Source of the DNA: a virus
IMG/VR virus record: IMGVR_UViG_3300007515_000024
Location: 1-33,332 of that record
DNA length: 33,332 nucleotides
Strand: one strand, 5' to 3'
Positions 1-33,332 of this stretch are shown one piece after another. The notes beneath the pieces were generated by a model. It did not search any database and was not told the DNA's origin. It saw only the letters and a list, made by a program, of their open reading frames with translations. Numbering within the stretch: the stretch's first letter is position 1; every line of letters begins with the position of its first letter. Made by a program: the position numbers and the translations under genes.

Positions 1-3000
1 TTGAGTTATTTGAATTGTGTGGATTTGTCAGTTTTAGTTCTGCTCCAACAGCTCCATCTGCTGACTTGCTCATCTCAAGGAGAGTATCTGGACTCGCAGT
101 ACCAATCCCGACGTTTCCTCCAGTACTTGAGCCATCAACTCCCAATAAAATGTCTGTATAAGCAGAGCCATCAAAAGAATATATATTTAATTTATCATCG
201 CTTCTATGGCTAAACATAGCGTGTCCAGATGTAGCGTCAGTTGCTAATCTTATTTGATTAGAAGAATCAACAATATGTAATTTGGCACCTGGAGTCACCC
301 CAATCCCGACTTGACCATCCATATCAATTACCATACGAGGACTTCCAAGAGTGTCTGAAACACTATCGTCTTGGGTGAAAAATTGAAGCTCTGTTCCTTT
401 TTCTTCATCGTCAGAAGCCCAAGTATCTGACGCTTCAGCTTTAATCTTTGCTCCAACTCTTGATGCCGTTACTCCAGATTCTCCACCTGCCCCACTCCAA
501 ATAATTGAACCAAGTGAGTCTCCATCACCAATAGAAGTGTCAGCCCGATGTAATCGGAGGTCGGGTTCTGTTGCATGACTAAGTTGTACAAGGCTATCTA
601 CGGTAGTTGTTCCAATCCCGACCTTATTATTAAAGTAGGCACTACCTGCATCTGACATATCAAGTGTAAGGGCAGTTACTTCAGAACCACCATCATTTCC
701 GACAAACAAAATATCTTTGTCTTGTATTAATCCTTGAATTTTTAATCTGTCATCATCATCTTTAATTTGTCCAAACATTGAACTACCATCAAAGAATCTT
801 ATCTCTCCATTATCATCAGCACTTAAATCTATTCTTCCTGCAACATCTATAGTCAAGTCACCTGAAGATAAATCTATTTCTGTTCCGTCAATGGTGATGT
901 TATCTATTTCAACACCTGCATCAGCAGTTACTGCCGATGAGAAAGTCTTAGCACCTGAGAAAGTTTGTGTTCCTGATAGATGAGCTGTATCGGCATCAAG
1001 ATAAGCAGAAGCAATAGCAGTTCCTTGCCATACTCCAGTACCTATTGTTCCAGTAGTAACGATATTTGATCCACCAACATTATGACTTGAGAAATATGTA
1101 GAAACTGTATCAACATTGGTCATCCGCATTGTTCCACCATCATTGATCAGAATGCCATCTCCAGATGCTACAGCAGTTGTGCCTCTGGCTGTTCCGCCAT
1201 CAATTAAATTTATTTCTTCTGGGGTTGTTGAGATCGCAGTTGTTGTAGCTACTGCCAAGACTGGAATATATCCGCCTTGATTGATTAAATATTGAGTATG
1301 ATCAGAGGTAGGATCTACAATGGATAAAGTCGTTTCATTTGAATCAGCAGTTGCCCCCTCAAATATGATCGCATTAGAGGCTTCCATCGTAACCGTATCT
1401 GCTGTAGTAGTTGTTCCAGCTACAGTAAGCTTTGGAACCAATAATTCCCCTGTACTTGGATTATATCTTAATGCCCCAGTATCATCCAATAAGGCATTTG
1501 ATTCATTATGAAATACGACTGGGAAATTTGTATTTGCCGTACTGTCTGAAACAGTAACAGTAGTTGCTAATGTTGCTGTATCAGCGTTACCAGTTACCGC
1601 ACCAGTGATTGGCCCAGCAAAGGCATCTGCTGTAACTGTACCGTCAAAGAAAGCATCTTTAAATTCTAAGGAAGCTGTACCTAAATCTATTTCATTGTCA
1701 GTTACAGGATATAAGGCCGAAGCTGTTAATGTTAGCCTGGCTGCGTTATCTGCTTTGAAGTCAATCTCATTTGCTGTTCCAAAATCAATAGCAGTCTGAG
1801 AATCTTCTCCTAATATTAAATCTGTAGCATAGATCGAGGTTATGCCTGTTTGAGCTGCATCTACTGAAAGATCGACTGTATTATCACCATCTTGATATGT
1901 TACTGTAATTCCACTTTCGGTATTACTTGAGAACATTGCCCCAGTTGTATCGGATATATATTCAGCTAATGTTGTTCCATCGACTGTGATTGCGTCAGCC
2001 TCAAGTGTGCCATCTATATCAGCGTCTCCAGAAATGTCTAAGGATCCAGCATCTAATTCGCCTGTAATTGTAAGCAATCCTGAATTTGGATTATAAGTAA
2101 ACCCCGTATCACTTTCAGCACCTTGGGATCCTGTGGCTCCATCCACAAAGATTGGATATACAGTCTCATCGGTAGAGTTATTAGCGGAAACAGTAAAGTT
2201 ATCTGCTGTACCAGTTGTATCTTGATTGAGCGTCCCAATTACGAAGTCTAAGGTATTATCTCCATCTTCGTATGTAACAGTAATGTTAGTTTCAGTATTT
2301 GAACTAACCATAGCTCCAACCGTATCAGCTATGTATTCATTTAAGGCTGTACCATCTACTGTATAAGCATCGGCCTCCATAGTGCCGTCAATATCCGCGT
2401 TACCACTAATATCCAATGAGGCAAAAGTACCTACGCCTGTAGTTGTTAAATTTTCGTCTCCTAGAGAAATAGTACCACTTGAGTCAGTTATAGACCCATT
2501 GGCCAAAGTCAGATTGCCTATTGTTGATCCAGTAGCTAATGTAGCAGCTTGAGCAAAGGTTACTCCGCCGCCATCAGCAATGGTCATGGCTAGGTCGCCA
2601 TCTGTATAATCTATAGTTGCTGCCTCTAAGGATCCAGCGAGATTCAGATCTCCGCTAGAATCAATGGCCGCTAGCGTACTTGAAGCGTCTTTAAAGGTAA
2701 TATCACCGCCGTCAGCGTTAATTTCTACATCACCCGCTACGTCAAAGGTTAAATTACCACTTGCAACGTCAATTTCAGTTGCATCAGAAAAATAAACATC
2801 CCCCTCAAGGAATAAATCTTGCCAGGCATAGCTAGACGATCCTATATCATAAGTATCATCTGCTGCTGGAATTAAATTTGAATCAATACTACCGGTTATC
2901 GTAACCGTATCGCCCGACGCGTCTCCAAGGTCTACGTTGCCCGTGAGACTTACGTTTGCTGCGGTTACGGTCCCAGTAGCGGTAATATTTCGAAAGCCGG

Positions 3001-3133
3001 TAATGTCTTTGTTAGAATCAACAACGACTGCTTTACTTGCAGCTACGGTACCGGCCGTTACATCTGTTGAGTTTGCGCGACTGACTGCCGAATCAATTTG
3101 AACTCCGGTATAGTCGCTATTATAATTTGCCAA
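1..3133 (-). CDS. Large tail fibre / receptor-binding protein, partial (3' end outside window)
   Basis: An open frame of about 1044 codons runs from a TTG at 3133 to the window edge. I translated it by eye and saw no stop. The start follows GAAAGGA with 7-nt spacing and gives MANYNSDYTGVQIDSAVSRA. The body is Gly/Asp/Thr-rich beta-repeat sequence, with phrases such as GDVEINADGGDITF and NEIDLGTASLEFKDAFFDG that are common in marine phage fibres. A block of about 60 residues occurs twice (2233-2415 and 1861-2038). Three VGIG motifs lie near 615, 300 and 110. In other phages such VGIG repeats often precede a C-terminal S74 intramolecular chaperone, which would lie beyond base 1. Its place downstream of the capsid genes fits an adsorption protein. 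The fibre role is inferred from repeat composition. Confidence 0.82.
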   Translation of the reverse strand, partial: MANYNSDYTGVQIDSAVSRANSTDVTAGTVAASKAVVVDSNKDITGFRNITATGTVTAANVSLTGNVDLGDASGDTVTITGSIDSNLIPAADDTYDIGSSSYAWQDLFLEGDVYFSDATEIDVASGNLTFDVAGDVEINADGGDITFKDASSTLAAIDSSGDLNLAGSLEAATIDYTDGDLAMTIADGGGVTFAQAATLATGSTIGNLTLANGSITDSSGTISLGDENLTTTGVGTFASLDISGNADIDGTMEADAYTVDGTALNEYIADTVGAMVSSNTETNITVTYEDGDNTLDFVIGTLNQDTTGTADNFTVSANNSTDETVYPIFVDGATGSQGAESDTGFTYNPNSGLLTITGELDAGSLDISGDADIDGTLEADAITVDGTTLAEYISDTTGAMFSSNTESGITVTYQDGDNTVDLSVDAAQTGITSIYATDLILGEDSQTAIDFGTANEIDFKADNAARLTLTASALYPVTDNEIDLGTASLEFKDAFFDGTVTADAFAGPITGAVTGNADTATLATTVTVSDSTANTNFPVVFHNESNALLDDTGALRYNPSTGELLVPKLTVAGTTTTADTVTMEASNAIIFEGATADSNETTLSIVDPTSDHTQYLINQGGYIPVLAVATTTAISTTPEEINLIDGGTARGTTAVASGDGILINDGGTMRMTNVDTVSTYFSSHNVGGSNIVTTGTIGTGVWQGTAIASAYLDADTAHLSGTQTFSGAKTFSSAVTADAGVEIDNITIDGTEIDLSSGDLTIDVAGRIDLSADDNGEIRFFDGSSMFGQIKDDDDRLKIQGLIQDKDILFVGNDGGSEVTALTLDMSDAGSAYFNNKVGIGTTTVDSLVQLSHATEPDLRLHRADTSIGDGDSLGSIIWSGAGGESGVTASRVGAKIKAEASDTWASDDEEKGTELQFFTQDDSVSDTLGSPRMVIDMDGQVGIGVTPGAKLHIVDSSNQIRLATDATSGHAMFSHRSDDKLNIYSFDGSAYTDILLGVDGSSTGGNVGIGTASPDTLLEMSKSADGAVGAELKLTNPHNSNNS
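1861..2415 (-). repeat. Duplicated ~60-residue segment inside the tail fibre gene
   Basis: Two in-frame copies, at about 2415-2233 and 2038-1861, encode near-identical protein: DISGNADIDGTMEADAYTVD continuing to ITVTYEDGDNTLDF, and DISGDADIDGTLEADAITVD continuing to ITVTYQDGDNTVDL. The spacer is about 195 nt. The copies have diverged at the DNA level, so the duplication is not recent. Confidence 0.8.
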
Positions 3134-3182
3134 TGGTTGTTCCTTTCAATCTAGACTTCATTTAAAAGGAAATAAGACTACA

Positions 3183-3398
3183 TCAAATAGTCTTGCCGTT
3201 CGCCATAGCTTTACAGTCGGATTGAGCTTTAAACTCTTTTCCTGGCCAGTCGTTTCCTTTTAATTCAAATAGGGGTGCGCACATTAGGCGCTCGAGGTTG
3301 GTATTACCGCATTGACAAACTGGGGCCTCATCGGCCTTCGTCATTAGCTCGAATACGGTTTCACACTTGTTGCATTTATAATCGTAGGTTCTAAACAT
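3183..3398 (-). CDS. Small FmdB-type zinc-ribbon protein
   Basis: This 71-aa protein starts MFRTYDYKCNKCETVFELM and carries CxxC at residues 9-12 and CxCG around residues 28-31, a four-cysteine zinc ribbon in the style of the FmdB regulatory family (N-terminal aromatic residue, tyrosine, then CxxC). A further Cys lies in LERLMCAPLF. The family is small and of loosely defined function; members are frequent in phages, where they are usually simply annotated as zinc-ribbon proteins. It sits between the MCP and tail fibre genes, behind a terminator-like hairpin. Zinc binding is inferred from the motif; the role in the phage is unknown. Confidence 0.7.
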   Translation of the reverse strand: MFRTYDYKCNKCETVFELMTKADEAPVCQCGNTNLERLMCAPLFELKGNDWPGKEFKAQSDCKAMANGKTI

Positions 3399-3407
3399 AA
3401 TAAGAAT

Positions 3408-3434
3408 AAGCGCCCAGAAAGACTCCAGGCGCTT
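3408..3434 (-). terminator. Intrinsic terminator-like hairpin after MCP
   Basis: On the minus strand, AAGCGCC pairs with GGCGCTT around a 13-base loop, followed by ATTCTTATT, a weak U-rich tract. It lies 23 bases past the MCP stop, where partial termination would raise capsid transcript over the downstream fibre. Attenuation is an inference. Confidence 0.6.
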
Positions 3435-3456
3435 ATAATGATCGCTAATCTAAGGA

Positions 3457-4571
3457 TTAAGGATTTCTGAACTCGTAAATACGAGCTTCGAAAACTGCGA
3501 CTGCCCCATAGGCCATATCCGAAACGACTTTATTTCCTAAAAAGTCTACCGAGTATTCAGCTTGCACGCGAGGCTCGATCTGACGAGCAGCGCTAACGGC
3601 TGAAGGATGTACTATGTAGCCGACCTCTACTCCCGTAGATCCGGATGTACCCATTACTGTAGAATGGAGAACTGGCATCATTTGTTAAACCAGGCTTTTT
3701 ATCCTGGATCTTGTCATTTCTAACAAGTATCGGCATATCTTTTCAACTTAGTAAGTTGTCGGAGTCTCTTGGCTGAATTATATCTTTTCATCAGCTATGC
3801 TCTGCCCCTGACTATGATTATCATAGCCTTCGGTTCGGATTGCCTTGCCATTTCTGGTTTAGGTTTCCCGCTTAATACTCCAATTTCAAATCGCATAATC
3901 ACTTATGCGCTCGGCATTTCACTACCGTAAAGCATTCCAATTTGACCATTCGCTAACCCACTAGGACCAGAACCCATCTTACTTGCATCGACAAAATCCG
4001 AAATACCTAGCATTGCTGTATACAAAGCTGGAGATACAACTAATTTACATTCTGCTGTATCTACATCGGACTCCATCAAAGTTTTCATCCCTGTTCTTAT
4101 CTCGGCTGCGGTGATAGTGTTATCACCAGCCAAAGCTGCGCCATTTGTACTTGAAGATTCTACAAGACTCTCTATGTAAGCATCGTAAGTTTTTGCAAGT
4201 GCATAAGCGTGTGTAGAGATCTCTTTTTCGAGCAATCCTGGATTTGCCTGGGTTGCTGCTAGATCTTCTACCAAGGACGCGACGTAGCGATGTTGATTGA
4301 TGGTTAATTGAGCGGTACCATGGGTATTCGCTGCGTAAGTTACGATTGTTTCTGCGGCTTTAGCTGCATCACTCGCCTCTGCTAACTTGGGAATATTAAA
4401 ATTATCCCCGCGACCCTTGACTAGACCATTTAATGATGTATCTACGCAAGATTCCCAAACGAGTTTACGTTCGAGATATGCTTTGACTCCATCGGTCCAA
4501 ATCTCTGGTATAAAATTAGCAGCGGTAGTAGTGGTTACACTTGCACCCGCAAAATCACCTGAAAGTGCCAT
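3457..4571 (-). CDS. Major capsid protein, two exons: join(4571..3924, 3678..3457)
   Basis: Exon 1 (4571-3924) gives 216 residues ending GQIGMLYG; exon 2 (3678-3457) gives 73 residues beginning MPVLHSTVMGTSG and ending VFEARIYEFRNP. The sum, 289 aa, is a usual size for small HK97-fold capsid proteins, and the joined text GMLYG-MPVLHSTVM reads like the uninterrupted segment found in marine phage capsid proteins. Read without splicing, exon 1 stops six codons later (SEMPSA) and exon 2 would be an orphan C-terminus. The exon boundary falls exactly between codons at a predicted group I intron. The gene follows the scaffold gene, as expected. AAAGG lies upstream of the ATG. The identity rests on position, size and sequence resemblance; no structure was computed. 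Confidence 0.85.
3679..3923 (-). ncRNA. Self-splicing group I intron (245 nt, no ORF) in the MCP gene
   Basis: All core helices can be paired on the minus strand. P1: exon CGGU (3927-3924) with intron GCCG (3915-3912), giving the U-G pair at the 5' splice site. P2: CGCATAA/TTATGCG (3909-3892). P3: GGAGT (3881-3877) with ACTCC (3765-3761). P4: CGGG (3870-3867) with TCCG (3839-3836). P5: CCT/AGG with inner CCA/TGG. P7: GCATA (3800-3796) with TATGC (3737-3733). A P7.1-type hairpin is GCTGA/TCAGC. P8: CAACTT/AAGTTG (3758-3744). P9: CTTGT/ACAAG. P9.1: CCAGG/CCTGG. The intron ends AACAAATG with terminal G at 3679. The layout closely follows the T4 td intron core, which has the same AAGATAT before the P7 3' strand. 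No homing endonuclease ORF is present. Confidence 0.9.
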
Positions 4572-4597
4572 ATTATTTAACTACCTTTCTATATCAA

Positions 4598-5128
4598 TTA
4601 TTTTTTGATATAGCTATCGAGAACCCTTGTCCAGTTATTCTGCCTTTGTTCTTTCGTCATTTCCGAAAACGGATTCACCTTACTATCTGGCATCGGCCTG
4701 GAATAGTTCTCGTTTGTTTCAACTTTAATTTTAACTTGCCGTGCTACGAACTTGCTCAGTTTTTCGGTGCTGAGGTCGATCGCAAATTCACGGTCCTCAT
4801 CAGAAAGTTGGTCCAGAAGATTTTTACGAGTAGACTCTTTTAAAACTCTACCCTCTTCGGCTAGCGATTTGTACTCGTCCCGTTCTGACTTATACTTAGC
4901 AGCAAGATCTTTCCACTCATTATTCTTTTGCATTTCCATCTCTTCCCGTTCATTGAGCTTATCTTGCAAACCCGTTACCGTTTTCTCCAATTCCTGGCGC
5001 TGGTGTCTGTATTTTTTAGCGTCTGCTATAGCAGTCGAAAGCGCGCTGTTTTCGTTGCCACCTTGAACATTGCCCTGTTCTAAGGGTTGAGCTTGCTGCT
5101 CTACACTAACATTAGTGTCCTGTTCCAT
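4598..5128 (-). CDS. Capsid scaffolding protein
   Basis: This 176-aa, highly charged protein has a long central helix likely to form a coiled coil (residues ~35-100, KKYRHQRQELEKTVTGLQDK onward), then a helical region and a basic C-terminus ending LDSYIKK. That is the usual make-up of phage scaffolds, which build the procapsid with the major capsid protein and are then lost. It lies directly upstream of the MCP gene, the standard position. AAGGAG precedes the ATG by 6 nt, so the start is secure. No protease motif is visible. The function is inferred from composition and position. Confidence 0.8.
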   Translation of the reverse strand: MEQDTNVSVEQQAQPLEQGNVQGGNENSALSTAIADAKKYRHQRQELEKTVTGLQDKLNEREEMEMQKNNEWKDLAAKYKSERDEYKSLAEEGRVLKESTRKNLLDQLSDEDREFAIDLSTEKLSKFVARQVKIKVETNENYSRPMPDSKVNPFSEMTKEQRQNNWTRVLDSYIKK

Positions 5129-5138
5129 AATTTTCTCC

Positions 5139-5630
5139 TTATATGGATATAACCTTATAACCCATACCGCTTCTTTGGATCTCTTTCGTTAAATTCTTAA
5201 CTAATTGAGCTTGTAATGATTTTGCAATAAAATCTTGCAGATCTGGGGTCGTAGGGTTTGCTTTAGTTGATACATATCTTAATTTTGATTTCTTCTTTTT
5301 TCTTGGGCCTTGAAACTCCATTCTTTCGGCCATGGCTGGATCAGAGATTCCATACTCGAATCCATCTTTAGTCGCCTCAAAATGGCTGAATGATTTTTTC
5401 ATTTGACCAGTTAGAGTTAAATCTGGTATCCCTCTCCTACTCACTTGTTTCGGCGCAGCCTTACCGGCCATCTTGCGTCTTTTATACGCCTCAGTATAAG
5501 GTAAGAATTTCTTACCAGCTGCATTTAGGCCCTTATCAAAGATATTGGCCCTGTGTCTTTTTAAGACCATTCTACCCACTCGCTTAAAAAATGAGCGGTC
5601 AATTCTGAATGCTCTTTTGAAATTAATCAT
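5139..5630 (-). CDS. gpG-like virion morphogenesis / tail completion protein
   Basis: A 163-aa, very basic protein. The segment KKFLPYTEAYKRRKMAGKAA followed by IPDLTLTGQMKKSFSHFEAT and a short FEYGISDP strand fits the phage virion-morphogenesis group (Mu gpG, HK97 gp10-like), where an LTLTG-type motif precedes a beta domain. Such proteins act in head or tail completion at the neck. It overlaps the end of the upstream head morphogenesis gene by 8 nt and precedes the scaffold gene. The family assignment is by eye; an alternative is simply an uncharacterised minor head protein. Confidence 0.6.
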   Translation of the reverse strand: MINFKRAFRIDRSFFKRVGRMVLKRHRANIFDKGLNAAGKKFLPYTEAYKRRKMAGKAAPKQVSRRGIPDLTLTGQMKKSFSHFEATKDGFEYGISDPAMAERMEFQGPRKKKKSKLRYVSTKANPTTPDLQDFIAKSLQAQLVKNLTKEIQRSGMGYKVISI

Positions 5631-6423
5631 TATAATATTGTTCTAAAGTTTTTGGCGGTTTCCATGTCCGCCCCTTTTTTGTAGCTTTAGCTTGCATACC
5701 TTGATATGCTACTTTAGCTTTTTGCTGTATGTCCTTATTTTGCGTCTTAGATGACAAAGGAACCCATTGATGTCTGCAATTAAAGCCTCCGCCGTCGCGT
5801 AAAGCCCCTGGATATTTGGATTCTACCTGAGATTGTGTCATCCCCCCTTCTTTCAGCATTCGAATACAAACGGGCCTGGTCTTAGAGTCCATTGGTCCCT
5901 GGTAGATCAATTTTTGTTCTGGAGAATCTTCTAGCTGTAATAATGTTAAGGACCTGGAATATGTAGCCATTGATGTTGAAACGATCGTATTCACCTGGTA
6001 AGGTTTAATTGATAGATCTTGCATCAACATTCGTCTTAACTGATCTTTAGACTTCTTTTGCAATACGCCCTGGACCAGAGATAACCTGACGCGCTCTCCA
6101 ATGTCGTCAGCGTATTTTAAGATCGAGGCTTGCTGCATATTGCGCAGCGCGAGTAATTGCGTTTCAGATACTTTGCCAAAAAATACGGCATCATCTAATA
6201 GCGTATCAAAACTGACCATTAAACGATTGACCGCTTGCTGCATTTGTAGATCCTGGAGCCAGTAGTCTACCATGGAGATCCCAGCGAGTATTGCCAGGAT
6301 CTCTTCAGTAGATAGACCCTCTTCCTTTAATGCCTCGATGTCCTCGATAAATAAATCTTGGGATTTTTCTAGCTGGGCCTCGAAATCAGCTATTGCTTTA
6401 TCAATGGTATTTGATAAGGGCAT
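5623..6423 (-). CDS. Head morphogenesis protein (SPP1 gp7 / Mu gpF type minor capsid protein)
   Basis: The protein has 266 aa. The N-terminal ~170 residues are helical. The C-terminus carries the family signature: YQGPMDSKTRPVCIRM (Asp-x-Lys-Thr-Arg and Cys), a Gly-rich stretch, and GGGFNCRHQWVPLS. Members of this family bind portal and are packaged as minor capsid proteins in SPP1 and Mu. The start shares a TAATG overlap with the portal stop, so translation is probably coupled. Spacing and order (portal, then gp7-like, then scaffold and capsid) are standard. Confidence 0.85.
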   Translation of the reverse strand: MPLSNTIDKAIADFEAQLEKSQDLFIEDIEALKEEGLSTEEILAILAGISMVDYWLQDLQMQQAVNRLMVSFDTLLDDAVFFGKVSETQLLALRNMQQASILKYADDIGERVRLSLVQGVLQKKSKDQLRRMLMQDLSIKPYQVNTIVSTSMATYSRSLTLLQLEDSPEQKLIYQGPMDSKTRPVCIRMLKEGGMTQSQVESKYPGALRDGGGFNCRHQWVPLSSKTQNKDIQQKAKVAYQGMQAKATKKGRTWKPPKTLEQYYND

Positions 6424-7751
6424 TAGCTTTGCAATCTATTTAATAACCTATTTTGCTCCGGTTTACCTACTGACTCATCAATCTCAGCTAGTAGCTTTGC
6501 AGCCTCCTCTGGTAATAAGTCTGGATTTTTCCATAATAAGTATTGTTCTCGAGTAGCTAGTTTGTTTTGGAATAGCCAGGTATACATTTCACGCTCTTCG
6601 CTTGGAGACATAACTTTTGGCTCTTCAAAATCGACAAAGTATTCATCTGAAAGTACCTGACCGGTCTGGACCTCAATAATGCGTTTGTCCACTTGGAATC
6701 GTCTATGCTCCCAAGGGCGCCATATATCTTCAATATTAGATGAGATCTCAGATGTATGGTCAATGTCCTGGACCCGTAAGGCCTCTGCCGACTCAGCGTT
6801 ACCGTGGCTATCAATAAATTTCACGCGTAGCTGATTATTGTTTAAAGTTGTCTCTACTAGGTATTTAGCACCTTTTATTAGATCATCTATGCTTGCAGAT
6901 GGTCCTGTAACGCCAAAATTGGCTCCTTCTGGGAGATAAATAAGTTTATCTACGCCCATTGAGATCCTTGAGCGGTCATCAACGCCAGTTACGAACTTGA
7001 CTCCAATAGCTCCCAGGCGAATACATAATGAGATCTCCATTGCGGCTACCGATAGCGCTAGATCCGCTCTAACGACATCTGAGGCGTCTCCTACCCAGAA
7101 ATCCCTTAATGGAGAATAGCGAGAGGCGAAGGTTACTGGTAAAATACCATATGGATTTAGATCTGAATCATTAAATGAGAACTTATCGCCGTTAGCGTGC
7201 ATTCCAAAATGTCGCCCAGGCTTACCATCTCTGGCCTCGGTCCATACGATAAATTTCTGATCTGTAAGTTTAGATAAGCCCTGGTTTTCTATAGCATAAA
7301 TACAACCGAAAGGTTCGTTCTCGCCTTCTAAGAATATTGGCTCTAAATGGCTTAGTATCTCGTACTCTATACGATTATGCCTTGCATTCCATAAGCTGCG
7401 GAAGCCCTGGGTGCCTAGTAAAAATGTTGTTTGCTCTAATTGTTTACGTTTAGCATTTAGATCTTGAATATTCGCAAATTCGCGATAGCGATCATCAACC
7501 GCCATACGCACGGGCCTGGCGTATGATTTTGCCCTGGCCTTGCATACGCGCCTTGTTAAATTTTGAGTGAAAATTGGTACTTGCTGCAAACTTTCAGTAC
7601 CAAAAAATTCTCGGACGTAATGATCTACATTGATACCTTCATAAAAATCTAAGAGGTAATCTCGCTCACGCGTCCTTTGATTTTCTATATGGTTTAAATA
7701 TTCACTTAAACCGTCTACTATAAGTTGTTCAGAAATGTCTTTTATAATCAT
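6423..7751 (-). CDS. Portal protein
   Basis: The 442-aa protein sits between terminase and the gp7-like gene, the canonical portal position, and has the family's usual size. It has a charged N-terminal region (YLNHIENQRTRERDYLLDFY), an alpha/beta middle, and a C-terminal helical region after the long helix-rich stretch LVETTLNNNQLRVKFIDSHG, typical of SPP1 gp6-like portals. The portal dodecamer is the DNA channel at the capsid vertex and docks TerL. The start is an ATG at 7751, four bases after the TerL stop. No frameshift is seen. The call rests mainly on context, size and overall resemblance. Confidence 0.85.
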   Translation of the reverse strand: MIIKDISEQLIVDGLSEYLNHIENQRTRERDYLLDFYEGINVDHYVREFFGTESLQQVPIFTQNLTRRVCKARAKSYARPVRMAVDDRYREFANIQDLNAKRKQLEQTTFLLGTQGFRSLWNARHNRIEYEILSHLEPIFLEGENEPFGCIYAIENQGLSKLTDQKFIVWTEARDGKPGRHFGMHANGDKFSFNDSDLNPYGILPVTFASRYSPLRDFWVGDASDVVRADLALSVAAMEISLCIRLGAIGVKFVTGVDDRSRISMGVDKLIYLPEGANFGVTGPSASIDDLIKGAKYLVETTLNNNQLRVKFIDSHGNAESAEALRVQDIDHTSEISSNIEDIWRPWEHRRFQVDKRIIEVQTGQVLSDEYFVDFEEPKVMSPSEEREMYTWLFQNKLATREQYLLWKNPDLLPEEAAKLLAEIDESVGKPEQNRLLNRLQS

Positions 7752-7755
7752 ATAA

Positions 7756-9057
7756 TTACCAGTCTATTACTCCAGCTTGTCTACTTTTAATCGGAAATAG
7801 GTTACAAAAAAAATAGCGAGTGGCATCGTTCGAATGATCGAAAACCCCATCTTTAAGTGGCTCTTCCTTTAGTCTCTGGTCCGCTTTCTTTTCCGGGTAG
7901 CGATAATTCTCATAGCTTTGTATCGCTTTTTTACATTTTGGATCTATAAAAAAATGTGAGTTACCAGCTGCATCTTCGAACCAGGTACGCATATGAGATA
8001 CTCCATTCGGAATGTTCCTGGATACCTTGTCGCGCCTGAAGTCGCAACGGATCCCGTAGCGCTTGAATATCTCAATATCACTTACGCCACTCTGGCCCTG
8101 AGTGTTGCTGCCGGCCGGATCGCAGAAATAACGTATGATTGGATATGGCTTTGCTTTTATCATTTCAGCAAAGTTCTCAGTCTTGATGTTCTCCTCCCAG
8201 ATCTCATCTATTTGGTAGACCTTATCTTTTTCTCCTGGCTTTGATTCCACTTGAAAGAAATTTGCGACGGCTGTCCTGTAGCCGGGGTCGATACCGACAT
8301 ATGTTGGTAAGTTGGGGTTAAACTTGCATTTCTGAATGTGAATGGAGCGATCAAAGGGAAAAACACGACCTGAGAATGAGGTAAATTGCGCGCCGAATTC
8401 TTGCTGCCAGGTTTCATAGGTTAGTGTTTTCTTTAGTTCCTCAATATCATCTTTAAAAAATGGAGAATCCCAGGATGGGTGCTGCCATGACTCCCAATCT
8501 CGGAATTCGTCTGAGTTTCCACGCTGCCATAAATCAAATATCCAATTAAATCCTTCTGGTGTAGTCGTGAATAAGGCCCAACCCTCTTTGTCTGATAAAG
8601 TTGGTCTTAAATACTGCTCCCAAACAATTTTCCTTATTTTTGCTGCCTCTTCGACAATTAAACAATCTATGCCATCTCCTACTAATGACTCTGGCCGGTC
8701 CGCTGACTTAGCTGAGATCTCACTATTGAGTCCCGCTAATTTCATGTAATGGATCTGGCCACTAATTTCTTTTTTGTAGGCGATTGGCAATTTGAGCTTT
8801 GTTATGACGTCTATCTTGACTTCCCTAACGATCTTGTCGGCTAAATCTAACGTGGGAGCCACTACCCATATCCTGTTACCAGGGCTGAGTAAATATGGCA
8901 AGATTTCCTTAGCCGCTGAGTAGCTTTTGCCACTACGTCTACCTTGAATATTTACGCGAAAACGAGCTTTACTGTTATGGACCGCTAGTTGGCTCTCGCT
9001 AGGCGAGTACCCTAGGTGATTCCATAACTTCGTCTTGTTTAGTATTCTTTTTTTCAA
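7756..9057 (-). CDS. terL: Terminase large subunit (ATPase and nuclease)
   Basis: This 433-aa, full-length TerL drives DNA packaging. The ATPase domain shows Walker A GRRSGKS (39-45), Walker B CLIVEE (132-137) and motif III TTTPEGF (164-170). The RNase H-like nuclease shows the first acidic strand VGIDPGYRT with D257, CDPAG (312-316), and the last acidic motif DHSNDATRY with D407 and D411. The start is a TTG at 9057 preceded by GAGGA, overlapping the end of TerS by 59 nt in another frame. No intron or inserted nuclease is present, unlike many phage terL genes. Recognition is firm. Confidence 0.95.
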   Translation of the reverse strand: MKKRILNKTKLWNHLGYSPSESQLAVHNSKARFRVNIQGRRSGKSYSAAKEILPYLLSPGNRIWVVAPTLDLADKIVREVKIDVITKLKLPIAYKKEISGQIHYMKLAGLNSEISAKSADRPESLVGDGIDCLIVEEAAKIRKIVWEQYLRPTLSDKEGWALFTTTPEGFNWIFDLWQRGNSDEFRDWESWQHPSWDSPFFKDDIEELKKTLTYETWQQEFGAQFTSFSGRVFPFDRSIHIQKCKFNPNLPTYVGIDPGYRTAVANFFQVESKPGEKDKVYQIDEIWEENIKTENFAEMIKAKPYPIIRYFCDPAGSNTQGQSGVSDIEIFKRYGIRCDFRRDKVSRNIPNGVSHMRTWFEDAAGNSHFFIDPKCKKAIQSYENYRYPEKKADQRLKEEPLKDGVFDHSNDATRYFFCNLFPIKSRQAGVIDW

Positions 9058-9379
9058 TAGGAGAATCCTCGTATCCGCATTCTTTAAGCAAGCTTTCTAG
9101 ATTTCCAACTAATTCAAGCTCGTTGCGATCCGATTGACCCAGGTATTGCTTACCCAGGAATATTAAAAGGCTAGTATTGCCATTTTCGGCTTGCTTCCAT
9201 TGTAATTGCCTAAGTTTGATCTTCATGTTCTCTCTCCCACGTTCAAGCTCATTCTTAAAACGTAATCTAATCGTAGATTCGTCGCAGTTGTGTAAGCGGG
9301 CAATTTCAATGGTGGAGCAGCCAAAGCTGGCTAGCATCTCTACCTTATCTGCATCAATATCTAATTTGGGTCTACCCAT
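8999..9379 (-). CDS. Terminase small subunit-like HTH protein
   Basis: A 126-aa protein opening MGRPKLDIDADKVEMLASFG with a helix-turn-helix CSTIEIARLHNCDESTIRLR (about residues 20-40), then a helical tail with LQWKQAENGNTSLLIFLGKQ. This HTH plus NTSLLIFLGK layout is seen in many phage TerS-type DNA-recognition subunits, which bind pac or cos and feed DNA to TerL. AAGGAG lies 6 nt before the ATG. It overlaps terL by 59 nt. Position supports the role. Confidence 0.8.
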   Translation of the reverse strand: MGRPKLDIDADKVEMLASFGCSTIEIARLHNCDESTIRLRFKNELERGRENMKIKLRQLQWKQAENGNTSLLIFLGKQYLGQSDRNELELVGNLESLLKECGYEDSPIEKKNTKQDEVMESPRVLA

Positions 9380-9406
9380 AAAATCTCCTTGTTCACTAAA
9401 AGGCTA

Positions 9407-9718
9407 TTAGATGACGTCGAACAGCGCCCAGCATTTTCTTACACTACGGCGCCAGTAGGTTTTAGCGGATGACTCAGAGATGTCCAGGCTCTCAGCGATC
9501 ATTGGAAACGTATGCTGCTTTAGTCGCATCTTAAACACCTGGAGTTCTCGTTCGGATAGACTGTCGTATGCCTCATGGGCCGAAAGCTGCCAATGACGCA
9601 TTTCTGGCTCGATCAGGCCGCTGCGGAAAACGGCTAATTTCCTAAAGAATTCATCGCCAATGTCGATTGATTCTAGCAGCCGCTCGTAGTCGTCTGATGT
9701 GATTATTGGCCATTCCAT
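9407..9718 (-). CDS. Small LuxR/sigma-region-4-like HTH protein, first gene of late operon
   Basis: The protein has 103 aa. The C-terminal half reads LSERELQVFKMRLKQHTFPM then IAESLDISESSAKTYWRRSV, the LuxR/GerE or sigma-region-4 type HTH (ELQV, IAE-L-IS, S-A-K). It could be a late-gene activator or a second packaging DNA-binding subunit; the sequence does not decide. No clear Shine-Dalgarno precedes the ATG at 9718, so it may be translated from a near-leaderless message. The GTTACA/GTTGCA operator-like pair lies just upstream. Confidence 0.65.
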   Translation of the reverse strand: MEWPIITSDDYERLLESIDIGDEFFRKLAVFRSGLIEPEMRHWQLSAHEAYDSLSERELQVFKMRLKQHTFPMIAESLDISESSAKTYWRRSVRKCWALFDVI

Positions 9719-9720
9719 AG

Positions 9721-9745
9721 ATGTTACATTTCTTGTTGCATATAA
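9721..9745. promoter_or_regulatory. Operator-like pair upstream of late operon
   Basis: GTTACA (9723-9728) and GTTGCA (9735-9740) stand in direct repeat, 12 bp apart, immediately before the first late gene. The 19-base stretch TTACATTTCTTGTTGCATA nearly matches TTACATTTATGTTGCATA at 20212-20229 in the Cro/repressor intergenic region (one gap, one change). This suggests that a lysogeny regulator also acts here. Confidence 0.5.
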
Positions 9746-10035
9746 ATAGTTAAAAAAATTTTAGGCGCGACCTTCGTCGCAAGCATTTTCGGCTCCTTGT
9801 GGACCCCAAAAAGGATTGGAAATCAGGGTATTTTTTCGCCCAAAATTATTGATTGAGAAAGGTATTCGTTCGTGCGGTTCTATAAACACCCTCTAAAATA
9901 TTGCGAAATGGTAGAAAAAAGGTAGTGAAAGCGAAAAAATCGAAACTAAAATTTAATCCGGTCCAATTCCTTTGTAAGCGCGCGCCTAAATAAATCTTAT
10001 TAAATACCCCTATATAATAATAGATGTGATAATAC

Positions 10036-10064
10036 TTGTAACATATGCAACGCCTGTTTATATT
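10036..10064 (+). promoter_or_regulatory. Sigma-70-like promoter of rightward cassette, with embedded operator-like site
   Basis: The -35 is TTGTAA (10036-10041), then a 17-nt spacer, then -10 TATATT (10059-10064). The -35 and spacer contain TTGTAACATATGCAAC (10036-10051), which on the minus strand reads GTTGCATATGTTACAA, the same GTTGCA/GTTACA pair seen at 20222-20238. A bound regulator would block RNA polymerase here. Confidence 0.6.
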
Positions 10065-10091
10065 GCGGAAACTAAACAAGAGGTACTAGAA

Positions 10092-10316
10092 ATGAAACAA
10101 ACCATAGCAAACATATTGACAGCCGCCGGCGCGCTCGCGCTTTCATCTATGACCGGCTCCGGTGCTGTCTTTATTTACATCATACTAACCCAAGGCCCCC
10201 GGTTAAACGAGACAGCCGGAAACATTGCCGCCGGTTTGATATCGATTGTGACCGTGTCCGGCGTGGCATTGATAGGGATTTACTCCGCCATAGTTAAGAT
10301 AAAGGGGGGTAAATAA
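10092..10316 (+). CDS. Small two-helix membrane protein (holin-like)
   Basis: This 74-aa protein begins MKQTIANILTAAGALALSSM; AGAGGT lies 9 nt before the ATG, which decides the start over the upstream in-frame codons. Two hydrophobic segments (about residues 5-34 and 44-68) are separated by the polar QGPRLNETAGN loop, and the C-terminus KIKGGK is basic. This is holin-like topology, but the distance from the lysis genes and the cassette context make a lysis role uncertain. Its stop overlaps the next start as TAATG. GC is visibly higher than in the flanking phage genes. Confidence 0.65.
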   Translation: MKQTIANILTAAGALALSSMTGSGAVFIYIILTQGPRLNETAGNIAAGLISIVTVSGVALIGIYSAIVKIKGGK

Positions 10317-11185
10317 TGCGCTTTTCATTAAACCGGGAAACCGGTCTAAAATGGGCGCGAATTGCCGTAGACGGTGATCTGAACATATTAGATAATGAGA
10401 TTAAACGCGCAATAGATAAAAACGGCCCGCACTTCCCCAAAGGGGGGGCGGTATACTTTGCCATTAAATTCCGGCAATTTTTAAAGACACTAAGCCCGGA
10501 GTTTACTCTATTCAGGGAAGGCAATAGCAAATTGCCGTTCCTGTCATGGTCTACCCTTCCCGCGGTCAATTGCCCCGGTGCGGGTGACTGTCTCAATTGG
10601 TGCTATTCGTTTAAAGCTTGGCGGTATCCTTCCGCGTATTTTAGGCAATTACAGAACACTATCTTAGAGCGCAATGCCCCGGAAGTGATCGAATCGGAAT
10701 TGGAAAAAATAATCACTTCCAAAAATTACGAAGGCCGGCGGGTAGATTTACGCCTATACGTAGACGGGGATTTTCCAAGCCTTCAAATTATGCGGCAATG
10801 GTTTGAAGTGTTCGATAGCATGCCAAGGATCAGCGCGTACGGATATTCGAAAAGCCTTCCCCTATTTATTGAATATGCGGATAAATACGGCAATTTCCCC
10901 GCAAATTACGCGCTGAACGGTTCGAGCGGCGGGAAGTACCCGGAATTGATGGAAGTAATGAAGACCCTTCCAATATTCCGCGGGGAATTTGTGGCAATGG
11001 ATATCGGGAAAAAGATTGCGCCGTTTAACATGGATAGCGAAGACCGGCGCACCCTTCGTAAAATTGCCGGACCCGGTAAGGTGTTTTTATGCCCCGGCCC
11101 ATGTGGATCCTGTACGGCCACCGGTCACGCTTGCGGAAATAATGACACTTTCAGCGGTTATACAATCGTAACCCCTTACCATTAA
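10316..11185 (+). CDS. GP88-like cysteine-motif protein of unknown function
   Basis: A 289-aa protein with two Cys clusters: CPGAGDCLNWCYSFKAWRYP (about residues 85-104) and CPGPCGSCTATGHACG (about 261-276). The first resembles the signature of the phage GP88 family (named after a mycobacteriophage product), whose biochemical function is not established. The spacing of eight cysteines suggests a metal site, possibly zinc or an iron-sulfur cluster. It is the largest gene of a short rightward operon flanked by its own promoter and terminator. Base composition is richer in G and C (many CCGG, GCG) than in neighbouring leftward genes, suggesting separate ancestry. The family match is from memory of the motif and needs a profile search. 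Confidence 0.65.
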   Translation: MRFSLNRETGLKWARIAVDGDLNILDNEIKRAIDKNGPHFPKGGAVYFAIKFRQFLKTLSPEFTLFREGNSKLPFLSWSTLPAVNCPGAGDCLNWCYSFKAWRYPSAYFRQLQNTILERNAPEVIESELEKIITSKNYEGRRVDLRLYVDGDFPSLQIMRQWFEVFDSMPRISAYGYSKSLPLFIEYADKYGNFPANYALNGSSGGKYPELMEVMKTLPIFRGEFVAMDIGKKIAPFNMDSEDRRTLRKIAGPGKVFLCPGPCGSCTATGHACGNNDTFSGYTIVTPYH

Positions 11186-11199
11186 AAAAAGGATAAAAA

Positions 11200-11367
11200 A
11201 TGTACATCATCATTATAACGTCAAACAGTTGTGACCCTTATCAATTCGGTAAGATTTACAAAACAGAAAAAGCCGCGGAAATTGCGGTAAAAAAATACCA
11301 AAAAAGTTGGTCAGATAGTGATTGGTATAAATTAAACGCGGACATCATAAAGTTAAAAAAAGGATAA
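11200..11367 (+). CDS. Small hypothetical protein, 55 aa
   Basis: An ORF MYIIIITSNSCDPYQFGKIY, ending IIKLKKG, starts at 11200 behind AAGGA with 6-nt spacing. It has one Cys and a mixed alpha/beta-like pattern, and I recognise no family. The leader TTAAAAAAAGGATAAAAAA before it is repeated before the next gene, which argues that both are real and similarly translated. It is the third gene of the rightward cassette. Confidence 0.6.
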   Translation: MYIIIITSNSCDPYQFGKIYKTEKAAEIAVKKYQKSWSDSDWYKLNADIIKLKKG

Positions 11368-11374
11368 AAAAACA

Positions 11375-11692
11375 ATGACTGATTCAAGGGAAGTGTTTTA
11401 CGTCGTTTATCTGGAATGTTTGGGCGGGGATTTACCCGCGCGGAATATAGACGACATAATCACATATGACAGCGGCGGCAATGATGAAATTCATAGATTC
11501 GAAACTTTAGCCGCCGCCCAAGAGTACGCGGAATTCAATGATGAATACATTATGAGCAATTCCGGGGAATACCTTGGGAGCGGTTTAATTTGTTCAGATT
11601 GCCGCGGAATGCCCCCGGAATATTCCGGAGGTGTTTGTGAATCTTGTATTGATTCACACATGGAAGGAGGCGCCGAAAAAATAACGCGTTAA
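11375..11692 (+). CDS. Acidic small protein with C-terminal zinc ribbon
   Basis: A 105-aa, acidic protein (MTDSREVFYVVYLECLGGDL). Its C-terminal third has CSDC and CESC (around residues 73-76 and 88-91), a CxxC-x11-CxxC zinc ribbon. The N-terminal part looks like a small alpha/beta domain (FETLAAAQEYAEFNDEYI). AAGGA within a repeated leader precedes the ATG. It is the last gene before the strong terminator. The function is unknown; its link to the GP88-like gene is only by neighbourhood. Confidence 0.65.
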   Translation: MTDSREVFYVVYLECLGGDLPARNIDDIITYDSGGNDEIHRFETLAAAQEYAEFNDEYIMSNSGEYLGSGLICSDCRGMPPEYSGGVCESCIDSHMEGGAEKITR

Positions 11693-11744
11693 AACGATTT
11701 AAGGCCATGGCCGCCGGGTAGCTCCCGGCAAAAAAGCCCCGGTC

Positions 11745-11984
11745 TTAATTGCTGCGCAGCCCCGGACCTTGAGGTTTACCCTCTAGGTCTGGGGCTTTTT
11801 TTTTGATTATGGTTAGAATCAATAAATTCATTTTACGGCCATTTTGGGCCATTTTTGGGCGTTTTTTGGCCCTAGCTTTAAGCGGTCCGGATCCAGACCG
11901 GCAATCATTAATTAAATTCAGCGTTTCTAGACGTGAAAAGGCTTTTTTGTGGTCCGCTGGCCAAGCGTTAAAAATTGCGCTCAT
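11745..11984 (-). CDS. Possible basic protein overlapping the terminator (uncertain)
   Basis: This 79-aa frame begins MSAIFNAWPADHKKAFSRLE, is strongly basic in the middle (LKARAKKRPKMAQNGRKMNL), and runs through the terminator hairpin before stopping at 11745. Its ATG forms an ATGA overlap with the stop of the upstream frame, and AAAGG lies 5 nt before it, both of which favour a real gene in the style of this genome. Against it, the last ~20 codons are just the terminator read as protein, and the region is full of GGCC. No family is recognised. Confidence 0.35.
   Translation of the reverse strand: MSAIFNAWPADHKKAFSRLETLNLINDCRSGSGPLKARAKKRPKMAQNGRKMNLLILTIIKKKAPDLEGKPQGPGLRSN
11758..11804. 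terminator. Strong intrinsic terminator, probably bidirectional
   Basis: AGCCCCGGACCT (11758-11769) pairs with AGGTCTGGGGCT (11785-11796) over 12 bp with one G-U, followed by nine Ts on the plus strand. An upstream AAAAAAGCCCC (about 11730-11740) can pair with the same GGGGCT arm to give a minus-strand version ending in a T-run. It closes the rightward cassette and can also stop the leftward early operon. A second hairpin (GCCGGG/CCCGGC, about 11713-11729) precedes it. Confidence 0.85.
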
Positions 11985-12265
11985 TTTGGGCCTTTTTGGA
12001 TTCGCTGCGCTAATTTTAAGTCCTTATTACGTTTGTTCGCTATTTTTAGCCGGTATTCATACCGGGCGGTTAAAAAACAGCGGCCCAGGCCTTCAACTTC
12101 TATATTTTTGGTCCAGCCCAGCATGGCGGAGCAAAGCAGCCGCCCGCGGCCTGATTTGTAGGCTAGATTACAATAAAAATCCAATTCCGGCCGGCCCAAT
12201 TCGCAGCGGGTCAAACGGCCCTTTTTCTCTAGGTATTTTTGGAGCTTTTTGTCTAATGGGTCCAT
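11981..12265 (-). CDS. Hypothetical protein, 94 aa (uncertain)
   Basis: The frame gives MDPLDKKLQKYLEKKGRLTR through to LKLAQRIQKGPK, charged and plausibly helical, with a compact middle containing three Cys. No good Shine-Dalgarno is seen before the ATG. It is the first frame downstream of the iteron array and is coupled by ATGA to the next minus frame. A longer plus-strand frame (11803-12321) overlaps it but lacks a ribosome-binding site and follows a terminator. I favour the minus strand as coding, with low certainty because of the unusual GGCC-rich sequence. Confidence 0.4.
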   Translation of the reverse strand: MDPLDKKLQKYLEKKGRLTRCELGRPELDFYCNLAYKSGRGRLLCSAMLGWTKNIEVEGLGRCFLTARYEYRLKIANKRNKDLKLAQRIQKGPK

Positions 12266-12287
12266 ATATGGGCCTATTTTTTATATA

Positions 12288-12400
12288 TTTGGGCCTAGGA
12301 ATTTTATATTTCCAGGCCTAGGAATTTATATTTTTAGGGCTAGGAATTTTATTTTTACGATTTTTAGCAAAATTTTTTATATTTTTAGATCCAGGAATTT
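12288..12400. repeat. AT-rich degenerate tandem repeats
   Basis: Four degenerate units start around 12290, 12314, 12337 and 12390, sharing a core like CCTAGGAATTTTATATTT. They merge into an almost pure A/T stretch (about 12340-12440). Beside the iteron array this is a good candidate for a DNA unwinding element. No gene is seen from 12266 to 12618. Confidence 0.6.
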
Positions 12401-12444
12401 TTTGAAAAAATAAGCTATTTTTACCACTTTTTAAGATTTTCAAA

Positions 12445-12621
12445 GTATCATAGTATCAATAGTATCAATAGTATCAATAATATCAATAGTATCATCTACA
12501 AGCCAAAAAATAGCGTTTTCCATGCCTATATAGGTGATATTTTGATACTTTGGGGTAGATAGTATCAAAGTATCATCTTACACACCCCTAGGCCAAAGTA
12601 TCAATAGTATCAATAGTATCA
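12445..12621. repeat. Iteron-like array of GTATCA units (candidate replication origin)
   Basis: GTATCA units start at 12445, 12453, 12462, 12471, 12480 (as AATATCA) and 12489 with 8-9 bp phasing (unit TATCAATAG), then at 12562 and 12570, then at 12598, 12607 and 12616. One inverted copy TGATAC is at 12543. TTGATACTTTGG (from about 12542) and CCAAAGTATCAA (from about 12593) form an inverted pair. The last unit overlaps the helicase stop codon. The phased repeats, adjacent AT-rich DNA and flanking helicase gene are typical of an iteron origin; initiator binding is inferred. Confidence 0.7.
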
Positions 12622-13755
12622 CTCAACGGCATCATAATCACTTAAATTCTGATTTTTGACTAAATACTTTCCATGACCTAATTTTTCAATCACATTCCAC
12701 TCATTTAGCCTTTTTAGCCACCTTTTTGCAGTAATCATTGATACATTATTAAAATTATTACTCTCCGCAACAAAGGTAGTAAATCCTTGCGTATAGAACT
12801 CAGATCCTTCCGGCAGCCTGATATCAATAAATGATTTAAGCGCTTGGATCTCTATCTTCTCAGCCATATTCGTAAAGTATGCTATCTCGCTTTTTATGAT
12901 CCCTCGCCTGGTATAAAGCAAGTTATCATCCAGGGTCAATTTCAGCGGTTTATTATGCAAGCTAGACCCACTATATCTGCTCTTGGTCCACTTCAAGCAT
13001 TTAACAGTCTCATCATTCACATTTGCAGCAATTTGAATCACACTATCCGCATTCATCGTCAGCTGCTTACCCCCCTGGATATGATTAATATTTATCGGTT
13101 CCGGGACCGTATTTTTATTATGATGGCCCACTAAAACAAAGCATATTCCGAACTCATCCGAGATCTCGCGGATCCTTTTCAAAACTGGCCTTAACTCGCT
13201 ATTATCACTCAAATTTCTTTCGGTAGATGTATACATATTATCTACAATAACCACCGCCCCCTTAGAATCCTTTAGGCGGCAATAATTCTCTATACTATCC
13301 CAACGCTCACTAAAAGCGCCCCCATCATAGGTTTTATAGAAAAACAGAGATGTATCAACTTTATTAATATCCTCAGCCATTTTCTGGTATTGCAGCCTAA
13401 CTCGTCTTGCGTACTCTTCATCAGTTAATTCGAAATTAAATATCATAACCTTGCGTTTTGCCCCCATGACAAACTCCAGAAAACTCTGGCCAGTAACAAC
13501 ACACAAGGCTAGCTGCGAACACAAGATACTCTTCCCGCTACCCTCAGTACCCGCAAGAACTGTTATACCTGACTTCGGCAATATAGGCTCGATCGCAAAC
13601 TCATGCTTGCCCCCTGATCGTTTCATCAGCTCTTCCAGGCCGATCATACCATTAGATTCAGACTCGATACCTGGTATCTCTTTATTTTGCTTTTCCAGGT
13701 CTGTAGCATCAGCACCTTCCGGCACGTTAGAATAATCTGGCTTAACTAATCGCAT
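12619..13755 (-). CDS. RepA/DnaB-like replicative helicase (RecA-fold, AAA_25 type)
   Basis: From ATG 13755 the protein has 378 aa; a TTG at 13764 is possible. It shows Walker A GTEGSGKS (69-76), the FNFEL strand (106-110), Walker B VVIVDN (168-173) and LVGHHNK (208-214), the layout of RepA-type (AAA_25) and DnaB-like ATPases. Residues ~300-375 look like a winged helix (TAKRWLKRLNEWNVIEKLGH), possibly a DNA- or iteron-binding domain. It overlaps the primase end by 14 nt, making a primase-helicase pair. The iteron array begins at its stop codon, consistent with helicase loading there. No DNA polymerase is found in the window. Confidence 0.82.
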   Translation of the reverse strand: MRLVKPDYSNVPEGADATDLEKQNKEIPGIESESNGMIGLEELMKRSGGKHEFAIEPILPKSGITVLAGTEGSGKSILCSQLALCVVTGQSFLEFVMGAKRKVMIFNFELTDEEYARRVRLQYQKMAEDINKVDTSLFFYKTYDGGAFSERWDSIENYCRLKDSKGAVVIVDNMYTSTERNLSDNSELRPVLKRIREISDEFGICFVLVGHHNKNTVPEPININHIQGGKQLTMNADSVIQIAANVNDETVKCLKWTKSRYSGSSLHNKPLKLTLDDNLLYTRRGIIKSEIAYFTNMAEKIEIQALKSFIDIRLPEGSEFYTQGFTTFVAESNNFNNVSMITAKRWLKRLNEWNVIEKLGHGKYLVKNQNLSDYDAVE

Positions 13756-14503
13756 ATCTTTCAAACCGTTCTATAAATTTTCGACTAGCCTTGCGCCCAG
13801 CCTCATCATTATCAAAATATGGAAACACCTCATCGAATGTATCCACCACCAGCCGTACCAAAGCATTTGGCCAACGAGCCATTGCCCCATTATTTAGCGT
13901 AATTGCTTGTTTACCACTTGATATTAGACTAACGACATCCTTTTCACCTTCAGCTATATATAAAGTTTTACCTGGGCTATACTTCTGGACCATATGCCAC
14001 ATTGGAAATATAAATGTACTGGCATGACCAGTAACTTGCTGCTTTTTATGCCACTTAATATTCACCAGCACACCCTCTTCATTCAAATAAGGAAATGTAA
14101 ACGTACCTTTATCCCAGCCAATACATAATTTCTTAACGATTGATTTACTCCAGGGTAGATCTCCAATTAAATTATCATAATCAAGCAGCAACCGGTCTTG
14201 GGCCTCCATTACTATATCTCCATACTTAAGAGACAGCGGTTTTGGAGGCGACCATACATCCGCCTTAACCTTAGTTCTCTCCATATTCGCCATATTTGGG
14301 AGCCGTTCTCCGACCATTTTAGCAAAAGTGATCGCATTTCCTTTAGTATCGCATCCAAAGCAATGAAATAGTCCATCGTCAGTAAAATAAAAACTCGGCT
14401 CTTTATCATTATGGAACGGGCATAGCCCATACCAACTATTAGGCTTACTGGACTTTTTAATATTATGGACATACTTTGAGAACAGATTATCTTTATATTC
14501 CAC
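13742..14503 (-). CDS. DnaG-type primase (CHC2 zinc finger + Toprim)
   Basis: I choose the GTG at 14503: AAGAGGG lies 5 nt upstream, and the longer frame from a TTG at 14563 would overlap the previous gene without need. The 253-aa product has a zinc finger with C28, H31, C48 and C51 (CPFH and CFGC), a middle segment, and a Toprim domain with E185/E187 in YIAEGEKDV and the acidic YFDNDEAG (229-236). It synthesises primers for replication with the downstream helicase. The protein is short compared with DnaG and lacks a helicase fusion; that part is the next gene. Confidence 0.9.
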   Translation of the reverse strand: MEYKDNLFSKYVHNIKKSSKPNSWYGLCPFHNDKEPSFYFTDDGLFHCFGCDTKGNAITFAKMVGERLPNMANMERTKVKADVWSPPKPLSLKYGDIVMEAQDRLLLDYDNLIGDLPWSKSIVKKLCIGWDKGTFTFPYLNEEGVLVNIKWHKKQQVTGHASTFIFPMWHMVQKYSPGKTLYIAEGEKDVVSLISSGKQAITLNNGAMARWPNALVRLVVDTFDEVFPYFDNDEAGRKASRKFIERFERYAIS

Positions 14504-15269
14504 AATAACCCTCTTCGCACATAAATAATTCTTCTTGATCTTCTTGTAAATAAGCTTCGTCAATCGGAACTAATGTTCGATGTAAAAATAATCTGTCTTT
14601 TACCCCACGCTTTGATGAATCTCTTATAGCCTCATCAACCTTTTTAACCTTTTTCCATTCTTCTGGGTAATTTTGTTTGATCTCTTTCCAGTTCTTATTG
14701 CTATGATATGGACAAAACACACAGGATGACTTTTTAATATTATTAAATGATCTATCTTCTAAAAATTTCACACAATCACTACGAGTGACCCTTTGATCTA
14801 TTAAAGGATATTCATACGTTATATTTGGCAGCCGAGACTCTTTCATCCTCTGTATCTCATCTAATGAAATGCCTAAGTATAAAATCGTTGGTTTCATACG
14901 ACCATATTTCTTTAATCCATACAACTCACGAATCGCTTTTACAACTACATCAATCTTATATTCCTTAGTACATTGTCGCCTGACCATACCCTCGGATTCA
15001 GTAAAAGCTGGAATACTTGCCCATCGCTGTCCAGTAGAGTTTTGTCTTTTTATAATATCATCATATAAAGACTTCTTTTTCTTAATAAGTGGAATGCCAT
15101 TGTTATATTTCGCCCAATCGTTTAAATAATCCCAAAGCCTATATGTATCTGGTAACTCTGCGCCAGGATCAGCAAATATCGCATAATCAGCACGGTCTAT
15201 ATATCCCAATGATGACATTAAATACATCGCCGTTGATTGTATTCCTAATCCTAAGCTAATTATCTTCAC
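14493..15269 (-). CDS. PP-loop ATPase, phage PAPS-reductase-like family
   Basis: The start at GTG 15269 forms a GTGA overlap with the previous stop and follows GGAGAGG, better than GTG 15287. The 258-aa product opens with a PP-loop, SLGLGIQSTA (5-14), that binds and adenylates a substrate. Cys residues occur in RRQCTKEYKI (C100), C166 and CVFCPYHS (C183, C186), possibly a redox or iron-sulfur site. Phage proteins of this group are usually labelled phosphoadenosine phosphosulfate reductase, but the true substrate is unknown; sulfur transfer to DNA or tRNA is possible. It sits just before the primase and close to the methyltransferase. Confidence 0.75.
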   Translation of the reverse strand: MKIISLGLGIQSTAMYLMSSLGYIDRADYAIFADPGAELPDTYRLWDYLNDWAKYNNGIPLIKKKKSLYDDIIKRQNSTGQRWASIPAFTESEGMVRRQCTKEYKIDVVVKAIRELYGLKKYGRMKPTILYLGISLDEIQRMKESRLPNITYEYPLIDQRVTRSDCVKFLEDRSFNNIKKSSCVFCPYHSNKNWKEIKQNYPEEWKKVKKVDEAIRDSSKRGVKDRLFLHRTLVPIDEAYLQEDQEELFMCEEGYCGI

Positions 15270-15448
15270 CCACTCTGCCCTCTCCACCAGCCATTATACG
15301 GAGCATCCTTTGGCGCATTCGACCTAAAAAATTCTGATCGTTCTTTTAGATACTCAGGATCATCTGGAGCATCACCTTTGTATGGCCAGCCATTCTTCCA
15401 TCGTTTCCAATCGTCATTCTGTAGCGTTTTGTTGCGCTTTTCTCGCAT
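15266..15448 (-). CDS. Small hypothetical protein, Trp-rich
   Basis: 60 aa, MREKRNKTLQNDDWKRWKNG ending NGWWRGQSG, with five Trp and many charges. AGAGAGG lies just before the ATG, the stop overlaps the next GTG start by four bases, and the start overlaps the upstream 44-aa gene. The chain of overlaps makes it a credible gene of the early operon. I recognise no family. Confidence 0.6.
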   Translation of the reverse strand: MREKRNKTLQNDDWKRWKNGWPYKGDAPDDPEYLKERSEFFRSNAPKDAPYNGWWRGQSG

Positions 15449-15548
15449 CTTTCCTCTCTCTTCTTTTTTTAGCTTTATATTCCGCTATCGCATTCTTACG
15501 TTTAAATTTTTCTCTTTTGCGCGCCTTCGCAGCTTTATTTGGGGGCAT
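15414..15548 (-). CDS. Tiny highly basic protein (44 aa)
   Basis: MPPNKAAKARKREKFKRKNA continues as a Lys/Arg helix (IAEYKAKKRRERKDARKAQQ), which could bind nucleic acid. AGAGG lies 5 nt before the ATG. Its first 16 coding bases, ATGCCCCCAAATAAAG, are identical to the start of the methyltransferase gene at 15957. It overlaps both neighbours. A second tiny basic protein with similar composition lies at 19544-19723. Confidence 0.55.
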   Translation of the reverse strand: MPPNKAAKARKREKFKRKNAIAEYKAKKRRERKDARKAQQNATE

Positions 15549-15957
15549 CTTTACCTCTTAAAACGAATAAAGTTGTATTTGACGCTTTAGGCCAAGGCTC
15601 GCCAGTTTCAGCATCTAGCCACTTTACCCTACCTAAAGACCTTGCCTCAGCTCCAGCCTCTAATAATAAATTGATAAAAGACATTGTATTAATCGTGATA
15701 ACAACCGTTTTGCCTTTTTTATTTTCTTCGATAGCCTTGCGTATAAAATCTGTCGGACCTTTGCCATTTTCACTATCAGCTTTTCTAAATGGGGGATTGC
15801 AGTAAGTAACATCACCCCATTCGATCTCAGTCCCATCTACCCCCTCATATGGATAAGGACATGGATCAAAATCAAAACCGAATTCAGCATTCAACTCATC
15901 GTATAATTCTGGAGGCGTAATCCAATACTTTTTTCTATCTTCTTTATTTGGGGGCAT
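15535..15957 (-). CDS. Phage N6-adenine DNA methyltransferase (Dam family)
   Basis: A 140-aa, compact enzyme resembling the phage DNA N-6-adenine methyltransferase family. YWITPPELYDELNAEFGFDF leads to DPCP (31-34). The catalytic motif is CNPPF (53-57), the NPPF/DPPY type. A conserved Ser/Thr-rich C-terminus has KASNTTLFVLRG. It would transfer a methyl group from S-adenosylmethionine to adenine in DNA, typically for protection from host restriction or for regulation. The target (GATC in some relatives) cannot be read from the sequence. It overlaps its neighbours by 14 nt on both sides. No cognate restriction enzyme is evident. Confidence 0.85.
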   Translation of the reverse strand: MPPNKEDRKKYWITPPELYDELNAEFGFDFDPCPYPYEGVDGTEIEWGDVTYCNPPFRKADSENGKGPTDFIRKAIEENKKGKTVVITINTMSFINLLLEAGAEARSLGRVKWLDAETGEPWPKASNTTLFVLRGKDAPK

Positions 15958-16048
15958 TGCGCTCTTCTCTTATAACTGAAATAATCCCCAGCAGCACTAC
16001 GACAAACAGGATTGCCAGTCCAAATAAATGGTGTTCACATATGTTCAT
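15944..16048 (-). CDS. Tiny single-pass membrane protein (34 aa)
   Basis: The frame MNICEHHLFGLAILFVVVLL, then GIISVIREERNAPK, has one transmembrane helix (about residues 9-26) and a charged C-terminus. GGAGA stands 7 nt before the ATG. It overlaps the methyltransferase start by 14 nt. The function is unknown; similar one-helix microproteins are scattered through this operon (see 19235-19339). Confidence 0.55.
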   Translation of the reverse strand: MNICEHHLFGLAILFVVVLLGIISVIREERNAPK

Positions 16049-16063
16049 TGTGTAATCTCCACA

Positions 16064-16711
16064 TTATATCTCTTTATGCAGCTTATCTAACTCCATGCAG
16101 CATCGAAAAACCTTCCAGCCCCAGTCTAGCTGCTGCTTGCTCACGAAATGATGCGAGAAAGCACCGGAATTCTTATCCAACTTCAAGATCATCGCAGATC
16201 CTATCTTTGCCTTTGGCTGCAACTCAATATACATTTTACGGTAGGCGGCCAGTTGGCACGTCATTTCCGGGTAGATTCCCTTAGATGTCTTGAAGTCGCC
16301 CAAGACCAACGCTCCATTAATCCTGGCTACAAAATCTGCGGTTCCACCAACCTCATATTTCTCGCTTACCATTTTTAATTCTATTGCCTCATATTTAGGT
16401 TTTGTCATCTTCTCCCATTCTAAATATCCTAAAAAAGCATTCTCAGCTTTTTCTATCTGCTCTTCTGAATAATCAACCATATCTGGCTCTTCGTCTTTAA
16501 TATGGCATTCGCACAAATAATGGGCCAAGGTCCCTATGGTCCCAGCCTCTTTTAATACTGCCTCCGGATCTTCGCCCGCTAAAGCAGTCCTTCTGGCCCA
16601 GGCCACCAATACATTCTTATTCCAACCTAGGTTATTTAATATGGTCGTTACACCCTTAACCCTTCGGCCATCTTGTAATCTATATGCTGTATGCGCTTTC
16701 GTTTTTGCCAT
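16064..16711 (-). CDS. PD-(D/E)XK exonuclease (Cas4/RecB-like)
   Basis: A 215-aa protein with the RecB-nuclease core: GTADFVAR with D126, then LVLGDFKTSKG with D139 and K141, then the QLAAYRKMY motif with Q153. It resembles the phage exonucleases that act in recombination or DNA degradation alongside an SSB, both of which are encoded nearby. The N-terminal region (VTTILNNLGWNKNVLVAWAR) is common in this phage family. No Cas4-type iron-sulfur cysteines are obvious apart from CxC (67-69) and CC near the C-terminus, so cluster binding is doubtful. The start ATG lacks a strong ribosome-binding site. Confidence 0.8.
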   Translation of the reverse strand: MAKTKAHTAYRLQDGRRVKGVTTILNNLGWNKNVLVAWARRTALAGEDPEAVLKEAGTIGTLAHYLCECHIKDEEPDMVDYSEEQIEKAENAFLGYLEWEKMTKPKYEAIELKMVSEKYEVGGTADFVARINGALVLGDFKTSKGIYPEMTCQLAAYRKMYIELQPKAKIGSAMILKLDKNSGAFSHHFVSKQQLDWGWKVFRCCMELDKLHKEI

Positions 16712-16815
16712 TATTTATTATTACCCATAGCCGCTTGCGCAACCGCTGGCAATCCTTTCCTTCTTCGGACCTTTTACGAATAAGATTTTTATACACCCTA
16801 ACTATCTGATAGTAC

Positions 16816-17268
16816 CTAGTTGGCTTTTTTCGCAATTTGAATCCATTTCTTTAAACTTTTTCTTAGCGCATCATTAACTATGCGGCTCACCGGTAGATCT
16901 TTGATCGCAGCTTTAATTTTTAGAGCGTTATAAACATCGAGATCTATCTCGCTATTAAACCTTTTGGTCTTGCCTTCGAATGTTTTGATATATTCTTTGT
17001 TTTGAGCTGGCCTTAACCTTTGGATTAACTTTTTTTCAAGGGCCTGGGCCTCTTCTAAGCTAAATATCACTTTAAATTTTGCGTAGCTATGTTCCTTTTC
17101 ATGGGTCTTGATCCGGTCAAATAGCCTAGTCGAATGGCCAATGTAGATCAGGCCAGTTTCGTCATATAAAGCGTAGACTCCCGTATGCTTTTGATGGCCC
17201 AGGTTCATATCAGTCTCTTTATTGTACCTATACCAAGATCCAGGATATATACCATAAATATCCATCAT
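16816..17268 (-). CDS. GIY-YIG endonuclease fused to a ribbon-helix-helix-like domain
   Basis: The start ATG 17268 gives an ATGA overlap with the preceding gene and is preferred over GTG 17277. The 150-aa protein has GVYALYD (30-36) and IYIGHS (41-46), the GIY and YIG strands, with R52, H56, E78 (EKKLIQR) and N90 (PAQN) in the expected catalytic order. After a linker, residues ~103-140 (RFNSEIDLDVYNALKIKAAI and PVSRIVNDALRKSLKKWI) read as a ribbon-helix-helix DNA-binding domain. GIY-YIG proteins cut DNA as homing or repair nucleases. It is free-standing, not inside an intron; a link to mobility of the MCP intron is speculative. Confidence 0.8.
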   Translation of the reverse strand: MMDIYGIYPGSWYRYNKETDMNLGHQKHTGVYALYDETGLIYIGHSTRLFDRIKTHEKEHSYAKFKVIFSLEEAQALEKKLIQRLRPAQNKEYIKTFEGKTKRFNSEIDLDVYNALKIKAAIKDLPVSRIVNDALRKSLKKWIQIAKKAN

Positions 17269-17612
17269 CGACCCCACTTAGACGTTTTAACTAAAAAGCT
17301 AATGATCGAATAATTAGCCAGATCCATAAACACATCCTCAAGCGGATCGTCTTTTACTGCGACCTCAGTATCGCGTTCAACTAAATTGTAAAACCTTTGA
17401 ATCTTATCGTGCATCCGGAACCATAGGCCTTGTAATGATTTCTTTATATTTTTTGCTTTAGTTAGATCCTGGCCCAAGCTGATATTATTCTCACCGTAAT
17501 CATGTTGCTTTCGACAGAACAAAGTGTATTGCCTCTTTTGAAAATCTTTAAAAAGCTCCATCATCTCTGGATACTCTTTTTCAATGATGTCTATTACTTT
17601 TTTATCTTCCAT
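17265..17612 (-). CDS. DUF1599 / Nmad1-like protein (nucleotide-modification associated)
   Basis: From ATG 17612 the product has 115 aa; in-frame ATGs at 17636 and 17621 are less likely since GGA lies a suitable distance before 17612. The core KQHDYGENNISLGQDLTKAK leads to SLQGLWFRMHDKIQRFYNLV and then DDPLEDVFMDLANYSIISFL. This DYG, WFRM-DKI-R and ED-F-DLANY pattern matches the DUF1599 family, now grouped as nucleotide-modification associated domain 1. It is all-helical and reminiscent of MazG-type NTP pyrophosphatases. It might act on the nucleotide pool or modified bases; the substrate is unknown. It is followed directly by the GIY-YIG gene. Confidence 0.65.
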   Translation of the reverse strand: MEDKKVIDIIEKEYPEMMELFKDFQKRQYTLFCRKQHDYGENNISLGQDLTKAKNIKKSLQGLWFRMHDKIQRFYNLVERDTEVAVKDDPLEDVFMDLANYSIISFLVKTSKWGR

Positions 17613-17784
17613 CAGCGTCATCCATATAAAATTCATGTACTGATTGTTTTATTTCTTTTTCAGCAACCTCTTCTAATTCAGCTAAGGCATTTTGACAGTC
17701 TATGTTGGCCTGGAGCATCTCAGCCTCTAAAGCAACAATCTCTTGCTGAAGTTCAGTATCTAATATTTTATCTATATCACTCAT
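17602..17784 (-). CDS. Small acidic coiled-coil protein
   Basis: 60 aa, MSDIDKILDTELQQEIVALE followed by a heptad-rich helix up to AEKEIKQSVHEF. It is almost entirely helical, acidic, and probably a dimeric coiled coil. The C-terminus overlaps the next gene by 11 nt. No family is recognised. Tight packing in the operon supports its reality. Confidence 0.55.
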   Translation of the reverse strand: MSDIDKILDTELQQEIVALEAEMLQANIDCQNALAELEEVAEKEIKQSVHEFYMDDADGR

Positions 17785-17786
17785 AG

Positions 17787-17936
17787 TTATGTATCCATTT
17801 CCAAATTTTTAATAGACAATGATGCTCCATTAATTTTAAGAACCATTCTACTTGCCTCACCTGGCCCGCGGATCCTCCGCTTTTGATATATCGCCAAAAG
17901 TAAATGAAGTACCATTTTATCATATATCCATGCCAT
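17787..17936 (-). CDS. Small hypothetical protein, 49 aa
   Basis: From ATG 17936: MAWIYDKMVLHLLLAIYQKR, then RRIRGPGEASRMVLKINGAS, ending NLEMDT. An N-terminal amphipathic or hydrophobic helix is followed by a basic stretch. The start overlaps the upstream zinc-ribbon gene by 17 nt, and GGA lies 5 nt before it. A longer frame from 18008 is possible but less economical. Unknown function. Confidence 0.45.
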   Translation of the reverse strand: MAWIYDKMVLHLLLAIYQKRRIRGPGEASRMVLKINGASLSIKNLEMDT

Positions 17937-18213
17937 AATCATCCGCGATCTCCTCTCCGCAATCTTCACAATACCAATATGTGGTGAACTGGTCCTCCCT
18001 TGGTCCATAATGCACCTCGCCCATAACTATGTTTCCTACTGGATGATCGCAAGATTGAGCGCCAGTTGAGGGCGGGGGGGAGGAGGTCTTTCGAAGGATC
18101 GAAACCATACCATCAACTAGCGCATCATAAAAATAAGCGAAAAGATCAGTCAGCCAATACCAACCAAGTATTATCGTCTTTTTCTCTTCGCTTTTTTTAG
18201 TTCGAGGCCACAT
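17920..18213 (-). CDS. Hypothetical protein with C-terminal zinc-binding motif
   Basis: A 97-aa protein. It has a basic N-terminus, a central helix (TDLFAYFYDALVDGMVSI), a Ser/Pro linker (SSPPPSTG), and a C-terminal motif with CDHP near residue 55 and YWYCEDCGEEI (CxxC near residues 81-84), resembling a zinc ribbon CxH...CxxC. AAAGG lies close to the ATG. The upstream tiny Cys gene overlaps it by 43 nt in another frame. Zinc binding is inferred; the role is unknown. Confidence 0.55.
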   Translation of the reverse strand: MWPRTKKSEEKKTIILGWYWLTDLFAYFYDALVDGMVSILRKTSSPPPSTGAQSCDHPVGNIVMGEVHYGPREDQFTTYWYCEDCGEEIADDYGMDI

Positions 18214-18332
18214 ACCTTTAGCTCTCGAACCTTATTCGGATAAGTTGCAAAGCCACATCGCAACTCTTTATTTTTATCATATCCAGCAAGGGCGCATCTC
18301 CTATTATCCTTTAAGGGGCATCTTTCAAACAT
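18171..18332 (-). CDS. Tiny Cys-containing basic protein (53 aa)
   Basis: The frame MFERCPLKDNRRCALAGYDK continues through ELRCGFATYPNKVRELKVCG and ends KKAKRKRR. Four Cys at C5, C13, C26 and near residue 41 suggest a small metal-binding knuckle, with a basic tail. GGTGAG abuts the ATG. It overlaps both neighbours, and without it the stretch 18214-18310 would be an unusual gap in this operon. Confidence 0.5.
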   Translation of the reverse strand: MFERCPLKDNRRCALAGYDKNKELRCGFATYPNKVRELKVCGLELKKAKRKRR

Positions 18333-18718
18333 CTCACCCAATCATCGAATGTCATCATAACGAATGTAATTCCACGATCTTCGCGGAACATCACTAGGTC
18401 GCAATTTCCCATCCTTAGCCATTTAGGTATTACCTTGCGCCGCTTTGCCTGAATCTTGTATTCCTCAGCTACAATATCCACATCCGGCTCAAGACCTAAT
18501 GAGCGGCCATCAGACCCCCAAGCACGCTTAACGCCTTTAAATCCAGCGGCAATCAATTTCTTAACCAGCTCATTTTCATAGCCGGTTCCTTTTTGCTTAC
18601 TGTTAGCCATAGACTTATCCCATTCTTGCTGTAGTTTTTGTATTTCTTCTTTAGATCTATCTTCTAACTTAGAACGGCAGATCTTCGTCGGATACTGGCT
18701 CAGATTGTTTATTTGCAT
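18311..18718 (-). CDS. Holliday junction resolvase-like PD-(D/E)XK nuclease
   Basis: The 135-aa frame contains KGTGYENELVKKLIAAGFKG, then RAWGSDGRSLGLEPDVDIVA and YKIQAKRRKVIPKWL, followed by CDLVMFREDRG. The order E, then PDVD, then Q-x-K-R matches Hjc/VSR-like nucleases: conserved Glu in the first helix, Asp pair, and QAK. It would cleave branched DNA during recombination or packaging. The start is uncertain: ATG 18718 overlaps SSB by 50 nt, while ATG 18610 (MANSKQKGTGYENE) is an alternative that keeps the entire domain. Confidence 0.7.
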   Translation of the reverse strand: MQINNLSQYPTKICRSKLEDRSKEEIQKLQQEWDKSMANSKQKGTGYENELVKKLIAAGFKGVKRAWGSDGRSLGLEPDVDIVAEEYKIQAKRRKVIPKWLRMGNCDLVMFREDRGITFVMMTFDDWVRCLKDAP

Positions 18719-19244
18719 TGAACGTAGTCTCTTCTTGTCTAGGTTTAGCGAATGTTATCTTGCTTCCGCTATTCTTTTCGACTATCTGGATCTCATTTAA
18801 ATAGACGCTGATAGATTCTTTACCTTGCATATCCCACACTTTTGGCCGAACGACCAGATTCACTACGTCTCCGCCATATGGATTATCCATCGTTCGCTGG
18901 CCATCTAGATCAAAGACATCCGGAAAACGCTCCACACCGTCGCTTGAATAAAGCGAGTTCTTAAATTTCACTTGCGTTGGGCCATCTTTTAGCTGGCAGC
19001 TTTTTAGCCTACCATCGCCATTCGGAGCGCTTAAACCATTCACCTTTTTAACACCAGATTGCTTAACCATTTCGCTAAACATTTTAGCAATGTCTTTATT
19101 CCATTCTACAGTAACGCTATGTCCCGTATTGTATTCCAGGTCCGGTTTCTGTATATGTGAATAGGTAATCGTAACTTTCTCCAGGGTCATTGGAGAAAAT
19201 TTGACGGGTGCTTTCATTGTACCCGATTTTTTATTTACGGCCAT
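18669..19244 (-). CDS. ssb: Single-stranded DNA-binding protein with acidic tail
   Basis: A 191-aa protein with an OB-fold-like, beta-rich body (VKFSPMTLEKVTITYSHIQK, VVNLVVRPKVWDMQGKESIS) and an acidic C-terminal tip SDEDLPF. The DxDLPF-like tip is the protein-interaction signature of bacterial SSBs, and acidic aromatic-ended tails also occur in T7 gp2.5. AGGAG lies 6 nt before the ATG. Members with similar sequence in marine phages are often described as DUF2815-like SSBs; I infer that grouping. Neighbours are recombination nucleases. Confidence 0.8.
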   Translation of the reverse strand: MAVNKKSGTMKAPVKFSPMTLEKVTITYSHIQKPDLEYNTGHSVTVEWNKDIAKMFSEMVKQSGVKKVNGLSAPNGDGRLKSCQLKDGPTQVKFKNSLYSSDGVERFPDVFDLDGQRTMDNPYGGDVVNLVVRPKVWDMQGKESISVYLNEIQIVEKNSGSKITFAKPRQEETTFNANKQSEPVSDEDLPF

Positions 19245-19339
19245 ATTAGACTCCTATTGTTTATTAATACCGCGATCAGCATCATCACTATTATCATTTC
19301 GAAAAAATAATTCTTTATATACCAGAGTAGATCTCTCAT
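19235..19339 (-). CDS. Tiny membrane protein (34 aa)
   Basis: MRDLLWYIKNYFFEMIIVMM, then LIAVLINNRSLIWP: one transmembrane helix. The ATG forms an ATGA overlap with the upstream stop and follows GAGGTGA, a strong ribosome-binding site. It ends 10 nt inside the SSB gene. Function unknown. Confidence 0.55.
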   Translation of the reverse strand: MRDLLWYIKNYFFEMIIVMMLIAVLINNRSLIWP

Positions 19340-19566
19340 TCGATCACCTCATAATTAAGGTTAAGTGTATCAAGCTTGCGGCACGTTTCAGTTATGAGGC
19401 GCATTCTATGTAAAATGTCTTTCGACGTAATTGTAAACTTTGTGGTAAACACGCCCTTGATGAGCGCCGAGCCGTCAGGTAAAGAGGAGCCACCTAACGA
19501 CTCGACATAGGAGAGGAGATCTTTTTTAGATAATTTCTCGCTATTATATATTATTATTTTGCTCAT
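19336..19566 (-). CDS. Hypothetical protein, 76 aa
   Basis: MSKIIIYNSEKLSKKDLLSY continues with VESLGGSSLPDGSALIKGVF and a C-terminal helix (RMRLITETCRKLDTL). It has a mixed alpha/beta pattern with no motif I can name. The start overlaps the upstream tiny basic gene by 23 nt, and the stop shares ATGA with the next gene. No clear Shine-Dalgarno is present, so translation may be coupled to the upstream gene. Confidence 0.55.
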   Translation of the reverse strand: MSKIIIYNSEKLSKKDLLSYVESLGGSSLPDGSALIKGVFTTKFTITSKDILHRMRLITETCRKLDTLNLNYEVIE

Positions 19567-19723
19567 TTTGGTATGTGGAATTGATATTTAATACGACATT
19601 CTTGCGACGCTCTTCATCGCGTTTTGGGCTTGCGTTGTATTTAGCTCTGGCTTTGCGCCTATTTTTATCTTTTAACACTTTAGACCATGCCTTCTTTTTT
19701 CGAGGATGTTTGCTTTTGGGCAT
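19544..19723 (-). CDS. Small basic protein (59 aa)
   Basis: MPKSKHPRKKKAWSKVLKDK, then NRRKARAKYNASPKRDEERR, then an Asn-rich tail. It is Lys/Arg-rich and resembles the tiny basic protein at 15414-15548 in composition. AAGGA lies 7 nt before the ATG, and the ATG overlaps the stop of the excisionase-like gene as TAATG. Such proteins may be nucleic-acid binding or partly disordered; no family is assigned. Confidence 0.55.
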   Translation of the reverse strand: MPKSKHPRKKKAWSKVLKDKNRRKARAKYNASPKRDEERRKNVVLNINSTYQNEQNNNI

Positions 19724-19902
19724 TACCTGGTCCTTATTTTCTCGAGATTATCTATGCTGCTTTTTAAGATTCGCGTCCGCCCGCCAATCTTCTTAATCTG
19801 TAGATCCGGATTTTTTCTGCTATTTAACATTCTATATACGGTATGTCTCGATACCGATAGATACGTTGCAGTTTCAACAAGTGTAAGCCAATAATCCTTC
19901 AA
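19723..19902 (-). CDS. Excisionase-like HTH_17 protein
   Basis: A 59-aa protein from a TTG start that forms a TTGA overlap with the Cro-like stop. The sequence WLTLVETATYLSVSRHTVYR, then MLNSRKNPDLQIKKIGGRTR and ILKSSIDNL, is the MerR-like excisionase/HTH_17 fold: winged helix with TVYRML recognition helix, wing GGRTRI, and closing helix. In temperate phages such proteins direct excisive recombination or act as early regulators. Coexistence with an integrase supports Xis, but its place second in the early operon also suits a regulator. Confidence 0.75.
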   Translation of the reverse strand: MKDYWLTLVETATYLSVSRHTVYRMLNSRKNPDLQIKKIGGRTRILKSSIDNLEKIRTR

Positions 19903-20138
19903 ACGAACAGATCCTCGCGTGTAACATTAATGTTAAATCTTTGAAACGCAAATAATATACGATCCGCCTGGTCATTTTGGAGTCTACGCTTACCAGTTGT
20001 TATTTGATGTAATAATGGATATGTGATACAAGATTCTCGTGAAAGCCAAGCTAAGGTCCTTTGGACGTCATCCCTGGCCAACACTTGCCTGATCTTCGTT
20101 TGTGCTTGAATTGGTAGATTGATTTTGGGACGTCCCAT
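19899..20138 (-). CDS. Cro-like HTH regulator, first gene of early leftward operon
   Basis: ATG 20138 with AAGGAAC upstream is chosen over the TTG at 20165. The 79-aa product MGRPKINLPIQAQTKIRQVL contains a helix-turn-helix in TLAWLSRESCITYPLLHQIT followed by TGKRRL, the XRE/Cro pattern where TGKRR follows the recognition helix. It is divergent from the PAS-domain repressor, sharing the 141-bp operator region, and so is the natural antagonist in a lysis-lysogeny switch. The role is inferred from position and fold. Confidence 0.75.
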   Translation of the reverse strand: MGRPKINLPIQAQTKIRQVLARDDVQRTLAWLSRESCITYPLLHQITTGKRRLQNDQADRILFAFQRFNINVTREDLFV

Positions 20139-20279
20139 GAATAATTGTTCCTTAAATTGTTGCAAATGTTATGTTCATTTAAATCATACAAGCAACATTT
20201 TTTCTTACTTTTTACATTTATGTTGCATAATTGTTACAATATCTATTACTTTAACATCATTAAATAAGGGGAAATCTAC
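20139..20279. promoter_or_regulatory. Divergent lysogeny control region with repeated operator-like half-sites
   Basis: The region between the Cro-like and PAS-repressor genes carries GTTGCA at 20159, its complement at 20191 (AGCAAC), GTTGCA at 20222 and GTTACA at 20233, plus degenerate copies (GTTATG at 20168). The pair GTTGCATAATTGTTACAA (20222-20239) resembles the minus-strand GTTGCATATGTTACAA inside the cassette promoter at 10036. AAGGGG before 20280 is the ribosome-binding site of the repressor gene. Both divergent promoters must lie here; exact boxes are not clear. Confidence 0.6.
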
Positions 20280-21083
20280 ATGACTCAATTATCTCGCAAA
20301 GAAATAGCTAAACTTATTATAGAACAAAAAGAGTGGTCGGACCAGGCGTGGACCGACGCGACTGGCATTTCGCGCCAGACTTTTTGGCGTATCCGAAATA
20401 ATAAGATCAAGGGTGTCGAATCGAAAACTCTTGAATTAATGGCTAGCGCGAACGGTTATAAAATAGCCTGGAAAGACCATACCAAAAAACAAGGCCAGCT
20501 TGAAATGCCGGACAAAACAACAAAGAAAGGAGACACGTTCATGGACATAAGAGATCAAACAATAAAATCCCAAGAAATGAATATTGCTTTATTAACTGAA
20601 AAGATTACTATTCTAGAGAATGATCTTATATGTGAACCTTTAAATGAGTTTAATTGGACAGAATCAAACATAGAAAAATTCGCTGTTGAACTCAATGCCG
20701 ATTCCACATTTCAAGAGATTGCGTCCGAATTGAATATCAAAAGCGAACAATGGAATTATCTATTCGACAATATCAATCAACCCCTCGGCATATCAAGAAA
20801 AGGTATAATACGAGACGTGAATCAGATGTATATCGAGCAGTTCGGATATGATAGAAATGAGATGATTGGCAAGCCCATTATGGAATTTATCCATCCCGAC
20901 GAACACGAAAGATTAAAAGAAGTCATCGTATCTAACAAGAGCGACTATATTTGGCGAATAAGGAAGGAGAATGGACATTATTGTCGGGTTCGGGTGCAAA
21001 GACAGGCGTTCGGCGATCCCGATGATGGATTCTCCGTTTCTCTGATGGAGTGCATTGATGAGGATTGTGCGGATATTGAATAA
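20280..21083 (+). CDS. Repressor-like HTH protein with C-terminal PAS sensor domain
   Basis: The protein has 267 aa. Residues 5-60 form an HTH (KLIIEQKEWSDQAWTDATGI, SRQTFWRIRNNKIKG). Residues ~88-115 form a coiled coil (IKSQEMNIALLTEKITILEN). Residues ~157-262 form a PAS domain: YLFDNINQPLGISRKGIIRD, VNQMYIEQFGYDRNEMIGKP, FIHPDEHERL, then DYIWRIRKENGHYCRVRV. It sits divergent from a Cro-like gene and upstream of the integrase, the standard site for a lysogeny repressor. Typical repressors carry an S24 autoprotease domain; none is seen here, so induction may follow ligand or redox sensing by the PAS domain. The role is inferred; DNA binding and sensing are predicted from fold. Confidence 0.8.
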   Translation: MTQLSRKEIAKLIIEQKEWSDQAWTDATGISRQTFWRIRNNKIKGVESKTLELMASANGYKIAWKDHTKKQGQLEMPDKTTKKGDTFMDIRDQTIKSQEMNIALLTEKITILENDLICEPLNEFNWTESNIEKFAVELNADSTFQEIASELNIKSEQWNYLFDNINQPLGISRKGIIRDVNQMYIEQFGYDRNEMIGKPIMEFIHPDEHERLKEVIVSNKSDYIWRIRKENGHYCRVRVQRQAFGDPDDGFSVSLMECIDEDCADIE

Positions 21084-21134
21084 AGAGGTCTTTATGATCT
21101 CTGTGGAGAAACTGAAACAACAATAGGAGAGTAC

Positions 21135-22241
21135 ATGGCAAAAATAGTAAAGAAAAAACCAGGCGATAAATACGTTATAAAACACGTTCCGCAAGGTTAT
21201 AGGGATCTCTATCAAAACCCTTACCGATACATTACTATCGTAGGAAAAGCTGAGGCTGATAGGACCGTAGTTGAATTAACAGCTATAGAGATCATAGATA
21301 AAAACGAAAGAAAACTTGGGAAAACCAATCTTCCCGAAGTTGTGCGCGAAATTAGTATTGGAGAATTATTTGCATTCTTTAAGGATGAAATAATGCCCTG
21401 GTGCGATTACGCGCTTAAAACTGAGCAGCGCTATCATCGTACAATGGAGCAATGGATTAATGATTTTGGCGAAACATTCTTATTTAAGAATATTAGCTAC
21501 AAATTAATCATATCTAATTATGGTACTGGTAAGCGCAATCAATGTATTACTCAGATCAAATGTCTTAATCATATTGGAGCCGTAGGCCGCCAGGCTATAG
21601 CTGGCCAGCTAGATACTCCTTTAAAGGGATTCAAGATCAGTTCGAATCCAATTAAGCATCCCAAGGTCGTCAAGGGTAATAAAAATCCATTAAGCGTAGA
21701 GCAATTAGAAGAAATCTACGCTAATCCAGATATTGATGAAGTAACTAAGGATATGATGAGGCTTTATATAATAACCGGATGCCGCGTATCTGAGCTGACC
21801 CGTCCCTATTTTGAATGGGGTCAAATTGACCAGACAAATGGAGTCGCTTTCATTAGAAATAAGGGTAATAAAAAGGAGCATTCGACTCTATTTGAAATAC
21901 CCTGGCTAAAGCAGCACCAGGAGCTTTTAGAGCGCATAGCAGCGTACTATCAGCCTTGGCATGAATTAGCTGAATACTACCCCATTCCTATTACCAGCCA
22001 AAATGTATACGATCGAATCGTAACCGCCCGCCAAATCAGCGGTATACATTTTACACCTCACGATCTTAGGGATACTGGCGCAACGCTAGTGCTTAGATCT
22101 ACTGGTAATATCTACGCTGCAAAGGAATTTTGTGGCCATAAGAGCGTACGAGATACTGAGGAATCATATGCTGATTACAATATACATGATAAGAAAAACG
22201 CTACCGGTAAGCTCTTAACTCACTTAGGGGCCTTATTATAA
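21135..22241 (+). CDS. int: Tyrosine integrase
   Basis: A 368-aa tyrosine recombinase. Arm-binding and core-binding regions occupy about residues 1-180. The catalytic domain shows R217 (GCRVSEL), HDLR with H309 and R312 (FTPHDLRDTGAT), H335 (CGHKSVRDTE) and the nucleophile Y345 (SYADYN). AGGAGA lies 5 nt before the ATG. It is followed at once by an attP region with a tRNA-Ser 3'-end core and repeated arm-type sites. It would integrate the phage into the host tRNA-Ser gene. Confidence 0.93.
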   Translation: MAKIVKKKPGDKYVIKHVPQGYRDLYQNPYRYITIVGKAEADRTVVELTAIEIIDKNERKLGKTNLPEVVREISIGELFAFFKDEIMPWCDYALKTEQRYHRTMEQWINDFGETFLFKNISYKLIISNYGTGKRNQCITQIKCLNHIGAVGRQAIAGQLDTPLKGFKISSNPIKHPKVVKGNKNPLSVEQLEEIYANPDIDEVTKDMMRLYIITGCRVSELTRPYFEWGQIDQTNGVAFIRNKGNKKEHSTLFEIPWLKQHQELLERIAAYYQPWHELAEYYPIPITSQNVYDRIVTARQISGIHFTPHDLRDTGATLVLRSTGNIYAAKEFCGHKSVRDTEESYADYNIHDKKNATGKLLTHLGALL

Positions 22242-22540
22242 AAAGTGGTAGAAAAGTGGTACTTTTTAGGCGACTATCAGCTACATATAGCTACATTATA
22301 GGCCTAAAACACACTAAGAATCTGACAAGCGTTTGCTTGTCATCTGTTAGTATTATTGGATTTACAGTAATTTAGCGGAGGGGGAGGGATTCGAACCCCC
22401 GATTCTTAGTGTTCTCGTCGTGAAAAAGTCCAATCGGTAGAAAAGTGGTACTTTTTTAATATACCCAATTCCTCTCCTCGGTGAATTTTTTAGGTTTCGT
22501 TTTCCCCAGATGCAGCTAGATACATTCAGCTACAATTATG
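22240..22540. other. attP: attP region: tRNA-Ser 3'-end core with arm-type repeats
   Basis: Bases 22400-22376 (minus) read as a tRNA T-arm and acceptor 3' strand: GGGGG-TTCGAAT-CCCTC-CCCCTCC then discriminator G, like tRNA-Ser. The sequence then diverges (CTA, not CCA). Around it are a 21-bp direct repeat with core AGAAAAGTGGTACTTTTT (22247-22267 and 22436-22456), AGCTACA motifs (22279, 22289, 22528), an inverted pair ACACTAAGAATC / GATTCTTAGTGT (22311 and 22401), and a perfect hairpin TGACAAGC-GTTT-GCTTGTCA (22323-22342). These are arm-type and accessory sites by inference. The uninterrupted arrangement indicates attP rather than attL or attR. Confidence 0.85.
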
Positions 22541-23318
22541 AAAGCTGCTCAGTTAGCTTGATTTTAGTATCGTATACTCCTACAGCAACTTCAGTAAACC
22601 TTAAACTATCATCGCTCATCCGAACGTAATTATACGAAGATCCATCATAATATAAAAATTTATAATGAGAACCAACGGTTGCTGTCCTCATTGTTTCTAG
22701 GTTTGTTTTATAAGTGGAGTTAATAAACTTTAGATCAAAATTCCAAAACTTTTTACCATCATGTCGCTTATTTGAATATTCTATACCCCCCTGGCTTGTT
22801 ATAATCTTATTGCCATGTATTTTACCTTCAGTACCTGATAGGTCCACGTTTGTTAAATCTAATTTAGTGCCTAAAATTACTTCAGTTAAAGTATTATTCC
22901 CTCCAGCGCTTTGTCTTAAATAATAATAACGCTTTGATGGGGATGCGCTACTAATAGTAACTCCAGTTCTGACAGTCCATCCAGCGCTCACAGTAGCCAT
23001 TGTAGAACTTGTAATAAAAGTAGAATACGCATTAGATGTTGCGCTATCACTACCGTACCAATCAATATCATCTGTATCTTCAGCGGTACTATAAACTGCA
23101 ATACTGTCAATCGTATTACCAGTTGCTCCTAGGTCAAATTGAATCGTATCATATTGCGCGGGCATACCAGCAGCAGCGCCGATCGAAACGTCAGTTAGTC
23201 TAGTTTCATTTGTTGCTGAAGTTGCATCAGCAGCAAAATCATTTGTTCCGCCAGTTTGATCACCGCCTACTGGATCTGCTGAATATAAGTTTGCATTTGG
23301 ATAAATAAAATGTGCCAT
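22536..23318 (-). CDS. Distal tail / baseplate-type structural protein (hypothetical)
   Basis: The 260-aa protein MAHFIYPNANLYSADPVGGD is Ser/Thr/Gly/Asp-rich and beta-predicted, with a YYYLRQSAGG strand and a C-terminal domain (FWNFDLKFINSTYKTNLETM, VGSHYKFLYYDGSSYNYVRM, TKIKLTEQLS). The C-terminal half looks like a distal-tail or tail-fibre-adaptor domain. As the last gene of the tail cluster after the hub, it likely forms part of the tail tip. Its stop lies at the edge of the attP arms. No family is firmly recognised. Confidence 0.55.
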   Translation of the reverse strand: MAHFIYPNANLYSADPVGGDQTGGTNDFAADATSATNETRLTDVSIGAAAGMPAQYDTIQFDLGATGNTIDSIAVYSTAEDTDDIDWYGSDSATSNAYSTFITSSTMATVSAGWTVRTGVTISSASPSKRYYYLRQSAGGNNTLTEVILGTKLDLTNVDLSGTEGKIHGNKIITSQGGIEYSNKRHDGKKFWNFDLKFINSTYKTNLETMRTATVGSHYKFLYYDGSSYNYVRMSDDSLRFTEVAVGVYDTKIKLTEQLS

Positions 23319-23330
23319 AATTATACCTTT

Positions 23331-25379
23331 TTAAGAAATAGTACCTACTTCCCTTACTTTAATGTTTAGTTTACCTGGTGTACGCGATATATTGATTACC
23401 ATAAAAGCTTTATTGGTCCAGGCAGCACCAAAGGCTTTAGCTGGATACATATCGCTATTATCGAATGTTACTATGTCGCCTATTTCGATCCCAATATGAG
23501 CTGGATTTATAACGCTTGCTTCAACAATAAGATTAACATTTGAGGCTAAGTGGCCATAATAATCAGCGAATCCATCATTTGGATCTCCCCCAGTTAGATC
23601 TGTAGCTCCTACTGTCCCAGCTCCATTCTGAACTATATAATCAAGATTGATTTGAGCAATATTCTCTTTTGTCGCAATATTATAATTTGTTCGTGTAGTG
23701 CCGTTCGTACAAGTTTGTGAGTTAATATATGTTCCATTCCCAGCATTTCTTTCATAATTCACGATAAATTTACTTACGAGATTAGCGATCGGAGTGTTGC
23801 TAACTGTAATATCCGACAGATCGTCTTTAGAAAATGTATAATCAACATCTCCAGAAGAATATGAATCTTTTATATAAATATATTGAGGGCTATCGTCCGC
23901 TTTAAATCTGAAGGCGAACCCACCTTCGAATTGTAATTGTTCTAGCGTTTCTCGTAGCATTTTCGGCCTTAATTGCCAAAATCTGGCGTACCATTCCTTA
24001 TTAGACTGAGATCTAGCCGTATTTAGGTCTGAATAATTTGCTGGTGTTGAAGTTGTAACCCCAGCAAAGCGTATAAGCATATCGCGATGAATATCATGGA
24101 TATAAGTAATTGCTGAAGCATCCCAGGAGTTTGTCAATCCATCGTTACCGGAGTATACGAATTTCTCAGATGCTTCTGAGTTAGATGCCGCCTCTGGCTC
24201 GTTTGTGGTATCATTTTGAACTGTTAGGACCAAAAATACATCATAGATTTTACAATCTGAATTTACAGCACCAAGCGTAGCGCTAATGAATTTCAAAATC
24301 AAGTTGTCTGGTAAGGTATTGCTATTGCTTTGAATTTTAGAAAGAATGTTTGTCGAAGTAGAAGTAGTTAGGCTTGTTGTGCCAGCGCTTGATCTTGATA
24401 TTAATGTGGTATCACTTCCGAATGAGCTTTCTGTAAGTTTTATTTCTGTGGTATCTACAGAGGAATTTAAAATTATATCCGCTTTGATATATAAATATGC
24501 CGTTAAAAGCTTGCCCGATATACTGGGCAGTTCTAGCTTTAAAGATGTCGTTGTTGATGCGGTGTGATTTTGATTGGCATAATCTGAGTCGCTTGTATTG
24601 ATTGCATTACCAGGATTGGTAAAGCCCGTACTTGTCGCTGTGCTGAACGGGCGAAACTGATAGGTCCTTTTAAAAATATTCTTTACTGCGAAAGCGTCTT
24701 TACCGTCCCTTGTTAATGTTGCAGATTGCTCTTCTTCTAAATATGGAAACATATCAGCTCTGCTGTCATAATAGTTTATTACGCTGGAAGTTTCACTTTT
24801 GGCTGCAAGAAAATATACATTACCATTAGCGGAGCTGGTTCGAGGCGCTGGATATAATGATTTTAGTGTCATAAAGTCACTAACACCATTGCCAGTATAA
24901 TTCCCATATACGACTGGAACATAAATTCCAGTTGTACTTTTATCAGTAGGTAGCTCTATATCATCCCAAGGTCTTTTTGCGATCAGCTGCATTGTAATTT
25001 GATCGCCATCGTATTTAATGTCTAAAATGCGAAACGTACCAACCACTACTGGGTTATCTGCGCCGACCTTTATGGATGCAGATACACTTCGATTTATATA
25101 ATAATTGGATCCACCAAAAAACTCCTCAGAGATTGGACTTCCATTATATTCAAAATCTGCTATCTTTAATGTTATATTGCTCGTATTTGCCCTAGATCTA
25201 ACTAGATCCAGGCTTTCGCGAATGCTCGGATTATTGGTAATTGCTCCATAGTAAAAATTAGAGCTATATGTAACATCAGCTAACGCTAAATATAGATTGC
25301 CTCCAGAATGCGTTATGTTGAAAAGCCAATTCTCGTTAATCCCGTGAGAATTTTGTCCGCCATTAAAGGTTAAGCTCAT
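23331..25379 (-). CDS. Tail hub / baseplate protein
   Basis: A 682-aa, beta-rich protein following the tape measure by an ATGA overlap. Early segments (TFNGGQNSHGINENWLFNIT, TLKIADFEYNGSPISEEFFG, FRILDIKYDGDQITMQLIAK) have the look of tail-hub strands that wrap the tail tip. The middle is Thr/Ser-rich, and the C-terminal part (FEGGFAFRFKADDSPQYIYI to LNIKVREVGTIS) resembles hub/baseplate proteins with IGDIVTFDNSDM. It is likely the central hub or host-contact protein linking tube and fibre. The call is by position and composition; no enzymatic motif is visible. Confidence 0.6.
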   Translation of the reverse strand: MSLTFNGGQNSHGINENWLFNITHSGGNLYLALADVTYSSNFYYGAITNNPSIRESLDLVRSRANTSNITLKIADFEYNGSPISEEFFGGSNYYINRSVSASIKVGADNPVVVGTFRILDIKYDGDQITMQLIAKRPWDDIELPTDKSTTGIYVPVVYGNYTGNGVSDFMTLKSLYPAPRTSSANGNVYFLAAKSETSSVINYYDSRADMFPYLEEEQSATLTRDGKDAFAVKNIFKRTYQFRPFSTATSTGFTNPGNAINTSDSDYANQNHTASTTTSLKLELPSISGKLLTAYLYIKADIILNSSVDTTEIKLTESSFGSDTTLISRSSAGTTSLTTSTSTNILSKIQSNSNTLPDNLILKFISATLGAVNSDCKIYDVFLVLTVQNDTTNEPEAASNSEASEKFVYSGNDGLTNSWDASAITYIHDIHRDMLIRFAGVTTSTPANYSDLNTARSQSNKEWYARFWQLRPKMLRETLEQLQFEGGFAFRFKADDSPQYIYIKDSYSSGDVDYTFSKDDLSDITVSNTPIANLVSKFIVNYERNAGNGTYINSQTCTNGTTRTNYNIATKENIAQINLDYIVQNGAGTVGATDLTGGDPNDGFADYYGHLASNVNLIVEASVINPAHIGIEIGDIVTFDNSDMYPAKAFGAAWTNKAFMVINISRTPGKLNIKVREVGTIS

Positions 25380-27235
25380 GCGAGATTAAACCTCTGTGTT
25401 TTCTCTATCGCTGGTATTATATGGTCCACTACTGTCTCATCGACCATTGGAGCTGAAATATTAACAGTTACAGAATTTGACTGTCCCGTTTGATTCATGC
25501 GATGAAGTTGGTCTAAGCCTATACTCTGCACGGCATCTCTTCGCATAATAAACTCTCCAGCTTGAGCCATTATAGGCACGTTATCTCCTCCACCTACCAT
25601 ACCGCCGCGTGCGAACCTTTGTATGCCCTTAGAAGTAATAGCTCCCCCGGTATGGCCAAATATCGCGTCAAGTAAGCCGAATCCAGCTTTACCGGCTGAA
25701 ACTCCGCCCGCTGTAAATATATTTAAGATTGCTAACGACGCTGCCTGAGCCGCTAATTCAGCTGCAATAGCTTTAATAGAATTAACAACTGCCTCACCTA
25801 AATTTTGACCATCGACTACTGCGCGACCAAGCTGATCGCTAAATTGTTTAAATGCAGCAGCTTTTTGTTGGGTTTCTTGTTGTTCTCTTCTGAAAGCAGC
25901 AGATTTGATGTCAGCTCTATGTTTTATAAGATCTGCCTCGGACATTAATTTACCTTCCTGGCCTTCCATCATTTGCGCTACAAAATCTAAATGCGCTTGC
26001 TCCGCATCCCACATAGCTTGAGTTTCCTCAAAGTCTTTTCGATGATTATTCCATTTTTCTAAAGCCTCAGCCGCATGGTCGATTCCGTCGTGGACTCTAT
26101 GAGCTTCAATTAAAGTCGTGCCTAGGTGTTGTTCTAAAATCTTTAAAAATCCAACACCATTTTTATCATCATCTGCCCCAATACCTTCGAGGACATTTTC
26201 AAGGTCCATAAGTTCGCCTTGTAACTTCTTAGTCTCTTCAGTTGAACCTGACATTCTTGCGATTAATTCTCCGAAGGCTATTACACCTATACCCACTACA
26301 CTTTTAATTAAGCCCATTCTGAATCTAGCCGTTGCGATTGCTGCTTTAATCGCCTGGCGTTGGACTAATACATACCCAGCGCCAATCAGGCCTAATGCTG
26401 CTACATAAGCCTTTATATGGGTGGTGCTGGCAAAGTGCATCGCCAGTTTAGCTACCGGTATTAAAGCGTTACCAACATCTATTGCTAGATCTTTATATGA
26501 ATTACCTAAAATCCTAACTTGATTAGCAAACTCATGCTGGGTCCTAGCAAAGTCGCCTATTGCATCCTTAGATCCTTCAATGATTAAGTTGGTTCTAGCT
26601 AGAACTTTCGCTTGCGCGCTAGCCGCTCCAGTACCATCCCAAAGGCCCATTTCCATCGCTTTTTGCTTAACCCTGGCCTCAGTAATAACAATACCAAATT
26701 TTCTTACGGCTTCGTGATTACCAACGATTGCTGAAGTGAATGCTTGAGAAACCTCTGGCGAAGAGGCATTTTTAAATGATGCTACATCGAAGGATAGCTG
26801 AGTTAATGCTCCGGATAATTTAGACGCCTTTTCCCTAGAAAACCCTAGAGGTACAAACGTGTCTTGCAATGAGGCCATTAAAGCGACTACATCAGCTTGT
26901 GATTGACCAAAGGATTTAGTTAGGGTATTCGCAAAATCCATTGCTGCATCAGCTTGATCGCCAAATACAACTCTGAATTGACTTAATGTTTCCCTAGCAT
27001 CTGAGGCTTTACTAATAAAGCTATTAAATACACGCGCGGCACCCGTCAAAGCAAAGGTATATAAAAGTAAGTTATTTCTTACTAGAGCAATTTGTTTTCT
27101 AAATTCATTGGTCTGACGTCCGGCTCTTTGGCTATTATTGCCATAGTTTTTCATTGCATCGTCAGAGCGCTTTAGCTGATTATTTAAGTTACCAAAGCCC
27201 TTAGCTTTAACTTCAATTACGAATTTATTTGCCAT
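25376..27235 (-). CDS. Tail tape measure protein
   Basis: A 619-aa protein. The N-terminus is helical (KFVIEVKAKGFGNLNNQLKR); conserved helical text follows (ASDARETLSQFRVVFGDQAD, GFSREKASKLSGALTQLSFD). Two hydrophobic stretches lie near residues 265-325. The C-terminal GGMVGGGDNVPIMAQAGEF, then IMRRDAVQSIG, is the signature of many siphovirus tape measures. Such proteins fill the tail tube and set its length; at about 0.15 nm per residue this gives roughly 90 nm, a short siphovirus tail. It starts 10 nt inside the chaperone GT product and ends with ATGA into the hub gene. No lytic domain is visible. Confidence 0.88.
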   Translation of the reverse strand: MANKFVIEVKAKGFGNLNNQLKRSDDAMKNYGNNSQRAGRQTNEFRKQIALVRNNLLLYTFALTGAARVFNSFISKASDARETLSQFRVVFGDQADAAMDFANTLTKSFGQSQADVVALMASLQDTFVPLGFSREKASKLSGALTQLSFDVASFKNASSPEVSQAFTSAIVGNHEAVRKFGIVITEARVKQKAMEMGLWDGTGAASAQAKVLARTNLIIEGSKDAIGDFARTQHEFANQVRILGNSYKDLAIDVGNALIPVAKLAMHFASTTHIKAYVAALGLIGAGYVLVQRQAIKAAIATARFRMGLIKSVVGIGVIAFGELIARMSGSTEETKKLQGELMDLENVLEGIGADDDKNGVGFLKILEQHLGTTLIEAHRVHDGIDHAAEALEKWNNHRKDFEETQAMWDAEQAHLDFVAQMMEGQEGKLMSEADLIKHRADIKSAAFRREQQETQQKAAAFKQFSDQLGRAVVDGQNLGEAVVNSIKAIAAELAAQAASLAILNIFTAGGVSAGKAGFGLLDAIFGHTGGAITSKGIQRFARGGMVGGGDNVPIMAQAGEFIMRRDAVQSIGLDQLHRMNQTGQSNSVTVNISAPMVDETVVDHIIPAIEKTQRFNLA

Positions 27236-27892
27236 TACTTAATTCCCTTTGTCTATTTTCACAAGCAGTCATCTCTTCACTAATAATGCGAAAGATGTCA
27301 AGAGTGTGTGCATCGGCCTCTGGTAAGCTTGGTGCAATGGGGAGATTGAATTTTGTCATGTAAAAATACTCAAGTATATGAAACTCGATCTCTGGATCGT
27401 TAAATATCTTAGGATTACAAAAAAAGGATAAGTTATAGTAAATATTTTGGCCAGGCGTAAATTTCCCACGCTCGTCCTCAATTAAGATTCGATCTATTTC
27501 ATTCCAGATCTCATCTTCATCGAAAGTGATTATTTCGGAAAGAGTTGGGCTTTGGGCCTGGTAAGATTCAAACTTTACGGGATATAAGCTATTTCCCCAG
27601 CCGAAAAAATTACACCAGGTTGCAATTCTTATTTTGTAGGCTTTTTTTTGGATAGGCCCTTATAATGAAAGTAAAACTCGTTCAGGACCTCATCAATTTG
27701 ACCATCATCAAGATCTTTTAAGGCTGCCTCTGGATCTTCGAATGCTTTTTCCATAATCCAGTTAAGCAAATTAAAGTATTCATCTTGATCGACCTTTTCA
27801 TCCCAATACACTTTCATTTCTAAGCGATGCAGCTCTCTACGGTCAGCAAAGCTAATAGGGCGAATATCAAACTCGCCGTGTTTTGTTTTCAT
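27225..27892 (-). CDS. Tail assembly chaperone GT fusion made by -1 frameshift
   Basis: The G frame (27892) reaches TCC AAA AAA AAG, containing the slippery heptamer A AAA AAG (bases about 27647-27641). A -1 slip enters a frame that runs 138 codons without a stop: AYKIRIATWCNFFGWGNSLY, through FDEDEIWNEIDRILIEDERG and PLPEADAHTLDIFRIISEEM-like text, to a TAA at 27227-27225, just inside the tape measure start. The 222-aa product is the classic GT chaperone of lambda-like tails, which loads tail tube subunits on the tape measure. The T frame has no start of its own. The mechanism is predicted from sequence. Confidence 0.8.
27629..27892 (-). CDS. Tail assembly chaperone G (unshifted product)
   Basis: An 87-aa acidic protein: MKTKHGEFDIRPISFADRRE, then helices with YWDEKVDQDEYFNLLNWIME and LKDLDDGQIDEVLNEFYFHY, ending KKKPTK. 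Position between tail tube and tape measure, small size and the A8 tract at its 3' end fit the gpG-type chaperone, made in excess over the frameshifted GT form. The start ATG at 27892 follows a short gap after the tail tube gene. Confidence 0.8.
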   Translation of the reverse strand: MKTKHGEFDIRPISFADRRELHRLEMKVYWDEKVDQDEYFNLLNWIMEKAFEDPEAALKDLDDGQIDEVLNEFYFHYKGLSKKKPTK

Positions 27893-27907
27893 ATTTTTCT
27901 TTAACTA

Positions 27908-28927
27908 TTAAGTGTGCATTGCAAATACGGCAGTACCGCCACTAGCTAAAAACTTAGTGCTTACATCTACCATCATTGCGTTAGCCTCATTAAAGGCTAC
28001 GCTAGTAATAACGCAATTATCGCCCTGAACGCCAAACGTAGTAGACGCATTTGCTAGTGTAGATTGATCGCATAAAAGCGTATCTAGTGTAGTAGTACCA
28101 GCTTTCATTGTATTCATATAACCAGCAGTATTATCATCATACTTGACTGTCGCGTCCATTGTAACGACAATTTCTGGGACAGCTCTAACGATCGCGTCTG
28201 GATTGCCCGACGAATCATTTTGACCGACAAAATTTGCTGGGTTTTCGATATTCAATGAAAAACTTTGTATTACTGAGTTAGCAGCTCCGGCGATTGTTTT
28301 CGCACCAGATAGAGTTGCTAGTGAGTAATAAGTGCTGCCATAAGCAGCAGAAATAGTTGGTGCCGCGTGGTTGTAGCTTGCGGCGTAGCCCGATTGGGCC
28401 GTTGCTGAAAATTTAAGTCGTCCCGACTCGTCGCCCATATCACCAGTAACGGTTAGGGAAGTCAGTACACATCCAGGGAATACCATATTCCTGGTTGTAT
28501 CGGATGAGCCGTCATTCGTAGTTGGCGCAATAACGCATAAGCTAAAAGTTTTTTGAACCGCTGAACTAGCGCCAGTTTGCAGTTCGTCTGGAGTAAAGGC
28601 TGCTGCAATCGTAGTAATATCACTAGACTCAGCAGATGCGCATACGTTCTGTATTAGTATTGGCGCTACCGTTGCATCAAAAATACCAGAAAATGATATT
28701 TCTTTTACTGTTCCTTTATCAGAAGTAAAAGCATCATCGGCGTCAGCCACTCTACCGCTGGACCCACTTCGCGCATCTAATACTTGTGTTAAATTAAATC
28801 CTGGCATCTCTACGCTATCGACATTAACGCGGGTCATACCGCTGGTAACTTTAGTACCAATATTAGATTCAGTTTGTATTGCTAATCCAAATTCTTTTGG
28901 ACTGAAAGCTGCTCCATCTAAAGCCAT
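27908..28927 (-). CDS. Major tail tube protein
   Basis: A 339-aa, beta-rich protein, MALDGAAFSPKEFGLAIQTE, with strands such as VKEISFSGIFDATVAPILIQ and a C-terminal half with VITSVAFNEANAMMVDVSTK and FLASGG. It is rich in Ala, Thr, Ser and Asp, as tube proteins are, and lies immediately upstream of the G/GT chaperones, the conserved place for the major tail protein. The start shares TAATG with the previous gene. The family is not named, but the role is well supported by context. Confidence 0.75.
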   Translation of the reverse strand: MALDGAAFSPKEFGLAIQTESNIGTKVTSGMTRVNVDSVEMPGFNLTQVLDARSGSSGRVADADDAFTSDKGTVKEISFSGIFDATVAPILIQNVCASAESSDITTIAAAFTPDELQTGASSAVQKTFSLCVIAPTTNDGSSDTTRNMVFPGCVLTSLTVTGDMGDESGRLKFSATAQSGYAASYNHAAPTISAAYGSTYYSLATLSGAKTIAGAANSVIQSFSLNIENPANFVGQNDSSGNPDAIVRAVPEIVVTMDATVKYDDNTAGYMNTMKAGTTTLDTLLCDQSTLANASTTFGVQGDNCVITSVAFNEANAMMVDVSTKFLASGGTAVFAMHT

Positions 28928-29109
28928 TACTTAGACTCCTTTTTACTCTTGCTAGATTTAGTTTTTTCCAGATATTCTTCTGCTGCGGCTGGGACCGAAT
29001 CTAATTCGACTTCCTCGTCGCGATTGAGGGCATCCCAATCATCTCTTTGTAGCCCCTTGTAGCTCCCCCATTGAGGAATAAATTTTGTTCTTTTATATAT
29101 TGCCATCAT
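28927..29109 (-). CDS. Small charged protein before tail tube gene
   Basis: 60 aa, MMAIYKRTKFIPQWGSYKGL, with an acidic middle (RDEEVELDSVPAAAEEYLEK) and a Lys/Ser-rich tail (TKSSKSKKESK). ATG 29106 (the second Met) is an equally good start. Small proteins of this kind commonly separate the neck and tube genes in phages. Its stop overlaps the tube start as TAATG. Function unknown. Confidence 0.6.
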   Translation of the reverse strand: MMAIYKRTKFIPQWGSYKGLQRDDWDALNRDEEVELDSVPAAAEEYLEKTKSSKSKKESK

Positions 29110-29124
29110 TTATACCATATTAGT

Positions 29125-29712
29125 TTACGAGTATAACTCTTCGACCAAACATTTAAATTCTGCTGTAGCAGTTAAATAATTCGGTCTTTCACTTTCTATA
29201 TCATAGTTTACAGATTCTAATCTCATGTGATGCCAGTCGTATGTCAAGGCTGCTGGGTAGACTGCGAAGGCTTTACCATCTGAGGTTATGAAGAAGTCAT
29301 CCTGGCTTGTGATAAGCAATGGTCGTCGTGTAATAAGGACATCTTCACCGTCGCTAGTTAAGAAACTCTCACCATCGCTTGTCATGTAATATAAGAATAG
29401 ATCAATACTGGCAGTAGCGCGTCTGAGGATCTCTTTTAAGCGCTCAATCATATTGACGCGATTATCTAAACTATTTCTTTTCGTATATCTGCCAGTTTTT
29501 CGTTCAGTATACTGTATTTCAATAGTGTATTCTCTAATTGCACCATTAGTACGAAGGTCTATAATCTCATCTTCAATCGGAGTTAGCTTAAAATATGTAT
29601 TTCCATTGAAGTTATCATCATAGCGGATCGGATTTTGCTTGAACTCTTGCGCGATTAGTAGCGTGAGATTCTCAAGTACATTTTTATTGGTTGTTTTGTT
29701 GAAATCAATCAT
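29125..29712 (-). CDS. Neck / tail-terminator-like protein 2 with TSDG-repeat insert
   Basis: A 195-aa protein, MIDFNKTTNKNVLENLTLLI. Its core NTYFKLTPIEDEIIDLRTNG, REYTIEIQYTERKTGRYTKR and RVNMIERLKEIL parallels the next upstream gene (FFIRVIPVQDVLD, YGLLLRVYRRTPGPYNKERN, YIDRIKRLI), so the two are paralogues. Residues ~110-150 hold an inserted set of TS[DQ]-containing hairpins (MTSDGESFLTSDGEDVLITR, LLITSQDDFFITSDGKAF). It probably serves as tail terminator or head-tail joining subunit. The start ATG overlaps the upstream stop by four bases. Confidence 0.6.
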   Translation of the reverse strand: MIDFNKTTNKNVLENLTLLIAQEFKQNPIRYDDNFNGNTYFKLTPIEDEIIDLRTNGAIREYTIEIQYTERKTGRYTKRNSLDNRVNMIERLKEILRRATASIDLFLYYMTSDGESFLTSDGEDVLITRRPLLITSQDDFFITSDGKAFAVYPAALTYDWHHMRLESVNYDIESERPNYLTATAEFKCLVEELYS

Positions 29713-30152
29713 ACTAATACATTGCAGTTAAATAGAAGATCTGCCACTTGGTATTGCTCTTCCGGATCCTCTAGCTCTGGCTGATAGTTCACCCTGGTGA
29801 TTACACCGTCATTCCAGGCATAATCGCTGTCCGGCCGGTAGTTAGAATTATTACCAATTAAACGCTTAATACGGTCGATATAATTAATAAGCTGAGTAAG
29901 GTTCCGCTCTTTATTATAAGGCCCAGGAGTACGTCGATAAACGCGTAATAATAGCCCATACGTCCGTAATTGGTCCTCAGTTGTAGGTTGGTCTAGTACA
30001 TCTTGAACTGGAATCACTCGGATAAAGAAATTACCGCGATGTTTAAAGTCTATATCGTAATGTATTGGAATTTTGCCGAACTCAGACTTGAGTAGCTTTT
30101 CAAAGGGATCTAATACGTTATCCTTTAATACACTTGTATATATTGAGGCCAC
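29709..30152 (-). CDS. Neck / tail-terminator-like protein 1
   Basis: A 147-aa protein: MASIYTSVLKDNVLDPFEKL, then a beta core (GNFFIRVIPVQDVLDQPTTE, TYGLLLRVYRRTPGPYNKER) and a helix (LTQLINYIDRIKRLIGNNSN), ending VADLLFNCNVLV. The alpha-beta order matches gpU-like tail terminators, small proteins that cap the tail tube. It is a paralogue of the following gene, which it overlaps by 4 nt. Position between the adaptor and the tube fits a neck role. The family name is inferred from pattern only. Confidence 0.6.
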   Translation of the reverse strand: MASIYTSVLKDNVLDPFEKLLKSEFGKIPIHYDIDFKHRGNFFIRVIPVQDVLDQPTTEDQLRTYGLLLRVYRRTPGPYNKERNLTQLINYIDRIKRLIGNNSNYRPDSDYAWNDGVITRVNYQPELEDPEEQYQVADLLFNCNVLV

Positions 30153-30155
30153 ATT

Positions 30156-31130
30156 CTATCTCCTCATTATCTGGCCAGATCTAACTTCGCCATGCTCTTC
30201 TGGCTGGCCAACTACTATAATGCTATACTCATCATTAAGGGTATAAACGCCCTCGCTAAACCTTATATACATATTATAGGCTAAAGATTGATAATCGCCA
30301 TTTATAACTACATCATCTACGACCGTATTCATAGCTAGGCCTTCATCGTTTTTAGTATAAACAGAATATTTAACCCCACTAGCAGATCCAGCGGTGAAGG
30401 TTCCAGCGGTCGTTATCTTGACGCGCACGTCATCGTAATCTACAGCGGGCAAAGCTATTGACTTAGTATCAGAAATATACCCAGTTGAACTTGCATTAAC
30501 TGATACCGGGACCACGCGGCCTTCATTTAATTCATTCGTTGCCTCATGCCATAAAGCATATGCCCCTTGTTTGAGTAGATCTAACATTCCATCGCCATCT
30601 GGAGAGATATAGCGCTCATAGACCTCTTGTGCTTTATCTGGATCCTGGCTGGATATTAACGCTGCACACGCTAGGCCAGCATTGGCATTAATTAATACAA
30701 AATCATAATCTCGGCTTGCCGCTCCCTGGTCCTCAGCCTTTGTACGCTTAAAGATCGGTCTATTGATATAAGATCTAATGTGATCTGCTTGCTCATTGAC
30801 CGCTCGCTGTTTCACGGTGGCCCAATCCTCAGAGGCCTCATAAACTATGTTATCTGGATCTACCGCTGAATAAACATACAGCGCATCCTTATCAGAGTCA
30901 AAATAGGCCTCATCTGCTGCATTGACGTCCCCCAGAGAGGAACACATTGTTAATTCTTTTCCCTCGGAATAAGCCTGGCTAATATAGCCAACATCAAACG
31001 CAACATACACCGAACCCGAATGAGTCTGAAAATTTTGAATGAGCCTTTTCCGGTCATACGAGTCTATATTACTCTCGATGCCTTGAAGATCTGTCGTTGT
31101 ATTGCAAAAGCTTTCGAGTCTAGTTGCCAT
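30156..31130 (-). CDS. Putative head-tail adaptor / neck structural protein
   Basis: A 324-aa protein, MATRLESFCNTTTDLQGIES. The N-terminal half is helical, with WATVKQRAVNEQADHIRSYI and a long helix AGLACAALISSQDPDKAQEV, then MLDLLKQGAYALWHEATNEL, resembling gp6-type head-tail connectors. The C-terminal ~130 residues are a beta domain (YDDVRVKITTAGTFTAGSAS to YSIIVVGQPEEHG) that may be an added decoration. It lies just before the two neck genes. The adaptor role is by position and helical pattern; a decoration protein is the alternative. Confidence 0.5.
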   Translation of the reverse strand: MATRLESFCNTTTDLQGIESNIDSYDRKRLIQNFQTHSGSVYVAFDVGYISQAYSEGKELTMCSSLGDVNAADEAYFDSDKDALYVYSAVDPDNIVYEASEDWATVKQRAVNEQADHIRSYINRPIFKRTKAEDQGAASRDYDFVLINANAGLACAALISSQDPDKAQEVYERYISPDGDGMLDLLKQGAYALWHEATNELNEGRVVPVSVNASSTGYISDTKSIALPAVDYDDVRVKITTAGTFTAGSASGVKYSVYTKNDEGLAMNTVVDDVVINGDYQSLAYNMYIRFSEGVYTLNDEYSIIVVGQPEEHGEVRSGQIMRR

Positions 31131-31360
31131 TACGCTAATCCACTTTGTTCGTTGTTAAAATCATTTGCTGAATTAACCTCTTCAAACGTACCTACTATAT
31201 CAGGTACTCTCAAATTATCGATCATGCTAATTAAATTTGCGATCTTCCTGGCTCCATCAAGGGAAACCTCAGAATCTATATCAAACTTTAAACTATTATT
31301 TAAATGCTTAATTGCCTTTAATTCATCCATCATAGATTGCATTTGTTCTGCTAATGTCAT
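31130..31360 (-). CDS. Small helical protein, 76 aa
   Basis: MTLAEQMQSMMDELKAIKHL continues with an acidic helix and DGARKIANLISMIDNLRVPD, then an Asn-rich tail. Fully helical by eye. Its stop and the adaptor start share one base. Small helical proteins at this point are often linked to the neck, but nothing in the sequence names a family. Confidence 0.55.
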   Translation of the reverse strand: MTLAEQMQSMMDELKAIKHLNNSLKFDIDSEVSLDGARKIANLISMIDNLRVPDIVGTFEEVNSANDFNNEQSGLA

Positions 31361-31378
31361 TATAAATACCTCATTCGA

Positions 31379-31867
31379 CTACTTAATCCATTTAGTTACT
31401 TGCTCAATGAACTCCTTTGGATCTCCTTTCCCACTAGAAGTATTGTAAAATTCTTTCCAATAGTTAGCCATACCTTCGACACTAGTCGGTAAACGCTTAG
31501 GTGTTCGATAATACTTAATTCTACAATGGACGATCCCCGCTGCAATGTTCTTTTCCAGTATATTGGACCATAGATCCAGGTCATAAGATTGCCAATGTTT
31601 TAGGTCTACCATACTAGCCTTAGCGCATTTTTGCATTAAGGATTTCCTATGGGACAAAAAGTGTTGGCAGTTATCTACAGCGGTTGCTGGTTCTACTTGA
31701 TGGAACGACGCGGCGGGACCCGAATTAAGCTGCTTAATGTATTCATAACGACTTTCAATTATACCCGTGGCCAACACAAGGTCTACGGCCTCTTTCTTAG
31801 CATATTTAGGTCCCATTTCATTACATACGCGCTCAATGAGAGATCTCATTTGCGATATACTAACCAT
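31379..31867 (-). CDS. Transglycosylase-like endolysin or tail-associated muramidase
   Basis: A 162-aa protein with LATGIIESRYEYIKQLNSGP then AASFHQVEPATAVDN. The E-S-R at the end of a helix followed by G-P-A-x-S-x-H-Q-V-E-P-A-T is the arrangement of a family in marine phages annotated as transglycosylase or lysozyme-like; the Glu in GIIESR is the expected catalytic acid. It lies among membrane and coiled-coil genes of lysis type. No signal peptide is obvious, so a canonical holin-endolysin route or a virion role are both open. Confidence 0.6.
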   Translation of the reverse strand: MVSISQMRSLIERVCNEMGPKYAKKEAVDLVLATGIIESRYEYIKQLNSGPAASFHQVEPATAVDNCQHFLSHRKSLMQKCAKASMVDLKHWQSYDLDLWSNILEKNIAAGIVHCRIKYYRTPKRLPTSVEGMANYWKEFYNTSSGKGDPKEFIEQVTKWIK

Positions 31868-31868
31868 C

Positions 31869-32024
31869 CTAGAAACTATCTTCTATAAATGGCTTAACTA
31901 CACCTTCCCAGATCTCGTCGTCTTTTTTATTAGGACTACTGCTCACGGCCCAATCGCCTATTTTTATAAGCAAGCCTTTCATCCCGTGTTTCTTAACAAG
32001 ACTTTTGATTAATCTTTTAAGCAT
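31869..32024 (-). CDS. Small basic protein, 51 aa
   Basis: MLKRLIKSLVKKHGMKGLLI, then KIGDWAVSSSPNKKDDEIWE, ending VVKPFIEDSF. An N-terminal basic amphipathic helix precedes an acidic end. AGGA lies upstream of the ATG, and the frame overlaps the previous gene by 8 nt. Similar short proteins accompany lysis genes in marine phages, but no function is known. Confidence 0.55.
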   Translation of the reverse strand: MLKRLIKSLVKKHGMKGLLIKIGDWAVSSSPNKKDDEIWEGVVKPFIEDSF

Positions 32025-32193
32025 TTTTACTTTTTCCTACGTTTGCACCAAGCAAATTGATGGTTTTCATAATTGCATCAATTACTCGGTTATCTGATTC
32101 ATTCGGAGTCAAAGTTGCGAGAAGGCTGAATCCTCCAACTATACTTGTAACTCCAGCTAAAATTTGTTCCCAATTATTTTGTATAAATTCCAT
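32017..32193 (-). CDS. Small putative membrane protein, 58 aa
   Basis: MEFIQNNWEQILAGVTSIVG, then GFSLLATLTPNESDNRVIDA, ending NLLGANVGKSKNA. One hydrophobic helix (about residues 11-29) precedes a soluble tail. AAAGGAG stands 8 nt before the ATG, which shares TAATG with the previous stop. It could be a holin component given the neighbouring membrane proteins and the transglycosylase-like gene downstream; this is inference. Confidence 0.6.
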   Translation of the reverse strand: MEFIQNNWEQILAGVTSIVGGFSLLATLTPNESDNRVIDAIMKTINLLGANVGKSKNA

Positions 32194-32438
32194 TAATAGT
32201 CTCCTTTAAACCAGGCGAAAAGACTACCAAAAACAAAAGTGATAGCAGCCAGTATGCCGGCAAACCAGGACTGTTTACCCTCTAAGATCCTCACTCTGCC
32301 ATTCTGGGCCTTAACATCTACGCGGATCTCTTTTGTAACCTCATAGTTGGCTATCAGCTTTTCCTCTAGCCTGGTTACACGTTCGAGCATCTCGTCTCGA
32401 TATTTATCCACTTTTGTATTAGTTGCTTTTGCCGCCAT
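32193..32438 (-). CDS. Coiled-coil protein with C-terminal transmembrane helix (XhlA-like)
   Basis: An 81-aa protein: charged N-terminus, a coiled coil (YRDEMLERVTRLEEKLIANY to NGRVRILEGKQS), and a C-terminal membrane helix (WFAGILAAITFVFGSLFAWF). The topology resembles XhlA-type lysis accessory proteins. It overlaps the upstream membrane gene by 20 nt and is coupled by TAATG to the next. A spanin-like function is less likely, as no lipobox or signal is present. Confidence 0.6.
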   Translation of the reverse strand: MAAKATNTKVDKYRDEMLERVTRLEEKLIANYEVTKEIRVDVKAQNGRVRILEGKQSWFAGILAAITFVFGSLFAWFKGDY

Positions 32439-32724
32439 TAATTCTTCCTTTCAAATATTCCAGGCCAGACCTGGTAGCATCAGAAAGATCATCAATTTCT
32501 TTAATGACCGTTTCATGTCTGCGCTCCGCTGCATCTATCGCCTTTTCTGCTCTGCGATCTGCTGTAGCGTCGGATCTATTGAAACGATCTATAAGCTTAA
32601 TTGTAATATCTAAATTTTGTTTAAGCTTATTCATTAAGGTCTTTTGGAGAAACACCAGTTGGCCGACAAATAAAACTATGATTACGCCAACAATCCCCCA
32701 CTCTTGTATAGCAAATTCAGCCAT
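32419..32724 (-). CDS. N-terminal membrane anchor with coiled coil, 101 aa
   Basis: MAEFAIQEWGIVGVIIVLFV, then GQLVFLQKTL, gives one N-terminal membrane helix; the rest is a long charged helix (DRRAEKAIDAAERRHETVIK, EIDDLSDATRSGLEYLKGRI). This anchor-plus-coiled-coil topology resembles Rz-type inner-membrane spanins, though it could equally be an internal virion membrane or structural factor. Neighbours share the same topology. Function is inferred from shape only. Confidence 0.55.
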   Translation of the reverse strand: MAEFAIQEWGIVGVIIVLFVGQLVFLQKTLMNKLKQNLDITIKLIDRFNRSDATADRRAEKAIDAAERRHETVIKEIDDLSDATRSGLEYLKGRINGGKSN

Positions 32725-32747
32725 CCAGCATTTCTCCTACTTAACTT

Positions 32748-32978
32748 TTATTCGTTATCTTCTTCGACTTGTGGTGTTTCCAAGCTGACTTTTAAAGACT
32801 GAACAAAACCTTGTCTACCTATATCTAACTGCTGAAGGTTAAACCTTGTAGAGTCGATCTTGCGATTAAGGTCGTTGATGTGAGCTACCATTACCTTTTG
32901 GTCATCACCCATATCATTGATCTTATATTCTTTATCGTCAAGCATAAGAGTAGGTTCGTTTTGTTTTTTATTAGCCAT
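32748..32978 (-). CDS. DUF6447-like small phage protein
   Basis: A 76-aa protein: MANKKQNEPTLMLDDKEYKI, then NDMGDDQKVMVAHINDLNRK and IDSTRFNLQQLDIGRQGFVQ. The motif of a short beta hairpin (LMLDDKEYKINDM) followed by QK-MV-HI-DL--KI--T-FNLQQL is a pattern I know from small cyanophage and pelagiphage proteins of the DUF6447 type. Function is unknown. It is one reason to suspect an aquatic host. The stop lies 23 nt before the next start. Confidence 0.6.
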   Translation of the reverse strand: MANKKQNEPTLMLDDKEYKINDMGDDQKVMVAHINDLNRKIDSTRFNLQQLDIGRQGFVQSLKVSLETPQVEEDNE

Positions 32979-32986
32979 TTTAACTC

Positions 32987-33268
32987 CTATCGTTTTAAGC
33001 CTAATCTTTGCATCAGGCTTTTGTTTTCTTTTTCAAGTGTCTCTTTCTGAGACTCCAAATCTTGTATATGCTCTTGCTGAATTGATTGCATCTGTGATGA
33101 CAATACAACCACTTCTTCGTGTAGGTCATTCAATGTTCTGTCTATTTCTGCGAATTTCATTTGAGCCTGATACCATGCCCCAGTAACGAATGCCACCAGC
33201 AATACTGCTTTGGCAAGAAGGGCAACTGAGATGTGAATTTGACTTTCTGCACTAAGCCCCTTTTGCAT
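32987..33268 (-). CDS. Membrane-anchored coiled-coil protein, 93 aa
   Basis: MQKGLSAESQIHISVALLAK, then VLLVAFVTGAWYQAQMKFAE: one membrane helix (about residues 12-33), then a long coiled coil (SQMQSIQQEHIQDLESQKET, LEKENKSLMQRLGLKR). It is common in marine phages near lysis genes. The start overlaps the partial upstream gene by 17 nt. A role in lysis or as a tail-associated membrane protein is possible. Confidence 0.6.
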   Translation of the reverse strand: MQKGLSAESQIHISVALLAKAVLLVAFVTGAWYQAQMKFAEIDRTLNDLHEEVVVLSSQMQSIQQEHIQDLESQKETLEKENKSLMQRLGLKR

Positions 33269-33332
33269 CTCTCAGTCTTTCAATTTCATCTTCAAGTCTC
33301 TGCAATTTCTCATCCTGCCTAACATCACTTGG
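33252..33332 (-). CDS. C-terminal fragment of a coiled-coil protein entering from the right edge
   Basis: The visible frame encodes 26 residues, PSDVRQDEKLQRLEDEIERL then RDAKGA, and a TAG at 33254-33252. It is in frame with the edge, and its start is outside the window. The C-terminal heptads resemble the terminal coiled coil that follows S74 chaperone domains of tail fibres. If the genome is circular this may be the end of the fibre that exits at base 1, though a direct edge-to-edge join would not be in frame, so some sequence must be missing. Confidence 0.55.
   Translation of the reverse strand, partial: PSDVRQDEKLQRLEDEIERLRDAKGA

Follow-up and report, generated by a model that had tools for sequence, protein, structure and literature searches.

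Group I introns are known to interrupt structural genes of phages. Splicing of the intron in the major capsid protein (MCP) gene of mycobacteriophage LittleE has been shown by RT-PCR and protein sequencing (PMC3706429), and the same paper cites a capsid-gene intron in lactococcal phage Tuc2009. PMC6669764 names Lactobacillus phage JCL1032 among phages with proven group I introns, self-splicing of its terminase (terL) intron being reported by Riipinen and Alatossava (2004); it also cites Landthaler and Shub (1999), whose title refers to three introns in one gene of Staphylococcus phage Twort. The preliminary description of the locus reported here held that known phage introns favour terminase, polymerase and nucleotide-reductase genes, a view that needs qualifying, as LittleE and Tuc2009 are precedents for capsid genes (PMC3706429). 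Taken by itself, the intron that we describe is another capsid-gene group I intron of a kind already reported. What goes beyond the preliminary description is that it is one of many same-lineage insertions at different places in one gene.

The window (the whole stretch of 33,332 nucleotides that was analysed, from IMG/VR record IMGVR_UViG_3300007515_000024) contains the two halves of an MCP gene as minus-strand ORFs of 222 aa (4571-3903) and 74 aa (3681-3457). The preliminary description placed an intron at 3679-3923 and joined the MCP frames at a codon boundary; these coordinates were exact, and excision of the 245 nt leaves an in-frame MCP of 289 aa without stops. Alignment of this product with homologous MCPs, which had been put forward as a check, gave an end-to-end match: intron-free IMG/VR homologues align in a single tblastn segment over residues 1-289 with 76-84% identity. 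The spliced MCP matched PHROG family phrog_267 ('major head protein') at 1.2e-37, as compared with 9.4e-25 and 4.2e-6 for the separate halves. An intein reading of the insert was rejected, as there is an in-frame stop 18 nt in and no long ORF. The features of the locus, and the positions of related introns in other MCP genes, are collected in Table 1.

Table 1. Elements of the MCP locus and other genes in the window, and sites of related introns in MCP genes of other records
Feature	Position	Strand	Details
MCP 5' exon (codons 1-216)	4571..3924	minus	3' end CTTTACGGT
MCP intron, ORF-less group I	3923..3679	minus	245 nt, AGTGAAATGCCG...AACAAATG
MCP 3' exon (codons 217-289 + stop)	3678..3457	minus	5' start ATGCCAGTTC / ATGCCAGTT, end TAA
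P1	3912..3927	minus	exon CGGU (3927-3924) with internal guide GCCG (3915-3912); U.G at 5' splice site
In-frame stop TAA	3903..3905	minus	18 nt into intron, ahead of ribozyme core
P2 hairpin	3892..3909	minus	CGCAUAAGUGAUUAUGCG
P3 5' strand UUGGAGU	3877..3883	minus	3' strand ACUCCGA 3765-3759; two-sided changes in 6/7 pairs, 21 introns
P4 (CGGG/UCCG) and P5 (CCU/AGG) region	3836..3870	minus	sequence and covariation
P7 5' strand G(A)GCAUA, bulged A	3796..3802	minus	3' strand UAUGCC 3737-3732; guanosine-binding site region
P7.1 hairpin GCUGA...UCAGC	3772..3795	minus	subgroup IA-like feature; 100% paired, two-sided changes in 4/5 pairs
P8 hairpin CAACUU...AAGUUG	3744..3758	minus	covariation
P9 hairpin CUUGU...ACAAG	3710..3727	minus	covariation
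P9.1 hairpin CCAGG...CCUGG	3690..3707	minus	78% of cells paired; subclass-dependent
Terminal omega-G	3679..3679	minus	sequence; G last in mapped introns, but G required by junction search
GIY-YIG domain protein, free-standing	16816-17277	minus	Arc-like DNA-binding tail
Phage integrase	21135-22241	plus	
Intron site	after codon 17		L017, L018, L023, L042
Intron site	after codon 18		L024, L029, L049, L207, L225, L240, L241
Intron site	after codon 20		L028, L050, L224
Intron site	within codon 24		L027, L086
Intron site	within codon 58		L044, L224, L240, L241
Intron site	within codon 101		L047, L240
Intron site	after codon 120		L049, L053
Intron site	after codon 131		L050, L224
Intron site	after codon 216		window, L033, L034
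Intron site	within codon 235		L241
Intron site	after codon 264		L053, L240, L241
Sites in distant MCPs	near codons 29, 117, 127, 254, 267		29: L104/L143; 117: L148; 127: L125; 254: L096; 267: L103/L128

The Rfam group I model (RF00028, Intron_gpI), a search with which had also been suggested as a check, gave no match to the window intron, even at E<=10 over an 801-base stretch, an outcome that the preliminary description had named as refuting its proposal. This miss is a false negative of the Rfam model, and an RF00028 match is in any case an aid to recognition and not a defining feature of group I introns. Rfam cannot be decisive because the JCL1032 terL intron, for which splicing has been reported, is likewise missed and goes unreported even at E<=1. 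The RT-PCR-proven introns of LittleE and BAKA score 31 and 29 bits, below the cut-off of 50, and several compact introns, including those at site 131 of L050 and site 58 of L224, gave only sub-threshold matches (E 1e-6 to 1e-12); the site-20 MCP intron of related phages is matched at 74 bits. We built a covariance model of the intron core, R1, from 17 related introns including the window copy. Its sole match in the window is the intron described here (182.9 bits, E 5.7e-52, this copy being among the training sequences); R1 also matches the JCL1032 terL intron (72 bits, E 5.7e-20), and it matched neither the LittleE nor the BAKA intron. The Rfam model thus overlooks this class of phage intron, and as a result split capsid genes will probably be annotated wrongly, as if truncated or absent.

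Since Rfam was silent on the window copy, 21 introns from related MCP genes were aligned and scored against the structure in Table 1. Paired cells amounted to 93.4%, as against 75.1% in shuffled and at most 41% in slid controls, and two-sided changes numbered 190 (57 shuffled, at most 38 slid), with 35 pairs showing such a change. P4, P7 and P7.1 are paired in all 21 introns and P3 in 93% of cases; two pairs of P7 show two-sided changes. The structure was partly derived from the same 21 sequences and for this reason the slid control leans towards it, but the size of the gap makes the resulting bias minor. Whole-intron minimum-energy folding was left out because the P3/P7 pseudoknot cannot be represented. 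The alignment meets the test for a group I core, having the P3-P8 and P4-P6 domains, the P3/P7 pseudoknot, the P7 bulge and the conserved G-C pair. The fold from P1 to P9.1 that had been proposed, with U-G at the 5' splice site and a terminal omega-G, was recovered throughout, with P1-P9, P7.1, P9.1 and omega-G all accounted for. On general knowledge we call the intron subgroup IA-like, since P7.1, one of the extra helices (P7.1 and P7.2) found between P7 and P3 in that subgroup, is present and covaries.

Introns of this type occupy 11 positions in MCP genes that are at least 70% identical, namely site 216 of the window and ten others. Junctions were mapped by requiring a T before the intron, a G at its end and an unbroken frame (the L044 intron was assigned to site 58 alongside the other introns of that site). 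The T and G at the junctions are thus in part imposed by the search, which is not true of the covariation or of the stop codons and presence/absence pairs described below. Four introns each are found in L240 (sites 18, 58, 101 and 264) and L241 (sites 18, 58, 235 and 264), and three in L224. In L240 they total 970 nt against an MCP coding sequence of ~867 nt, and in both L240 and L241 the MCP gene has more intron than coding sequence. Distant MCPs matching the same profile add about five positions, mapped less exactly, and most of the related records are fragments. Several individual arrangements were also observed. The intron at 696-924 of L022 is a hybrid, with a site-17-like 5' half and a site-18-like 3' side, and its spliced MCP would be one alanine short. 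At 1788-2690 of L125, a single MCP gene holds two introns that start with the same bases (ATTAAT..TTGGCGTTTGCRTA) although their cores seem to be of different subclasses, which gives the impression of swapped 5' ends. A second MCP-like frame, 23% identical, lies downstream of an intact MCP gene in L019 (3854-4747).

Comparison of near-identical genomes (~99-99.7%) showed that at each of sites 58, 131 and 17 a single intron is cleanly present in one genome and missing from the other. The 4.7 kb compared between L284 and L265 are 99.6% identical; only one of the two has the site-58 intron, and no other difference occurs in the 1132 nt upstream of this site or the 1544 nt downstream of it. L265 and L263 share 99.6% identity across 5.2 kb, and the site-131 intron is present in just one of them; within 1.2 kb their sole further difference, checked in the sequence, is the -1 base (empty GCG, occupied GCT). 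That the empty alleles might be spliced cDNA was considered and rejected, as L263 has GCG where spliced L265 would read GCT. L017 and L007 (~99%) differ by the site-17 intron, and their other differences cluster beside it in a manner resembling co-conversion. These pairs support the insert boundaries without recourse to any RNA model. No near-identical empty genome was found for site 216, the occupied relatives L033 and L034 being near-identical copies. On the MCP tree, ten changes are needed to account for the site-17/18 intron. At site 120, L053 and L049 carry introns that match the window intron at 97.2% and 96.3% identity, respectively, whereas identity of the MCP exon DNA is just 73.5% and 75.1%; the three introns form one group in the intron tree (support 97/95), and sites 216 and 120 have a common core, CGGT^ATG.

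Several features of these genes are indicative of constraint by splicing. Guide sequences fit the exon of their own site better than those of other sites (50 pairs, 10 sites), a fit equalled in 35 of 20000 permutations. Occupied alleles have T as the -1 base, but of 154 empty alleles from sites 120, 131, 216 and 264 only 46 do; the codon leaves this base free at these four sites, but there are few occupied alleles, these are related, and the T was required by the search. An in-frame stop occurs no more than seven codons into the intron in each of the 20 representatives tested, which include phase-0 and phase-2 insertions, at a mean distance of 4.05 codons against 11.0 in the other frames (Mann-Whitney 1.4e-4, uncorrected for relatedness). 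In the class bearing P2 the stop is 18 nt in for phase 0 and 19 nt in for phase 2 (sites 101 and 235), an offset by which the same UAA stays in frame. We infer that the early stop holds ribosomes off the ribozyme core. In the proposed mechanism, the CGGU ending the 5' exon of the late mRNA would pair with the guide GCCG as P1, a guanosine bound in P7 would cleave after the U at 3924, and the freed 5' exon would attack after omega-G at 3679 to give the in-frame 289-aa MCP, with the TAA 18 nt into the intron stopping ribosomes before they reach the core. As this stop precedes the core, unspliced mRNA should give only a truncated capsid protein, predicted to end in ...LYGSEMPSA.

Splicing of the window intron in vivo is inferred from such sequence evidence, and two other accounts of the 245 nt have to be considered. 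The MCP could truly be a split protein, its 222-aa and 74-aa ORFs being translated apart around an inert spacer. Both ORFs are open and the second exon starts with ATG, but inspection by eye of the sequence upstream of the ATG at 3678 found no convincing ribosome-binding site, and an inert spacer would not be expected to have group I covariation, to recur as the same type of insert at ten other MCP positions in relatives, in codon phases 0 and 2, or to show clean presence/absence pairs at other MCP sites. We regard this account as having next to no chance of being correct. Only marginally better, and still highly improbable, is that the intron is a decayed relic that has lost splicing. The lack of an Rfam match would be consistent with decay, as would the short P1, which at site 216 has only 4 bp and counts against our main explanation. 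All pairs of P7 and the invariant core bases are nevertheless intact, the intron is also present in two other contigs (L033 and L034), and without splicing an essential protein would not be made. Structure, covariation and continuity of homologues bear out the earlier proposal of a compact ORF-less group I intron in the MCP gene. We are highly confident that 3923..3679 is a complete ORF-less, IA-like group I intron, belonging to a lineage that has repeatedly entered MCP genes, and that it is removed by guanosine-initiated splicing to yield the 289-aa MCP, the splicing itself being inferred.

When 27 whole related records (481 kb in total, <=36 kb each) were searched with R1, all 25 matches were in the MCP gene. 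The site-20 type, detected by RF00028 only, is also in the MCP gene, and the sole RF00028 match elsewhere scored 15 bits (G013). A gene-blind scan of IMG/VR with a 16-base core word gave at least 119 introns. Among those listed, at least 46 have MCP exons on their flanks, and these exons fall into three PHROG types (at least 35 phrog_267-like, at least 8 phrog_544-like and at least 3 phrog_1328-like), and other hosts are tape-measure (at least 35), terminase (at least 8), DNA polymerase (at least 2) and unclassified genes (at least 28). Because the core word itself was taken out of MCP introns, and near copies may be included among the records, these figures are shares of a sample. Examples within tape-measure genes include L095, L097, L106, L108, L136 and L145. 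In L160 (1146-2127, minus strand) three introns of the lineage lie close together, at least one adjoining phrog_1328-like capsid exons. An unannotated intron of the lineage separates two RNA polymerase CDS in Aeromonas phage AhC3_1 (L082 3959-4142), and similar unannotated stretches are present in ZPAH34, ACP1, CF8 and PS1. Another lies between CDS annotated as gyrase A subunit in Yersinia phage phiR1-37 (L307 1542-1728), directly following g328, an endonuclease by RefSeq annotation.

A compact ribozyme lineage repeatedly enters the MCP genes of related phages at differing positions, and its introns, which encode no endonuclease, pass from site to site and from one phage lineage to another. 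The presence/absence polymorphism and the change of site are shown by the sequences themselves, as are the intron structure, its boundaries and the continuity of the exons, whereas the way in which it moves is inferred. There is no homing endonuclease ORF within the 245 nt, as had been noted at the outset, and mobility in trans, which the preliminary description inferred from this absence, is plausible; no HNH gene was found in the window, but it does have a free-standing GIY-YIG gene. This gene has an 82% identical homologue in the L049 record, which carries the near-identical site-120 intron, and homologues of ~50% identity in others, some of them phages whose MCP genes are intron-free. It was rejected as the intron's matching endonuclease, as it occurs whether or not a phage has MCP introns.

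Two routes of spread were weighed. Introns may reach new MCP sites at the RNA level: the guide sequence fits every site, the near-same intron at 216 and 120 with a common CGGT^ATG points to guide-directed insertion, and the site-58 genomes show no change over 1.1 kb on the upstream side and 1.5 kb on the downstream side. Such a route would be favoured if, as expected, few late transcripts are more abundant than the MCP mRNA. It does not, however, predict the differing -1 base at site 131, as simple reverse splicing would follow a pre-existing U, the ATG common to the 3' flanks is unnecessary for guide pairing, and the flank differences at site 17 resemble the exon co-conversion that DNA-level homing leaves behind; on balance, we consider the RNA-level route unlikely but not negligible. 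Alternatively, in collaborative homing, free-standing endonucleases from the same or a co-infecting phage would cut intronless MCP genes, and repair would copy in the ORF-less intron. The differences clustered at site 17 between L017 and L007 suggest DNA recombination, probably begun by an endonuclease in trans, and collaborative homing has been described in phages (PMC3984707); the GIY-YIG gene of the window and the HNH gene adjoining the intron-bearing terL of JCL1032 are also in keeping with this. Against it, no HNH gene was found with PF01844 in 20 records, nor with HNH_3 above the cut-off in 20, the GIY-YIG gene does not correlate with introns, and homing into sites already in use would not alone give rise to new ones. 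We judge this explanation about equally likely to be right or wrong. The site-131 pair is a simple fit neither to trans homing nor to guide-directed insertion. Overall, trans homing is somewhat more likely than RNA-level spread, and the origin of new sites is left open. Only as a tentative and rather doubtful proposal can the MCP gene be portrayed as a live hot spot into which endonuclease-free introns insert through guides of 4-7 nt by an RNA-level, reverse-splicing-like process that targets an abundant late mRNA, up to four per gene, with gain and loss in present-day populations.

The window encodes an integrase, which makes a temperate lifestyle probable. A search of bacterial genome contigs revealed no close prophage, MCP relatives there being 24-27% identical at best. 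Phages are under pressure to keep their genomes compact and each particle takes hundreds of copies of the capsid protein, yet up to four ribozymes must all splice correctly to produce it. Genomes that differ by one intron are natural plus/minus pairs, which makes the cost of an intron, the spread of ORF-less introns and a capsid supply tuned by splicing open to testing, and the MCP gene is a natural setting in which to watch introns being gained and lost.

In the literature searched, which excluded most subscription journals, we found no report of serial colonization of an MCP gene, of a phage gene with four introns or of such plus/minus pairs. A close parallel is the terL intron of JCL1032, which belongs to the same compact lineage according to R1, has a similar start (P1 AACGGT^AGAGTTTTGCCGTT) and is likewise invisible to Rfam; it differs in lying in terL with an adjoining HNH gene, whereas the introns described here are in the MCP gene, at many sites across relatives, with no adjacent endonuclease found. 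Twort also has multiple group I introns within a single phage gene, but the window lineage reaches four in one 0.87-kb gene, with 11 positions across close relatives and near-identical genomes with and without an intron. To our knowledge, the intron-bearing gene of Twort is not the MCP gene. The LittleE MCP and BAKA minor-tail introns are likewise RT-PCR-spliced group I introns of virion structural genes, that of BAKA being ORF-less, but they occupy one site each and that of LittleE is ~0.8 kb with an endonuclease ORF (PMC3706429). Jug phages share the abundance of compact group I introns (mean ~206 nt), but theirs are spread across many genes of 360-402-kb genomes at 18.5 per genome (PMC12363816), unlike the window lineage, which is confined to the MCP gene within the whole records searched. 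Finally, the group I introns of fungal rDNA also colonized one gene serially at many sites, and reverse splicing has been proposed there (PMC1299323); those introns reside in nuclear rRNA genes, whereas the lineage described here has done so in a protein gene of phages.
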